From the NCBI GenBank assembly GCA_022768325.1, contig JALEMI010000053.1:62001-126000 (forward strand): DNA of 64,000 nt. Direction: 5' to 3'. Shown here in pieces: positions 1 to 64,000 of this stretch. The number at the start of each line of letters is the position of its first letter. Within the stretch, counting starts at the first letter, position 1. A program made the position numbers and the translations under genes. The notes below the pieces were generated by a model. That model ran no database searches, was not told the DNA's origin, and was given only the letters and a program-made list of their open reading frames with translations. The stretch is from Bacteroidales bacterium. Lineage in GTDB: Bacteria > Bacteroidota > Bacteroidia > Bacteroidales > Marinilabiliaceae.

Positions 1-759
1 GCTCTTCGTGTCGTTGCGCAACGCCTCCACGGCATCGCTCAATATCGCCTTGTTGACAACCTGGATAGCCGTCATTCCACTTTTCTTGCGACATATTGCC
101 GACAAATATTTCGACGTGATGCCCAACAGCTCGGCGTACTCCTCAACATGTCGCAACCTCGGCTTCTTCGAGTCCAGAGCCTGCAAGAACTTCCTGAATA
201 TGGCGTCCGCCGACGAATATCCGCCAACAACGTCAATGTCATCACCAGCAGACATCTCGCCTACCAACTCATAGAACGACGCATTGACCAACGAGCTGAT
301 TATCTCCTCATTAAGCACAGTCGCGCTCTCCATGAACTTCCGCGACAATATGGAGAAATAGCCTACCATATTGTCAATCGCCATCTTACGCCCGTGCGTC
401 TTAGGCCGGCTGCTCAACTTCAACATCACGTCCGCACGGTTTGACAGCGAACCCGTATTCGTCGAGAGGTAGTTCAACGACACGCACAAACTCATCACGG
501 AAGACGTCACGTCCGCACTAAAAGAGTCAATTATCGCATTCGGTGTCACCACAAATATGTCACCCGCCTCAATCTTATAGTCCATACTGTCCATCGTCAG
601 CTCCACACAACCTGAGCGAACGACCATTATGGCAAGCATCTTGACCCTATACGATGCCGTGGTCGCCGAGAACAACGCATTGTCCAACACGACCAGCCTA
701 TCATCAAAATAGGCACCATCGGTTAAGCTGCGTAATTCCTTTATAGTGCAATCTATCAT
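1..759 (-). CDS. AraC-family transcriptional regulator (partial, runs off window start)
   Basis: Reverse-strand reading from ATG at 759 (MIDCTIKELRSLTDGAYFDDRLVV...) stays open to the window edge; the end reads RHVEEYAELLGITSKYLSAICRKKSGMTAIQVVNKAILSDA, a typical AraC helix-turn-helix. Confidence 0.8.
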   Translation of the reverse strand, partial: MIDCTIKELRSLTDGAYFDDRLVVLDNALFSATTASYRVKMLAIMVVRSGCVELTMDSMDYKIEAGDIFVVTPNAIIDSFSADVTSSVMSLCVSLNYLSTNTGSLSNRADVMLKLSSRPKTHGRKMAIDNMVGYFSILSRKFMESATVLNEEIISSLVNASFYELVGEMSAGDDIDVVGGYSSADAIFRKFLQALDSKKPRLRHVEEYAELLGITSKYLSAICRKKSGMTAIQVVNKAILSDAVEALRNDTKS

Positions 760-943
760 TTTTTGTCCTTTTTCTTTTTTGTGGTATTGTCTCTTTTCCG
801 ACTATTCGCTCTTTATTTTCTGAGCATTATCAAAGATTTACGCCGCAAATATATCGACTTTTCGAACACTTCAACATCCCATTTCATAAAATTCTACATA
901 CACTACACGGCTATTTCATTTACTTCCCCAGATCATCATGAGT

Positions 944-1149
944 AACGGCTCCTTCCTGTTCCAACCTCCGCTGGCCCGTAGGGCCACTCCTCACTAACCT
1001 GGTACACACGCGCAGCGGGTGTGCCAGGCCGAAAGCGCAGCGGGTCCGCCCGACCAAAAGTCCAGCAACCACATTCCGACCACATCGACCCAATGGATGC
1101 GTTTGGGGCCAAACATCACTCGCCAGGTGGCCTATACGAAAGAGCCGTG
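944..1149 (+). repeat. Dispersed structured repeat, copy A (long form)
   Basis: Shares long stretches with 37455-37615 and shorter ones with 8194-8260 and 10620-10695; hairpins ggccc-gta-gggcc and cctggtacacacg/cgggtgtgccagg; outer inverted repeat acggctc/gagccgt. Confidence 0.75.
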
Positions 1150-1216
1150 CATACACTACACAAAACAATTTCCGAACCCTTTCTTCAAGCTATCTTCGCC
1201 ATTCAAAAAATTACCC

Positions 1217-1224
1217 TATCTTTG
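1217..1224 (+). promoter_or_regulatory. Bacteroidales-type -7 element TATCTTTG upstream of ppk1
   Basis: Matches TAnnTTTG 24 nt before the ATG at 1248. Confidence 0.5.
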
Positions 1225-1247
1225 ATATATTTCTTGAAAAAATCCGC

Positions 1248-3362
1248 ATGGCAAAGGGCTATTACAAATACTTCAACCGCGACATCAGCTGGCTCTCCTA
1301 CGACAGACTTGTCCTCCAATCCGCCAAAGAAGAGGACAACTCAACAGGGGAGATGCTCAACTTTATCGCCTTCCACTCGTCAAATCTCGACGAGTTCTAC
1401 AGCGTCAGAGTCGCAGAATACCGACGTGCCGCATACGGAAACCCGCACATGACGGAGGTCTCAAACCCCGTCGCCATGCTACACCATATCAATTCCATCG
1501 TCTCCAACCAAATGCTCGAGGCAGCTGAGATTGTCCATTCCACTCTCTGCCCTAAGCTCCTCGAACAAGGCGTCTCGCTCCATTTCGCCGACGAACCCTC
1601 CGACCCAAGGCACGTCAAATTCACACGCAACTATTTCGAACGCGAAGTCATCCCCTACGTGCAACCCGTACTCCTCGGCAAGGGAACGCTCGTCTTCCTC
1701 CGCGACAATATGCCTTACTTCGTCGTAAAGCTATTCGCAAGGCAAAAGAACGGCAAGATTTCCTCCAAAACCGACTACTCCCTCGTAAAACTCCCAACAA
1801 GCGGCGTCCCCCGGTTCGTCACTTTACCCGACATCGGCGACGGCCTCCGACACATCGTCTTCGTCGACGACATCATCAAGGCCAACCTCCAAACGCTCTA
1901 CCCGGGCTACGAAGTCGCCGGGGCTTGGGCCATCAAGATTTCCCGCGACGCCGACCTCGCCATCCGCGAATCCATCGACTACGACATTGCCGAAGAAATC
2001 AGGGACAATCTCGTCCTCCGCAAGACTGGCGCCCCAGCCGGCTTCTACCACGACGCCAATATCCCGCAAGATGTCCTCTCCTGCCTCAAGAAGAATTTCG
2101 CTTTCGCCGAAAGTGAGATGGTCGTCTGCGGCCCATACCTCAATCTCCACGACCTTGCCCGCCTCCCTGTCGACAAGGGCTACAGCCTCCACTCCATCGG
2201 ACAAATAGCCCCAAAGAGGCTCATGACGTGCCCCTCAATGCTCGACGAGGCCGCACGGGGCGACTTCATGCTCCACTACCCCTACCAGTCGTTCAACTAC
2301 GTAATTCGCCTCATCAACGAGGCCGCAATGGACCCCTACGTCACGGCCATCAAGGTCACACAATACCGCGTCGCCACAAACTCCGCCGTCGTCAATTCGC
2401 TCATCGCCGCCGCTGCCGCCAATAAGAAGGTGACGGTCTTCGTCGAGCTCAAAGCCCGTTTCGACGAGAAGAACAACCTCGAAATGGCCGAACGCATGAA
2501 GGCCGCCGGTATCAAAATCATTTACAGCATCCCAGGCCTCAAAGTCCACGCCAAAGTGGCCCTCATCGAACGAGGCGACGACAACAGCCGACGAACAGTC
2601 GCATACATCAGCACGGGCAATTTCAACGAGCAAACAGCCCGCTCCTACACCGACCACGGCCTCTTCACCACCGATCCCGACATAATCTCCGACCTCCGCG
2701 TCGTCTTCAATTTCCTCGAGACCCACCACGGCAAGATTGCCCCCGAAGACAGCCAGAAACCAATGCTCCGCAAGCTCCTCGTCTCCCGAATCAACATGGA
2801 GGACGAACTCCAGAGGCTAATCGCCCGCGAGAAGGAGATTGCCACCAATGGCGGAGACGCGCAAATCACGCTCAAGATGAACGGCATCCAGTACCGCCCA
2901 CTCATCAACGCGCTCTACGAAGCCAGCCTCGCCGGCGTCAAGATCAATATCATGGTCCGCGGCATCTGCTGCATCGTCCCCAACCATTCGTTCAGCCAAA
3001 ACATCAGGCTCATGCGCCTCGTCGACGACTATCTCGAACATGGGCGTGTCTGGGCTTTCGGACCCGACGGCGAACGAGGGGTGTTCATAACGTCGTCCGA
3101 CTGGCTCAACCGTAATATGCGGAGCCGTATCGAGGTCGCCGTGCCAATCCTCAACTCCGCTCTCCAAAGAGAGCTTATGCAAATCATGTCGCTGCTCACA
3201 AGCGACAACACAAGGGCCCGAACCATCGACGAGAATCAAAAAAACATCCCCGTCGAGAGGCTTCAAGGCGACGAATCCGTCCGTGCGCAAAGAGATATGT
3301 ACAACCTCATAGCCAAATGGCAATCGACGCAAGACGAACACGCCACGCTTCGCTTCAACTAA
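1248..3362 (+). CDS. ppk1: Polyphosphate kinase 1
   Basis: 704 aa; YFNRDISWLSYDRLVLQSA, SNLDEFYSVRVAEYR, VFVELKARFDEKNNLEMAERM, KVHAKVALIER, YISTGNFNEQTARSYTDHGLFT. Confidence 0.97.
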   Translation: MAKGYYKYFNRDISWLSYDRLVLQSAKEEDNSTGEMLNFIAFHSSNLDEFYSVRVAEYRRAAYGNPHMTEVSNPVAMLHHINSIVSNQMLEAAEIVHSTLCPKLLEQGVSLHFADEPSDPRHVKFTRNYFEREVIPYVQPVLLGKGTLVFLRDNMPYFVVKLFARQKNGKISSKTDYSLVKLPTSGVPRFVTLPDIGDGLRHIVFVDDIIKANLQTLYPGYEVAGAWAIKISRDADLAIRESIDYDIAEEIRDNLVLRKTGAPAGFYHDANIPQDVLSCLKKNFAFAESEMVVCGPYLNLHDLARLPVDKGYSLHSIGQIAPKRLMTCPSMLDEAARGDFMLHYPYQSFNYVIRLINEAAMDPYVTAIKVTQYRVATNSAVVNSLIAAAAANKKVTVFVELKARFDEKNNLEMAERMKAAGIKIIYSIPGLKVHAKVALIERGDDNSRRTVAYISTGNFNEQTARSYTDHGLFTTDPDIISDLRVVFNFLETHHGKIAPEDSQKPMLRKLLVSRINMEDELQRLIAREKEIATNGGDAQITLKMNGIQYRPLINALYEASLAGVKINIMVRGICCIVPNHSFSQNIRLMRLVDDYLEHGRVWAFGPDGERGVFITSSDWLNRNMRSRIEVAVPILNSALQRELMQIMSLLTSDNTRARTIDENQKNIPVERLQGDESVRAQRDMYNLIAKWQSTQDEHATLRFN

Positions 3363-3671
3363 TGATACTGACACCAATTCAACACCCACGCCCCACCCCA
3401 TAAAACGGACACCCGCAAGCCACTCCTAACGCCTATCCGCGACTTTCACGCCCTCCCGCTCTCCCCCTCCCCTCTCGCCGCCGCGCCCTTTTACTGACAA
3501 ACACACGTCGAACTTCTGTTCAAATATTGTCAACATCTCAGAACAGCAAGATTCTCAATGCCTAAAGGCAAGGCAAACCCATCACCAAAGACCACACCAA
3601 CAAACACCCCTTCCCTACCTTTCCCTTTTTAATTATCTTCGTTCAGTAAAATCTGAAAAAAAAGAGAAACC

Positions 3672-5879
3672 ATGATACAGACAGTCGTAAAAAGAGACGG
3701 CCGAGTCGTCGGCTTCAACAAAGAGAAAATATGCGCAGCAATCCGACGCGCCATGCTCCACACCGAAAAAGGTGAAGACGAAGCGCTCATCTGCAAGATT
3801 GCCGACCGTATCGAAGTCTCTGGCAAGGAAAAAATGACTGTCGAGTCCATCCAAGATTGCGTTGAGATGGAACTCATGAAAAGCCCGCGCAAAGAGGTCG
3901 CGCAACGCTACATCGCCTACCGCAACCAGCGAAACGTTGCCCGTAAGGCAAAAACAAGAGACATATTCCTCGAAATCATCGAGGCCAAGAATAACGACGT
4001 GACGCGCGAGAACGCCAACATGAACGCCGATACGCCGGCGGGCATGATGATGAAGTTCGCCTCCGAGACAACAAAACCTTTCGTCGACGATTTCCTGCTC
4101 TCCGAAGAGGCCCGCTCCGCCGTCGAGCACGGTTATATCCACATCCACGACAAGGATTATTACCCTACGCGCAGCCTCACCTGCGTCCAGCACCCTCTCG
4201 ACAAGATTCTCAAATACGGTTTCTCTGCTGGTCACGGCGAGTCCCGCCCCGCCAAACGTATCGAGACGGCAAGCATCCTCGGCTGCATCTCCATGGAAAC
4301 AGCCCAAAACGAGATGCACGGCGGACAAGCTATCCCCGCCTTCGACTTCTACCTCGCACCCTTCGTCCGCAACAGCTTCATCGAGGAGGTCAAAATCATG
4401 GAAGAGATGAACGGCGAGGACTATTCCGACCTCTATAACTCAAAATTTGAAGACTACGAGACCAAGTCGCTCGACGGCCTGACGGGCAAAGACCGAATCA
4501 AACAACACGCCATAAACCGCACCGTCGGACGTGTGCACCAAGCCATGGAGGCCTTCATCCACAACATGAACACCATCCACTCCCGCGGCGGTAATCAGGT
4601 CGTCTTCTCCTCCATAAACTACGGCACCGACACCTCAGCCGAAGGCCGATGCATCATCCGCGAGATTCTCAAGACCACTTTCCAAGGCGTAGGCAACGGC
4701 TCCACTGCCATCTTCCCTATCCAAATTTGGAAAAAGAAAAGAGGCGTCAGCTATCTCCCGACAGACCGCAACTACGACCTCTACACCCTCGCTTGCAAGG
4801 TCTCCGCAAGACGCTTCTTCCCCAACTTCCTCAATCTCGACGCCACTTTCAACCAAAACGATAAGTGGAATCCACAAGACCCCGAGCGTTACAAATGGGA
4901 GATTGCTACAATGGGATGCCGCACTCGCGTCTTCGAGAACCGCTTCGGCGACAAGACCTCCATCGGACGCGGCAACCTCTCTTTCACCACAGTCAACATC
5001 GTTCGCATTGCCATCGAGAGCATGGGCTTTGTAGACCAGAAAGAGCGCATTGCACACTTCTTCAAGAGGCTCGACGAGATTCTCGATGTCACGGCTCGCC
5101 AACTCGACGACCGCTTCAACTTCCAGAAGATGGCTCGCGCCAAGCAATTCCCGCTCCTCATGTCCGCCCTTTGGAACGGATGCGAGAATCTTAAACCCGA
5201 AGACACCATCGAGAGCGTCATCAACCAAGGAACCCTCGGCATCGGCTTCATAGGGCTCGCTGAGTGCCTCGTCGCGCTCACTGGCCACCACCACGGCGAA
5301 AGCGAGGAGGCGCAACAACTCGGCATTTCCATCATTAGCCACATGCGCGACAAGGCCAACGACTACAGCGAGAAATACCACCACAACTACAGCGTCCTCG
5401 CAACGCCAGCCGAAGGCCTCTCAGGAAAGTTCACCGCCAAAGACAAGAAAAGCTTCGGTGTGCTACCCGGCATCACCGACCGCGACTATTACACCAACTC
5501 CAACCACGTACCCGTATACTACAAGTGCAGTGCCGCACACAAAGCCCGCGTCGAAGCACCTTACCACGACCTCACACGAGGCGGCCACATCTTCTACATC
5601 GAGATTGACGGCGACGCCACGCACAACCCGCAGGCCGTAATGAACTTCGTCGACCTCATGGACAAATACAACATGGGCTACGGCTCCGTAAACCACAACC
5701 GCAACCGCTGCATGGACTGCGGCTACGAGAGCGCTGACGCTAACATCGAGAACTGCCCCAATTGCGGAGGCTCACACATCGACCGCCTCCAACGCATCAC
5801 GGGATACCTCGTCGGAACAACCGACCGTTGGAATCGTGCAAAACTCGCCGAACTGAAAGACCGAGTGACGCATGACTAA
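3672..5879 (+). CDS. nrdD: Anaerobic ribonucleoside-triphosphate reductase
   Basis: 735 aa; N-terminal ATP-cone (VVKRDGRVVGFNKEKICAAIRRAM), C-terminal CMDCGYE...CPNCGG zinc site and RITGYLVGTTDRWNRAKLAELKDRV; followed by nrdG. Confidence 0.97.
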   Translation: MIQTVVKRDGRVVGFNKEKICAAIRRAMLHTEKGEDEALICKIADRIEVSGKEKMTVESIQDCVEMELMKSPRKEVAQRYIAYRNQRNVARKAKTRDIFLEIIEAKNNDVTRENANMNADTPAGMMMKFASETTKPFVDDFLLSEEARSAVEHGYIHIHDKDYYPTRSLTCVQHPLDKILKYGFSAGHGESRPAKRIETASILGCISMETAQNEMHGGQAIPAFDFYLAPFVRNSFIEEVKIMEEMNGEDYSDLYNSKFEDYETKSLDGLTGKDRIKQHAINRTVGRVHQAMEAFIHNMNTIHSRGGNQVVFSSINYGTDTSAEGRCIIREILKTTFQGVGNGSTAIFPIQIWKKKRGVSYLPTDRNYDLYTLACKVSARRFFPNFLNLDATFNQNDKWNPQDPERYKWEIATMGCRTRVFENRFGDKTSIGRGNLSFTTVNIVRIAIESMGFVDQKERIAHFFKRLDEILDVTARQLDDRFNFQKMARAKQFPLLMSALWNGCENLKPEDTIESVINQGTLGIGFIGLAECLVALTGHHHGESEEAQQLGISIISHMRDKANDYSEKYHHNYSVLATPAEGLSGKFTAKDKKSFGVLPGITDRDYYTNSNHVPVYYKCSAAHKARVEAPYHDLTRGGHIFYIEIDGDATHNPQAVMNFVDLMDKYNMGYGSVNHNRNRCMDCGYESADANIENCPNCGGSHIDRLQRITGYLVGTTDRWNRAKLAELKDRVTHD

Positions 5880-6390
5880 AATAAGCATCCTCAAAATTGT
5901 CGAATCAACAACAGTCGACGGCCCCGGCCTACGTACCTCCATATACTGCGCCGGGTGCCGCAACGCCTGCCCAGGATGCCACAACCCACAAAGCTGGGAC
6001 ATCAACAACGGTACGCTCATGTCCATCGACGACATCATGAAACGAATCGTCGACGAGGACTTCTGCAACGTCACCTTCTCCGGCGGAGACCCCATGCTCC
6101 AAGCGCTTCCCTTCGCCTTGCTCGCACAGCGAATCAAAGCCGAGACCAACAAAAACATCTGGTGCTACACGGGCTACACCTTCGAAGACTGCCTCACACA
6201 CCCGGACCGCCTCCAGCTCCTCAAACACATCGACGCCCTCGTCGACGGCCCATTCATCATTGAGCAAAAAGACCCCAACCTCCTTTTCCGAGGCAGCCGC
6301 AACCAACGAATAATAGACGTCCCAGCCTCCCTCGCCTCCGGCCACCCCACCCTTCTCCACCCCGAAACCGACCTGCTGACAAACATTTAG
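5872..6390 (+). CDS. nrdG: Anaerobic ribonucleotide reductase activating protein (radical SAM)
   Basis: 172 aa; VDGPGLRTSIYCAGCRNACPGCHNPQSWD, VTFSGGDPMLQ; overlaps nrdD by 8 nt. Confidence 0.95.
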   Translation: MTKISILKIVESTTVDGPGLRTSIYCAGCRNACPGCHNPQSWDINNGTLMSIDDIMKRIVDEDFCNVTFSGGDPMLQALPFALLAQRIKAETNKNIWCYTGYTFEDCLTHPDRLQLLKHIDALVDGPFIIEQKDPNLLFRGSRNQRIIDVPASLASGHPTLLHPETDLLTNI

Positions 6391-6397
6391 TCCCCCC

Positions 6398-8131
6398 ATG
6401 TCAAAACTCAACATAGACCAAAAAAAAATTAAAGGGCTTTTCCAAGACCCCAAATCATATTTTCTTATCCCTGACTATCAGCGACCTTATGCTTGGGGAA
6501 ACGAGGAATGCAAAACTCTATGGGAAGACCTTTTCTCTTTTGCTTTTCCAAATGGAGATAGCGACCAATTTGACGAAAGCAGCGAGTATTTCCTCGGACC
6601 AATAGTCACATTTAAGAACTCCGAAGGCAAAATGGAAATAATTGACGGACAGCAACGTTTGACAACTCTGATGTTGCTGCTCCGGGCTTTCTACAACAGA
6701 TTGGACTATATGCAAGACACTAACTCCAAGGCCATGAAAGCTGACATAGAGAAATGCCTTTGGCGAGCAGATGTTTTCGGGAATTACAAAAAAGACGACC
6801 TAAAAATCAATTCAGAAGTTGCAACGGACGAAGACAAAGAAGAATTCCTGCACATATTAAAAGACGGAGGCAACGATGACATGAAGAGTTGTTACGCAAG
6901 GAACTTCCTGTATTTCAAAAAGCAGATAGAACAATTCATAAACTACTACCCCACTTACTTCGCATATTTTCCTGCCCGAATTCTAAACAATTGCGTTTTA
7001 CTCCCTATTGAAGCCGAGTCTCAAGATACTGCATTACGCATCTTCTCGACATTAAACGACAGAGGCAAACAATTGTCCGACGCCGATATTTTCAAAGCGC
7101 AGCTATACAAACACTACTCTTCTTTAGGAAAGAAAGACGAGTTCATAGCCACTTGGAAAGAACTGGACAGAATTGTAACTGCTATTTTCCATCCCACGTC
7201 AGGAACTCCATTAGACGAACTGTTCACGCGATACATGTATTATGAAAGAGCGTTAGCAGGAAACAAATCATCCACAACAGAATCTTTACGCAAGTTCTAC
7301 GAGAAGGACAACTATGCCCTTTTAAAGAGAGAGACAACGTTCAATAATCTTGTTCAATTAGCTTATTTTTGGCAAGATGTCTACCTCCAAAACAGAGAGC
7401 GGTTTTCAGACATGGTTCTACGCCGATTGTTCGTGCTTAACTATGCCCCTAACGGAATGTGGACTTATATCACCACAGTCTTTTTCATGAAAAACAAAGA
7501 TGCCGATGGGCATCTCGCCGAAGAAGCGTTTCTCGACTTCCTTAATAAGATAACGGCATTCATTTGGGCTTACGCATTAACTAACCCAGGCGTAAACTCC
7601 TTGCGCACCCCTATTTTCGCAGAGATGATAAATATTGTCAATGGGAATGAAATAGGGTTCGAAGAGTTCAAATTTAACGAGGATAGATTCCGCACAATAT
7701 TCTCTACTTACGGCTTCTCTAATAACCGAGCAATCACAAAGTCTATAATAACTTGGTGGGCGTTCTCCTTTAAGGAGCAACAGCTTTTGCCTTTAGAAAC
7801 GTCGTTCGACATCGAACATATTTATCCCAAAGGACGCCAGCAAAAGGAAAACGGACTTAAAGATCCAAATAGCATCGAGCTATTAGGAAACAAATCTCTC
7901 TTGGAGCAGAGAATCAACATCCGCGCTTCAGACTATCGTTTTTCAGATAAGAAACGGTATTACGAAGGTTTCTCAACAAACAAAGACGAAAAGGAAGGAA
8001 CCAAAATCAAGGAACTACAAATCCTCTCGTCAGCCAACTCTGACTTCACAGAAAAAGACATAGCAAAAAGAAACGAAGACAAACAAAATGGTTTCGTTAA
8101 CTACCTCGCCTCTAATAACCTAATATCATAG
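6398..8131 (+). CDS. DUF262/DUF1524 domain protein (GmrSD-like restriction family)
   Basis: 577 aa; YFLIPDYQRPYAW, EIIDGQQRLTTLMLLLRAFYNRL (DUF262 DGQQR), C-terminal FDIEHIYPKGRQ...LLGNKSLLEQRIN (DUF1524 HNH-like). Confidence 0.88.
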   Translation: MSKLNIDQKKIKGLFQDPKSYFLIPDYQRPYAWGNEECKTLWEDLFSFAFPNGDSDQFDESSEYFLGPIVTFKNSEGKMEIIDGQQRLTTLMLLLRAFYNRLDYMQDTNSKAMKADIEKCLWRADVFGNYKKDDLKINSEVATDEDKEEFLHILKDGGNDDMKSCYARNFLYFKKQIEQFINYYPTYFAYFPARILNNCVLLPIEAESQDTALRIFSTLNDRGKQLSDADIFKAQLYKHYSSLGKKDEFIATWKELDRIVTAIFHPTSGTPLDELFTRYMYYERALAGNKSSTTESLRKFYEKDNYALLKRETTFNNLVQLAYFWQDVYLQNRERFSDMVLRRLFVLNYAPNGMWTYITTVFFMKNKDADGHLAEEAFLDFLNKITAFIWAYALTNPGVNSLRTPIFAEMINIVNGNEIGFEEFKFNEDRFRTIFSTYGFSNNRAITKSIITWWAFSFKEQQLLPLETSFDIEHIYPKGRQQKENGLKDPNSIELLGNKSLLEQRINIRASDYRFSDKKRYYEGFSTNKDEKEGTKIKELQILSSANSDFTEKDIAKRNEDKQNGFVNYLASNNLIS

Positions 8132-8193
8132 TCTAATGGGCAAAAGATTGTAGTGAATGACATCCTCACACCACCACGCCCACGTCACACTCC

Positions 8194-8260
8194 ACGCCTG
8201 GCCCGAAGGCCATTCCTCACTAACCAGGTACACACGCAAAGCGGGTGTGCCCTGCCGAAA
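8194..8260 (+). repeat. Dispersed structured repeat, copy B (short form)
   Basis: acgcctggcccgaaggccattcctcactaaccaggtacacacgcaaagcgggtgtgccctgccg matches copies A, C and D. Confidence 0.7.
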
Positions 8261-8410
8261 TAACAAGACCGCCTCCCCTAAATCCCACACAAAGTTAAAT
8301 TCCTAACTTTCAACAATAAAATATTACCCAAACAACATCCACTATGCAAATAAATAGGTATATTCGCGCACCGAAAAACAGACCATAACAATAAAAAAAC
8401 ATAAAAGGAC

Positions 8411-9607
8411 ATGAGCCAGATTTCAGACCGCATACTTGCTATGTCAGAGTCCGCGACACTCGCAATGACCCAAAAAAGCCGAGAGCTTCAGGCTCAAGGA
8501 CTCGACATCATCAACCTCTCTATCGGCGAGCCTGACTTCAACACACCAGAACACATCAAAGCGGCAGCTATCAAGGCTATCGAGAACAACCAGACGCACT
8601 ACCCACCCGTCCCTGGCTATCCTGACCTCCGCAAAGCTATCGTCGCCAGAATGAAATCTTGGCTCGGCCTCGATTACGATGTCAACCAAGTCATCGTGTC
8701 CGCTGGCGGCAAGCACAGCCTCATCAACGTCATCCTCGCCGTAATCAACAAGGGTGACGAGGTCATCCTCCCCGCCCCCTACTGGGTCACGTACACCGAG
8801 CAAGTCGTACTCGCCGAGGGCAAGAGCGTCATCGTCCCAACTGGCATCGAGCAGGACTTCAAGATGCGCCCCGAACAGCTCGAAGCAGCCATCACGCCAA
8901 ACACAAGGCTTCTCATCCTCTGCTCCCCATCAAACCCCACGGGCAGCATGTACTCCAAGGAAGAGCTTGAAGCCCTCGCCGCAGTCCTTCGCAAACACCC
9001 GCAGGTCCTCGTCCTCAGCGACGAAATCTACGACATGATTTCCTACGGACAAAAGCACTACTCCATGGCGCAAATGGAAGGAATGCAAGACCGCACCATA
9101 GTCGCCAACGGCATGTCCAAAGGCTACGCCATGACAGGTTGGCGCATGGGCTACATCTGCGCACCGCTCGACATCGCCAAGGCCGCAAACAAACTCCAAG
9201 GCCAAATGACCTCCGGCATCTGCACCATCACCCAAGCCGCTTCAATCGCAGCCCTCACCAGTGGCAACGAAGCGTCCGAAAAGATGACTGCCGAGTTCAA
9301 GCGTCGCCGCGACATCGTCTTCGACCTCCTCACCCAAATCCCAGGCCTCAAAGTCAACCTCCCCGCCGGCGCATTCTACTTCTTCCCCAACGTCGAAAGC
9401 TATTTCGGCAAGAAGACTGAGGACGGCACACAAATCAACAACTCAAGCGACCTCGCCATGTACCTCCTCACCGTCGGTCACGTGGCCACAGTCGCCGGCT
9501 CCGCCTTCGGTGCCGAGGGCTACATCCGCCTCTCCTACGCCACAAGCGAAGAGAAACTCCGTGAGAGCGTCAAGCGCATCGCCGACGCACTCGCCAAGCT
9601 GAAGTAA
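8411..9607 (+). CDS. Pyridoxal phosphate-dependent aminotransferase (aspartate aminotransferase-like)
   Basis: 398 aa; SIGEPDFNTPEHIKAAAIKAI, SPSNPTGSMYSKEELEAL, SDEIYDMISYG, VANGMSKGYAMTGWRMGY. Confidence 0.93.
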   Translation: MSQISDRILAMSESATLAMTQKSRELQAQGLDIINLSIGEPDFNTPEHIKAAAIKAIENNQTHYPPVPGYPDLRKAIVARMKSWLGLDYDVNQVIVSAGGKHSLINVILAVINKGDEVILPAPYWVTYTEQVVLAEGKSVIVPTGIEQDFKMRPEQLEAAITPNTRLLILCSPSNPTGSMYSKEELEALAAVLRKHPQVLVLSDEIYDMISYGQKHYSMAQMEGMQDRTIVANGMSKGYAMTGWRMGYICAPLDIAKAANKLQGQMTSGICTITQAASIAALTSGNEASEKMTAEFKRRRDIVFDLLTQIPGLKVNLPAGAFYFFPNVESYFGKKTEDGTQINNSSDLAMYLLTVGHVATVAGSAFGAEGYIRLSYATSEEKLRESVKRIADALAKLK

Positions 9608-9633
9608 CCCCTTCCACATAGGTATACAATCCA

Positions 9634-9677
9634 AGCCGCCCCTCCGCCCGCAAAAAGGCAGAGGGGCGGCTTTTTTT
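9634..9677 (+). terminator. Rho-independent terminator
   Basis: agccgcccctc...gaggggcggct followed by a T run, 27 nt after the aminotransferase stop. Confidence 0.9.
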
Positions 9678-9876
9678 GCACGTCATAACTTGCGCAAAAA
9701 AGAAGCATTTCCTCCAACTTGGCTATGGCTTTTGAGCACGTCACCAAATATCCCCACTCATTTATGGCTAAACGCAGCACAGTCACGACGGCCACATCGC
9801 CAAACAAAAAATGAAGACAAACAGAACCTCCGCATACAACTATATCTAAATACCCCATAACAGGGGACAACAAAAA

Positions 9877-9926
9877 AAAAAACCGCCCTTCAAACGCCGT
9901 TCAAACGCCATTTGAAGAGCGGTTTT
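9877..9926. repeat. Palindrome-family repeat within an inverted repeat (possible bidirectional terminator)
   Basis: aaaaccgc...gcggtttt outer arms enclosing ttcaaacgccgttcaaacgccatttgaa (9889-9916). Confidence 0.7.
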
Positions 9927-9948
9927 CCAATCTCACACGCCGCCATTC

Positions 9949-10452
9949 TCAATACACCGCTGTCCCAAGCTGATACAGACGCGGGGCCACCTTCAATCCG
10001 CTTCGCCCGATATTCGCCTCGCAAATCTCAAAATTCAGCTTACCCCCATCCGTAACGAACGTAATCCCCGCGCCGCTTGAACATAACCCCTTACGGCTAC
10101 CTACAATCAGGACCCTATTCCCCGATTGTGCCGCCACGAGGGCCCCCATCTGCGAATTCTTCGACTCGCCCAGATAGATGATGTCCGACTTCGCCAACCC
10201 CGACGGCTGGACAGCCTCCGCTATGCTCACACGCCTGTCGCCAACCATCTTGTTACTGGCAATGGCCCGCAACTCCGAGGCCAAGGCATTATCGCCTACC
10301 ACCGTTATCACGAACGGCTTCCCGTTATCCTCTTGCGGCCACGACGTGTTCTTCGCAAATTGCAGCAAGTAGAGAGCCTGAAACTTTGCCATCTGCCCTT
10401 GTGCGGACACGGCAGACACGAGAACAAGGCATAGAAACAATATCTTCTTCAT
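9949..10452 (-). CDS. YfiR/DUF4154-family secreted protein
   Basis: 167 aa with signal peptide; LLQFAKNTSWPQEDNGKPFVITVVGDNALASEL, ITFVTDGGKLNFEICEANIGRSGLKVAPRLYQL. Confidence 0.8.
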   Translation of the reverse strand: MKKILFLCLVLVSAVSAQGQMAKFQALYLLQFAKNTSWPQEDNGKPFVITVVGDNALASELRAIASNKMVGDRRVSIAEAVQPSGLAKSDIIYLGESKNSQMGALVAAQSGNRVLIVGSRKGLCSSGAGITFVTDGGKLNFEICEANIGRSGLKVAPRLYQLGTAVY

Positions 10453-10619
10453 GACTATTGATGTTTTAAGAACATTTTACATATAGCCATAATTCAAAAT
10501 GCATGCCAAAACTCACAACCCCTGTGTCAACCATCCCGCTCACCCCCACACACAACCCCTTCCCCACACGTCACACCAGTCCATAGAGCCAGCAACCTCC
10601 CCACACGTCACACACCCCA

Positions 10620-10695
10620 CGCCTGGCCCGTAGGGCCATTCCTCACTAACCTGGTACACACGCACAGCGGGTGTGCCAGGCCGAAAGCGCAGCAG
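10620..10695 (+). repeat. Dispersed structured repeat, copy C (short form)
   Basis: cgcctggcccgtagggccattcctcactaacctggtacacacgcacagcgggtgtgccaggccgaaagcgcagc, near-identical to copy A. Confidence 0.75.
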
Positions 10696-10773
10696 ATGTG
10701 CCTTTCCCACCCCCAAAACATCCAAAAAACCTTAATTCTAACCCTCCACAAATCAACGTACCTCCCTAAGCCA

Positions 10774-10781
10774 TACCTTTG
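10774..10781 (+). promoter_or_regulatory. -7 element TACCTTTG upstream of the cytidylate kinase-like gene
   Basis: Matches TAnnTTTG; overlaps the TTG start of the ORF track, so ATG 10812 is the likelier start. Confidence 0.55.
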
Positions 10782-10811
10782 AACACCACAATACAACACA
10801 CACAACAACAA

Positions 10812-11393
10812 ATGATCATAACCATAGCCCGACAGTGCGGCGCAGGAGGCCTTATCGTTGGCCAAGCTCTCGCCAAACACTACAACATCCCCCTCTACAC
10901 ACGCCAAAACCTCCAACAAATGGCCCAACAAAACGGGACGCTCAACGCCACCGAGGATTTCCTCAACGAGTTCCCCGTCAACTCCCTCCTCTCCGCCATC
11001 TCCGTAAGCGAAGACACGGGCCATGTCACAAACCAGACACGCCAAGCCCTCACCAACCTCGTCGGCAACGCCGACTGCGTCCTCATCGGGCGATGCTCCA
11101 ACTTCATCTTCCGCAACCGCCAAGACCGCGTCTCCATCTTCTTGAAGGGCGACCCTCACGCCCGAATCCAATTCATGGCCACATACAAAGACATCCCCCT
11201 CGCCGATGCGCAAGAGTACGTCATGCAGACCGACGAGAGCCGACGCGCATACCACGCCTACTACACGGGCCAGACATGGGGCGATGCCGCCAACTACGAT
11301 CTCTGTGTCGACTCCAATAGGCTCGGCTTCGACCAGACAGCCCAACTCATCACCTCTTTCATCGACGCCCTCCACATCCCCACAAAAGACTAA
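10812..11393 (+). CDS. Cytidylate kinase-like family protein
   Basis: MIITIARQCGAGGLIVGQALAKHYNIPLYTRQNL...VLIGRCSNFIFRNRQDRVSIFLKGD; ATG start chosen within the 10779 ORF. Confidence 0.85.
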   Translation: MIITIARQCGAGGLIVGQALAKHYNIPLYTRQNLQQMAQQNGTLNATEDFLNEFPVNSLLSAISVSEDTGHVTNQTRQALTNLVGNADCVLIGRCSNFIFRNRQDRVSIFLKGDPHARIQFMATYKDIPLADAQEYVMQTDESRRAYHAYYTGQTWGDAANYDLCVDSNRLGFDQTAQLITSFIDALHIPTKD

Positions 11394-11412
11394 CCTACAA
11401 CACCTTACGCCA

Positions 11413-11805
11413 ATGCGACTTCTGAAGCAGTTCCTCATCATCATTGCTTTCTCCTTCGCCGGCGAAATCCTGCACGCCCTCCTCCCGCTGCCCGTTCCCG
11501 CCAGCATCTACGGCATCGTCTTGCTCTTCGTCGCCCTCGAACGCAAATGGGTCAAGGTTACCGACATCGACAAGTCTTGCGCTTTCCTCATCGAGATTAT
11601 GCCCATCATGTTCATACCCGCCGCCGTCGGGCTGCTTAAGTCCTGGGATGCCGTCAAGGACTCCATTGCGGAATACGCCGCCGTGACCGTCATCAGCACC
11701 CTCACCGTCATGTACGCCGCCGGGGCTGTCGCGCAAGCCATAATACGCCGCCACAAGACAAAGCAAGACAACAACACGGCTGAGCCGTCAACAGAAAACA
11801 AATGA
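11413..11805 (+). CDS. LrgA/CidA-family holin-like membrane protein
   Basis: MRLLKQFLIIIAFSFAGEILHALLPLPVPASIYGIVLLFVAL...; ATG inside longer ORF 11206-11805; followed by LrgB. Confidence 0.88.
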   Translation: MRLLKQFLIIIAFSFAGEILHALLPLPVPASIYGIVLLFVALERKWVKVTDIDKSCAFLIEIMPIMFIPAAVGLLKSWDAVKDSIAEYAAVTVISTLTVMYAAGAVAQAIIRRHKTKQDNNTAEPSTENK

Positions 11806-12494
11806 AAGATTTCATCCAAGACTCGGTCTTTTTCGGAGTTCTCATAACGCTCCTCTCCTATTTCCTCGGGGCCATGCTCAAACGGAGGTTCAAGAGCCCC
11901 CTGCTCAATCCCCTCCTCGTCTCCATTGTCTTAATCATCGGCTTCCTCCTCGCCACGGATGTCAGCTACGACAGCTACGCCGCCGGCTCGCAATACATCT
12001 CCTACCTCCTCACGCCCGCCACGGTCTGCCTCGCCCTGCCTCTTTACCAGCAGTGGCAACTCCTTAAGCAGAATTTCATCGCCGTCATGGCGGGCATCGT
12101 CGCCGGGGCGCTTACCAGTATGCTGACGGTCCTCGCCCTCGCGCTGCTCTTCCACTTCGACCATCAGGCCTACGTCACCTTCCTGCCCAAGTCCATCACC
12201 ACGGCCATCGGCATCGGCGTCTCCGAAGAGCTCGGGGGCTACGTGTCCGTCACGGTCGTTGTCATCGTCGTCACGGGTGTCCTCGGCAACATCATCGCCG
12301 AGCAAGCCCTGAAGCTCATGAGAATAACCGACCCTATCGCCAAAGGCATCGCCATCGGCTCAGCTTCCCACGCCGTCGGCACCGCCAAAGCCATGGAGCT
12401 CGGCCCCGTCGAGGGCGCCATGAGCAGCCTCTCCATCGTCGTCAGCGGAATCCTTACCGTCGTCGCCGCGTCTCTCTTTGCCAATTTCGTTTAG
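11802..12494 (+). CDS. LrgB-family membrane protein
   Basis: 230 aa; LLTPATVCLALPLYQQW, LPKSITTAIGIGVSEELGG, SHAVGTAKAMELGPVEGAMSSLSI. Confidence 0.92.
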   Translation: MKDFIQDSVFFGVLITLLSYFLGAMLKRRFKSPLLNPLLVSIVLIIGFLLATDVSYDSYAAGSQYISYLLTPATVCLALPLYQQWQLLKQNFIAVMAGIVAGALTSMLTVLALALLFHFDHQAYVTFLPKSITTAIGIGVSEELGGYVSVTVVVIVVTGVLGNIIAEQALKLMRITDPIAKGIAIGSASHAVGTAKAMELGPVEGAMSSLSIVVSGILTVVAASLFANFV

Positions 12495-12501
12495 GGGGGA
12501 T

Positions 12502-13443
12502 ATGAAGAAAACGCACCTGGCAGGCCACCTCTCCATCTTCGGCGCAAATTTCGTCTGGGGCGCCATGAGCCCCATCATCAAATACGTATTCTCAACGGGC
12601 TACATCTCCCCGCTCGTCCTCGTCAGCTTCCGCATGATTGGCGCGGCACTCCTCTTTTGGCTGCTCTCCCTGCTTACGGGCGGCGAGAAGGTCACGCCCC
12701 GCGACAAGATGCTCTTTTTCCTTGCCGGTATGTTCGGTGTCGTCCTCAATCAAGGGCTCTTCACCTTCGGTCTGCAACAGACGTCGCCCGTCGACGCGTC
12801 GGTCATCGCCACGAGCATCCCCATTTTCACCATGCTCATCGCCGCCTTCCACCTCCGCGAGCCCATGACGCTTAAGAAGGTCTCGGGCGTACTCCTTGGT
12901 GCCATTGGCGCGGTGTTTCTCATCCTCAGCGGCGCGGAGGGCGGCCTTGGCGGCAGCGTCGTGGGAGACATCCTGTGTTTCGCCGCCGAACTCTTTTTCT
13001 CTTGCTATCTCGTCTTCTTCAAAGGGCTCATCAGCCGCTATTCGCCTTTCACGGTCATGAAGTGGATGTTCACATGGTCCGCCGCCTCCGTCGTCCCATT
13101 CATTTTCGGGGATATTATGGCAGTCAATTTTTCCGCCCTGCCCGTGGGTGTCATCGCCGGTGTCGGGATGTCGGTCTTCTTCGCCACGTTCCTGTGCTAT
13201 CTGCTTACGTCAATTGGCCAGAAGACCCTACGCCCCACCGTCGTGAGTATGTATTTCTACCTCCAGCCCGTCACGGCAGCCATCCTCGCCACCATCATGG
13301 GCTCCGCCGGCTCTTTCGGGCTTGTCAAGATACTGTCCATTGTCATGATTTTCACGGGAGTAGGCCTCGTCATGGCAAGCAAGAGCCGAGCCGACATCGA
13401 GGGCGAACAAAAAACGACTGCTCTTGCTCAAAAAAATACCTAA
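12502..13443 (+). CDS. EamA/DMT-superfamily transporter
   Basis: MKKTHLAGHLSIFGANFVWGAMSPIIKYVF; ~10 TM helices in two EamA repeats; gggggga ribosome site before ATG 12502. Confidence 0.9.
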   Translation: MKKTHLAGHLSIFGANFVWGAMSPIIKYVFSTGYISPLVLVSFRMIGAALLFWLLSLLTGGEKVTPRDKMLFFLAGMFGVVLNQGLFTFGLQQTSPVDASVIATSIPIFTMLIAAFHLREPMTLKKVSGVLLGAIGAVFLILSGAEGGLGGSVVGDILCFAAELFFSCYLVFFKGLISRYSPFTVMKWMFTWSAASVVPFIFGDIMAVNFSALPVGVIAGVGMSVFFATFLCYLLTSIGQKTLRPTVVSMYFYLQPVTAAILATIMGSAGSFGLVKILSIVMIFTGVGLVMASKSRADIEGEQKTTALAQKNT

Positions 13444-13497
13444 ATTCGCGAATTAATGTAGATTCTTACTACCCAACAACATACCTAATATACGCAA

Positions 13498-16125
13498 ATG
13501 GAGATTTCAGCAAAGTACAGCCCCAATGAGATTGAGGCCCGCTGGTACCAATACTGGCTCGACAACGGCCTTTTCAAGTCGAAACCGGACGGACGCAAGC
13601 CTTTCACCGTGGTAATCCCGCCCCCCAATGTCACTGGAGTTCTCCACATGGGCCACATGCTGAACAACACCATACAAGACATTCTCGTCCGACGCGCGCG
13701 CATGACGGGCTTCAACGCCCTCTGGGTCCCAGGTACCGACCATGCCTCAATAGCCACAGAAGCCAAGGTCGTCAACAAACTCGCACAACAAGGCATCAAG
13801 AAGTCCGACCTCACACGCGACGAGTTCCTCAAACACGTATGGGATTGGACCAACGAGCACGGCGGCATAATCCTTAAGCAGCTCCGCAAGCTCGGCGCTT
13901 CTTGCGATTGGGACCGCACAGCCTTCACCATGGACGAGGTCCGCTCACAAAGCGTCATAAAGGTCTTCTGCGACCTCTACAATAAGGGCCTCATCTACCG
14001 CGGCGTCCGTATGGTCAACTGGGACCCCAAAGCCCTCACCGCTCTCTCCGACGAGGAGGTCATCTACAAGGAGCACCAGGGCAAGCTCTACTACCTCCGC
14101 TATCGTGTCGAGGGAGAGGATGGCAAGTACGCCGTCGTGGCCACAACGCGCCCCGAGACCATCATGGGCGACACCGCCATGTGCATCAACCCCAACGACC
14201 CTAAGAACCAATGGCTTAAGGGCAAAAAGGTCATCGTCCCACTCGTCAACCGCGTCATCCCAGTCATTGAGGACGAATACGTCGACATCGAGTTCGGAAC
14301 AGGTTGCCTCAAGGTCACTCCCGCACACGATGTCAACGACTATATGCTCGGCGAGAAGTATAACCTCGCCTCAATCGACATCTTCAACGACAACGGCACA
14401 ATAAGCGACGCCGCAGGCCTCTACGTTGGCATGGACCGCTTCGACGTCCGCAAGCAGATTGAGGACGACCTCAAAGCCGCCGACCTCCTCGAAAAGGTTG
14501 AGGACTATGTCAATAAGGTCGGCTTCTCCGAGAGGACCAATGTCCCCATCGAGCCAAAGCTCTCCATGCAATGGTTCCTCAAGATGGAGCACCTCGCCAA
14601 GCCGGCCCTCGAAGCCGTCATGAACGACGACATCAAGTTCTACCCCGCAAAATACAAGAATACCTACCGCCACTGGATGGAGAACATCAAGGACTGGTGC
14701 ATCAGCCGCCAGCTCTGGTGGGGACACCGCATTCCCGCCTACTACCTCCCCAAAGGCGGCTTCGTCGTGGCCGAGACAGCCGAAGAGGCCCTCACTCTCG
14801 CCCGCGCCAAGGCCGACTACCCCATCGAGGCCAGCGACCTCAGGCAAGACGGCGACAGCCTCGACACCTGGTTCTCATCGTGGCTTTGGCCCATCTCCCT
14901 CTTCGACGGCATCAACAACCCGGGCAATGAGGAGATAAACTACTACTACCCAACGTCCGACCTCGTCACGGCCCCAGACATCATCTTCTTCTGGGTCGCC
15001 CGCATGATCATGGCTGGCTATGAGTACCAAGGCCAGCTTCCTTTCCGCAATGTCTATTTCACGGGCATTGTGCGCGACAAGCTCGGCCGCAAGATGAGCA
15101 AGCAGCTCGGCAACTCCCCCGACCCCCTCGAACTCATCGAGAAGTACGGTGCCGACGGTGTCCGCATGGGCATGATGCTCTCCGCGCCCGCCGGCAACGA
15201 CATCCTCTTCGACGATGCCCTCTGCGAGCAAGGCCGTAACTTCAACAACAAGATTTGGAACGCGTTCCGCCTCGTCAAGGGATGGCAAGTCTCCGACGAC
15301 GCTCAGCCCCTCCAAGCACAACAAGCCATCGAGTGGTTCGACGCCATCCTCCGCCGCACTCAGGTCGAGGTGGCAGACCTCTTCTCGAAATACCGCCTCA
15401 GCGAGGCCCTCATGGCCGTCTACAAGCTCTTCTGGGACGAGTTCTCCGCCTGGTATCTTGAGATGATTAAGCCCGAATATGGCAAGCCCATCGACCGCAA
15501 GACGCTCGACGCGACGCTCTCCTTCTTCGAGCAGCTGCTCCTGCTTCTCCACCCCTTCATGCCTTTCATCACCGAGGAGCTGTGGCAAAACATCTTCGAC
15601 CGCAAGGATGGCGAGAGCATCATGATGGCTCAAATCCCAACAGCCGAGGTCAAGCCCGCCGACAATGAGATTATCGACCGCTTCGAACACCTTAAGGCCG
15701 TCATCTCTTCCGTCCGCATGGTTCGCAATCAGAAGAACCTCCCGCCAAAGAAGGAGCTCGACCTCGTAGTCCTCGGTGCCAACCCCATCGAGCAGCTCGA
15801 AGGTCTCGCCAAGTGGCTCGGCTTCATCACGAGCATCAGCGTCGCCGAGGCTAAACCCGCAAGCGCAGTCTCTTTCATGGTCGGCACCACCGAGTACGCC
15901 GTACCCATCGGGGACCTCATCGACAAGGATGCCGAGATTGCCAAAGAAGAGGCCGCCCTCAAGCACCTCCAAGGCTTCCTCGCCGGCGTCCGCAAGAAGC
16001 TCTCCAACGAGAAGTTCGTGGCCAACGCACCGCAACAAGTCATCGAGACCGAGCGCAAGAAGGAGTCCGACGCACTCCAAAAAATCGCAGCCCTCGAAGA
16101 GAGCCTCGCCAACCTTCGTAAATAG
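13498..16125 (+). CDS. valS: Valyl-tRNA synthetase
   Basis: 875 aa; [21 protein letters not shown] (HIGH), [27 protein letters not shown] (KMSKS), C-terminal coiled coil. Confidence 0.98.
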
Positions 16126-16137
16126 CGATACCCAACG

Positions 16138-17340
16138 ATGAACAAAACACCCATTACGCTCCTTTGTGGCTACCTCGGCGCAGGAAAAACCACACTCTTG
16201 AACCAAGTCCTCAACAATCAGAAGGGCTACAAAGTGGCCGTGATTGTCAACGACATTGGCGAGGTAAACATCGACGAGACGCTTATCGCGAAAGGCGCCA
16301 ACATCACCGACACGTCAAGCATCGTACCCCTCACCAACGGTTGCATCTGCTGCACCCTTAAGACGCAGCTTGCGCAAGACATTGAGAAGCTCATCGCGTC
16401 GGGCAAGTACGACTACATTCTCATCGAGGCCTCGGGCGTTTGCGAACCTATGCCAATAGCCCAAGAGCTTGAGACAATCCAAAACGGAAAGCTCGACAAC
16501 GTTGTCGGCGTAGTCGATGCCAAACGCCTCGTCGATGAGTTCGCAAGCGGCGACGCCCTCCTCAAAGAGAAAGATGAGGAGGACATCGAGAGCCTCCTCG
16601 TCCAGCAAATCGAGTTCTGCTCTACGCTCGTTATCAATAAGAAAGACCTCGTCTCCGAGGAGGAGTTCAAGAAGGTCCGAGCCGTCATCAACGCCATTCA
16701 CCCCAACGTCAAGACCATCGAGACCGACCATGGCAAGGTCGACGTGGCCGATATGCTCTCCACGAGCAGCTTCGATTTCGCCACGGTCTATTCAAGCGCC
16801 GGATGGTGCAAGGCTCTCGAAGAGGACGACGACCATGACGACGACGATGATGATGACCACGAGCATCACCATCACGAGCATGAGCACGACCACGGTCATG
16901 AGCATGGCCACGGTCACGAACATGGTCACGACCACCATCATCACGAGCATCGCCACGAGGGCGAGGAGGAGGATGAGTACGGCATCGGGACCATGATTTA
17001 CCACCGCCGTAAGCCGTTCGACCGCAATAAACTCGATTTCTTCGTGCGCAAGTGGCCTCGCAACATCATCCGTTGCAAGGGCATAATATGGTTTGAGGAC
17101 GACCGCGACATGGCTCTCCTCCTCAAGACCTCCGGCCAGCAAATTCAGCTCCAGGTTACGGGCAAATGGATTGCCTCAGCCCCGAAACATGAGATGGAGC
17201 AACTCCTCGCCGAGAATCCCAATATCGAAGCCGATTGGGACGACCTCTATGGCGACCGCATGATTAAGCTCTGCATCATTGGCCAAAACCTCGATAAGAA
17301 GAAGATTGCCGACGACCTCGACGCCTGCCTCGGCATCTAA
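16138..17340 (+). CDS. CobW/P47K-family GTP-binding metallochaperone with His/Asp-rich region
   Basis: 400 aa; GYLGAGKTTLLNQVLNNQ, TNGCICCTLK; EEDDDHDDDDDDDHEHHHHEHEHDHGHEHGHGHEHGHDHHHHEHRHEGEEEDE; C-terminal CobW_C. Confidence 0.94.
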   Translation: MNKTPITLLCGYLGAGKTTLLNQVLNNQKGYKVAVIVNDIGEVNIDETLIAKGANITDTSSIVPLTNGCICCTLKTQLAQDIEKLIASGKYDYILIEASGVCEPMPIAQELETIQNGKLDNVVGVVDAKRLVDEFASGDALLKEKDEEDIESLLVQQIEFCSTLVINKKDLVSEEEFKKVRAVINAIHPNVKTIETDHGKVDVADMLSTSSFDFATVYSSAGWCKALEEDDDHDDDDDDDHEHHHHEHEHDHGHEHGHGHEHGHDHHHHEHRHEGEEEDEYGIGTMIYHRRKPFDRNKLDFFVRKWPRNIIRCKGIIWFEDDRDMALLLKTSGQQIQLQVTGKWIASAPKHEMEQLLAENPNIEADWDDLYGDRMIKLCIIGQNLDKKKIADDLDACLGI

Positions 17341-17436
17341 ACAGCTTACACAGTAAAAATGAGGGCGACTCGGCAGACATAATCCGTCGAGCCGCCCCTT
17401 TTGCGTAATTTAGCCAACGATTTCCCAACACACAAG

Positions 17437-18750
17437 ATGAGACAGTACATAAGAACAGCGTCCGACCTTCTCACATCCGACCAGATACCCGACTACGACG
17501 CCCTGCTCAGCCAAAGGCCCGCGGGGCGTAAGCTCCGGGTGCTGTCTCTCTTCTCGGGCTGCGGCGGAATGGACCTCGGTCTCGAAGGCGGCTTCATCGC
17601 CCCGCGTAAGTCTTTCCCCGAAGGCTCAAAATCCATATCACGACTCCTCAACGACGATTGGGTCCTCCTCCGCCCCACAAGGCTTGAGACCGTCTTTGCC
17701 AACGACATTCTCCCCGAGGCGGCAACGGCTTGGAAGGCCTACATGAGCCGCTTCGGACGCGGCGGCGATACCTACACGTCCGAGAGCGTTGTCAACCTCG
17801 TCAAACGCCATGTCGCGGGCGAGAGCGTCTTCCCGGCGGACATCGACATCGTCACTGGCGGTTTCCCGTGCCAAGACTTTAGCCTGGCGGGAAAACGCAT
17901 GGGATTCAATTCGGGCAAGAGCCACGACGGCAAACGCCGTACGGACGACGAGCCGAGCGAGGAGACGCGCGGTAAGCTCTATTTCTGGATGAAACAGGTA
18001 ATCGACGCCACCCGCCCCAAGGTCTTCATTGCAGAGAACGTCAAGGGACTCGTCAGCCTCGGCGACGCCAAGGATGTCATACAGCGCGACTTCGCCAGTG
18101 CCGATGGCGGCGGTTATGTCGTCCTGACGCCGCGCGTCCTTCATGCCGCCGACTACGGTGTGCCAGAGAATCGCGAGAGGGTCATCTTCATAGGGCTGCG
18201 CCGAAACGCCCTGCGTCCCGAGGTCTTAGAGGCCATAGAGAACGGCTCAGCCGACCCCTCTTTCGACCCCTACCCCACCCCGACACACGCATTCACCGTC
18301 TCCGATAGTTCCCTCCTGCCGCCCGTCACGACCGACGACATTCTCCACGCCCTCCGTGAACCAGGCGAGAGCCAAGACCCTGCGCAAAACGTCTTCTCGC
18401 GAGCCAAGTATCTCGCCAAGGGGCAAGGGCAGACAGAGATTCGCAAAGACGGAATAGGCCCCACCATCCGCTCCGAACATCATGGGAATATCGAGTTCCG
18501 CCGCCTCTCTGCCGCACACGGCGGAAAACACGCCGACGAACTCGCCGCCGGTCTGCCCGAGCGTCGACTGACGCCTCGCGAATGCGCCCTTATTCAGACT
18601 TTCCCGCCCGACTATCCTTTCATCATTCCCGAGCAACGCCTCAGCGCTTCGGGGGCTTATAAGGTCATCGGCAATGCCGTCCCGCCCGTCCTCGCCTTCA
18701 AGATTGCCGAGCGCATCGAGGCTTTCATCCTTACGGCTTTCAAAGAGTAA
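17437..18750 (+). CDS. DNA (cytosine-5) methyltransferase
   Basis: VLSLFSGCGGMDLGLEGGF, GGFPCQDFSLAGKRMGF, FIAENVKGLVSL, RLTPRECALIQTFPPDY, YKVIGNAVPP; ATG 17437 preferred over the TTG at 17401. Confidence 0.95.
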   Translation: MRQYIRTASDLLTSDQIPDYDALLSQRPAGRKLRVLSLFSGCGGMDLGLEGGFIAPRKSFPEGSKSISRLLNDDWVLLRPTRLETVFANDILPEAATAWKAYMSRFGRGGDTYTSESVVNLVKRHVAGESVFPADIDIVTGGFPCQDFSLAGKRMGFNSGKSHDGKRRTDDEPSEETRGKLYFWMKQVIDATRPKVFIAENVKGLVSLGDAKDVIQRDFASADGGGYVVLTPRVLHAADYGVPENRERVIFIGLRRNALRPEVLEAIENGSADPSFDPYPTPTHAFTVSDSSLLPPVTTDDILHALREPGESQDPAQNVFSRAKYLAKGQGQTEIRKDGIGPTIRSEHHGNIEFRRLSAAHGGKHADELAAGLPERRLTPRECALIQTFPPDYPFIIPEQRLSASGAYKVIGNAVPPVLAFKIAERIEAFILTAFKE

Positions 18751-18819
18751 CAAAAAGAGAAACGCCCCCTCCCGAGGAGCGTCCCCCCCCCACACACCAG
18801 GCCGCCGCCGGAAAATCCG

Positions 18820-19554
18820 TTAATCGCTCTTCAACAACCTCTCCAACCGCCTTGCCATAGGCACGAAGAGCCAATAGCTCACCAGACCCGCCACTAAGGA
18901 CGTAGCCAAAACCGTCGCCATCTCTATCGCCACGTCTATCATATTGTGGCTGAGCCTGATGCCGACCCACTTAGCCCCCTGCGCCACGAGAGAGCGCAAT
19001 GCCACCCTAAAGACGCGAGAACCATAACTTAGCCCCATCCGGACGCCCTTCCCCACAGCCCGCTTGGCATAGCCAAAGAGTTTCTCGGTATTGGTCACCC
19101 CCTCCATTTTCGACGACACCACCGACAGGCTCATGTAGTCAAAATCCGAATCGACACGCCCATACAGAATCTTCAACTCTTGGGCCAACAGGAACACTTG
19201 ACGCTGGAAAAACACAATATCCACAACCATCAACGGCCAGATGACCCAGTTTTGCGGCAGTGTACACAAGAAGGTCATCAAAGCCGACAGCCCCGCACGC
19301 AGCCTTATCCGCCTCGTCACGAAACGGGCGAATACCTCCTTATCGGCCACGCTCTGAAAACCTTCCTTTAGCCCTCGCTCAAACTCCTCATCGGTCAGAC
19401 GTAACTGCCTGGCGATGCGTTGTTTACCTATTGAGCGCGTCTCGCCATAGTACGTACGCATCCACCTGATATGCAACGCCAGCATCATCAAATGGTCATA
19501 GACACGGAGGCCCCAGTTTACAAGCTGCCTAAATTTCTCCTCAATTTTTAACAT
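18820..19554 (-). CDS. Conserved hypothetical membrane protein (possibly EcsC/DUF697-like)
   Basis: MLKIEEKFRQLVNWGLRVYDHLMML...; hydrophobic segments; ATG at 19554, since upstream extension crosses a terminator. Confidence 0.65.
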   Translation of the reverse strand: MLKIEEKFRQLVNWGLRVYDHLMMLALHIRWMRTYYGETRSIGKQRIARQLRLTDEEFERGLKEGFQSVADKEVFARFVTRRIRLRAGLSALMTFLCTLPQNWVIWPLMVVDIVFFQRQVFLLAQELKILYGRVDSDFDYMSLSVVSSKMEGVTNTEKLFGYAKRAVGKGVRMGLSYGSRVFRVALRSLVAQGAKWVGIRLSHNMIDVAIEMATVLATSLVAGLVSYWLFVPMARRLERLLKSD

Positions 19555-19579
19555 TACGAGACAAATATATAAAATAGGC

Positions 19580-19618
19580 AAAAACGCCAATTCCGCTCTG
19601 CGCAGAATTGGCGTTTTT
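19580..19618. terminator. Rho-independent terminator downstream of the GH26 gene
   Basis: aaaaacgccaattc-cgctctgcgca-gaattggcgttttt. Confidence 0.85.
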
Positions 19619-19643
19619 ATTGGCTTTGAAGTAATGCGGAACT

Positions 19644-20681
19644 CTACCTCACGTCGCCTCGCCAAAGGACAACGTCCGTAGTGTCGGCACTTGCCCACCA
19701 CGACGCGTCGGCCCACTCGTGCCCCACAAGCGTCTTAGTGTTATACTGATACCACGGCATGAACCATGCCCAGCGGGCGCCAGCCTCCCATTGCGCGGCA
19801 ATCGTGGCCACGTCTCCACATTCGCTGAGTACCAACGTCTTGCTCGGGAACGCCTTGCGAATGGCCTCGTACTCCGTGAAGCACTGCTCCGCCGTCTTAT
19901 GGTATGAGTCGCGCCCAATCAGGTCTACATATTCGTCGCCAGGATACCAAGCTATGTCCGAAGCCAGGGAGTCGCCGTGGAGACCCGTCTCGGTGGTCCA
20001 TACCCAAACGAGGTTGTTAAGCCCCTCGGCGCGGAAATAGTCGTGCATATACCGCCAGAGGGCGACGTAGGCCTCCGCCCCGCTGTTGCCCCACCAGAAC
20101 CACGGCTCGCCACCAATGACGGTATTGCCAGCCGCCTCATGCAGAGGTCGCCATATTACGGGGATTCCCGCATCGCGGAACTGCCCAAGACGTGCGGCAA
20201 CAAGAGCCATGTCGTGGCGCATGACGCCATTCTCCCACGTCCCCTCTTTCAACATATTGGCGACGCGAAACTCCGTATCGGGGCGGAATGTGATGGACGT
20301 GGAGTCGGCAGCCTTCGGCACAAACCAGTGCCAACATATCGAGACGAGGCCGCCCTCGTCGCTCCATTTCTTGGCCATCTCGAAATCGTCGTAGGGCCTA
20401 TAGGCGCCCGCCGTCGTGTCGTCGTCGGTGCGGATGTCGATGTAGTCCAAGCCGATTATGGCGGGCCGCTTGCCGAGGGTGTCGAAGACGAGGTCTGCCT
20501 CGGCGGTGTTCCATGCCACGTTGGCCATGGTCGACGAGAGGGTCCGCTTCCCATATATGCTGTCTACGTAGGCCAGGAGGCGGGCTGCCTCTGCCGAGTG
20601 CGTCGGCTGGATGTCGGGGGCTTTCCTCGCGCAGGCGCAGAGGGCAATCGCCGCCACCGACAAGATGCATAATTTCTTCAT
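19644..20681 (-). CDS. Glycoside hydrolase family 26 (mannanase-like) lipoprotein
   Basis: 345 aa; lipobox ALCACARK; SICWHWFVPKAAD, IPVIWRPLHEAAGNTVIGGEPWFWWG, NLVWVWTTETG, WYPGDEYVDLIGRDSY, LSECGDV. Confidence 0.92.
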   Translation of the reverse strand: MKKLCILSVAAIALCACARKAPDIQPTHSAEAARLLAYVDSIYGKRTLSSTMANVAWNTAEADLVFDTLGKRPAIIGLDYIDIRTDDDTTAGAYRPYDDFEMAKKWSDEGGLVSICWHWFVPKAADSTSITFRPDTEFRVANMLKEGTWENGVMRHDMALVAARLGQFRDAGIPVIWRPLHEAAGNTVIGGEPWFWWGNSGAEAYVALWRYMHDYFRAEGLNNLVWVWTTETGLHGDSLASDIAWYPGDEYVDLIGRDSYHKTAEQCFTEYEAIRKAFPSKTLVLSECGDVATIAAQWEAGARWAWFMPWYQYNTKTLVGHEWADASWWASADTTDVVLWRGDVR

Positions 20682-20702
20682 AATATTTTCATTTTAAATG
20701 AT

Positions 20703-21584
20703 TTACAATGACGTCATGCGCCTCAACTCTTCGGCAAACTTAATTGACGAGATGCGCATGAAACGTTTATCCGTACCGACGGAGAGGACGGGCTGGAGAC
20801 CAAGGGCCGCATCGCACACAAAACACTCAAGCGCCTCGTAGATGACACTCTGCGGGATTCCCTCCATCTCCTCATACTTCAGGCGAAGTCGCTCCCAAAG
20901 CCCCTTTTCACGAACGTAGTCGCACAGGGCGTCGGGGCGTGTCCCAAGACTTGAACCAACAACGCAGCCGCCTTGCAGCAAGAAGAAGATGTTCCCCACC
21001 GTTGCTCGAGCAATCCTCCCATTGGCCAATTGCAGACACGCGCCGTCAAGCCCCGCCTCTTCGGCACTCCTTTGCGCCAAGGCCTCGATAGACGTCTCAG
21101 ACCATGCCCCCGCATTTCCGCCCACAATGCCATACTCCGACGGCGGCGCAAGACGCAACGCCTTACGCGGGTCGCAATCAAACAACGCCCTCGACATTCG
21201 GCTCTGAAAAAGGGCATGACGCAGAGCCGTCCCGCACGACTTCTGCTCTTGCCAAATGACAATGTGAATTAATGAGTTGGCGGGATAACGGTTTCGCGTA
21301 GCAAGAAGCCAAATCTCCTGACGCAACGCCTCGGACGTTGTGAACTCAATCGCGTTCACGCCAATCCGCGGAAGCTCCGCCATCAGCAGCCGCCAATGGT
21401 AAGGCCAAAGCGTCAGGTATGGCTCGCCCGCCCTCAATGCCACGACATGACGAATGGCGATGGCGGAATAGACCGACGAGCGGATGCCCCAAACGGCATC
21501 TGCCGCCTTGAGATATTCGCCGCCTTGATAATACTTGTCGCACCAAGCGTCGGGCGGCAAGTCAATCATTGAGAGCAGGTCCAA
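20703..21584 (-). CDS. Aminotransferase class IV-fold protein
   Basis: 293 aa; ANGRIARATVGNIFFLLQGGCVVGSSLGTRPDALCDYVRE resembles class IV aminotransferase/ADC lyase. Confidence 0.6.
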   Translation of the reverse strand: MDLLSMIDLPPDAWCDKYYQGGEYLKAADAVWGIRSSVYSAIAIRHVVALRAGEPYLTLWPYHWRLLMAELPRIGVNAIEFTTSEALRQEIWLLATRNRYPANSLIHIVIWQEQKSCGTALRHALFQSRMSRALFDCDPRKALRLAPPSEYGIVGGNAGAWSETSIEALAQRSAEEAGLDGACLQLANGRIARATVGNIFFLLQGGCVVGSSLGTRPDALCDYVREKGLWERLRLKYEEMEGIPQSVIYEALECFVCDAALGLQPVLSVGTDKRFMRISSIKFAEELRRMTSL

Positions 21585-21696
21585 AGTCGTAATTCTTAAT
21601 GTATTGAAAAAGAGGGAGACGCGTGACGCCCACGCAGCCTCCCTCTCTCATCGCGTCACGACACGCCATTACGGGGTCGCGACACAGATGCGTATC

Positions 21697-22593
21697 TTAT
21701 TGCTGGATGTCAGCAAGCGATGCGACACCCGAGGCCGCTACGGAGCGGTCGGTCTTGCGGACAAGTCCCTGAAGCACTTTGCCTGGGCCAACCTCTACGA
21801 ACTCTTGCGCACCGGCGGCAATCATGTTCTGGAGGGTCTGCGTCCAGCGGACGGACGAGGTGAGCTGAGCCACGAGATTCTTCTTGATGGTGACGGGGTC
21901 AGTCTCTGCGCTTGCCGTAACGTTTTGGTATACAGGGCATACGGGTGCGCTGAATGCTGTCTCTTCAATAGCCTTGGCGAGTTCCGCACGGGCTGGCTCC
22001 ATGAAAGGCGAGTGGAACGCGCCACTCACGGCGAGCTTAAGAGCCCTCTTGGCACCCTTCTCAGTCAGGGCGGCACAAGCGGCATCGATGCCCTCGACAG
22101 AGCCAGAAATCACGAGCTGACCCGGGCAGTTGTAGTTGGCGGGAACAACACCGTCGATGCTTGCGCAAACCTCCTCAACAGTGGCGTCGTCAAGACCAAC
22201 AATGGCGGCCATGGTAGAGGGGGCAGCCTCACAAGCCTTCTGCATTGCAAGAGCGCGTTGCGAAACGAGGCGCACACCGTCGGCAAAAGTCATGGCACCA
22301 GCCGCCACGAGGGCAGAGAACTCGCCAAGCGAGTGGCCAGCCACCATGTCGGGCTTGAAGCCCTCGCCAAGCACCTTGGCCAAGATGACGGAGTGGAGGA
22401 AAATGGCAGGCTGCGTCACCTTTGTCTGGCGCAACTCCTCGTCGGTGCCTGCAAACATGATGTCGGTAATCTTGAAACCGAGGATTGCGTCCGCCTCGTC
22501 GAAGAGGGCTTTTGCCTCGGCATTGTTCTCATAGAGGTCCTTGCCCATGCCCGAAAATTGCGAGCCTTGGCCTGGAAAAACGTATGCTTTCAT
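21697..22593 (-). CDS. fabD: Malonyl-CoA-ACP transacylase
   Basis: 298 aa; YVFPGQGSQFSGMGKDLY, VAGHSLGEFSALVAAGAM, GAFHSPFMEPA, VEVGPGKVLQGLVRKTD. Confidence 0.96.
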   Translation of the reverse strand: MKAYVFPGQGSQFSGMGKDLYENNAEAKALFDEADAILGFKITDIMFAGTDEELRQTKVTQPAIFLHSVILAKVLGEGFKPDMVAGHSLGEFSALVAAGAMTFADGVRLVSQRALAMQKACEAAPSTMAAIVGLDDATVEEVCASIDGVVPANYNCPGQLVISGSVEGIDAACAALTEKGAKRALKLAVSGAFHSPFMEPARAELAKAIEETAFSAPVCPVYQNVTASAETDPVTIKKNLVAQLTSSVRWTQTLQNMIAAGAQEFVEVGPGKVLQGLVRKTDRSVAASGVASLADIQQ

Positions 22594-22685
22594 TTTTGTT
22601 ACTCTGTTTATTGCGTGTTTCGTCTCGCAAAGATATTGAAAATCACGTCGAAAAGGAAGCGAAAGGTACAGCCTGATGACCCGCC

Positions 22686-23606
22686 TTATCGATTTCTGCC
22701 TCGACGGTGCTTGCGGGCCTGCCTTTGGCTGCGGTCTCCACTTTCCGCATTGCGAGCCCTGTCGCCGCCTTTCTTGCCAAAGGGGACGGCATCTGCATTT
22801 GCCGTGCGACGCTCTGCGCGTTTATCGGGCTTACGCGTTTGCGGCGCCGGGGTGTCCATCGTCTCGTCGTCCTCATCAATGCGCTCGCCACCCGCGAGAC
22901 GTACCGACGCGCGGAGCTGACCGTTGCGTCCCGTCTTGACGTTGAGCCGGAACATCTGTTCCCAAAGGGTTGTGAACTCGTCGATAAAGCGGTGGACAAT
23001 GGTGAAGTTGGTCGTGATGACCAGATTCTCCTGATTATGGAGCTTGGCTGTGTACGTCCAATTGTAGCTGCCCGTGAAGGCAATGCGGTTGTCAATGATG
23101 CCAAACTTATTGTGCATGTGGTAACGCGAATTGTCCACCTTAACCTCAATTCCGCACCGCGCCAGCTCCTTAATTTGCGAGCCAGAGTCGCGCATCTTGT
23201 TGTTGTCCGTGATGATGCGGACCTTAACGCCGCGCTCGCTTATCGCCTTGATACAGCCCGACAACACATCGTCGGAGATGGTGAAAACGCACAAGTCCAC
23301 GCTCTTCTTGGCCTGCGAGAGGTAGAACGTGATGTTCTCGGGAATGTCCTGCCCCGGGCTGAAAAGCACCTCGTGGAGGCGGAAGGAGTATTTCTCAATT
23401 TGCTCAAACGTCGTCTCAAGCCACCGTATGGCTCTAAGCCCATCGCCACCTACGCCGAGCCTCTTGGCCTCAGTAAAGAGGCGGCTCTTAAGCTCGCCAC
23501 GTTGCGCACGGTCCAACGAGTTGAGACGCTCAACGATGCCGAGAGGCAGCTCTACGTGCCGCTCAAGGTGGAATATGTCGGTAAAATATTCAATAATGTC
23601 CTCCAT
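22686..23606 (-). CDS. Phospholipase D-like domain protein with basic C-terminal tail
   Basis: MEDIIEYFTDIFHLERHVELPL...; YHMHNKFGIIDNRIAFTGSYNWTYTAKLHNQENLVI (HxK PLD motif); start uncertain (ORF extends to 23666). Confidence 0.8.
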   Translation of the reverse strand: MEDIIEYFTDIFHLERHVELPLGIVERLNSLDRAQRGELKSRLFTEAKRLGVGGDGLRAIRWLETTFEQIEKYSFRLHEVLFSPGQDIPENITFYLSQAKKSVDLCVFTISDDVLSGCIKAISERGVKVRIITDNNKMRDSGSQIKELARCGIEVKVDNSRYHMHNKFGIIDNRIAFTGSYNWTYTAKLHNQENLVITTNFTIVHRFIDEFTTLWEQMFRLNVKTGRNGQLRASVRLAGGERIDEDDETMDTPAPQTRKPDKRAERRTANADAVPFGKKGGDRARNAESGDRSQRQARKHRRGRNR

Positions 23607-23805
23607 AACTAATTGTTTTTCGCAGAGTTGCTGAGGAAGAAGGCGCATGGCATCAAGCGACACCACGCTTTAACCGACATAAAATTTACTAATAAAAGTT
23701 GAGAGTATGTTGGGGGGCGGAGGGTTTATCGTGGGAATTTGTAAAAATGGAACGATGAGTAGATGTCAAAATCACCAACCGCATCTCATCAGCAAAAAAC
23801 GCCTT

Positions 23806-23844
23806 TTCAAACACCGTTTGAACGCCCTTCAAACACCGTTTGAA
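23806..23844. repeat. Tandem pair of perfect palindromes ttcaaacaccgtttgaa
   Basis: TTCAAAC-ACC-GTTTGAA at 23806-23822 and again at 23828-23844. Confidence 0.85.
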
Positions 23845-23913
23845 ACGGAAAAGCGGGAATCACCCAAAGACAATTGGGCAACTCCCGCACTCACAAATTA
23901 ATTGACAGGACTC

Positions 23914-24810
23914 TTATATCGTTCGGAGGTACAGCCTCCATCTTTTCAGGCGAGGGAAGAAATGGTACATCATATCCTTGTACTCCTCTTGCGTCATGGG
24001 ATTGGGGAAGTTCTTGTTGACATCGTCAACGAACTGGGCGCAGAAGTCTATCATCTGCTCCATGGTGACGTCCGACGTGAAATCGCCATTTTGATAACAA
24101 TAGTGGCAATAGTCGTGGTTTACAGAGCCGTCGGCGTTTGTTCCGCAAGTCTCGTCGCTTGTCAACGGCATACCGCAGCTTTGGCAGAAGACGGGGAGCT
24201 GCCCCTCTTGGAAAGCCTTCTTCTTTTGCGGGAACGTGGCCTCGTAGGCATCGAACGCATCGGGATTGTTTTGCGCGACCATGTAGCCCTCGGGCGGGCA
24301 ATACGTCCCCTCGACGCCGTCAAGATAGCCCGGGATAAGCTCCTGCGCAAGGAAATACGGCACCTCGCTCTCCCGCGGCTCCTCGTGATAGTGTATTTTT
24401 AAGGAACTCGCAAGGACGAAACCCGCGTGTTTGTAGAACTCGATGTTGCCCTCCATGCAAAGGACGCCAATGCCCATCTCGCGGGCCTTGTCCAAGGCGT
24501 AGTTGAGGAGCTTCAGACCGTAGCCTTTGCGTTTGTAGTCGGGGTGGATGCTGATGGGGCCAAATGTCCACGCCGGGAGGGTCGTGCCGTCGTCTTTCTG
24601 AATTGCGGCCTTGGAGAACATGACGTGTCCTATTATGCGGTCGTCTTCCTCCATGACGAAGTCCAACTCGGGGATGAAGTCCGGATTTTGGCGATATTGG
24701 TTAAGGACGTAGTGCTCAAGACACCCAGGGCGATAGACATTCCAAAAGGCCTCGCGTGTTAGGTTCTCAACCTCGCGGTAGTCTCTTGGCTCTTCTAACC
24801 TGATTTTCAT
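23914..24810 (-). CDS. GNAT acetyltransferase fused to a zinc-ribbon domain
   Basis: 298 aa; GPISIHPDYKRKGYGLKLLNYAL then FCQSCGMPLTSDETCGTNADGSVNHDYCHYCYQNG (four-Cys ribbon). Confidence 0.88.
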   Translation of the reverse strand: MKIRLEEPRDYREVENLTREAFWNVYRPGCLEHYVLNQYRQNPDFIPELDFVMEEDDRIIGHVMFSKAAIQKDDGTTLPAWTFGPISIHPDYKRKGYGLKLLNYALDKAREMGIGVLCMEGNIEFYKHAGFVLASSLKIHYHEEPRESEVPYFLAQELIPGYLDGVEGTYCPPEGYMVAQNNPDAFDAYEATFPQKKKAFQEGQLPVFCQSCGMPLTSDETCGTNADGSVNHDYCHYCYQNGDFTSDVTMEQMIDFCAQFVDDVNKNFPNPMTQEEYKDMMYHFFPRLKRWRLYLRTI

Positions 24811-24995
24811 AATATTATGGTGTTTAACTGTTATGGGATACGGTGCAAAATTATGCCATTAGGAGCTTGTGCGCTTTAATGTGAGGGAATTGTTTCGCAT
24901 AAGGCCAGTACATTGTATATATTCGGGTCTTCTCATCGATTTTTTAATAGAAATGGGTAAATTAGGCGACGTAACACATAAACCTCAATAAAACT

Positions 24996-25424
24996 ATGAG
25001 CACGAATTACGATGTATCACCCTCATCAGTCATCAAAGTCGTACTGTGGGGTGTTGGTCTCTTGGCAGTATTCATTGTAGGATTGGCAATCGTCATCCCA
25101 TGGTACAACGTCTGGAGCCAAGAGATGGAGGGCAAGGCCGAGTTCGCCAAAGCCGAGCAGAACCGCAGAATCAAAATCGAGGAGGCTAAAGCCAACCTGG
25201 AGGCCGAGAAGCTCAACGCGCAAGCCGAGGTGGAGCGAGCCAAGGGCGCAGCCGAGGCCATCAGAATCGAAAACGGCAGCATCACGCCCACCTACATCCA
25301 ATACCTTTGGGTACGTCAGCAGACAAACCTGAACGGCAAGACCGTCATCTACATCCCGACGGAGACAAACCTGCCAATACTCGAAGCAACAAGAGCGACA
25401 CTGGAAAAAGGAGAGGCGCAATAA
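24996..25424 (+). CDS. Small membrane protein with SPFH/prohibitin-like coiled-coil tail
   Basis: 142 aa; one TM helix, RIKIEEAKANLEAEKLNAQAEVERAKGAAEAIRIENG, LWVRQQTNLNGKTVIYIPTETNLPILEA. Confidence 0.6.
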   Translation: MSTNYDVSPSSVIKVVLWGVGLLAVFIVGLAIVIPWYNVWSQEMEGKAEFAKAEQNRRIKIEEAKANLEAEKLNAQAEVERAKGAAEAIRIENGSITPTYIQYLWVRQQTNLNGKTVIYIPTETNLPILEATRATLEKGEAQ

Positions 25425-25455
25425 CGCCAACACTCCAACAACATACACCAAACAA

Positions 25456-25495
25456 AAACGGCACTCGCGGACCATGACGACGCAAGTGCCGTTTT
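25456..25495. terminator. Rho-independent terminator, probably bidirectional
   Basis: aaaacggcactcgcg...cgcaagtgccgtttt between convergent genes. Confidence 0.8.
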
Positions 25496-25503
25496 CTCAT
25501 ATC

Positions 25504-26061
25504 TCAGCCGCCAACCTCCCAAATCTCCATATCGCGCACCTCCGTGCCGTCGATAACGAAGCGCAAGGCCGTCCGCACGCCGTGAATGCCATAGTGTCCA
25601 CACGCCCCGGGGTTCACATGGAGGCAGTCGTACCGCTTGTCATATATCACGCGCAGAATGTGGCTATGCCCCGCCACCATCAGTCGAGGCGGACATCGGC
25701 GCATCTCGGCCGCCACCTTGGCAGCATATCGCCCGGGATAGCCGCCAATATGCGTCATCAGGACACTGACACCCTCAACGCTGAAACGCAATATCCCCAG
25801 CTTTGCCTCCTCCGCCTCGTCGTCTTTCGCGCCATCGGCATTGAAGACGAAACGGGGGCGAGGGTCCACAGCCATGCGGATGTCATGCCCATCGGCATTT
25901 CCCCATACGGCACGCGTAGGCTTATAGCGGCGCAGCTGCTCCAAGACATCCATGGAGCCGATGTCGCCCGCATGCCAAATCTCGTCCACGTCTGATAAAA
26001 ACTCCAACACCCGCGGGTCGAGATAGCCGTGCGTGTCGGATATTAAGCCTATCCGAGTCAT
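25504..26061 (-). CDS. YfcE/MJ0936-family metallophosphoesterase
   Basis: 185 aa; RIGLISDTHGYLD, EIWHAGDIGSMDVLEQL, VWGNADG, LMTHIGGYPG, VAGHSHI, HVNPGACGHYGIH. Confidence 0.92.
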   Translation of the reverse strand: MTRIGLISDTHGYLDPRVLEFLSDVDEIWHAGDIGSMDVLEQLRRYKPTRAVWGNADGHDIRMAVDPRPRFVFNADGAKDDEAEEAKLGILRFSVEGVSVLMTHIGGYPGRYAAKVAAEMRRCPPRLMVAGHSHILRVIYDKRYDCLHVNPGACGHYGIHGVRTALRFVIDGTEVRDMEIWEVGG

Positions 26062-26195
26062 CGTTTCAACACCTATTATATATGACCGCCGAAGATAGCC
26101 ATTTTCCGCCCCACGCCTCTTGCTTTTTGCACATATTGTAATTACCTTTAAGCAATTTAAAACTAATCCCTAACAAGCAAGAACTTCAAAAACCA

Positions 26196-26780
26196 TTGAA
26201 AATGAAATCTTTTAAAATGCTACTCGTCGCCGCACTCGGCGCACTCTCTCTCTCCAGCTGCGGCTACAACGACATGGTCTCAAAGCAGGAAAACGTCGAA
26301 GCCCAATGGGGACAAGTTGAGAACGTCTACCAACGCCGCGCCGACCTCATCCCCAACATAGTATCCACCGTCAAGGGCTACGCCGAGCACGAGAGCTCCA
26401 CACTGACAGCCGTAATCGACGCCCGCTCTAAAGCCACGTCCATCAACATCGACGCCTCGAACCTCAACGAGCAGACCCTCGCACAGTTCCAGAAGGCGCA
26501 GAGCGAACTCAGCGGCGCACTGAGCCGCCTCATGGCCGTTAAAGAGGCTTACCCCGACCTCAAAGCCAACGAGAACTTCCTCAACCTCCAGAACCAACTC
26601 GAACAGACCGAGAACGGCATAACGGCCGAGCGCAACAAGTTCAACGAGGTGGCCAGGGACTACAACACCTACATCCGCAAATTCCCCAACAACATCATTG
26701 CCAGCATCTTCAGCTTCGAGACCAAACCCTACTTCAAGGCCGAAGAAGGCAGCGAGAAAGCCCCTAAGGTTCAGTTCTAA
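26196..26780 (+). CDS. LemA family protein
   Basis: 194 aa; CGYNDMVSKQENVEAQWGQVENVYQRRADLIPNIVSTVKGYAEHESSTLTAVIDARSKA. Confidence 0.95.
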   Translation: MKMKSFKMLLVAALGALSLSSCGYNDMVSKQENVEAQWGQVENVYQRRADLIPNIVSTVKGYAEHESSTLTAVIDARSKATSINIDASNLNEQTLAQFQKAQSELSGALSRLMAVKEAYPDLKANENFLNLQNQLEQTENGITAERNKFNEVARDYNTYIRKFPNNIIASIFSFETKPYFKAEEGSEKAPKVQF

Positions 26781-26785
26781 GCCAC

Positions 26786-27220
26786 ATGTCCGACAAGATA
26801 TTCGACAAGGCCGCATGCAAGAAAATTGCCGAGGCCATAGCCGAGGCCGAGTCTGAGACAAGTGGCGAAATCCACGTCCACGTCTCGCGCCGATGCAAGG
26901 AGAATGTCCTCGACTCGGCAGTTGACGCGTTCAACACCCTCGGGATGCAGAACACCAAGCTGCGCAACGGGGTGCTATTCTTCTTCGCGACAAAGGACCG
27001 ACGCTTTGCCGTGATTGGCGACAAGGGGATAAACGACATCGTTGGGCAAAGCTTCTGGGACGACATCGTGGCCGAGATAAGCAACGCCTTTGCGGGCGGT
27101 CAGCCCATCGACGGGATTTGCCGCGCCATACGCCTCTGCGGCGACAAGCTGCGCGAGTACTTCCCCCACCAGGCAGACGACACCAACGAGCTGTCCGACG
27201 AGGTCTCCTTCGCCAAATAG
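26786..27220 (+). CDS. TPM (TLP18.3) domain protein
   Basis: 144 aa; AIAEAESETSGEIHVHVSRRCKENVLDSAVDAFNTLGMQNTKLRNGVLFFFATKDRRFAVIGDKGIN. Confidence 0.9.
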   Translation: MSDKIFDKAACKKIAEAIAEAESETSGEIHVHVSRRCKENVLDSAVDAFNTLGMQNTKLRNGVLFFFATKDRRFAVIGDKGINDIVGQSFWDDIVAEISNAFAGGQPIDGICRAIRLCGDKLREYFPHQADDTNELSDEVSFAK

Positions 27221-27247
27221 TGCCCAATTTCCCCACAACACATTAAG

Positions 27248-28096
27248 ATGAGACTCAGACTCTTAGATAAGCTGATGCGGATGGCGGCCATGACCGTCGC
27301 CGCATTGGCTTTTGCTTTTTCGGCTCAGGCGCAAATACCTGACCGCCCCGAACCGCCGCGCCTCGTCAACGACATTGCCAATCTGCTAACGTCGTCGGAG
27401 GTCGAGCTGTTAGAAAGCAAGCTCGTAGACTTTGACAATCAGACGTCGACACAAATAACCATCGTCACGGTCACGAACCTTGCCGACCTCCCTGTTGCCA
27501 TGTTTGCCGAGCAACTTGGCGACAAATGGGGCGTAGGGCGCAAGGGGAAAAACAACGGCGTCGTCATCATTGTCAAACCCAAGACACAAGATTCGGCCGG
27601 CGAGGCATTCATCGGCACTGGCTACGGAGTGGAGGGCGCATTGCCCGATGCCGTGTGCCACCGGATTGTCAACCAGCAGATGATACCGCACTTCAAGACG
27701 GACGACTACTCTGCCGGCATTGCCGCAGGGGCACAAGCCGTAATGGATGCGGTGCGCGGCGAATACACCAACGACGAAACGGATAGCATATGGGAAGGCA
27801 ACTTCAAGTTGTTATTCATAGCCTCTATCATTGCTTTAATAGCTCTCTATGTCGCAGCAAAAGTCTACATCGAGAGGTACAAGAAAGCCAAGTCGCGACG
27901 TGAGAAGATTACGACAACCATGACATTCTTTTTCGTCATAGCGACCATATTCTCTTTCATCGTAGACATCTTGTTCCGCATTGCGGGAAGTATGTCAAAA
28001 GGTTCTAAAAACGGTGGTTCGTCCGGCGGCTCCGGTGGATTCGGAGGCTTTGGCGGCGGCTCATTTGGCGGCGGCGGTGGCGGTGGCCGATGGTGA
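27248..28096 (+). CDS. TPM (TLP18.3) domain membrane protein, Gly-rich C-terminus
   Basis: 282 aa; signal peptide, PPRLVNDIANLLTSSEVELLESKLVDFDNQTSTQITIVTV, C-terminal GGSFGGGGGGGRW. Confidence 0.93.
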   Translation: MRLRLLDKLMRMAAMTVAALAFAFSAQAQIPDRPEPPRLVNDIANLLTSSEVELLESKLVDFDNQTSTQITIVTVTNLADLPVAMFAEQLGDKWGVGRKGKNNGVVIIVKPKTQDSAGEAFIGTGYGVEGALPDAVCHRIVNQQMIPHFKTDDYSAGIAAGAQAVMDAVRGEYTNDETDSIWEGNFKLLFIASIIALIALYVAAKVYIERYKKAKSRREKITTTMTFFFVIATIFSFIVDILFRIAGSMSKGSKNGGSSGGSGGFGGFGGGSFGGGGGGGRW

Positions 28097-28143
28097 CCAC
28101 CCTTCCCCCCCCCAAAAAAAATCTTACAACTCCAGTGGCATGA

Positions 28144-29067
28144 CTATTTGGTCTTGCCACTTTTTTTGTCTGCAATGGCCGAGAAATAACTCACCTTTCG
28201 CAGGGTCAGGACCTCGCGTCCGTCGGTGTCGTAGGCATAATCGCACTCCTCTTTCCACAAAGGGTCGAAGCCGTAGGCGTAGGCTGTGCGAGCCGTTGGA
28301 GACAGTGCGCCACTCGCGTTGTCAATCACGTAGGTCTTGCCCTCCACAATGTTCCCCGCCTCGTCGTAAGTGTAGACCGACTTTGTGCGGACATCGCCCG
28401 CCGCCTGCATTGACACGATACGCAAGCCCTTGGCGTCATACTCGTTCTCGCTGCGGCTCACCTCAATAAGCCCCGTGTCGGTAGCCGCCAGGAGGGCGGA
28501 GAAGACCTCATTCCCCGTCTCGTCGTACTGGCTCACCGTCTTTGTCTGTAAGGCCTTTTGACCGTCGCCGCCTTGTGTGGAACCATGCATCTCGACAGCC
28601 GTGACACGCCCGGCGCTGTCATACTCAAAGAGTTGCATCGCCTCGGACCACTCTTCCCTCACAATCCGCTCGCCTTCATATTCAAGAATCACCGTCTCCA
28701 CCACCCCACTCTCGTCGATCTCCATGTGCGCCGTTTGCCCACTCTCCTTCTTGAAGAAACGCACCTCCTTTTTGCCCATTGGCACCGTAAGGACAATGCG
28801 CGTAATATTTCCGCACGAATCGTACTCCGTGCGCTGCTCGCCCGTCAAAACACCTGCGCCGTAATAGAGCATCAACGTGTCGCGCCCCATGGCGTCGCGT
28901 AGATATACTTGGCGCACAACCTCCGCCCCATCGACGCCAGTTGTTACGCAGCTGTCCAAAACCATCGCCTTCTCGTCAAAAAAATCCTGCCCTCCGCCCG
29001 TGCAAGCCGATATTGCGAGAGCCGAGAGCATGGCCATCAGGCTCGCCTTTGTTTCACCCATACGCAT
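28144..29067 (-). CDS. Hypothetical lipoprotein with RHS/YD-like repeats
   Basis: 307 aa; lipobox LAISACTGG; repeated YDSAGRVTAVEM, YDETGNEVFSA, YDAKGLRIVSM, YDEAGNIVEGK, YDTDGREVLT. Confidence 0.7.
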   Translation of the reverse strand: MRMGETKASLMAMLSALAISACTGGGQDFFDEKAMVLDSCVTTGVDGAEVVRQVYLRDAMGRDTLMLYYGAGVLTGEQRTEYDSCGNITRIVLTVPMGKKEVRFFKKESGQTAHMEIDESGVVETVILEYEGERIVREEWSEAMQLFEYDSAGRVTAVEMHGSTQGGDGQKALQTKTVSQYDETGNEVFSALLAATDTGLIEVSRSENEYDAKGLRIVSMQAAGDVRTKSVYTYDEAGNIVEGKTYVIDNASGALSPTARTAYAYGFDPLWKEECDYAYDTDGREVLTLRKVSYFSAIADKKSGKTK

Positions 29068-29152
29068 TGTTCGTTAAACAATCATTAACTTACCGAAGAA
29101 AAACTATATCTTAGCATTGCAAAAATAAACATAAGCAAATCAATCATACACA

Positions 29153-31366
29153 ATGACATACACGAAAAGAGCCATGGCCATGGTTGGGCTTACCGCCCTG
29201 CTTGCCACAAGCCCGGCCATTGCGGGCGACGGCACGACCTACGTGCCGCAAGATTACGTATGGACATCGCAAAGCAAGAACTCGTCGGAGTCGATGCCCG
29301 TTGGCGGACACAGCATCGGCCTCAACGTATGGGTGGAGGACGGCGAGCTGCTTATCTATATGTGCCAAAGCGGATGGTTTGACGAACACAACACCCTGCT
29401 CAAAGCCGGGCGAATCCGCATCAACACGGGCGACAACACCCTCGCAGGTAAGGACTTCCGCCAAGAGCTACACCTTTCTAACGGCTCAATGACGGTCTCC
29501 TGCGCCGACCTCAAGGTGGATATATGGGTCGACACCCAGACCCCCGACATCTTCATCCAGCTCAACGGCTCTAAGAAACGCCACGTAACAATGAGCTACG
29601 AGAGCTGGAGGCAAAAAGACCGCCCCGTGCCCTTCGACGCCAATATGCAGTTCACCCACAAGTGGCTCATTACGCCCGACGTCGTAACGTACGCCGACGT
29701 CATTACGCCATCAGACAACTCCCTCACCTTCACACACATCAACCGCCAGGAGACGGTGTTCGACATGACCGTCCGCATGGAGGGCCTCGACCCAATCAAG
29801 GACAAGCTCTATAACCCCATTGGCGGCCTCAAAATGGAGGGCTTCATCACATCGCCCGACCTAAAATTCAGCGGCACAACCGACGGCAAATATATCGACA
29901 CCGACTTCCGCGCGTGGAACTACGTTGGCGACGTAAAGTCCACAACCATCCGCACGCGCCTCACCTCCTGCGCCGAGACGGCACCCGCCCCCAAGGCCAA
30001 GGACTCCCGCAAACGCTCGGCGCAATGGTGGGCCGACTTCTGGAACCGCAGCTACATAGCCCTCGACCGCGAGCTGGCCAAGCCCCACAACAACAAACGC
30101 ACCGAGGCCGACGAGCCGGCGCTGACCGACACGGCCGCCGTTATTCTCCGCAACTATGAGCTGTTCCGATACATGCTCGGATGCAACGCCAAAGGCCTCT
30201 GGCCCACAAAGTTCAACGGAGGCCTCTTCACCTTCGACCCCTCCCTCGTCCACGCTCCGCGCACCTTCACGCCCGACTATCGATGCTGGGGCGGCGGCAC
30301 CATGACGGCCCAAAACCAGAGGCTCGTATACTGGCCAATGGTCAAGACGGGCGACCTGGACGTTCTCCGCGTTCAGCTCGACACCTACCGCCGTATGTAT
30401 CAGAGCGCAAAGGCGCGTGTAGGCTTCTACTGGGGACATGACGGCTGCGCCTTCACAGAGCAAATCGAGAACTGCGGCCTGCCCAACCCCGCCGAATATG
30501 GAGAACACAGACCCGGGCAAGACCTCGGCGTGGAGAACAACGCCTGGCTTGAATACTTATGGGACACGTCGCTCGAATTCTGCATGATGGCCCTCGAAGC
30601 CCACCGCATCCACAAGATGGACATTGCCGCGTACGAGGAGATGATATGGCAGTGCCTCGTCTTCTTCGACGAGCATTACCAATACCAAGCCCTCAAACTC
30701 GGTCAGCTGGCACTTGACGAATTTGGCAAGCTCGTCATATACCCCGGCTCGGGTGCCGAGACGCACAAGATGGCCTACAACCCATGCAGCACCATTGCGG
30801 CCCTTAAGACCGTTGGCCAGGCATGGCTTGATTATGCCACGGCGGCCGGCAAAGACACTGCCCACCTCTCGCGCGTCAAGCTCCTGCTGAGCCACGTGCC
30901 GGACATCCCCATGCGCACCATTGACGGACACACCGTCATAGCCCCCGCCGTGACGTGGGCGCGCATCAATAATGTAGAGACCACACAGATGTACCCCGTC
31001 TTCCCGTGGCGAATCTATGGCGTAGGCCGTCCCGACCTTCAAGTGGCCATAGACACGTGGAAAGTGGACCCGTGGTCCATCAAGATGCGCTCTCCCGTAG
31101 GCTGGAAGCAGGACAATATTTGGGCCGCTTGCCTCGGCTTGGCAGACGACGCGGCGGAGCTGAACTATGACAAGATGGCCAATGGGCCATTCCGTTTCCC
31201 CGCCTTCTATGAACAGGGCTTCGACTGGTCGCCCGACTTCAACCGCGGCGGCGCGGGAATGATTGGCATTCAGGAGATGCTCCTCCAACACGCGCCCGAC
31301 GGCTCGCGGATTGAGCTGCCGGCATGGCCTGCACGATGGGGAAAGGTGACTTACAAGCTGTATTAA
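29153..31366 (+). CDS. DUF5703 domain protein (secreted GH95-like glycoside hydrolase candidate)
   Basis: 737 aa; signal peptide; DYVWTSQSKNSSESMPVGGHSIGLNVWVEDGELLIYMCQSGWFDEHNTLLKAGRIRI. Confidence 0.8.
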   Translation: MTYTKRAMAMVGLTALLATSPAIAGDGTTYVPQDYVWTSQSKNSSESMPVGGHSIGLNVWVEDGELLIYMCQSGWFDEHNTLLKAGRIRINTGDNTLAGKDFRQELHLSNGSMTVSCADLKVDIWVDTQTPDIFIQLNGSKKRHVTMSYESWRQKDRPVPFDANMQFTHKWLITPDVVTYADVITPSDNSLTFTHINRQETVFDMTVRMEGLDPIKDKLYNPIGGLKMEGFITSPDLKFSGTTDGKYIDTDFRAWNYVGDVKSTTIRTRLTSCAETAPAPKAKDSRKRSAQWWADFWNRSYIALDRELAKPHNNKRTEADEPALTDTAAVILRNYELFRYMLGCNAKGLWPTKFNGGLFTFDPSLVHAPRTFTPDYRCWGGGTMTAQNQRLVYWPMVKTGDLDVLRVQLDTYRRMYQSAKARVGFYWGHDGCAFTEQIENCGLPNPAEYGEHRPGQDLGVENNAWLEYLWDTSLEFCMMALEAHRIHKMDIAAYEEMIWQCLVFFDEHYQYQALKLGQLALDEFGKLVIYPGSGAETHKMAYNPCSTIAALKTVGQAWLDYATAAGKDTAHLSRVKLLLSHVPDIPMRTIDGHTVIAPAVTWARINNVETTQMYPVFPWRIYGVGRPDLQVAIDTWKVDPWSIKMRSPVGWKQDNIWAACLGLADDAAELNYDKMANGPFRFPAFYEQGFDWSPDFNRGGAGMIGIQEMLLQHAPDGSRIELPAWPARWGKVTYKLY

Positions 31367-31396
31367 ACGCCCCCGCACTTCTTTTCTTGGTAATAG

Positions 31397-31440
31397 CCGC
31401 CCCCCTTTCGGAATATCATATCTGAAAGGGGGGCTTTATT
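31397..31440 (+). terminator. Rho-independent terminator
   Basis: gccccccctttc...gaaaggggggc followed by tttatt. Confidence 0.75.
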
Positions 31441-31503
31441 GCAAACAGGAGGTAATAGAACAGAGATAACATCGCGGAGCATCCGCGATGAAATATAAGA
31501 CAA

Positions 31504-31534
31504 TTGCATATTAATTCACTATTTAATACCTTTA
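31504..31534 (+). promoter_or_regulatory. Bacteroidales-type promoter TTG-N20-TACCTTTA for the Z1 gene
   Basis: TTG at 31504-31506 and TACCTTTA at 31527-31534. Confidence 0.55.
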
Positions 31535-31578
31535 CGTTGTTCAAAAAAATTAACTCAAAACCACATTTTTCAAGACCT

Positions 31579-34500
31579 ATGCTAAACCTCGACAAGTACA
31601 AAACTAAAGAAGACTGCCAAAGGGATATCGATTTGCTCGAATCAATGGGGGTTACGCCGCCACCCGAGCTTTTGAAGAAGCTGAAAGCCTTCGAGGATGC
31701 CGAAAACAGCACGACCCCAATCTGGGACACCCTAAAGCTCCATTACCCGTTCGGGGTCATGCCCGAAGAGAAAGTCAAGTGCGTGGAGGAGACCGTAACG
31801 AAACTGATGGAGACAGGCCCGCACGCCGAAGAGCCGGGCCTGCTGCTTGGCAAGATACAATGCGGCAAGACCGACACCTTCGAGGACATCATTGGCCTGG
31901 CTTTCGACAAGGGCATCGACATTGCAATCGTCTTGACCAAAGGCACGAAGGCCCTTGTCAATCAGACAATAAAGAGGATGAAGAAAGACTTCAAATACTT
32001 CGTCGACACAGACAGCCTCGACCAGCGCACCACAATCAAGATTTACGACATCATGGACAAAGGGCGCAACCTGACGCCGGCAAAGGTCGAAGGGTGCAAG
32101 ACTGCGATAGTCTGCAAGAAGAACTCCGCTAACCTCGCCCATCTCATAGATTTGTTCGAGAAGAAGAGCCCTTCCCTCAAGAGCAAGAAGGTCCTGATTG
32201 TAGACGACGAGGCAGATTTCGCCAGCCGAAACTACCGTACGGTCAAACAGCAAGGAAAGGTTGACACAGATGGCAAACCCCTTTCACAGATTTCGGAGTC
32301 CGAACTTGCCAAAATAGCCCAGCAGATTGACAACTTTAGGGAGATTCCCGAGTTCTGCCGCTATCTCCAAGTGACTGCCACGCCCTATTGCCTCTACCTC
32401 CAGCCCAACGGCGAGCTGAACTTGAATGGCAACATCGTCAAACCATTCCGTCCCCGGTTCACGAGCCTCGTACCCATTCACGAGAAGTACATCGGCGGCC
32501 AGCAGTACTTTGTCGAGTCGCAATACCACGAATCAATGTACAGCCACCTCTTCCACCCCGTTTCGGATAAATGCGCCAACGTATTGGGGTATGAGGACAT
32601 GAGGCTCTTGGAGGACAACATTGCGTCCCAAAACCTCTACGGGCTAACCTACACCCTGATTTCGTACTTCATGGCAACGGCGGTCAGAAGGATCCAAGTG
32701 GCAAAATACGAGAACAAGAATTACAATACCAGCGCAATCCTCCATGCGGACATTGCCAAGGCCGACCACGATTGGCAGAGCCGCGTCGTGGAGAGGCTAA
32801 TCGAGGCGATAAAGGTCGCAATAAACGATGCCAGCCAATCGGACCAACGAGTATGGGCAACCATAGACATCATCTATGACGACTTTGCCGAGTCGAACCG
32901 CAAAGGGCGTGCGGCAGGGCTCATATCCGTAGAACTCCCGTCGAAGGACGACGTGATGTCCGGGTTCCGCAGCCTTATAAACGGCAATTACCATATCCAA
33001 AAGGTCAACTCGGACGAGCAGACGAACTCACTCCTCGACGAGAACACCGGCGAGCTTGAATTGGTCAGCCCCGCAACAATCTTCATCGGCGGCAACATCT
33101 TGGACCGCGGCGTCACCATCAAGAACCTGCTCTGCTTCTTCTACGGCCGCAACCCCAAGACCTTCCAGCAGGACACTGTGCTCCAACACGCCCGAATGTA
33201 CGGAGCCCGCTCAAAGGAGGACATGGCCGTAATGCGTTTCCACACGACAGAAGCTCTGTACAATACAATGAGACGCATGAACGAAATCGACGACCAGCTC
33301 CGCCAGTGGTTTACTGAGGCGGAAGGCAACGAGAACCCCAACGCCACCTTCGTCGGCTTCGACAAAGAATACCATATCAAACCGACCGCCCCGACGAAGA
33401 TAAAAATCTCGAACACGCTGACCTTGAAAAGGCAGCAACGTTTTGTACCAGCGGGCTTCTGGACAGGTTCGCAAAATGAGATTGGCAAAACAGTCGAGAA
33501 GATAGACAACCTTATCACCAAGTCCGCCGACTACGAAAACAAAGACTCTGACGGTTTCTTCACGATGGACAAGGATACGGTTGTCGAGATCTTGCGCCTC
33601 ATCGAATCGACATACGTCTACGACGACGAGCACGGCAACCGCAACAGGAAAAGCGACATCAAAGAGCTGTTGTGCGCACTGGAGTACTGCACAAAGAAAT
33701 CTGGCAACATGATATACGCTCTGCACAGGACAGGGCGCGAAATGAGCAGAATCCGTGAGAACGGTTGTTTCATTGACGCCCCTGACGATGGTCACTCCGA
33801 CACGAAACCGGCTCGCGAACGAGCCATAAGCACCCCCGTCATCATGTTCTTTCGCCAGAATGGTAGCAAGAACATCGAAAGCTTGACTGGCGAGAACAAG
33901 GGATGGAACGATGCACCGTTCTACTGGCCTGTACTCCTGACGCAATACTACATCCCGACCGTCATGTTCGCCCTCGACCAGAAGGAGAAAAAGGAGGTGT
34001 ACATTCAAGACATCTCCGCCCTGCTCGACGGCGTCGACCGCGAGGAGGTGCTGTCGCTGACTCTCAAAGGCCCCCTTGAAAGATTCGGCAAAGAAGGTGA
34101 CGAATACACGGAAGAAGAGGGATTTCCTATTGAAACCAGGACTATTACAGCGCATACAGCCCACCGTTACATCCTTAAGGGCGAGGACGGCACATGGATG
34201 AAAAACCCCGACGTCCCGTTCGACAACAATCACGACCACGGGGTCTATTCCTACAACAATGGAGAGTTTCCATTCGTACTGAAACCCTATAAGTACATGC
34301 TCCTTCGCAATGGACGCGACGCAAGGGCAGACGCCATTCTCATGGAGCTATTACCTCCAGAAGAGTGGGAAGTAGAGCCAATCTTCAACTATGACGACAA
34401 AGGGAACCTCATCGACTTTTTTACAGAACAGGTTCTTTGCCCCCTCACAGACGTCATTCTCGACAAGAACATGGACGGGAAAGATTTCACCGAAGAGACC

Positions 34501-34626
34501 ATCGTCCAATGGTTGATTACATACTCAATCAAGCGAGTCATAAAATTCCAAAAGCACGTCAGCCTCGACGAGCGTTTCGCACCAAGCGACGCTAACGACG
34601 CAAACGACGACAACAGCGAGAACTAA
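31579..34626 (+). CDS. Z1-domain ATPase/helicase-like protein, copy 1 (intact)
   Basis: 1016 aa from ATG 31579; Walker A GKIQCGKT, DDEAD in VLIVDDEADFASRNY, GGNILDRGVTIKNLLCFFYGRNPKTFQQDTVLQHARMYGARS (Z1 signature). Confidence 0.88.
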   Translation: MLNLDKYKTKEDCQRDIDLLESMGVTPPPELLKKLKAFEDAENSTTPIWDTLKLHYPFGVMPEEKVKCVEETVTKLMETGPHAEEPGLLLGKIQCGKTDTFEDIIGLAFDKGIDIAIVLTKGTKALVNQTIKRMKKDFKYFVDTDSLDQRTTIKIYDIMDKGRNLTPAKVEGCKTAIVCKKNSANLAHLIDLFEKKSPSLKSKKVLIVDDEADFASRNYRTVKQQGKVDTDGKPLSQISESELAKIAQQIDNFREIPEFCRYLQVTATPYCLYLQPNGELNLNGNIVKPFRPRFTSLVPIHEKYIGGQQYFVESQYHESMYSHLFHPVSDKCANVLGYEDMRLLEDNIASQNLYGLTYTLISYFMATAVRRIQVAKYENKNYNTSAILHADIAKADHDWQSRVVERLIEAIKVAINDASQSDQRVWATIDIIYDDFAESNRKGRAAGLISVELPSKDDVMSGFRSLINGNYHIQKVNSDEQTNSLLDENTGELELVSPATIFIGGNILDRGVTIKNLLCFFYGRNPKTFQQDTVLQHARMYGARSKEDMAVMRFHTTEALYNTMRRMNEIDDQLRQWFTEAEGNENPNATFVGFDKEYHIKPTAPTKIKISNTLTLKRQQRFVPAGFWTGSQNEIGKTVEKIDNLITKSADYENKDSDGFFTMDKDTVVEILRLIESTYVYDDEHGNRNRKSDIKELLCALEYCTKKSGNMIYALHRTGREMSRIRENGCFIDAPDDGHSDTKPARERAISTPVIMFFRQNGSKNIESLTGENKGWNDAPFYWPVLLTQYYIPTVMFALDQKEKKEVYIQDISALLDGVDREEVLSLTLKGPLERFGKEGDEYTEEEGFPIETRTITAHTAHRYILKGEDGTWMKNPDVPFDNNHDHGVYSYNNGEFPFVLKPYKYMLLRNGRDARADAILMELLPPEEWEVEPIFNYDDKGNLIDFFTEQVLCPLTDVILDKNMDGKDFTEETIVQWLITYSIKRVIKFQKHVSLDERFAPSDANDANDDNSEN

Positions 34627-34646
34627 CCCACCCAAACGAGTAACGC

Positions 34647-34687
34647 CAGCCCCCTTAGACCCGCGCCGTCCGAGGGGGCTGCTTTTC
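34647..34687 (+). terminator. Rho-independent terminator between the Z1 copies
   Basis: cagccccct...agggggctg followed by ctttt. Confidence 0.75.
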
Positions 34688-34712
34688 AAATAAGAACAAG
34701 AGGAAATCGCGC

Positions 34713-37109
34713 ATGAGCGACACATACCCAGTAACCTTCCCGTCAAAAGAGTCGTGCCTGGCCGCGATAGAGACACTTAAAGACTATGGGTTAGCACCCG
34801 CCCCGTGGATTTTGGAGCAACTCGAGGCCTTCGAGGCGGCCGAGAAAGCCCTCAGGGAGAGCAAGACCCCGATATGGGACACCCTCAAGACCCACTACCC
34901 TTTTGGAGTCATGCCCGTGGAGAAGATAAAGTGCGTTGAGGAGGCTGTCGCGAAACTGATGGAGACAGGCCCGCACGCCGAAGAGCCGGGCCTGCTGCTT
35001 GGCAAGATACAATGCGGCAAGACCGACACGTTTGAGGACATCATAGGCCTGGCTTTCGACAAGGGCATCGACATTGCCATCGTCATCACCAAAGGCACAA
35101 AAGCCCTTGTCAATCAGACAGTCATGAGGCTAAAGAAAGACTTCCGCTTCTTCAAGGCCACGGACCGCCTCGACCAGCTCGTCACCGTCCACATCTACGA
35201 CATCATGGACGGCGTATGGCGCAATCCGAAGCCCGCAAAGTTCGAGGGTAACAAGTCGATTATCGTCTGCAAGAAGAACGCCGCGAACCTTGAGCACCTC
35301 ATGGAGATGTTTGAGCAAAACGCGTCGCTTCTAAAGCCGAAGAAGGTCCTCATCGTGGACGACGAGGCCGACTTTGCCAGCCGAAACTACAAGACCATTG
35401 CGTCGGAAGGGCTAAAGACGGAGACCGAGATGGCGAGAATAGCCCAACAGATTGACGACTTCAGGCGAATCCCCGACTTCTGCCGCTATCTGCAAGTGAC
35501 AGCCACGCCCTATTGCCTATATCTCCAGCCCGACGGCGACCTGAACCTGAACGGCAACACCGTGAAGCCGTTCAAGCCCAGGTTTACCACCCTCGTCCCC
35601 GTCCACGACAAGTATATCGGCGGCAAACAGTATTTTGTCGATTCTGAGAACTCGGACTCTATGTATAGCCACCTCTTCCACCGCGTTGAGCAAGTCTGCA
35701 TGGACGTCCTGGGCTGCGAGGAGAAGAAATTTAAGAGGAAGAACATGGCGAACTCGGCTCAGCAGATGTTATACGGGTTGACGTATGCCCTCGTGGCATA
35801 TTTCATGGCGACGGCGATAAGGCGAATCCAAATGGCAAAGACCGACCGTATTGACTATAAGAGCAGCGCCATCATCCATACGGACATAAACAAACGGGAG
35901 CACGACTGGCAACGCCGTACGGTGAACCGCCTCATTGAGATGATAAAAGACGAGGTCCGCAATACGACCCCGAACATTTGGGTGGGGATCGCCATAGACT
36001 CCGCATACGACGACTTTGTCAAGTCGAACCGCAAAGGGCAAAAAGAGGGCCTCATAGGCGTCAATCTGCCATCTAAGAAAGAGGCGCTGGCGGAGGTCCG
36101 CAAGATTTTTGACACAAACAACTACCAAGTCCAAACGGTCAACTCGGACGAGGAGGTGGGCAGTATGCTTGACGAGGACACGGGTGAGCTGACCCTCGAC
36201 ACCGCGGCCAACATATTTATTGGCGGCAACATCCTGGACCGAGGCGTGACGATAAAAAACATCCTCTGCTTCTTCTACGGCCGCAATCCTAAGACTTTCC
36301 AGCAGGACACCGTGCTTCAGCATGCGCGGATGTACGGGACGCGCTCTAAAGAGGACATGGCCGTGATGCGTTTCCACACGACATCGCGAATCTACACGAC
36401 AATGAAGCGCATGAACGACCTTGACGAGCAGCTGCGCCAGTGGTTTCTGGAGGGCAAAGACCAAGACTTGCCCAATGCCTTTTTCGTGGGCTATGACAAG
36501 GAGATTAGGCCATGCGCTCCGCAGAAGATAAAAGCCACGGACGCCATAACGATTAAGCAACAACAACGCATCCTCCCCGTGGGCTTCTGGACGGGTTCAT
36601 AGTCGGAAATTGGCAAGACGGTCGAGATGATTGACAAGGAGATAAAGAGGTCCGCCAACTACAAGAAACAGGACAAAAACGGATTTTTCGAGATCGACAA
36701 GAACACTGTAATCCGCATCCTGCGCCTCATAGAAGAGACGTACGTCTACGGTGTCGAGTATGGCAATAACGACAAAAGGAACGACATCAAAGAGATGCTC
36801 TGCGTCCTCGACTATTGCACGGAACAATCGCACGGCAAAATCTTCGCCCTGCACCGGGAAGACCGCAACATGAACCGCATTCGCGAGAACGGGTGTTTCA
36901 GCGACGCCCCCGACTCGGGTAACACGGATACAGAGCCGGCGCACGAAAAGGCTCAAGACGCGCCCGTCATCATGTTCTTCCGTCAGAATGGTCAAAAGAA
37001 CAAGGACAAAGAGACAGGGAGCGACGTCGGATGGAACGGAACGCCGTTTTATTGGCCAGTCCTGATGACGCAGAAGAATATGCAACCCGTGATGTTTGCA
37101 CTCGATTGA
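34713..37109 (+). pseudogene. Z1-domain protein, copy 2, interrupted by in-frame TAG (36600-36602) and truncated at the C-terminus
   Basis: 34713-36602 ends GFWTGS*; same frame continues SEIGKTVEMIDKEIKRSANYKKQDKNGFFEIDKNTVIRILRLIEETYVYG...VMFALD*, collinear with copy 1; copy 1 has about 200 more C-terminal residues. Confidence 0.85.
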
Positions 37110-37454
37110 GCGGGCGGCGATTCTTTTGACGAGTGAGGCTTCGAGGCCCTTTTGCGGAGGCTCAGAGACATAAAAAACGGGACATATAGGTCAAATTGCA
37201 GGATGAAACAGGTCTGCAGTCTTACGCAAATTGCATTTTTGAGGCATTCAAAACCTCAAAAAAGTCTTGCCACCTTATGGGGAAAGGGGGCGTTGTGTCC
37301 AAAAACTCAATTTTGGCATACGGGTAGCACAACATCACATCGTTTCTATCTTGCTATTCGCCCACTCTGTGGTTTTTGACTTATTGAATATTTTTCTGCG
37401 GATTTAAGGAAATGAATTTTCTTGGCATATAAGCGTTTATGGGGCGGCTTGCTC

Positions 37455-37615
37455 CTCTGCTGGCCTGAAAAGCCGTACCTCAGTAACCGGGTACATACGC
37501 AAAGCGGATGTGCCCGGTCGGAAGTCCAGCAACTACATTCCGACCATATCGACCCAATGGATACGCTTGGGGCTAAATGCAACTCGCCAGGTGGTCTAAA
37601 ATGAAAGAGCCGTGC
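37455..37615 (+). repeat. Dispersed structured repeat, copy D (long form)
   Basis: ctggcctgaaaagccgtacctcagtaaccgggtacatacgcaaagcggatgtgcccggtcggaagtccagcaactacattccgaccatatcgacccaatgg... aligned along its length with copy A. Confidence 0.75.
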
Positions 37616-37666
37616 CCCCCACAAGCAAATATTTCCAGCAAAAGGAATACAGTCGCGGTGTTTTCG

Positions 37667-37674
37667 TACCTTTG
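37667..37674 (+). promoter_or_regulatory. -7 element TACCTTTG upstream of ubiE
   Basis: TAnnTTTG match 8 nt before ATG 37682. Confidence 0.5.
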
Positions 37675-37681
37675 TCGGCAA

Positions 37682-38407
37682 ATGGCAGAGATAAAACCAT
37701 ACAGCGGAGCAGACGACAAACGCGCCCAGGTGGAGCGCATGTTCGATGGCATTGCGCCAAGCTACGACCTGCTCAACCACATCCTCTCTTTTGGTGTTGA
37801 CAAAGGGTGGCGACGGAAGTCCATTGACCTCCTTGCCGACCGTAAACCGCGCGAAATACTCGACGTCGCCACGGGAACAGCCGACATGGCCATAGCCATA
37901 CACAAACGGCTCGGGTGCAAAGTCCTCGGGTGCGACATCTCGCCCAAGATGGTTGAAGTGGGCGTCAAGAAGATTGAGAACGCCAACCTGACGCAAGACA
38001 TCTCACTATGCGTGGCGGACTCGGAGTCGTTGCCGTTCTCGTCGAACCGATTCGACGCGGTTACGGTGGCCTTTGGAGTGCGGAACTTTGCTAACCTCGA
38101 CAAGGGGCTTAGCCAAATGTGCCGAGTGCTGAAGCCTGGCGGACGGCTGGTGGTCCTTGAGTTCTCCACGCCGCCCAACGCCCTTTTCCGCACGATATAC
38201 AATTTCTATTTCAGCAACATTTTGCCCCTTATTGGCGGAGCTATATCGCGAGACAAAAGGGCCTACAACTACTTGTGCCGCTCGGCCATGGCGTTCCCCT
38301 CGGGCGAGGACTTTGAGCGACACCTGTATGCCGCAGGCCTGAAACCCGTATCGCGGAAGATGCTCACGCTGGGCATTGCCACGGCATATCTTGCCGAGAA
38401 GCCCTAA
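37682..38407 (+). CDS. ubiE: Demethylmenaquinone/ubiquinone methyltransferase
   Basis: VERMFDGIAPSYDLLNHILSFGVDKGWRRKSIDLL, ILDVATGTADMAI, GCDISPKMVEVG, FGVRNFANLDKGLSQMCRVLKPGGRLVVLEFSTP. Confidence 0.96.
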   Translation: MAEIKPYSGADDKRAQVERMFDGIAPSYDLLNHILSFGVDKGWRRKSIDLLADRKPREILDVATGTADMAIAIHKRLGCKVLGCDISPKMVEVGVKKIENANLTQDISLCVADSESLPFSSNRFDAVTVAFGVRNFANLDKGLSQMCRVLKPGGRLVVLEFSTPPNALFRTIYNFYFSNILPLIGGAISRDKRAYNYLCRSAMAFPSGEDFERHLYAAGLKPVSRKMLTLGIATAYLAEKP

Positions 38408-38468
38408 ACAATTATATATCCGGACCGTGGTGGCAATAATTTCGGCAAAGGAGCGTATTTGTTTCATT

Positions 38469-39245
38469 ATGAGACAATTCATGCGCCACGTCACCTCATG
38501 CCGACGCATCGCGCTCGGGCTGAGTGCCATTGTCGCCACGTCGCTTTGCGGCATCTCCGCCAATGCGCAATATCAGTCGGCGGCGGAGATTGCCACGCCC
38601 AAGGGCATACCCAACCTGCCGCGGTTTGACAAGCGGCCCATTCACTTTGGTTTTCTGCTCGGCTTCAACATCCTCGATTACCACGTTTACAACACAGGAC
38701 TGCGCACCTACGAGAACGGGGGCATGGCCCGATATGCCGAGGTGACGGAGGTTCAACCCGGCATAGTGCTCGGAATTGTCACCGACTTCCGTCTGTGCGA
38801 CAACCTCAATTTCCGCATCTTGCCCGGCATATCCTTCGGGCAGCGCAACCTGCTCTTCGTGGACGAGAGCGGCAAGCCAATTGACGAAGAGCCAGAAAAA
38901 ATCAAGTCGACTTTTGTTGAATGCCCATTCCTGCTGAAATATTCCGCCCACAGGCTGATGAACATCCGGCCTTACATCATCGGAGGCGTCACGCCGCGCT
39001 TCGACCTGGCCAAGGATAAGCAGCAGCACCTCAGCATGAGGTCGCTCGACTTCTACGCCGATGCGGGCGCAGGCATGGACTTCTACCTCACCTTTTTCCG
39101 CCTCTCGATAGAGCTGCGGTGCGACTTTGGCCTCACCAACGTCTACGACCCCAACGCGTCGGAAGACATTGAAGACTTGCCATATCAGCAGGCCATACGC
39201 AGGCTCAAATCGCGGTGGTGGGGCTTGGTCTTTTATTTTGAGTGA
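38469..39245 (+). CDS. porT: PorT-family outer membrane beta-barrel protein (type IX secretion associated)
   Basis: Signal peptide; FDKRPIHFGFLLGFNILDYHVYNTG..., beta-strand alternation; directly follows ubiE. Confidence 0.75.
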   Translation: MRQFMRHVTSCRRIALGLSAIVATSLCGISANAQYQSAAEIATPKGIPNLPRFDKRPIHFGFLLGFNILDYHVYNTGLRTYENGGMARYAEVTEVQPGIVLGIVTDFRLCDNLNFRILPGISFGQRNLLFVDESGKPIDEEPEKIKSTFVECPFLLKYSAHRLMNIRPYIIGGVTPRFDLAKDKQQHLSMRSLDFYADAGAGMDFYLTFFRLSIELRCDFGLTNVYDPNASEDIEDLPYQQAIRRLKSRWWGLVFYFE

Positions 39246-39248
39246 AAC

Positions 39249-40484
39249 ATGATAACCTTTTCGCGCCACGTATTGGCAAACGGGCTTAGGGTTCTCGTAT
39301 GCGAGGACCCCCTGTCGCCAATGGCCACATTCAATATGCTCTACACCGTAGGCGCACGAAATGAGAACCCAGAACGGACGGGCTTTGCTCACCTCTTTGA
39401 GCACCTCATGTTTGGCGGCTCGGCCAATGTGCCCGACTTCGACTACGAAGTTCAGAGGGTCGGCGGCGACGCCAACGCGTTCACCAACAACGACTACACG
39501 AATTATTACGTCACCCTGCCCGCCGACAACATTGAGACCGCCTTTTGGCTCGAAAGCGACCGCCTTTGTGAACCGGCGTTTAGCCAGGAGAGCCTCGACA
39601 TTCAGAAGAAAGTCGTGATTGAGGAGTTTCGCCAGCGATACCTCAACGCCCCATACGGCGACATTCAGCATATTTTCCGCGACTTGGTCTATAAAGTACA
39701 CCCGTACCGATGGCCCACCATTGGGCTGAACATCGAGCATATTGAGAACGCGACGCTCGACGAGGTGAAAGACTTCTTCTACCGGCACTACACGCCCTCC
39801 CGCGCCATTCTCGCCGTGTCGGGCAACGTGAAGACTGACCACATATTCGCCTTGGCCGAGAAATGGTTTGGAGACATACGCCGCGACGCTCCCAAAGAGC
39901 CCGCGCCTCCCGCCGAACCCGTTCAGACCGAGGCCAGGACACTATTCAAGGAGGGCAACGTGCCAGCCACGCGAATCATGATTGCCTTCCACTCCGCCGA
40001 CCGTCTGCACCGCGACACGAAGCTCGGCGACCTGATGACGGACGTGTTTGCCGACGGTCTGTCGTCGCGACTAATCCAAAGGCTCGTTAAGGAGAGCCGC
40101 ACGTGTACCGACGCAAACGCCTACATAACAGGCTCTTTTGATCCCGGCGCAGTAATCTTCTCGGCACAAGTGGCCGACGGTGTGAAGCCCGAGACGGCAA
40201 TTGGGCAAATATGGGACGAGATTCACGAAATGCAAGACTCGGGCCCTACGGACTACGAGATAAACAAAGCCAGAAACAGGCAAGAGGCTGCCCAAATAAT
40301 TGGCGAGACGGCATCGCAGACAATGTCGCAGACCCTCGCCACATACGAGATGCTTGGCGACGCCAACCTCGTAAACACAGAGTACAGGGCATACGACGAT
40401 ATGCAGCCCGACGACGTCATGGACTTCGCACGCCGCACGTGCACCGTCGAGAACAGCTCAACGCTCATTTACCGTTCAAAATAA
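39249..40484 (+). CDS. M16-family zinc peptidase (catalytic HxxEH)
   Basis: 411 aa; NPERTGFAHLFEHLMFGGSANVPDFD (HLFEH), YRWPTIGLNIEHIENATLDEVKDFFYRHYTPSRAILAVSGN. Confidence 0.95.
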   Translation: MITFSRHVLANGLRVLVCEDPLSPMATFNMLYTVGARNENPERTGFAHLFEHLMFGGSANVPDFDYEVQRVGGDANAFTNNDYTNYYVTLPADNIETAFWLESDRLCEPAFSQESLDIQKKVVIEEFRQRYLNAPYGDIQHIFRDLVYKVHPYRWPTIGLNIEHIENATLDEVKDFFYRHYTPSRAILAVSGNVKTDHIFALAEKWFGDIRRDAPKEPAPPAEPVQTEARTLFKEGNVPATRIMIAFHSADRLHRDTKLGDLMTDVFADGLSSRLIQRLVKESRTCTDANAYITGSFDPGAVIFSAQVADGVKPETAIGQIWDEIHEMQDSGPTDYEINKARNRQEAAQIIGETASQTMSQTLATYEMLGDANLVNTEYRAYDDMQPDDVMDFARRTCTVENSSTLIYRSK

Positions 40485-40496
40485 CCACCGAAAGCT

Positions 40497-41789
40497 TTGG
40501 ACAACAAATTTCGCATGACCCCGCCTCCGTCGGGGGACATCAAGATGCCCGTCGTACCAACATTCGAGACAGAAGTGCTGCCGAACGGGGCGATGCTTCA
40601 CGTCATGCCCGGCGGCAACCAGTCCATTGTCAAGATTGAGATCAACGTTGCCGCAGGCTCGCTGCGCACGAGCCGTGCCCTAATAGCGTCGTCGACTGCC
40701 GAACTGCTTTCTGAGGGGACGGAGTTCCACACGGCGCAAGAGATGGCCGAGGCCTTGGACTTCTACGGCGCGTACACGTGGCCAAAGTCGTCCATAACGA
40801 GGGCTTCCGTATCGTCGCTGTGCGTGGAGCGAGACCTTAAGCATATTGTTGAGCTTGTCAACGAGATAATCCGCCACCCCGCCTTCCCCGACGAAGAGGT
40901 GGAGCTATATAAGGCGCAGGAGATCCAGAACTTCGACATGAAGATGCTGAAGACGCCCTACCTCGCCTCGCGGGCCATGCTGCATGCCCTCTATGCCCCT
41001 GGGTGCCGCTATGGGCGCGTGGCGCGTCATGAGGACTATGACAACCTTACGCCCCAGGCTTTGCGCGACTTCCACGCCGAGGCATATCGCCCCAATGTGG
41101 CGCACATATTCGTATCGGGTCGCCCGTCGGACGACGACATACGTTTCATTGCGGAGACTTTCGGCACAACCGATTGGCAGCCCGGACCTACATGGGAGAT
41201 TCCCGGCCCGGAATACAATAAGACGAGCAGCCGGACAATGATTGAGTTTGACGGCGAGCAGACTTCGGTCCGCGTCTTCCGCCCCATCTTCAACCGTTCG
41301 CACCCCGATATGTTGCCCTTTGGCATGGCCAACGCGGCGCTGGGAGGATATTTTGGCGCCCGAATATCGCAAAACCTGCGTGAGCGGCTCGGCCTCACCT
41401 ACGGGGCATATTCCACCCTAAACGTCAACAAGTTCCGCGGCGTACACTCCATTTCCACAGAGGTCAAGACGGGCAGCCACGAGCAAGTGGTGCGCGAGAT
41501 ATTCAACGACATGGAGCGGCTGGCCTCGGAATGCATTACGGACCGCGAGATGGAGACGCTGCGCGGATTCATGAAGGGCGAAATGCTCCATTACTTCGAC
41601 AGTGTCCTCACGTCGGCCGACACCGTTGCCGCCTTCATGCTTGAGGACGTAAACATGGACTACGTGAACGACTACTACCGGATCGCGAGCGACATCTCGA
41701 AAGAGGAGATACGGCAGATGGCGGCTAAATGGCTCGTGGCGGGTGAGTATTCCGTGGTGTGTGTCGGTAAGGGTGTTGGCGGCGAATAA
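40497..41789 (+). CDS. M16-family peptidase homologue (non-catalytic partner)
   Basis: 430 aa; LPNGAMLHVMPGGNQSIVKIEINVAAGS; ALGGYFGARISQNLRERLGLTYGAYS; no HxxEH; start could be TTG 40497 or ATG 40515. Confidence 0.9.
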   Translation: MDNKFRMTPPPSGDIKMPVVPTFETEVLPNGAMLHVMPGGNQSIVKIEINVAAGSLRTSRALIASSTAELLSEGTEFHTAQEMAEALDFYGAYTWPKSSITRASVSSLCVERDLKHIVELVNEIIRHPAFPDEEVELYKAQEIQNFDMKMLKTPYLASRAMLHALYAPGCRYGRVARHEDYDNLTPQALRDFHAEAYRPNVAHIFVSGRPSDDDIRFIAETFGTTDWQPGPTWEIPGPEYNKTSSRTMIEFDGEQTSVRVFRPIFNRSHPDMLPFGMANAALGGYFGARISQNLRERLGLTYGAYSTLNVNKFRGVHSISTEVKTGSHEQVVREIFNDMERLASECITDREMETLRGFMKGEMLHYFDSVLTSADTVAAFMLEDVNMDYVNDYYRIASDISKEEIRQMAAKWLVAGEYSVVCVGKGVGGE

Positions 41790-41928
41790 GGGTGGGGAGA
41801 TGTCGCTCGGACTATGCTACGTCATGCTGAGGCAAATTCATAAAATAGCGTTGCCCAGGCTTCCTATTTCAAACATTTTCACCTATATTCACTGCCGATA
41901 ACCACACTCACTCTCCCGATTAACAACC

Positions 41929-42444
41929 ATGGATGTCAAAGACGCTATCTTAAAAAGACGCTCCGTCAGGAAATATTCTGACCGGATGCCAGACCACAGC
42001 ACACTCATTCAGGTTCTCGAAGCCGCCCGCATGGCGCCATCGGCAACCAACCGCCAGCCCTATCGCCTTGTCTGCGTCACGACCCCCGACCTCCGCGCCC
42101 AAGTAATTCAGGCGTACCACGGGCCGTCGTGGATTAAGACGGCTCCCGCCGTCATCGTAGTCTTGGCCAATCATGACAAAGGATGGGTGCGTTCCTACGA
42201 CGGTAAAGAGCATTCGGAGATTGACGCGACCATTGCCACAGACCACATGACGCTGCGAGCCGCCGAGCTGGGACTCGGGACGTGCTGGGTGTGCAACTTC
42301 AACACCGACGAGGTCCGACAGGCGCTTAACCTCCCGAGCAACGAGGAGCCAATAGCCCTCTTGCCCATCGGGTATCCAGACCCCGAGGAGATCCCGAAGC
42401 AGAAGAACCGCAAGCCGGCGGAAGACGTATACTCCTTTGCATAA
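41929..42444 (+). CDS. Nitroreductase family protein
   Basis: 171 aa; MDVKDAILKRRSVRKYSDRM, LEAARMAPSATNRQPYRLVCVT, LGLGTCWVCNFN. Confidence 0.92.
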   Translation: MDVKDAILKRRSVRKYSDRMPDHSTLIQVLEAARMAPSATNRQPYRLVCVTTPDLRAQVIQAYHGPSWIKTAPAVIVVLANHDKGWVRSYDGKEHSEIDATIATDHMTLRAAELGLGTCWVCNFNTDEVRQALNLPSNEEPIALLPIGYPDPEEIPKQKNRKPAEDVYSFA

Positions 42445-42456
42445 AACGCCGCGCGC

Positions 42457-43227
42457 ATGACCACCGAAGAGACCATCGCCCAAGCTGCCAAACTGATTGC
42501 CGAGGCATCGCACGCCATAGTCTTCACCGGCGCGGGAATTTCGCTCGAAAGCGGAATCCCCACCTTCCGAGGCTCGGGCAGCAGCATCTGGAGCCAATAC
42601 GACCCCGACGACATAGAGATTTGCAACTTCACCAGCACCCCCATCAAGTCGTGGAAAACAATTAAAGCCTGTTTCTACGACTTCATGAAGGACAAGGACA
42701 TACGCCCAAACAAGGCTCATTACGTCATTGCCGACCTGGAGAAGGCGGGGGTAGTCAAGACCATCATCACGCAAAACATCGACGCCCTCCATCAGAAAGC
42801 GGGTGCCACGGACGTGATAGAGTTCCACGGGACTACGGCCACCATCTCGTGCACAAGGTGCCACCACACATATCGCGCTGAAGACGTGGACCTCGGGGCG
42901 CAGCCTCCTAAGTGTCCCGACTGCGGCGGCCTCCTGAAGCCCGACTTCGTCTTCTTCGGCGAGGGAATCCCCGAGAAGGCGTTGAACGAGAGCTTTGACC
43001 ATGCGGCAAAAGCGGATCTGTGCATCGTTGTGGGCACGTCGGCCCAGGTGATGCCCGCAGGAATGATACCCATAAACGTGAAACGGGCCGGCGGCAAGGT
43101 TATAGAGATAAACCCCGAGAAATCGGCCATTACGGACTTATACGCCGACGTGTTCATACCCCTCGGGGCGGTGGACGCCTTCACTCGGTTGGAAGCCGGA
43201 CTGAAACAGACAGGGCTAAAATTTTGA
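42457..43227 (+). CDS. Sir2-family NAD-dependent deacylase
   Basis: 256 aa; IVFTGAGISLESGIPTFRGSGSSIW, TQNIDALHQKAG, FHGTTATISCTRCHHTY, CPDCGGLLKPDFVFFGE. Confidence 0.96.
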   Translation: MTTEETIAQAAKLIAEASHAIVFTGAGISLESGIPTFRGSGSSIWSQYDPDDIEICNFTSTPIKSWKTIKACFYDFMKDKDIRPNKAHYVIADLEKAGVVKTIITQNIDALHQKAGATDVIEFHGTTATISCTRCHHTYRAEDVDLGAQPPKCPDCGGLLKPDFVFFGEGIPEKALNESFDHAAKADLCIVVGTSAQVMPAGMIPINVKRAGGKVIEINPEKSAITDLYADVFIPLGAVDAFTRLEAGLKQTGLKF

Positions 43228-43253
43228 TTTCCACCAGCAAAAGAATACCTTTG
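43224..43253 (+). promoter_or_regulatory. Bacteroidales-type promoter TTG-N19-TACCTTTG upstream of fabG
   Basis: TTG 43224-43226 and TACCTTTG 43246-43253. Confidence 0.7.
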
Positions 43254-43285
43254 CGAAAATTTTGACAGATAAACTTCACACTAAT

Positions 43286-44032
43286 ATGAAACTTCTTGAA
43301 GGGAAGACGGCCCTCGTAACAGGAGCCGCACGAGGCATCGGCAAAGCCCTTGCTCTCCGATTTGCCGAAGCCGGCGCCAACATAGCATTCACCGACCTCG
43401 AAATCAACGACGCTGCCAAAGAGACTGAGGCTCAGATTGCCGCACTCGGTGTCAAGGTGAAAGGCTACGCCTCGAACGCCGCCAACTTCGAGCAGACACA
43501 CGAGGTCGTAAACCAGATTGTTGCGGACTTCGGCTCCATCGACGTACTCGTCAACAACGCCGGCATCACCAAGGACGGCCTGATGCTCAAGATGACTGAG
43601 CAGCAGTGGGACGCAGTCCTCACCGTCAACCTCAAGTCCGCATTCAACTTCATCCACGCCGTAATCCCCGTGATGAGCAAGCAGCGCAAGGGCAGCATCA
43701 TCAACATGAGCTCCGTAGTAGGAGTGCATGGCAACGCTGGCCAGTGCAACTACTCCGCTTCAAAGGCTGGCATGATTGGCTTGGCAAAGTCCATTGCTCA
43801 AGAGATGGGCAAGCGTGGCATCCGCGCAAACGCCATCGCCCCTGGCTTCATCATCACCGCCATGACCGACCAACTCTCCGAGGACGTCAAGAAGGGCTGG
43901 TATGACAAGATCCCCCTCCATCGCGGCGGCACCCCTGAGGACATCGCCGATGTGGCTCTCTTCCTCGCTTCGGATATGTCCGCATACGTCACCGGACAGG
44001 TCATCCAGGTCGATGGTGGAATGAATATGTAG
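43286..44032 (+). CDS. fabG: 3-oxoacyl-[ACP] reductase
   Basis: MKLLEGKTALVTGAARGIGKALALRFAEAG, NNAGITKDGLMLKM, SIINMSSVVGVHGNAGQCNYSASKAGMIG; ATG 43286. Confidence 0.96.
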   Translation: MKLLEGKTALVTGAARGIGKALALRFAEAGANIAFTDLEINDAAKETEAQIAALGVKVKGYASNAANFEQTHEVVNQIVADFGSIDVLVNNAGITKDGLMLKMTEQQWDAVLTVNLKSAFNFIHAVIPVMSKQRKGSIINMSSVVGVHGNAGQCNYSASKAGMIGLAKSIAQEMGKRGIRANAIAPGFIITAMTDQLSEDVKKGWYDKIPLHRGGTPEDIADVALFLASDMSAYVTGQVIQVDGGMNM

Positions 44033-44182
44033 AAGTATTAGCCCACAAGGCAAGAATAGCGGCGCAAGGCTTTTGATGGCCTTGCGCTTAGCTATTTAAC
44101 CAACGTGGTTTCTTCTCACGGCCCATCTTACTATTTGACATTCGGCAATTTTTTTTTAAAAAAAAAAAAGAACCCTATTTTT

Positions 44183-44190
44183 TACCTTTA
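44183..44190 (+). promoter_or_regulatory. -7 element TACCTTTA downstream of a T9A12 tract
   Basis: T9 at 44149-44157, A12 at 44158-44169, TACCTTTA at 44183-44190, ATG 44233. Confidence 0.45.
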
Positions 44191-44232
44191 GCTATGTACT
44201 CGTAAAAGCCGAGTAATTATATTTCGCAGAGT

Positions 44233-45197
44233 ATGGTAGCAACAAAACAAAGATTAGCTTATTTGGACGTAATGAGGGGAATAGCCATTCTCCTTGTTGT
44301 TTTTCAACATTGCACAGGTTCAAATAATACTGCGGGAGGATTGATATTATCTTTCCACATGCCATTGTTCTTCTTCATATCTGGAAGTTGCTTCTCATTT
44401 GGTGTCGGGGGGGTAAATTATTTATAATCAATAAGTTACGCCGCCTATTAATACCTCAAGTTACGTTCGCTGTAGTTAATTATGTTACATTTGTCGCAAT
44501 CGAGTGGGTAAAGGGAACGCCGCCCTCAGCACTTGCCTTCTTGAATTTCTTGACGGCTTGGTTTCTGCTGGCTTTATTTGCGATGTTCATTCTGATGTAC
44601 CCTATACTGTCGTTAGTTAAGAATAGAGTAGCCGTTGCGCTTCTTGCTTTAGCAATATTTGTGGCTTTCTGTTTTACGGATTATAACGACCTGGTTGTTG
44701 TTCAGCAAACAATGGCTGCTTTGGTCTTCGGTTTACTAGGTTTTCTTTGCCGCCCCTATCTTGACAAATATGCTGTTTCCGAGAGCTCCTTTAAGGGTTA
44801 TGGGTGGCTGTCTCTAATTGTTTGCACAATTATCGCTTGCTTCAACGACACTGTGTTTATGTACATTAATGAGTATGGGAACAAATTGCTTTTCGCTCTA
44901 ACATCCGTTTTGGGTATCTATTCCATAGTTGACATATCCGTATCGTTGAGAAATACAAATTTCTTGCAGTGGTGTGGCATAAACTCTATCATAATATATG
45001 TTCTTCATTTTCCTATGTTTAGAGTATCTGGAGTAGTGTGCAGAGAATTCGGATCGAGTTTTCCAGGCGGAGCATACGCGCTTAGCCTCATTGCTTTTAT
45101 CGTAGTTTTGCTCATAGTTTCCGCTGCCGTAGTGTTTTGCAACAAATACCTATGGTGGGCATTTGGGAAAGGAAGACAGAAACCCGTTGTTCGTTAA
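44233..45197 (+). pseudogene. Acyltransferase 3-family membrane protein, frame broken at a G7 tract
   Basis: 44233-44427 encodes MVATKQRLAYLDVMRGIAILLVVFQHCTGS...GVGG; one added G in 44407-44413 joins it to GGKLFIINKLRRLLIPQVTF... open to 45197. Confidence 0.85.
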
Positions 45198-45381
45198 GGT
45201 AAGCTGGTTTTCACCACTCCGAATTACGTAAGAAGATACTGGGCGACCAGCATAAAGGGAGATTCCTCATTGCGAGGGACCTCCCTATCTTTTGGGGTAG
45301 TTGACAATAAGCCACCCACTAACTTCATTCTATTCAATCGTTTAAGGGTCAGTCAGGCACCTCTTGTGTCCTACAAATCTT

Positions 45382-46794
45382 TTATCCCACTTTTCGCGAG
45401 ACCCAAATTACCAACAGCGTTGAGACCTCGGCGGCCGCTACGGTGAGCCATAGGCCGCTCTCGCCCATGAGGGGCGGCAGGATTTGGCTGAAAGCGAAGA
45501 TGAAGACGAAGCCGCGGAGAGTCATGAAGACCGAGGCCGGCTTACTACGCTCTACGCTTTGCAGGTAGCCAATCAGGACAATGTTTATTGTCAAGAAGGG
45601 GAAGGCGAGCGCAAAGAGCGGCAGGCCACGGCAGGCGAGTTCGTAGGCGCGAGTGCTGGTGTCGAGGAATATGGCGGCCATTCCGTTGGCGAAGAAGGAG
45701 AAGAGGGCGCAGATGGCGACGCCCGATATTACGGCGACGGATATGCCGAGCCGCAGGGTCTTCGCCACACGTTCCGTCTGCCCACATCCGTAGTTGAAGC
45801 TCACGATGGGCATTGACGATTGGGCAATGGAATTGGCGAACATGAAAATCATGGGCGTAAGGTAACAGGCGACGCTGAATGCCGCCACGCCGTCTTCGCC
45901 AAGCACGTTGATGAACATATAGTTGCCAACGACGAGCATGAACGAGATGGCAATGTCGCCAATGAGGGCGGGGAAGCCGCTTTGGCTCATTTGGCAGATG
46001 TCTGTAAACGTCTGCTTGCGGAGATGGCGAGTGCCGAGCGGAGGCAGCGACAGACGGAAGTTTTTAGAGAAGAAGACGAAATAGACGGTGGCGAGCAGTG
46101 CGCCAATGGCGGCGGATATTGACGTGGCCCAAGCTGCCCCCGCAATGCCCCATTGGAGGGGATAGACAAACAGATAGTCCAGCGCAATGTTGAGTATTGA
46201 GGGGATGACATTGGTCAGCATGGCGTAACGGGGCGAGCCGTCGAGCCTGATGAGGAACATACCGGCAACCATAGGGCCATAGCACAACATACCGAGGCTT
46301 ATCCAGCGGAGATAGTCCGTCACGTAGGGCAGGAGGACGTCGGAACCGCCGAAGATGAAGCACAGCTGGCGCGGGAGGGTGAGGACGGCTGTCGCAATGA
46401 CTATCCCCGTGACGACGGTGGCGAAAAACGCCCCCGAGGCGAGTCGTCCGGCCTTGGCGTTCTCACCCCTAGAGAGGCTCACAGCCCCGAGTACGGAAGC
46501 CCCTCCGCCAAGCATGAGGCCCATGCCCGTGGCAAACATGAAGACAGGAGCGGCAACATTGACCGCCGCAAGGGCATCCGACCCGACACCATGCCCCACA
46601 AACGCCCCATCGGCCACGTTGAGAATGGCAGAGAACATCATGCTAAGGAGGGTTGGGAATAGGTATTCGAAGAAAAGTCTGCTAACGCTTGTCCGCCCGA
46701 GGTCGAGGTCTTTCTGTCGCATGGTTTCTCTGCTGTTGAATTGAGTAGGACTACGAAGTTCAGCATTATTCGGCAACTTGGCAAATATTGTCAT
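45382..46794 (-). CDS. MATE-family efflux transporter
   Basis: 470 aa; FEYLFPTLLSMMFSAILNVADGAFVGHGVGSDALAAVNVAAPVF, multiple TM helices; possible internal start MRQKDLDLGRTS. Confidence 0.93.
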   Translation of the reverse strand: MTIFAKLPNNAELRSPTQFNSRETMRQKDLDLGRTSVSRLFFEYLFPTLLSMMFSAILNVADGAFVGHGVGSDALAAVNVAAPVFMFATGMGLMLGGGASVLGAVSLSRGENAKAGRLASGAFFATVVTGIVIATAVLTLPRQLCFIFGGSDVLLPYVTDYLRWISLGMLCYGPMVAGMFLIRLDGSPRYAMLTNVIPSILNIALDYLFVYPLQWGIAGAAWATSISAAIGALLATVYFVFFSKNFRLSLPPLGTRHLRKQTFTDICQMSQSGFPALIGDIAISFMLVVGNYMFINVLGEDGVAAFSVACYLTPMIFMFANSIAQSSMPIVSFNYGCGQTERVAKTLRLGISVAVISGVAICALFSFFANGMAAIFLDTSTRAYELACRGLPLFALAFPFLTINIVLIGYLQSVERSKPASVFMTLRGFVFIFAFSQILPPLMGESGLWLTVAAAEVSTLLVIWVSRKVG

Positions 46795-46825
46795 GGTTTG
46801 GGGAATCTCTGCTCTTTAAACACCG

Positions 46826-46842
46826 TTCAAAAGCCATTTGAA
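46826..46842. repeat. Palindrome-family repeat ttcaaaagccatttgaa
   Basis: Same 17-nt layout as 9889-9916 and 23806-23844, upstream of the MATE gene. Confidence 0.65.
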
Positions 46843-46999
46843 CGGCAATTAAATGCCATTTCATGTGCAGAAAGCACCAATTTTCCTCTCACCGCGACAT
46901 AAAAATCCCCCATTAAGCGCGGTTTCTCGATTTTATTCCCTCTGATATAAGTCCAATTTTCTTGGTGGTGATAATTTTGCCTCAGACAAACAACAACAG

Positions 47000-49144
47000 A
47001 TGAAAAATCCTCTTGACCGCAGAATTACAGCGGCATTATTCACGGTAGCAGCACTAACTACGTCTACGTCAACCATAGCACAGTCGTCACGTTCACGCCG
47101 TCAAATTGTAGTGGCCGTAGCCGATACAGCCAAAGCCATTGAGGCCGACACCCTGCAAGACGTGGTGGTCACGTCGGCAGGCGTGACCCGCCGCCTATCG
47201 CAGAAACAGGCGGGCGCTGAGAAGATTGACATGAAAGAGCTGTCCAGCCTCCCCGCCATCTTTGGCGAGCGCGACGTCATGAAGAGCATTCAGCTTCTGC
47301 CCGGCGTTAAGAGCGACGGCGACGGCTCCAGTGGTTATCAGGTGCGTGGCGGCACAACGTCGCAAAACATTGTCCTGCTCGACAATGCCATTGTCTATAA
47401 CTCTGGCCACCTGATGGGTCTTTTCTCGTCGTTCAACGACGATGCCCTTGCCGCCGCCACTCTTTATAAAGGTAACAGCCCCGCAAGGCTCGGAGGCGGT
47501 GTCTCATCGGTGTTCGAGATTGGTACGCGCCAAGGCAACCTCTTCTCTCATCGATTCTCGGCGGGCGTAGGTCTGCTGGCCGCGCGTTGCATCGCCGAGG
47601 GCCCCATCCGTGAGGGCGAAGCCTCTTACCTCGTGGCCGCAAGGCGTTCTTACCTCGATTTGTTCCTCCGCATGACGGACAATTACAGCGATACGAAGCT
47701 CAATTTCTATGACGTGAACGCCAAGGTGGCTTGGAGGCTCGGTCAGAAGGACAATATCTCGCTTTCATTCATCCGCACGTCCGACGAGATGGAGATGCTC
47801 CACGCCCTGTCTATGGAGTGGGCCAACATGGCGGCATCGCTCCGATGGTTCCACACCTTTTCGCCCGATGTCTTCCTCACAACGTGGGTGACAGCCTCCA
47901 AGTTCAATAGCGACGCGGGCATGAAGATGGCCTCCGATGCCTACACCATCAACGGTTTCGTGCGCCATGCGGCCATTAACGCCAATCTCAACTGGACGCC
48001 ATCGTCCGCCCACCGTGTCCAGGCAGGATGGCAGAGCCAACTCGTAAACCTCCGTTCTGCCGAGTGGGAAGCACCACCAGTGAAGGAGAAGGAGCAACGC
48101 AGCGCATGGCAAAACGACTTCTGGCTGCAAGACGATTGGAAACCAACCGACAACCTCGAAATCGGTGCCGGTCTGCGCGTCAACGTCTTCACAGTCCTCG
48201 GTGGACCTCAATATTATGAGGTTGACGAGGATGGAGAAATAGTCAAACGATATGAAACGAGCAGGGGCGAGAATTTCAAGACCAGGGCTTACTTCGAGCC
48301 GCGTCTCAATGTCAATCTGACCATCTCCGACGAGCTGAGCTTCCGCGCCGCATACTCCAGGACGACGCAGAACATCCACGCCATTCGCACCAGCACGGCA
48401 ACAGCCATGCCCATTGACCGATACACCATGACGAGCAACCTCATCCGCCCCATGGTGGCCAATCAGGCAAGCCTCGGCGTCACCGTTGCCACCGACCGTC
48501 ATGACTACGACCTCTCCGCAGAGGTCTACTACAAGCTCATTGACCATGTCTACGACTATCGCGACGGAATGTCCTGGATGTCATGGATTGAGATGGAGCG
48601 ACTTGTCCTCGGCGGTAAGGGCCGCTCCTACGGCGCGGAGCTGTGCCTCCATAAGAACGAAGGCCCTCTTAAAGGCTGGATCTCATACACGCTCAGCTGG
48701 TCTGAGAACAAGATTCCGGGCATCAGCAATGGCGACTGGTACACGGCTTCCAACGACAGGCGTCACGACTTCTCCGTCGTCACGACCTACGCCCTCAACA
48801 AGGCATGGGAGCTCTCCGCCGCATGGGTCTTCAATACAGGTCAGGCACTCACAGCCCCAAGCGCAAAATATGACATCAACGGCGAGACATATTATTACTA
48901 CGCCTCCCGAAATGGCTATCGCGCCCCGGCGTACCACCGCCTCGACATCTCGGCATCCCACAAGAAGCAGCTCTCTGCTAAAGTAGAAAGGCAGATCAGC
49001 TTCGGCTTCTACAACCTCTACAACAGAAAGAACCCCTATATGGTCATCTTTGAGAACGACGACGACAAGCCATCGGGTACCAAGGCCACCAAAGTATCTC
49101 TTTTTGGAATTGTCCCGTCAATTTCTTACCTTGTGAAATTTTAA
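47000..49144 (+). CDS. TonB-dependent outer membrane receptor
   Basis: 714 aa; signal peptide; DTLQDVVVTSAGVTRRLSQKQAGAEKI, SGYQVRGGTTSQNIVLLDNAIVYN, C-terminal barrel; paired with DUF4249. Confidence 0.93.
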   Translation: MKNPLDRRITAALFTVAALTTSTSTIAQSSRSRRQIVVAVADTAKAIEADTLQDVVVTSAGVTRRLSQKQAGAEKIDMKELSSLPAIFGERDVMKSIQLLPGVKSDGDGSSGYQVRGGTTSQNIVLLDNAIVYNSGHLMGLFSSFNDDALAAATLYKGNSPARLGGGVSSVFEIGTRQGNLFSHRFSAGVGLLAARCIAEGPIREGEASYLVAARRSYLDLFLRMTDNYSDTKLNFYDVNAKVAWRLGQKDNISLSFIRTSDEMEMLHALSMEWANMAASLRWFHTFSPDVFLTTWVTASKFNSDAGMKMASDAYTINGFVRHAAINANLNWTPSSAHRVQAGWQSQLVNLRSAEWEAPPVKEKEQRSAWQNDFWLQDDWKPTDNLEIGAGLRVNVFTVLGGPQYYEVDEDGEIVKRYETSRGENFKTRAYFEPRLNVNLTISDELSFRAAYSRTTQNIHAIRTSTATAMPIDRYTMTSNLIRPMVANQASLGVTVATDRHDYDLSAEVYYKLIDHVYDYRDGMSWMSWIEMERLVLGGKGRSYGAELCLHKNEGPLKGWISYTLSWSENKIPGISNGDWYTASNDRRHDFSVVTTYALNKAWELSAAWVFNTGQALTAPSAKYDINGETYYYYASRNGYRAPAYHRLDISASHKKQLSAKVERQISFGFYNLYNRKNPYMVIFENDDDKPSGTKATKVSLFGIVPSISYLVKF

Positions 49145-49173
49145 ATCCTTAGGTTTCTTAATTACAGAAAACA

Positions 49174-50028
49174 ATGAGAGCGTTTGTAAGATTAATCATC
49201 GCCATCGTCAACGTGATTGTGGCTTTCATCCTGACCACCGCTTGCACCGAAGAGCTTGACTTCGAGTACGACAGCGTTGCGCCAATGATTAATATCGAGG
49301 CCAAGGTCTCCGCCTCAGGCAGCCGTGTGGTGGTGACAACCTCGCGCGACGTGACCGACCCCTCGCACGACCACTATGTGGACGACGCGCAAATCTCCCT
49401 CCTCTGCCCCGATGGCAAGAGCATACTCCTCCAGCCTGCTGGCAATGGCGAGTACGTGGCCGACGGAATCGATGCCTTCGAGGGCGGTGTCTACGCCTTC
49501 TCCGCGCAAATTGGTGAGCAGACCTTCGTTGCCTTCGACACCATGGGCATCGCGCCCCAAAACATTAAGTACGATTTCATCTGGGAGAAGGTCATGGGCA
49601 TGGATTACGTCTCGCTCCGATACGGTCTCACCGTCCCTTCCGACAGCCTCTCTTTCTACATGACGCAGGTATACCGCAATGGTGCGCCCTACAAATGGGA
49701 GGTCTTCAATAGCTACACGCGCGACGAGGATATGAAAATCAAGGGCCGTTGCATCTGCTTCTCGACCGACGATGTCGAGGGTAAGGAGAACTCGCGCCCT
49801 CAAGACGTAATCCACGATGGCGACCTGGTTGAAATCTACATATCAGGAATCAGCCGCCGCACCTACGATTACATGGCCGCGCTTGCCAATAGCGGCTCTA
49901 CGTGTGCCAATCCTAAGTGGCAATATTCCGGCGGCGATGCCCTGGGCTTCTTCTCCGCTCTTGGCGAAGTGAAACTCGCTCCCATAACGTTCAACATCAA
50001 GAATGTAGGGACCGAATGGGATTATTAA
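49174..50028 (+). CDS. DUF4249-family lipoprotein
   Basis: 284 aa; lipobox ILTTACTEELDFEY; follows TonB receptor as usual for this family. Confidence 0.8.
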   Translation: MRAFVRLIIAIVNVIVAFILTTACTEELDFEYDSVAPMINIEAKVSASGSRVVVTTSRDVTDPSHDHYVDDAQISLLCPDGKSILLQPAGNGEYVADGIDAFEGGVYAFSAQIGEQTFVAFDTMGIAPQNIKYDFIWEKVMGMDYVSLRYGLTVPSDSLSFYMTQVYRNGAPYKWEVFNSYTRDEDMKIKGRCICFSTDDVEGKENSRPQDVIHDGDLVEIYISGISRRTYDYMAALANSGSTCANPKWQYSGGDALGFFSALGEVKLAPITFNIKNVGTEWDY

Positions 50029-50042
50029 GCTAATGTTCGATT

Positions 50043-51026
50043 ATGCTCGACCTCAATTATAGGTGTGGCTCGGAGGAGTCGTATGTAAGTTTCGATTCTT
50101 TCATTAACCTCGACGGATGCAATGCCGCCGACACAAAGGTTATCAAGAAAGACGGCAGCCTCTGCACCCTGACGGAGCGCAATTACCACGACTTCACATA
50201 CGCCCGTCAGCACATGGTTGTCACGAAGCCTTTTGAAGTGGACATCTGCCATCGCGCCACACACCCATACTTCATCTTGACGGCACTCACGCAAGGCTGC
50301 ATCGCCAAGAGGGGTATCTTGGACCTCGACTGCAGCGTAGGCGACGCCCAGTTGAGCCTCGACACGGGTTATACCTCAAAATGGAGCGTCGACAAGGTGG
50401 GCCGTGTGACGCAGGAGATGATAATCCTCCCCTTCTCGTTCATCGAGCGCATGGAGGAGCGTTATCCCGAGGTCTTCGGCAAAATGGCGACTGCCATGAG
50501 GTCGGGCAATATGGACGAGCGAAACGTAATCTCAAAACGGTTGGACGGCAAGACGTTGCGCTTCCTCTCCGACATTGGGCACAGCGAGGTGCTGGGCAAT
50601 ACCGCCACGGACTTCGTGGAGCACAAGATGCTGCACATCCTCTCGCCCTCGCTCTACAGCTTCGTGGGGCTCGAAGCCGCCAATCTGGCCACAATCCCCA
50701 TGCGCGACAAGATGCACGACGCGAAGCAGATTGTCGAGGAGAGGCTCGCCACGCCTCCCAGCATTGCGGAGCTCGCCTCCATGGTCGGCACCAACGAGTG
50801 CACCCTCAAGAGCGCGTTCCGTAAGGAGTTCGGTGAGACCGTCTTCGGCCTCATCTTCCGTCTCCGCATGGAGAAGGCGGCAAAGCTCATCATGCGTGGC
50901 GACTTGCCCATGACCGACATCGCGCTGAGCCTCGGCTACGACTATCCCAGCCACTTCACCTCGGCCTTCCGCCGCTTCTACGGCCAGTCGCCCACAGAAT
51001 TCAGAATGTCACACGTAAGGGGGTAA
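50043..51026 (+). CDS. AraC-family transcriptional regulator
   Basis: 327 aa; C-terminal SIAELASMVGTNECTLKSAFRKEFGETVFGLIFRLRMEKAAKLI...DIALSLGYDYPSHFTSAFRRFYGQSPTEFR. Confidence 0.93.
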   Translation: MLDLNYRCGSEESYVSFDSFINLDGCNAADTKVIKKDGSLCTLTERNYHDFTYARQHMVVTKPFEVDICHRATHPYFILTALTQGCIAKRGILDLDCSVGDAQLSLDTGYTSKWSVDKVGRVTQEMIILPFSFIERMEERYPEVFGKMATAMRSGNMDERNVISKRLDGKTLRFLSDIGHSEVLGNTATDFVEHKMLHILSPSLYSFVGLEAANLATIPMRDKMHDAKQIVEERLATPPSIAELASMVGTNECTLKSAFRKEFGETVFGLIFRLRMEKAAKLIMRGDLPMTDIALSLGYDYPSHFTSAFRRFYGQSPTEFRMSHVRG

Positions 51027-51166
51027 CACACCGCGTGAGAAACGGATGGTCGCCTAACCCATCCACATCTTCACAAGCAACATCTCACATGAACGCCCCA
51101 CCCGGCAGGGTGCTAATCCCCCTCAGGGTGGAGGCTACCGGCTAAACGCTTCTCAATCATAGAATC

Positions 51167-51209
51167 TCCGCCAAACGTTTTTGTGCGACAGCCCGAAATG
51201 TTTGGCGGA
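51167..51209. repeat. Inverted repeat tccgccaaacgttt / aaatgtttggcgga
   Basis: 13 of 14 positions pair around a 15-nt spacer in a non-coding 640-bp gap. Confidence 0.7.
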
Positions 51210-51663
51210 AATTGTTTGTGTGTCAAGACACTTCCCCTCTTTCTCCACGCACCGAACCACCACACAGCAACACATGAGCGACGGCTCTCTACTCTGCACG
51301 GGCGAGGGAAACCCCGACTGAAACAGCTCCGCCCCACACGGCGCAGGGCGTGTAATGAGCCGCACACAAGCCTACGCCCAGAATAAAATGGAGGACTTTC
51401 AAGCGGACATGAGCGGCATATACTCAGAAAGCGTCAACGACTTCTCTCTCGACGAGTCACCCATGACATATAAGCCAACGGAGGAGATAATGTCCAACTT
51501 TTCCCCCACCGCAACCATCAACATCACTACGCCACCCAACACTCAACTTCAAGGCATCCAAATAAAAGAAGCCTCTCCCCCACCCCTCGCCCCACACGAC
51601 AGTCATTATAGTATTACCCTTTTTTATTAACTTCGTGTTCAATAAAAAACACGCGGACTAATC

Positions 51664-52233
51664 ATGCCCAATCACCTATACCTGACAAGAATAGGGACCA
51701 GAGACCCACGTTTCGACCCATCGATGGAACTAATGAACAGCACATTCCCCGACAGCGAGCGTCGCCATGAGGACGAACTCCGAGGGATAGTGGAGGTAAA
51801 CCCAATATTTGCGTTCAACGTCATCATGGACGAGGGTCAACGGGCGGGCTTCATCACCACCTGGAACTTCGGGAAGTTCATCTACGTGGAGCATTTCGCC
51901 GTAGAGCCAAAGTTTCGCGGTCATGGCATAGGGATGCTGACTATCCGCGCGTTGCAGTCCTCGTCAGCCCTGCCGATAGTGCTCGAAGTTGAGCCGCAGG
52001 ACACGTCGGACACGGCTGCCCGTCGCATAAACTTCTACCAAAGGGCTGGATTCAACCTCTGGGCGACGCCATACTCACAACCGTCGTACGGCAAGGGTAA
52101 GACGTCGTTGCCAATGGCACTCATGGCCTATCAACTTGAAGAGACGCCAGAATGTACACAAATTGTCAAGGCGATACTCTACAAGAATGTCTATAAAGTT
52201 AAAAGTATAGACATCCCACACGCCATTTTTTAA
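51664..52233 (+). CDS. GNAT-family N-acetyltransferase
   Basis: 189 aa; YVEHFAVEPKFRGHGIGMLTIRALQSS, RINFYQRAGFNLWATPYSQPSY. Confidence 0.88.
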   Translation: MPNHLYLTRIGTRDPRFDPSMELMNSTFPDSERRHEDELRGIVEVNPIFAFNVIMDEGQRAGFITTWNFGKFIYVEHFAVEPKFRGHGIGMLTIRALQSSSALPIVLEVEPQDTSDTAARRINFYQRAGFNLWATPYSQPSYGKGKTSLPMALMAYQLEETPECTQIVKAILYKNVYKVKSIDIPHAIF

Positions 52234-52266
52234 GACACCAAAACACTTCCACCCCTCATTTGTCGC

Positions 52267-52274
52267 TATATTTG
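52267..52274 (+). promoter_or_regulatory. -7 element TATATTTG upstream of the 1155-aa gene
   Basis: TAnnTTTG match; ATG at 52349. Confidence 0.45.
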
Positions 52275-52348
52275 TAGCAACAAGAACCCAATTCGAGGCG
52301 GGACCAGGTCCCCAAAAACTATGCCGCCTCAAAACACAATAGACGAAA

Positions 52349-55300
52349 ATGAAAGAAAAGAGCCAAAAGGAGAAAGCCGTCTGCAAAGACAGGCGAGAAA
52401 TGATTGAATACATCAATCTGCAGCTCGCAGCTCTTGGTCAGCCCACATTCCAAGACAACGCCGAGAGCGAGGTCACACTGGCCAACGCCAAGTTCATGGA
52501 CCTCACCAAAGACCTGGTCAACAGCTACCGCGAGAAGACGCGCCTCCTGGGGCAGCACCTGTGTCCCGTGGACCAACGCATCCAGAGCTTCATCGACGAC
52601 TACCTGAAAGACGTCAAGTCGCCCGACCAGTGCAAGCTGCCGACAGAGTCGCTCATCCTTAGCCAGAAAGGCCTCGCAAGGGAGCTGAGCCTCCCACCCA
52701 ACTCAAACTCCTTCTTTGGCAAATACGTCTCCACCTACCGCGTTAAGCAGGGCATCTTGAACAACCCCCTTAACGACAAGCGCACAACAAAAGGGACGTT
52801 CCACATAGCCGAGGGCGGCCTCCCCATCCCCGTAGACAAGAAAGCCGTCCCCAAGGTGGCTTTCGCCCGAATGCTCGAAGTGGCTCTGCACCCAACGGGC
52901 GACATCAACATCCTACCCTTCACGTCCAATCAGCCCGAGAAAGCGCACACCATGGTGACGCTTCTTGTGCGCCCCATTGTCGTCCCCGAAGTGCCGGGCG
53001 TAATGACGCGCCGCAGCATGGAGATTCACCTCTTTGCCCCGGGCAGCCTCGTCAGCTCCCTCGACTTCGTTGAGACCGTATTCGGCAACGCTGGAGACCC
53101 CACCCTGCCCAACAACGACGCGGCTCTCGACATCGACCACTGGACAGGCCACACGGGCTGCATAATCTTCGCTCCCCAACTTCTCCAGCTTAAGAAAAAA
53201 GACCTGGGCCTGCCCCACTACGACAACGCCACCGAGCGTCAACGCGCTGAGGGTATGTGCTGGCGCGACGAGAGCGAGCTTTACAACGACGGCAGCTCCT
53301 TCAAGGTTACTGCCCGCGACGAGCGTGGCGTAGTGGTCACACTCATTGCCGACAACTATTTCGGATACGCCAAGAAGGAGATCAAGACCGAGATAAACTA
53401 CTCGGCCAACCTCTTCGGCCTTGCCGAGGAGGAACATGCCGGCGGCGCAATAGCTTTCTCGCGCTCCATCATGTCAGACGACATCATCGGCGAACTCTAC
53501 TCCAACAAGCAAGACGGCCTCTACACCTTCGAAGAGGCCATGTCGCTCCTGGGCGACCGCGTCGAGATAAACCCCGACGGCTATGCGGTGGACAAGAAGT
53601 ATCCGCAAGTGATATACATCCCAGAGAACGCCGACATCCACATCGAGCAGACCATAATATCGTGGATGCACAACGGTCAGGAGAAGACCCTACCGCTCAG
53701 CCCCGAAAAGATATACATCCACCCGTCGGGCAACAAGTTCCAGTTGGCAAAGCACCCGCAGCAGCCTCTGTGGCGCATCATCAACACGTCGCCCGAAGGA
53801 ATGCTGTGCCACAAGCCTTGCACGGTGTCCGGTGGCGGCAAGAGCGAAATCTCCAAGTCGATGCAGAACGCCATCATCTACGGCCCGTTCAACATCGTGA
53901 ACCTTGAAGAGGACTTCCGCAAAGCCGACGAGATAATCAACCACGACTACACCAACCGATGGAAGCACGTAGATGCGGACGCTAAGCCAAGCCGCACCTT
54001 CCTGAGCAACAAGAGAGCCTTAGGCTCAGCTGTCAAGCTCTTGACACCGTCGGATATGTACAGCGACGAGTACAACGAATGGCTCAGAAGCATACCTGAG
54101 CACATCCGCTCGCTGGTCCTCTTCGTGAAGCGTCTCTATCGCAACGAGAACGAAAAGGGCAACTGGAAGGATTACATGAGCGTCCAGATTATCAACGGCC
54201 GCCAAGGCACGACACTCATGTACAAGAACAAGCAGGTTATCGGTACCTACGTCCGCATAGGCTTCAACCCCGAGGGCAACTGGCTGCTGCATAAGCTTCG
54301 CTCCGACTTCGTGCCGAGCCTCAAGATACAGGTGGAGGACGACATCACGGCATCCGTCACCGTCCCAGCCACCAACATCCGCAACCTCAACCCACAGTTC
54401 AACAACCCAAGCGTCAAGCTCGTCGAGAACTGCGAGTTCCGCCTCTTCCAACGTCCCGACGAGGCAATAAACCGCGGATATGACAAAGAGGCCGAGGCCG
54501 ATATGTGCAAGCCGAACTCCTTCCTGACCAACTACGAGCCTCTGACGAAGAAAGACGCCCTGGCCCTGAAGGACGACGCCATAAACTTCGACCTCTACAC
54601 CCAGCCCGTCAAGGACCTCGTGAACGACTTCATCGAGACGGACGCAGATGAGTTCTTCGCCATCCCGAGCCACCCAAGGCTTGTGCGCGGCCTCCCAACC
54701 AAGAACCCCCGTTACCTCCAGTTCAACAAGAACTCTGTGGAGAACGTCAGCACATACGTTGCCGAGATTGGCGTACGCCTGCATCGCAAGATTGTAAGCA
54801 GCGAGCCAGTCGTCAACGTGGTGAACGCAGTAATGCCCGGCCGACGCAACAACCCCTCAGACCCCAAGAGCGGCATTCGTCCTCTGAGCGTATACAACCC
54901 CATCCACTACCAGGAGTTGCCCGAGCTCTTCATGGACTTCACGTGCTCTCTGACGGGCAAGTCGCCATCCACGACAGGTGCGGGAAGTGAGGGCGCATTG
55001 ACCAAGGCCCCGTTCAATATGCTCTGCACGACGACGGACCTGAACAACGCCCTGCTCTGCTTCATCTTGACGGGCTATCAGGGCTTCTCGACCGCCGCAG
55101 GCTACATTGGCAACACCCGTTTTGACCACGACATCTCAATCCTCATCCCCGAGATTTGGGCCCGCCTGGTGCCAGAGGACCGCGACGCAAACTTCTTGAT
55201 AAAGAACGGCTGCTTCGACAAGCTGGAGGACTTTGAGTATAACGGTCAGAAAGTATTGGCCAGCCGTCTTGGATACCGCATCAACGAGAACTTCGCGTTC

Positions 55301-55816
55301 CGATGCATGAACAGGCTCTTCGACGAGCCGCTCTCGGTATTCGACGAGAAGATGCTTAAACCCGAACTCCAGGGCATTGAGCAGTACGTTGACGGCATCA
55401 ACAACATTGTTGAGGCGCAACGCAAGGTGGCTCTCAAGTACTTTGAGGAGGGAAGCGTCGAGGCGGCAATCCCGCCATTAAAGGCTATCATCCACATCAT
55501 GGCATACGGCGAGTACGAGGGCAAGACGATAGACGACCCCGAGATTCGCAATATGTTCAACCGCGACTACGTGATAAACAGCGACTGGTATAAGGAGAGG
55601 CTCGTTGTCAAGCAGCAGCGCGACATCAAGCTCGCTCAGCGTCAGCTTGACTACATCACGTCGTTCCGCAACAGGCCTGAGAATGCCAATTGCATCAACG
55701 ATATGCGTATCGACTACAAGATCGCGAAGTTGAAGGAGCGTCTGCGTCACTTGGAGTCAGACGAGTACCTGAAGTCGCTCGTTGGCACGATAGGTGCTGA
55801 CCCTCTCTTCAAGTAG
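52349..55816 (+). CDS. Large conserved protein, candidate PPi-type phosphoenolpyruvate carboxykinase
   Basis: 1155 aa, no signal or TM; MLCHKPCTVSGGGKSEISKSMQNAIIYGPFNI P-loop-like motif; size matches the ~1100-1150 aa PPi-PEPCK family. Call from recalled family features only. Confidence 0.55.
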   Translation: MKEKSQKEKAVCKDRREMIEYINLQLAALGQPTFQDNAESEVTLANAKFMDLTKDLVNSYREKTRLLGQHLCPVDQRIQSFIDDYLKDVKSPDQCKLPTESLILSQKGLARELSLPPNSNSFFGKYVSTYRVKQGILNNPLNDKRTTKGTFHIAEGGLPIPVDKKAVPKVAFARMLEVALHPTGDINILPFTSNQPEKAHTMVTLLVRPIVVPEVPGVMTRRSMEIHLFAPGSLVSSLDFVETVFGNAGDPTLPNNDAALDIDHWTGHTGCIIFAPQLLQLKKKDLGLPHYDNATERQRAEGMCWRDESELYNDGSSFKVTARDERGVVVTLIADNYFGYAKKEIKTEINYSANLFGLAEEEHAGGAIAFSRSIMSDDIIGELYSNKQDGLYTFEEAMSLLGDRVEINPDGYAVDKKYPQVIYIPENADIHIEQTIISWMHNGQEKTLPLSPEKIYIHPSGNKFQLAKHPQQPLWRIINTSPEGMLCHKPCTVSGGGKSEISKSMQNAIIYGPFNIVNLEEDFRKADEIINHDYTNRWKHVDADAKPSRTFLSNKRALGSAVKLLTPSDMYSDEYNEWLRSIPEHIRSLVLFVKRLYRNENEKGNWKDYMSVQIINGRQGTTLMYKNKQVIGTYVRIGFNPEGNWLLHKLRSDFVPSLKIQVEDDITASVTVPATNIRNLNPQFNNPSVKLVENCEFRLFQRPDEAINRGYDKEAEADMCKPNSFLTNYEPLTKKDALALKDDAINFDLYTQPVKDLVNDFIETDADEFFAIPSHPRLVRGLPTKNPRYLQFNKNSVENVSTYVAEIGVRLHRKIVSSEPVVNVVNAVMPGRRNNPSDPKSGIRPLSVYNPIHYQELPELFMDFTCSLTGKSPSTTGAGSEGALTKAPFNMLCTTTDLNNALLCFILTGYQGFSTAAGYIGNTRFDHDISILIPEIWARLVPEDRDANFLIKNGCFDKLEDFEYNGQKVLASRLGYRINENFAFRCMNRLFDEPLSVFDEKMLKPELQGIEQYVDGINNIVEAQRKVALKYFEEGSVEAAIPPLKAIIHIMAYGEYEGKTIDDPEIRNMFNRDYVINSDWYKERLVVKQQRDIKLAQRQLDYITSFRNRPENANCINDMRIDYKIAKLKERLRHLESDEYLKSLVGTIGADPLFK

Positions 55817-55838
55817 AGATTCTACCCGCAAGTATAGC

Positions 55839-55874
55839 GCGAGGCTTTCTTAATTGAGAGCCTCGCTTTTTTTA
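55839..55874 (+). terminator. Rho-independent terminator
   Basis: gcgaggct...agcctcgc followed by a T run, after the 52349-55816 gene. Confidence 0.85.
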
Positions 55875-55986
55875 TTTCCCCGTTATTAAAGGAGGGGGTA
55901 TGGGGTTTAAAAGGGGAGGATTTGTTACGGGAAAGAGTGTTTTTACGGCGAAGATGCTGACAATATGAGTAAATTAGCGGGAGAAA

Positions 55987-56312
55987 TGAGAACAACTAAG
56001 AGGTATCGTTTTGTTGCGGCTATGGCGTTGTTGATGACGCTGATGGCTGTGAACATTGTGAAGGCGTTGCACTTTCACGATGCCTCTGAGTGTGCGCATC
56101 ATACGTGCGCAGAGGCTGGGGAAGGTTCTTCTTGCGACTCCTCGTGTTCGATATGTGATTTTGTTCTGCCTCCTTTTGTGGAGGCAAGTCCTTTAGAGGT
56201 TTCTTTTGAAAGTGCGTGTGTCGCGCCGCAGGATGCTCGGATATGCCAATTGGCATGGCAAGCGGAAGTGGCTGTGACATCGCTTAGGGCACCGCCTCAC
56301 CGCGCGGCTTGA
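55987..56312 (+). CDS. Small His/Cys-rich protein preceding a TonB receptor
   Basis: One TM/signal segment then HFHDASECAHHTCAEAGEGSSCDSSCSICDFVLPPF; ATG 55987 inside ORF 55965-56312. Confidence 0.65.
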
Positions 56313-56431
56313 CCTGGTGACTATTTGACACGTCTCGCCCCCGGCGATTCCATGAGCCTTTTGACGTGATGGGCTATGGGCGCGGTGTGCGTTGGACGTT
56401 GGTTTTCTTACAGTTTATTTTTCCCATTGGG

Positions 56432-58591
56432 ATGAAAAAAGAGATGGCGTTTGTCGTCGTCTGCTTTGTCATCATGCCTTGCGTTGCGCTGAAAAGTGAG
56501 AACGCATGGGGAGGTCATACGTCGGTCAGTATGGACACTGTTGTCCGTGCTGATGGCGATGTGACCTTGGGCGAGGTAGTGGTGCGCGGCGACGGTAACA
56601 AAATTGAGACGCAGATGCGTTCGGCACAGAACACGGTAAGCGTTGGCGACGGATATGTTTGCGAGAGCTTATGCGGCTCGCTGATGCAGAGCTTGTCGAA
56701 AATTGCGGGTGTTGGTGCCAGGAGCGTAGGTTCGGGGGCATCGAGCCCTGAGATACGTGGACTTGGCGGAAACCGAATCCTCATTGCTGAGAACGGGATA
56801 AAGCACGAAGGTCAGCAATGGGATGACGACCATGGGCTTGAGATAGACCAATACGCAGTGGAGAAAGCAGTTGTGATGAAAGGCCCTGACGCATTGTCGT
56901 ACGGCTCGGATGCTATATGCGGCGTTGTGAGCATTGAGACAAACAGCGTCCCGCAAGAGGGACTGACAGGCATGGCACGAGTATTCGCAAGGAGCAACAA
57001 CGGGACATTGGGCGTGAACGGTAAGGCAGGTTATAGGCGTGGACGGTTATGGATAAAAGGTAACGTTACGTTGACGGGATATGGCGACTACAAGGTGCCG
57101 ACGGACAGCATTGAGTACTACTCATACTACATAAAGCTGAAAGACGGGCGGCTAAGAAACACGGCTGGACGCGAGGCCGATGGGAACATAGCGTTTGGCG
57201 CTGGCGGCGAGCGTTGGGAGACACGCTTTAGCGTCTCGTCGGTCAATGCGAAGAGCGGATTCTTTGCCAATGCGCATGGGATTGAAGTACGCCTGTCAAA
57301 AATTGACTATGACAAATCGTCGCGCGACATTGACCTGCCCCGCCACACATCGCGACATACGACAATAATGAACCACATGGAGGTAAGAATTGGAAACGGA
57401 ACAGTGACAAACGACATGGGGTGGCAGCGCAACACACAACGGGAGGAGTCAGAACCCGTATCGCACGGATATATGCCCAAGCCCACCGATTTCCTTGAGC
57501 GCAAATTCTTGAAACACACGTTTCAGGACAAGGCGAATGTGCGGTTGATGATGGGTCAGCACGTGGTACGCATAGGCGCAGCCATTGAGACGCAAGTGAA
57601 CCGCAGAGGCGGATGGGGCTTCATCATTCCGGACTTCAAACAGACGTCCATAGGATGTTTTTGCTCGGACCGCCTCATTGTGTCAGACGAGATTATCGTG
57701 AGCTATGGCGTACGATATGACTACGGCAAAATAAACATTGAGAGTTATAACGACTGGTATAAGACACCGACAGCGGATGGCGACTCGGTATTTAAAGAGC
57801 GTTCAAAAGGTTTTCAAAAGGCATTTGAAAGCGTGACATGGTCTGTGGGCATGAGCCATAACATGGGCCAATGGCTGTATAAAGTGAACATTGGGAAAGG
57901 CTTCAGAATGCCAATTGCGAAAGAACTTGGCGCGGACGGTGTGAACTATAACATCTTCAGGTATGAGCAGGGCAATGACGGCCTTGGAACTGAGGAATCG
58001 TATCAAATTGACGCTGGGATATATGGCGAATGGCGCGCGGCATCCTTTGCCGTGACACCCTTTGCAAATTACTTCCCGAACTACATATACCTCTCGCCGA
58101 CATCGCGTTACGTGGAGGGACTTCAACTATATGAATACACCGAGAGCCGCGTGGTACGCCTTGGATTGGAGGCGAGCGGCACATGGCACATAATGCGGAA
58201 TTTGGACATGAACGTGGATTTTGAGTATCTGCGGGCGCGTCAAAAATCGGGCGCGAAAAAGGGATACACCCTACCCTTCTCACCACCAATAAGAATGCGC
58301 GGCGAGCTGCGATATACGTATGGCGGCAAGGGGCGATTTGTGTCGGCAGAAATCGTGTGCGTAGGTCCTCAAGACGAGATTGTCCCGCCCGAAGAGACGA
58401 CACCCGGGCATAGGGAGCTTAACGCCTCGCTGGGATGGGACAAAAGTCTGGGAAATGGGACTTTGCGCATCACGATGCGGGGCGATAACCTGCTTAACAA
58501 AAGGTATTACGACCATACGAGTTTTTACAGGCTGATAGACGTACCGGAGCCTGGGCGTAACGGGTCGATAATGCTGACATACATTTTCTAA
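56432..58591 (+). CDS. TonB-dependent receptor (metal-uptake type candidate)
   Basis: MKKEMAFVVVCFVIMPCVA...DVTLGEVVVRGDG; plug GSGASSPEIRGLGGNRILIAENGIKHEGQQWDDDHGLEIDQYAVEKAVVMKGPDALSYGSDAICGVV; C-terminal ...GSIMLTYIF; start chosen in ORF 56366-58591. Confidence 0.92.
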   Translation: MKKEMAFVVVCFVIMPCVALKSENAWGGHTSVSMDTVVRADGDVTLGEVVVRGDGNKIETQMRSAQNTVSVGDGYVCESLCGSLMQSLSKIAGVGARSVGSGASSPEIRGLGGNRILIAENGIKHEGQQWDDDHGLEIDQYAVEKAVVMKGPDALSYGSDAICGVVSIETNSVPQEGLTGMARVFARSNNGTLGVNGKAGYRRGRLWIKGNVTLTGYGDYKVPTDSIEYYSYYIKLKDGRLRNTAGREADGNIAFGAGGERWETRFSVSSVNAKSGFFANAHGIEVRLSKIDYDKSSRDIDLPRHTSRHTTIMNHMEVRIGNGTVTNDMGWQRNTQREESEPVSHGYMPKPTDFLERKFLKHTFQDKANVRLMMGQHVVRIGAAIETQVNRRGGWGFIIPDFKQTSIGCFCSDRLIVSDEIIVSYGVRYDYGKINIESYNDWYKTPTADGDSVFKERSKGFQKAFESVTWSVGMSHNMGQWLYKVNIGKGFRMPIAKELGADGVNYNIFRYEQGNDGLGTEESYQIDAGIYGEWRAASFAVTPFANYFPNYIYLSPTSRYVEGLQLYEYTESRVVRLGLEASGTWHIMRNLDMNVDFEYLRARQKSGAKKGYTLPFSPPIRMRGELRYTYGGKGRFVSAEIVCVGPQDEIVPPEETTPGHRELNASLGWDKSLGNGTLRITMRGDNLLNKRYYDHTSFYRLIDVPEPGRNGSIMLTYIF
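57802..57829 (+). repeat. Palindrome-family repeat inside TonB receptor coding sequence
   Basis: ttcaaaaggttttcaaaaggcatttgaa, encoding part of KERSKGFQKAFESV. Confidence 0.55.
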
Positions 58592-58625
58592 AGCATTCAT
58601 AAACAACAACATAAACATCAAAACA

Positions 58626-59075
58626 ATGAAGACAAGAGCTTTATTAATGGCAATGGTCTGCACAATGGTGGCAGCATTGACGGCGTGCGACTCAGACGAC
58701 GACAACAACGAGCATCTAACTGGTCCAACAGCCACATTCACGGAAGTAGGACGAGGCAACAGCCACGAAGTGGCAGCCGGCGGCGAGCTTCACGTAGAGG
58801 CTGACATTGAGGCCGAGGGGCTGATTGAGCGCATAACAGTGCGGATAACGACTGGCGCGGACGAGGAGACGCTCGTGGAAGAGACTTGGGAGACGGGAAA
58901 ATACGTCGGTGTGCGCAACACGGAGTTTCATGAACACATCGACATTGCCCCGGAGACGCCCCTTGGAGAGTGTGTGCTGACGCTGTCGGTATGGGATGCG
59001 CAGGGGACAGGCTGCGTAGTCGGTACAACCTTTAACGTGGTAGAGACTGAAACAACGACATCAGATGAAGAGTAA
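58626..59075 (+). CDS. DUF4625-like lipoprotein
   Basis: 149 aa; lipobox ALTACDSDDD; GPTATFTEVGRGNSHEVAAGGELHVEADIEAEGLIERITVRI. Confidence 0.75.
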   Translation: MKTRALLMAMVCTMVAALTACDSDDDNNEHLTGPTATFTEVGRGNSHEVAAGGELHVEADIEAEGLIERITVRITTGADEETLVEETWETGKYVGVRNTEFHEHIDIAPETPLGECVLTLSVWDAQGTGCVVGTTFNVVETETTTSDEE

Positions 59076-59535
59076 GTTATTATGGCTGAGCTGTTTGCTC
59101 ACAGCCGCCGTGGCTATGGCGACCGCGGGATGCGTCGACGAGACGACGAAGGATTTGGAGAAGCCGAAAATATGGGACGACTCCCTACCCGTGAATTGTC
59201 AGGAAGTGCGACGCGGCGATGTACTGCAGGTGCGTTTCACGTTTACTGACAACGTGGAGCTGGGGAGTTACAACATAGAGGTTCACAACAACTTCGACCA
59301 TCATTCGCACTCGACATCGGCAACGGAATGCGAGCAAGAGACAGACAAGGAACCCGTACGCCCGTGGGTGTACAATAAGGACTTTGCTATTGGCGAGGGC
59401 CTTAAGGCATTCGTGGCGGAAATGGAGATTGAAGTCCCTGCGGATGTGGATGCCGGGGATTATCATTTCATGGTGCGGGTGACAGACCAGTCAGGATGGC
59501 AGGAGGTTAAGAGTGTAAGTATCAGGGTTTTGTGA
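59065..59535 (+). CDS. DUF4625-family lipoprotein
   Basis: 156 aa; signal/lipobox ATAGCVDETTKDLEKP; FTDNVELGSYNIEVHNNFDHHSHSTS...; overlaps previous gene by 11 nt. Confidence 0.82.
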   Translation: MKSKLLWLSCLLTAAVAMATAGCVDETTKDLEKPKIWDDSLPVNCQEVRRGDVLQVRFTFTDNVELGSYNIEVHNNFDHHSHSTSATECEQETDKEPVRPWVYNKDFAIGEGLKAFVAEMEIEVPADVDAGDYHFMVRVTDQSGWQEVKSVSIRVL

Positions 59536-59541
59536 GAGGGA

Positions 59542-59569
59542 CAGCCCTTTCATGGGCTGCAACCTTTTT
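59542..59569 (+). terminator. Rho-independent terminator
   Basis: cagccc-tttcat-gggctg then caacctttttt; a second hairpin follows at 59578-59636. Confidence 0.75.
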
Positions 59570-59639
59570 TCTAAGCGAACTCGCCCGGCGGATGCGCAAC
59601 TTCATCAGTATCGCTAATCCGTCCGAGCGAGTTTTTCCG

Positions 59640-59647
59640 TATCTTTG
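59640..59647 (+). promoter_or_regulatory. -7 element TATCTTTG upstream of the Rpn-family gene
   Basis: TAnnTTTG match 26 nt before ATG 59674. Confidence 0.45.
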
Positions 59648-59673
59648 TGAATATCACATAACAACTTAACGCC

Positions 59674-60585
59674 ATGTGTGTAAGCGGGATAGCGATAAGC
59701 AAATACATAAACCTGTATACCGACTTCGCCTTCAAGAAGCTCTTCGGGACTGAGGCCAATAAGGACATCCTCATCAGCTTCTTGAACACGTTCCTTGAGT
59801 TTGAGGACGACAAGCAGATTGAGGACATCGAGTACATCAATCCCGAGCAGCTTGGCGACACCAGCCGCGAGAGGAAGGCGATATACGACGTGTATTGCAA
59901 GACGAAGGAGGGCGAGCGTTTCATCGTGGAGATGCAACGCGCCGAGCAGGACTACTTCAGGGACAGGGCTCTCTACTACTCATCGTTCGCCATACGTGAG
60001 CAGGGTAAGAAGGGCGGTCGTGAGCCATGGGACTACCACCTGATGCCTGTCTACGTGGTCGCCATCCTCGATTTTGAGATTGACAAAGACCCCGCGCGGG
60101 CCGACAAGGTGGTCACCCGCGTGAGGCTGAAAGACGACGACAACCGCATATTCAGCGACCGTCTGCAACTCGTGTTCCTCGAAATGCCCAAATTCCGAAA
60201 GAAGGAGGACGAGCTCGAGACATTCTCCGACAAATGGCTCTTCGTGATAAAGAACCTCTATCAGCTTGAGGACAAGCCACGAGCACTGACGGATGGCATC
60301 TTTAAGAAGCTCTTCAAGGAGGCCTCGGTAGCCAACCTGCAACAGCGAGAAAAGGAACAGTACGAGGAGAGCCTCAAGGCTTACCTCGACTGGTACAATG
60401 TGCTTAATTCGGCAAAGAATGCGGGAGTGAGAGAGGGCGAGGCAAAAGGACGAGCTGAAGGGTTGGCTGAGGGAGCAAAGAAACAAGCCATTGAGACCGC
60501 CCGCAATGCCAAGGCTTTAGGCTTGCCTGTTGAGACTATTGCACAGCTTTCGGGGCTTTCTGAGGATGAGATTAATGGTTTGTAG
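59674..60585 (+). CDS. Rpn-family recombination-promoting nuclease / PD-(D/E)XK nuclease-family transposase
   Basis: 303 aa; INLYTDFAFKKLFGTEANKDILISFLNTFLE, RKAIYDVYCKTKEGERFIVEMQRAEQDYFRDRALYYSS; C-terminal EGEAKGRAEGLAEGAKKQAIETARN...GLSEDEI. Confidence 0.93.
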   Translation: MCVSGIAISKYINLYTDFAFKKLFGTEANKDILISFLNTFLEFEDDKQIEDIEYINPEQLGDTSRERKAIYDVYCKTKEGERFIVEMQRAEQDYFRDRALYYSSFAIREQGKKGGREPWDYHLMPVYVVAILDFEIDKDPARADKVVTRVRLKDDDNRIFSDRLQLVFLEMPKFRKKEDELETFSDKWLFVIKNLYQLEDKPRALTDGIFKKLFKEASVANLQQREKEQYEESLKAYLDWYNVLNSAKNAGVREGEAKGRAEGLAEGAKKQAIETARNAKALGLPVETIAQLSGLSEDEINGL

Positions 60586-60610
60586 CTCAACAACATAGAA
60601 GTGAGAAGCT

Positions 60611-60799
60611 TTGGTGCCTTATCTGATGCCGCCACCAAGGGCATGGAATAATTTTAGGCTTATATGTCAAATAAAAAACGCTATTGAGCACTACATATTT
60701 GTCGATATGTATTGCTTTGAATCCTCTTCATATCTCGGACGCTATTTCCGCCGTCATGTTGGAATGACGCCCTCTGAATACCGTGACAGCCACAATTAA
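60611..60799 (+). pseudogene. Remnant of an AraC-type helix-turn-helix C-terminus
   Basis: ESSSYLGRYFRRHVGMTPSEYRDSHN is the end of an AraC domain with no upstream body. Confidence 0.6.
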
Positions 60800-60987
60800 G
60801 AAGCGGCTACGCGTAGCGAAACGAGATTTCGTCGCTGTTGGACTTTTCTGACGTTTTTTGGGACAGGGGTCTTGCGAAAGCATTTTTTATGAGGGAATGG
60901 GGTTGATGATTTCGGGAAAAAGTAGTATTAGTACGACTATTTATGAGGGGTGGGGTTCGTAATTTTGCATCGCTAAATGTTTTCCGC

Positions 60988-62697
60988 ATGAAAGGACAAT
61001 GGATTAAAGGATGGCACAAAATCAACTTCGCCATCGGATTCGTGGGAATGATCGAACGCTTCAAACTCAGATGCGCCGCCGCCCGCGACGTCAACAAGAC
61101 ACAAGACAAAACACTCCGAGGCATTCTCGAATACGCCAAAGACACCGAATACGGCAAGACTCACAACTTCGCCGAAATCCTCAAGGCTAAGACTCCGCAA
61201 GAGCTCTTCAAAGCCTACGAGCAAAACGTCAAAGTCAACGACTACGAAGACTTCAGACCCCTCATCAACCGCCACATGCACGGCGAGGCGAACATCCTCT
61301 TCCCCGGAAAGCCAAAGATGTACGCCACCACATCCGGCACCACCAGCGAACCCAAATGGATTCCCATCACTTTCAAATACTTCAAAGACGTCTACGGCCG
61401 CATGAACAAGATGTGGCTGTCGAGCCTAATCAGCGCAAACCGTCACTCGTTTGCGGGTGGCGTCGTGTCTATTGTAGGCAAGGCTATTGAGGGCTATGCG
61501 CCAGACGGGACTGTCTACGGTTCGGTGTCGGGCGTGTCGTTCACGAATTGCCCGGACTTTGTAAAGGTGGCTTATTCGTCGCCTGCTGAAGTTTTCGAGA
61601 TTAAGGATTACAGGGCGCGTTATTACACGATTATGCGCTTTGGCATCGAGATGAACTCGACGGTTCTCATTACGGCGAATCCGTCGACGATTGTGGAGAT
61701 GCAGAACAACGTGAACGAGTTCTTTGACGACTACGTTCGCGATATTGAGAATGGCACTCTGAAGGAGGACCTCGACATCCCGCAGCATGTGCGTGAGGCT
61801 CTGAAGAGCCGCATGAAGAAGAACCCGGCACGTGCGCAGGAGCTTCGCGAGCTTAAGGCCCAGTATGGCGACCAGCTGCTGCCGAAGCACTACTGGCCGG
61901 ACATGGCAGTGGTGAACACGTGGCACTGCGGCAACACGAAGATTTATCTTGATAAGATAAAGAACTCGTTCCCGTCGCATACGAAGATGCCTGAGTTTGG
62001 CTATTTCGCATCGGAGTGCCGCGCGGGACTGGTGCTGAACGAGAAGGACGACACGACGCTGTTCGCCCACATGCACTATTTCGAGTTCATCCGCGAGGAG
62101 GATTTGGACAATCCGAACCCAGAGTACCTGTCGCTTGGTCAGCTTGAAAAGGGTAAGCGTTATTGTATGTACGTGACGACCTGCTCGGGTCTGTACAGAT
62201 ACAACATGAACGACCTTGTGATGGTGTCGGGCTTCAATGGGACGATTCCGACGATTCAGTTCATCCAGAAGGTGAATGGCATCATCACGTTGACGGGCGA
62301 GAAGCTCCATGAGCGTCAGTTCATCAAGGCTGTTCATGACGCTGAGGCGAGCATGAATATACAGACTAAGTTCTTCATTGGTTTTGCCGACCCAGAGTAT
62401 TCGGGTTATCATTTCTTCTATGAGTTTGCCGACCAGTCGACTACGCAAGAGCAGGCTGAGGCGTTCACTAAGACGGTTGACGCGAACCTGAAGGGCATCA
62501 ACTGCGAGTATGAGGCCAAGCGCGACTCGTTCAGAGTAAAGGACCCGCTGACGCATCGTCTTGAGGAGAACTCGTTTGAGAAGTTCAAGGCGGAGTGCAT
62601 CTCAGAGGGCGCACGCGATGGTCAGTTTAAGCTGATGCTTCTGCTCTTGAAGGACGAGAAGCGTTATCCGAAGTTTGAGAAACTCATCCTCAAATAA
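60988..62697 (+). CDS. GH3 auxin-responsive promoter family protein (acyl-adenylating superfamily)
   Basis: 570 aa; FPGKPKMYATTSGTTSEPKWIPIT, LNEKDDTTLFAHMHYFEFI, RYCMYVTTCSGLYRYNMNDLV, TGEKLHERQF; TAATTTTG element at 60960-60967. Confidence 0.93.
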   Translation: MKGQWIKGWHKINFAIGFVGMIERFKLRCAAARDVNKTQDKTLRGILEYAKDTEYGKTHNFAEILKAKTPQELFKAYEQNVKVNDYEDFRPLINRHMHGEANILFPGKPKMYATTSGTTSEPKWIPITFKYFKDVYGRMNKMWLSSLISANRHSFAGGVVSIVGKAIEGYAPDGTVYGSVSGVSFTNCPDFVKVAYSSPAEVFEIKDYRARYYTIMRFGIEMNSTVLITANPSTIVEMQNNVNEFFDDYVRDIENGTLKEDLDIPQHVREALKSRMKKNPARAQELRELKAQYGDQLLPKHYWPDMAVVNTWHCGNTKIYLDKIKNSFPSHTKMPEFGYFASECRAGLVLNEKDDTTLFAHMHYFEFIREEDLDNPNPEYLSLGQLEKGKRYCMYVTTCSGLYRYNMNDLVMVSGFNGTIPTIQFIQKVNGIITLTGEKLHERQFIKAVHDAEASMNIQTKFFIGFADPEYSGYHFFYEFADQSTTQEQAEAFTKTVDANLKGINCEYEAKRDSFRVKDPLTHRLEENSFEKFKAECISEGARDGQFKLMLLLLKDEKRYPKFEKLILK

Positions 62698-62716
62698 GGC
62701 CCCACAACACTACTCC

Positions 62717-62757
62717 GCAGCCCCCGATGACACACGCCATCGGGGGCTGCCCTTTCT
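62717..62757 (+). terminator. Rho-independent terminator
   Basis: gcagcccccgatg-acacacgc-catcgggggctgc, 13-bp perfect stem, then cctttct. Confidence 0.85.
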
Positions 62758-62795
62758 ATGATAATTACTACATTCGCGCCAAATCAACATCCCAC

Positions 62796-63458
62796 ATGAA
62801 GACAACAAACACACCCATAATCAGCACCACAACGCCAATTAAAGACTGCAAACTCTTCATCTTCGACTTCGACAACACGCTCTACTACGGCCACCGATTC
62901 GCCCTACGTCTCGTCCTCGCCAATCTCTTCCACGCCCTCCGCTGCAAGGCCGAGCGCAAGGTCCGCCACACTCTCGCAGGCCAAGACTTCACCACGGGCG
63001 AAGCCCTCCGCCAGCAGATTGCCCTCCATCTCGCCAAGGCCACAAACACCACGCCCGACAAGGCAAAAGCGTGGTACGAAAACCGCTACCTCCCCTCCAT
63101 GACCGCAATTCTCTCTCGCCACTACTCCTCCCGCCCCGGCGCAAAAGAGCTCCTCACCCAGCTCCTCGACAGCGGCAAAACCGTCTGCGTCCTCTCCGAC
63201 TACCCCAACACCGCCGAACGCCTCGCCGCCATCGGCATCACAGACCCTCGCATCCACACCTTCAGTGCCGAAGACATGGGAGCCCTCAAGCCCGCCCCAC
63301 GCCCCTTCCTCCACCTCGCCCAAACCTTCAACGCCTCTCCCGCCGAAACCCTCGTCATCGGCGACCGCGACGACACCGACGGAGCCGGCGCGCGTGCCGC
63401 GAACATGAACTACGTCATCATCGACAAACACACCCCCACCCTCCCCTCTCTCCTATAA
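62796..63458 (+). CDS. HAD-family hydrolase
   Basis: KLFIFDFDNTLYYGHRF (DxD), VCVLSDYPNTAERL, MGALKPAPRPFLHLAQTF, TLVIGDRDDTDGAGARAANM; ATG 62796. Confidence 0.92.
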   Translation: MKTTNTPIISTTTPIKDCKLFIFDFDNTLYYGHRFALRLVLANLFHALRCKAERKVRHTLAGQDFTTGEALRQQIALHLAKATNTTPDKAKAWYENRYLPSMTAILSRHYSSRPGAKELLTQLLDSGKTVCVLSDYPNTAERLAAIGITDPRIHTFSAEDMGALKPAPRPFLHLAQTFNASPAETLVIGDRDDTDGAGARAANMNYVIIDKHTPTLPSLL

Positions 63459-63481
63459 CACCCCAAAGCTCTAACTCCGAA

Positions 63482-63516
63482 AGGCAAATGCGCGCAAGCA
63501 TTTGCCTCCCTCTTTT
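63482..63516 (+). terminator. Rho-independent terminator
   Basis: aggcaaatgc-gcgcaa-gcatttgcct then ccctctttt. Confidence 0.75.
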
Positions 63517-64000
63517 CCCTCCCCTCCACGTAACAACAGCCCAAAAACAACCCTCCCCCCCCACGCCCTTTAAAAGACGACAATCCATCAATCAAAAGGG
63601 CATATAATGAAGAGCGACTTTTGTAGGGCCGCTCCACGGAGCGCCACAAAGCAACAGCCCCAAACACACTGGAATACAACAAGTTACCCCCACAAAAACG
63701 ACTACTGTGCAAAGCGCACTCCAAGGTGCGAAAAATCTCATCTAACCGTTTATCAACCAAATACAAAATGACATTTTCAATTTAACGATGTCAGCCCCCA
63801 CCCTCCACGACACCACCGTCCCCCAAAATCCGCAAATCACTATTATTAAACACTCTTAACAATCATTAAGGTTGCAGAGTTTTTTTTTTTAGAAATTCGC
63901 CATGTCAGAATGAGGAACAAGCCTTTACTGATAGCAACAGGGTCAATCCTCCAAGTAACAACCACTCCATCCTTTCCTAAGGTTGGTCTTTAATGTCACA

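What the first reader, a model, noticed from the sequence alone, without database searches (positions are those of the whole stretch)
944..1149. Dispersed, strongly structured intergenic element in four same-strand copies with compensatory stem changes
Copies A (944-1149), B (8194-8260), C (10620-10695) and D (37455-37615) share a core. The core stem is cctggtacacacg/cgggtgtgccagg in A and C, and ccgggtacatacg/cggatgtgcccgg in D, so T-A became G-C and C-G became T-A while pairing was kept. A second hairpin (ggccc-gta-gggcc) changes to ggcc-cgaa-ggcc in B. A and D extend ~90 nt further with cccaa/ttggg, conserved in both, and ggcca/tggcc in A versus ggcta/tggtc in D. Both are closed by an outer inverted repeat (acggctc/gagccgt in A, ggggcggct/agccgtgcccc in D). 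All copies are intergenic. This could be a MITE/REP-like element or a structured RNA family.
Basis: seen in the sequence. Interest (0 to 1): 0.7.

Follow-up and report, generated by a model that had tools for sequence, protein, structure and literature searches.

The report
MITE-borne REP elements with dedicated nuclease
The four repeats are copies of a mobile DNA element present about 80 times in this gut bacterium: a two-hairpin module, sometimes carried inside a small transposon, that belongs to a family found beside one kind of single-strand DNA transposase gene across the Bacteroidales, a kind of transposase that had been reported to have no such partner.

Summary
The four window copies belong to a family of about 80 (2.7-Mb genome), 94% intergenic by a crude gene call. 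Two things are layered. (1) Full-length copies, such as A, are 244-bp MITEs. A spans 906-1149, not 944-1149, with a 17-bp terminal repeat and a perfect 9-bp target duplication. The same terminal repeat and 9-bp duplications occur on an intact 1,576-bp ISAs1-family insertion sequence in the genome, the likely source of transposase. (2) The conserved core (hairpin with GNA loop, 8-9 nt, TAACC, second hairpin starting at CC) also occurs alone and in head-to-tail arrays. The genome has one Y1 (HUH) transposase gene of subclass 1.2, with a core copy 107 bp downstream. Across Bacteroidales, genes of this subclass are flanked by elements of the same architecture: 44 versus 1 in the reversed control, 37 of 44 in inverted layout. 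The elements are dispersed in genomes with the gene (median 10 copies in 42) and nearly absent without it (median 0 in 12). A 2018 survey listed subclass 1.2 as having no REP. Best reading: a new REP/REPIN variant with its own Y1 transposase, here partly packaged in an ISAs1-type MITE. Mobilisation by the enzyme is inferred, not shown.

The parts
897..905 (.). left copy of the 9-bp target-site duplication of copy A (CATACACTA)
   Evidence: direct sequence
906..1149 (+). copy A: full-length 244-bp MITE
   Evidence: TIRs, TSD and 11 candidate elements with both ends
906..922 (+). left TIR CACGGCTATTTCATTTA, close to the ends of the ISAs1-family IS (contig C111, L065)
969..1039 (+). core of A (model R1 match)
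   Evidence: 92.7 bits
972..986 (+). hairpin 1 of A, 6-bp stem with GTA loop (GNA class)
995..999 (+). TAACC tag; its CC opens hairpin 2
998..1028 (+). hairpin 2 of A (CCTGGTACACACGC/GCGGGTGTGCCAGG)
1133..1149 (-). right TIR of A (CACGGCTCTTTCGTATA on the minus strand)
1150..1158 (.). right copy of the 9-bp target-site duplication of A
8196..8265 (+). copy B: core only
   Evidence: 75.4 bits
10621..10691 (+). copy C: core only
   Evidence: 92.6 bits; meets the strict double-hairpin descriptor
37441..37614 (+). copy D: MITE with truncated left end
37458..37528 (+). core of D
   Evidence: 81.4 bits; best hit in the window of model R2, which was built only from other genomes
37598..37614 (-). right TIR of D
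   Evidence: G000:C88:99598-99614

Best explanation
The conserved core is a REP-like single-strand DNA element: hairpin 1 with a GNA triloop, 8-9 nt, TAACC, hairpin 2. It is the partner of a single-copy HUH/Y1 transposase (TnpA_Y1 subclass 1.2). Shown: the architecture, its dispersal in intergenic DNA, and the association of such elements with genes of this subclass across Bacteroidales. Inferred: as in known REP/RAYT systems, the enzyme recognises the folded single strand, probably on the lagging-strand template, and cleaves and rejoins it, which copies and spreads the element and selects for kept base pairing. In this genome the core also sits inside a 244-bp MITE whose terminal repeats match an intact ISAs1-family insertion sequence. 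Full-length copies therefore probably also moved by ordinary DDE transposition with 9-bp target duplications, and core-only copies and tandem arrays are derivatives.
For: MITE layer: TIRs on both ends of 11 candidate elements; flank identity peaks at exactly 9 bp (0.63 against 0.23 for cross-pairs). Contig C111 (1,577 bp) is an IS with the same TIR and an ISAs1 transposase, E 3e-65. Two IS sites show perfect 9-bp duplications, CTGACAGCA and GCAGCGGCA. REP layer: only one Y1_Tnp gene in the genome, carrying the Y---Q--HH motif of subclass 1.2, with a core copy 107 bp downstream. R1, built only from this genome, gave four weak hits in 29 foreign tnpA loci; all four fall on elements found independently beside tnpA. 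Strict descriptor near tnpA: 44 elements in 20 of 30 loci against 1 in the reversed control, 37 of 44 in inverted layout, GNA loop in 41 of 44 with the loop left free. R2, built only from other genomes, ranks copy D first in the window (E 0.007), and its five hits in nine other own loci are all core copies. R2 copies per genome: median 10 in 42 genomes with a close homologue of the gene, median 0 in 12 without any homologue, p 2.6e-6; genomes that gave no sequence to R2 only, p 1.1e-5. Inverted pairs about 140 bp apart recur in other genomes, as in REPINs.
Against: R1 finds no copies at E<=0.01 in 28 other genomes with the gene, and R2 finds none in this genome at genome-wide threshold: the two are linked by architecture and weak reciprocal hits, not by strong sequence similarity. 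Beside the own tnpA only one copy lies, in the same orientation, not an inverted pair; given about 60 occupied intergenic regions, one neighbour by chance is possible (roughly 7%, my estimate). In this genome neighbouring copies are always head-to-tail (16 of 16), not inverted. The related genome G058 has 3 copies and no tnpA, though it is only 88% complete. Genome G005 of the same genus has no tnpA but 5 R2 hits. Genomes without the gene tend to be smaller, and ancestry was not modelled. No biochemistry.
Confidence: 0.74

Rival explanations
1. Only a MITE: the whole family was spread by the ISAs1-family transposase, core-only copies are decayed MITEs, and the double hairpin resembles the tnpA-linked elements by chance.
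For: Clear TIRs, 9-bp duplications and a matching IS. Chimeric copies with MITE ends and a core-type centre exist.
Against: Core-only copies are the majority, lack TIRs and occur in head-to-tail arrays. Base pairing is conserved by compensatory change, which a double-strand transposase does not need. Reciprocal model hits tie the core to tnpA-flanking elements.
Confidence: 0.15
2. A structured RNA: the core is transcribed and acts as a regulatory or mRNA-stabilising hairpin, with selection on the RNA.
For: Strong folds with covariation. Copies tend to lie on the same strand as their flanking genes: 21 against 7 intergenic regions, p 0.013, crude gene calls.
Against: No Rfam match. No terminator-like site at A. 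About 80 copies here against none in 13 of the 14 other genomes of the genus fits a mobile element better than a conserved RNA. Co-orientation with genes also fits a leading/lagging strand preference.
Confidence: 0.08
3. The subclass 1.2 gene plus its flanking inverted elements is an ordinary IS200-like insertion sequence, and the dispersed copies are its non-autonomous relics.
For: The protein passes NCBIfam's IS200/IS605 model, 89.8 bits against a cut-off of 55. In other genomes the gene is flanked by inverted hairpins.
Against: The gene is single copy here and mostly 1-3 copies per genome elsewhere; published work finds subclass 1.2 lacks IS properties. IS200/IS605 ends are not normally inverted copies of each other (general knowledge).
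Confidence: 0.12

Closest known systems
REP/REPIN elements with RAYT (TnpA_REP) transposases, Proteobacteria and others
   Same: Short hairpin elements, extragenic, dispersed, cognate to a single-copy Y1 transposase gene that they flank in inverted orientation; inverted doublets in several genomes.
   Different: No GTAG/GTGG tag; two hairpins joined by a TAACC-containing linker; partner protein is subclass 1.2 (Y---Q--HH), not a class 2 RAYT; in this genome arrays are head-to-tail.
TIRtrons / TIRYT elements (Di Nocera 2013, PMC3733652)
   Same: Y1 transposase genes flanked by longer inverted, partly double-palindromic repeats, some forming dispersed families.
   Different: As far as the text shows, described for RAYT-like genes with different sequences; a TAACC double-hairpin family in Bacteroidales is not mentioned. 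Figure 9 of that paper could not be seen.
BrickBuilt MITE of Porphyromonas gingivalis (PMC4596501)
   Same: Bacteroidales intergenic MITE with internal tandem repeats (23 nt there, about 25 nt here).
   Different: TIRs are IS5-like (GAGACC...), not CACGGCT...; no link to a Y1 transposase in the passages read.
TnpA_Y1 subclass 1.2 (Quentin 2018, PMC6006769)
   Same: The partner gene has its signature motif and low copy number.
   Different: That survey lists no REP for this subclass and says it generally lacks IS200 end structures; here double-hairpin elements are found beside most genes examined.

Membership tests
MITE of an ISAs1-family IS (full-length copies) | terminal inverted repeats shared with an autonomous IS in the same genome | tested here: met
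   CACGGCTMTTTCATT on both; IS on contig C111 with ISAs1 transposase
MITE of an ISAs1-family IS (full-length copies) | target-site duplication of the length made by that IS | tested here: met
   9 bp for MITE copies and for two IS sites
MITE of an ISAs1-family IS (core-only copies) | terminal inverted repeats | tested here: not met
   core-only copies such as B and C lack TIRs
TnpA_Y1 subclass 1.2 (partner protein) | HUH motif and Y---Q--HH signature | tested here: met
   HIH and YIANQKQHH in the own protein; the signature is present in all 30 loci L115-L144
TnpA_Y1 subclass 1.2 (partner protein) | specific C-terminal domain and place in the protein tree | not tested
   no tree built; the one alignment tried failed on coordinates
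canonical REP with RAYT | GTAG/GTGG tetranucleotide at the hairpin foot | tested here: not met
   the foot of hairpin 2 carries TAACC
canonical REP with RAYT | class 2 RAYT protein | tested here: not met
   NCBIfam REP_Tyr_transpos 30.6 bits against a cut-off of 80
REP-like element of a Y1 transposase (broad sense) | inverted copies flank the transposase gene | tested here: inconclusive
   met in other genomes (37 of 44); in this genome one copy downstream, same strand
REP-like element of a Y1 transposase (broad sense) | copies dispersed in extragenic DNA, and dependent on the gene across genomes | tested here: met
   extragenic position tested in the own genome only
REP-like element of a Y1 transposase (broad sense) | bound and cleaved as single strand by the cognate protein | not testable with these tools
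   needs biochemistry
Rfam RNA family | match above gathering score | tested here: not met
   (whole window); one search found nothing near A even at E up to 5 that approached a gathering score

The most novel reading that the evidence does not exclude
TnpA_Y1 subclass 1.2, reported as having no REPs and generally no IS ends, has its own Bacteroidales-wide REP/REPIN superfamily defined by a GNA-loop hairpin, a TAACC linker and a second hairpin; in this genome that element has also been captured by, or has captured, a DDE-transposase MITE, so that it can spread by two unrelated mechanisms.
Probability: 0.65. Interest if true: 0.72.

Novelty: new variant of a known kind. Interest (0 to 1): 0.62.

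Why it matters
REP elements and their domesticated single-strand transposases are known mainly from Proteobacteria. An order-wide Bacteroidales counterpart, with a recognisable tag and a clear partner gene, would give a testable substrate for a transposase subclass with no known target, and would explain many unannotated intergenic repeats in gut bacteria. It also offers a comparison of how two unrelated transposition mechanisms can act on one element.

Tried and rejected
Rfam: no match. RNAalifold on the core alignment gave no useful consensus, probably because a few rows are mis-registered; pairs were counted on a named structure instead. Intrinsic terminator: none at A. BrickBuilt: TIRs and repeat unit differ. 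Searching other genomes by DNA similarity or with R1 does not reach beyond the genus, which is why the link was made through the tnpA loci. The loose hairpin descriptor was not specific (80 real against 53 reversed) and was replaced by a strict one. Proximity of one copy to the own tnpA was not taken as evidence alone, since chance gives about 7% by my estimate. High pairing in alignment A3 is partly by construction, because its members were found by hairpin search; the independent evidence is position, orientation, loop and tag. My first grouping of genomes as 'without tnpA' used too strict a threshold; one search showed that many carry more distant homologues, so three groups were compared instead.

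Full report
What was checked. The four copies are present as described, all on the + strand. A pattern from the core hits them and nothing else (4 against 0 in 100 shuffles), and a covariance model built from 54 genome copies gives them 75-93 bits, with nothing else above 16 bits (A, B and D or their equivalents are among the 54, so they match by construction). The two hairpins fold well; energy z-scores run from -1.7 for A to about -3.3. Compensatory changes are genuine over 54 copies: three pairs switch type on both sides in many copies, and sliding the partner by 1-3 columns drops pairing from 91% to 25-44%. Related sequences can exceed shuffles without any structure, so the slid control and the repeated changes carry the argument.

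The family. The window lies in a 2.72-Mb, 133-contig genome that is 92% complete. BLAST with A gives 62 places and the model 80 at E<=0.001, the weakest of which are uncertain. One other genome of the genus, apparently the same as the GTDB record Bacteroidales bacterium RGIG1033 from cattle rectum, has 3 copies; 13 others of the genus have none. Of 72 copies placed among predicted genes, 68 are intergenic (the gene calling is crude and seems to have the gene upstream of copy C on the wrong strand).

The MITE layer. Searching for the end of A showed that the element starts at 906, not 944. CACGGCTATTTCATTTA at the left matches the right end read on the other strand, and CATACACTA stands directly outside both. 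Eleven candidate elements carry both ends; identity between left and right flank peaks at exactly 9 bp, 0.63 against 0.23 between flanks of different elements. The same TIR bounds contig C111, 1,577 bp, which is a whole insertion sequence, presumably several copies collapsed by the assembler. Its protein is an ISAs1-family transposase (E 3e-65). Contig ends elsewhere show two insertions of this IS with perfect 9-bp duplications. MITE and IS share little beyond about 15 bp. This part is close to certain.

The core layer. Most copies, B and C among them, have no TIR. They are a core of about 70 bp, often in head-to-tail arrays with a period of 120-200 bp (16 of 16 neighbouring pairs in the same orientation) and sometimes with 25-nt tandem units after hairpin 2. 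Some copies are chimeras of MITE ends and core-type centre.

The partner gene. The genome has a single Y1 (HUH) transposase gene, on contig C45; a core copy lies 107 bp downstream. Its motif YIANQKQHH fits subclass 1.2 of Quentin et al. (Y---Q--HH), which they list with no REP and describe as generally without IS200 end structures (PMC6006769). One neighbour proves little. I therefore took 29 further subclass 1.2 loci from other Bacteroidales and scanned them with the model from this genome only. Four weak hits appeared (E 0.003 to 0.4 over 97 kb; alignments), each showing a short hairpin, a spacer, and TAACC or a near variant leading into a second stem. A mechanical search for that architecture, with the loop sequence left free, found 44 elements within 400 bp of tnpA in 20 of 30 loci, against 1 in the reversed sequences and 0-5 for nine altered tags. 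The loop is GNA in 41 of 44, and 37 of 44 lie upstream in the gene's orientation or downstream in the opposite one, the inverted layout known from RAYT genes (PMC2817692). Several of the loci the strict search missed have matches to model R2, built from 15 of these elements.

Genome-wide test. R2 counts in 80 genomes were set against the presence of the gene: 42 genomes with a close homologue, median 10 copies; 25 with a more distant homologue, many of them still bearing Y---Q--HH, median 3; 12 with none, median 0. Close against none gives p = 2.6e-6, and 1.1e-5 using only genomes that gave no sequence to R2. Genomes without the gene are on average smaller, and ancestry was not modelled. In several genomes copies come as inverted pairs about 140 bp apart, dispersed as one module, which is the REPIN arrangement (PMC3116915).

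Is the window's core one of these? Sequence similarity is too low for a genome-wide call in either direction. Architecture agrees: hairpin 1 with a GNA loop, 8-9 nt, TAACC whose CC opens hairpin 2. Copies A and C meet the strict descriptor fixed on other genomes (B and D, with weaker stems, do not); the window has no other hit, its reverse none, and shuffles 0.3 on average. R2, with no sequence from this genome, ranks copy D first in the window (E 0.007); in nine other own loci its five hits are all core copies, best E 0.001; in seven further loci rich in core-only copies its best hit is a core copy at E 0.05 and the rest are weak. I judge membership likely, not certain.

Mechanism. By analogy with TnpA_REP (PMC8266576), the enzyme should bind the folded single strand and cleave and rejoin it; the TAACC tag sits at the foot of a hairpin, where GTAG sits in REPs. 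That is inference. The kept base pairing is what such an enzyme would select. The bias of copies toward the strand of their flanking genes (21 against 7 regions, p 0.013) fits either a replication-strand preference or selection on RNA.

Literature limits. Only open PubMed Central text was searched. Di Nocera 2013 described RAYT-like genes flanked by long TIRs, some double-palindromic and repeated; its figures and supplements were not available, so overlap with the present family cannot be excluded. No paper found describes a TAACC double-hairpin family or a REP for subclass 1.2.

Noticed in passing
own genome, e.g. G000:C2, C20, C68, C70, C75, C114, C130: A second dispersed palindrome, GACGGTCNGGAGACCGTC, about 60 sites with at most one mismatch (reversed-pattern control 0-1), clustered and often near core copies; its CGTC ends recall the CGTC-tagged REPs of PMC3733652. 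None in the window.
   Followed up: partly
L083 (G000:C80:20338-20488): A 151-bp element with similar TIRs but no match to the core: possibly a second MITE type of the same IS.
   Followed up: no
L006, L014, L025, L031: Chimeric copies joining MITE ends to a core-type centre, suggesting recombination or gene conversion between the two forms.
   Followed up: no
L218-L230 (genomes G309 and G412): About 190-bp inverted double-hairpin modules, nearly identical between sites, some bounded by a further outer inverted repeat; good material for empty-site tests.
   Followed up: partly
G005 (same genus): No tnpA homologue, yet 5 R2 matches at E<=0.01: relics, or a limit of the model.
   Followed up: no
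L127, L144, L151: tnpA loci with several tandem or alternating element copies around the gene, resembling BIMEs.
   Followed up: no
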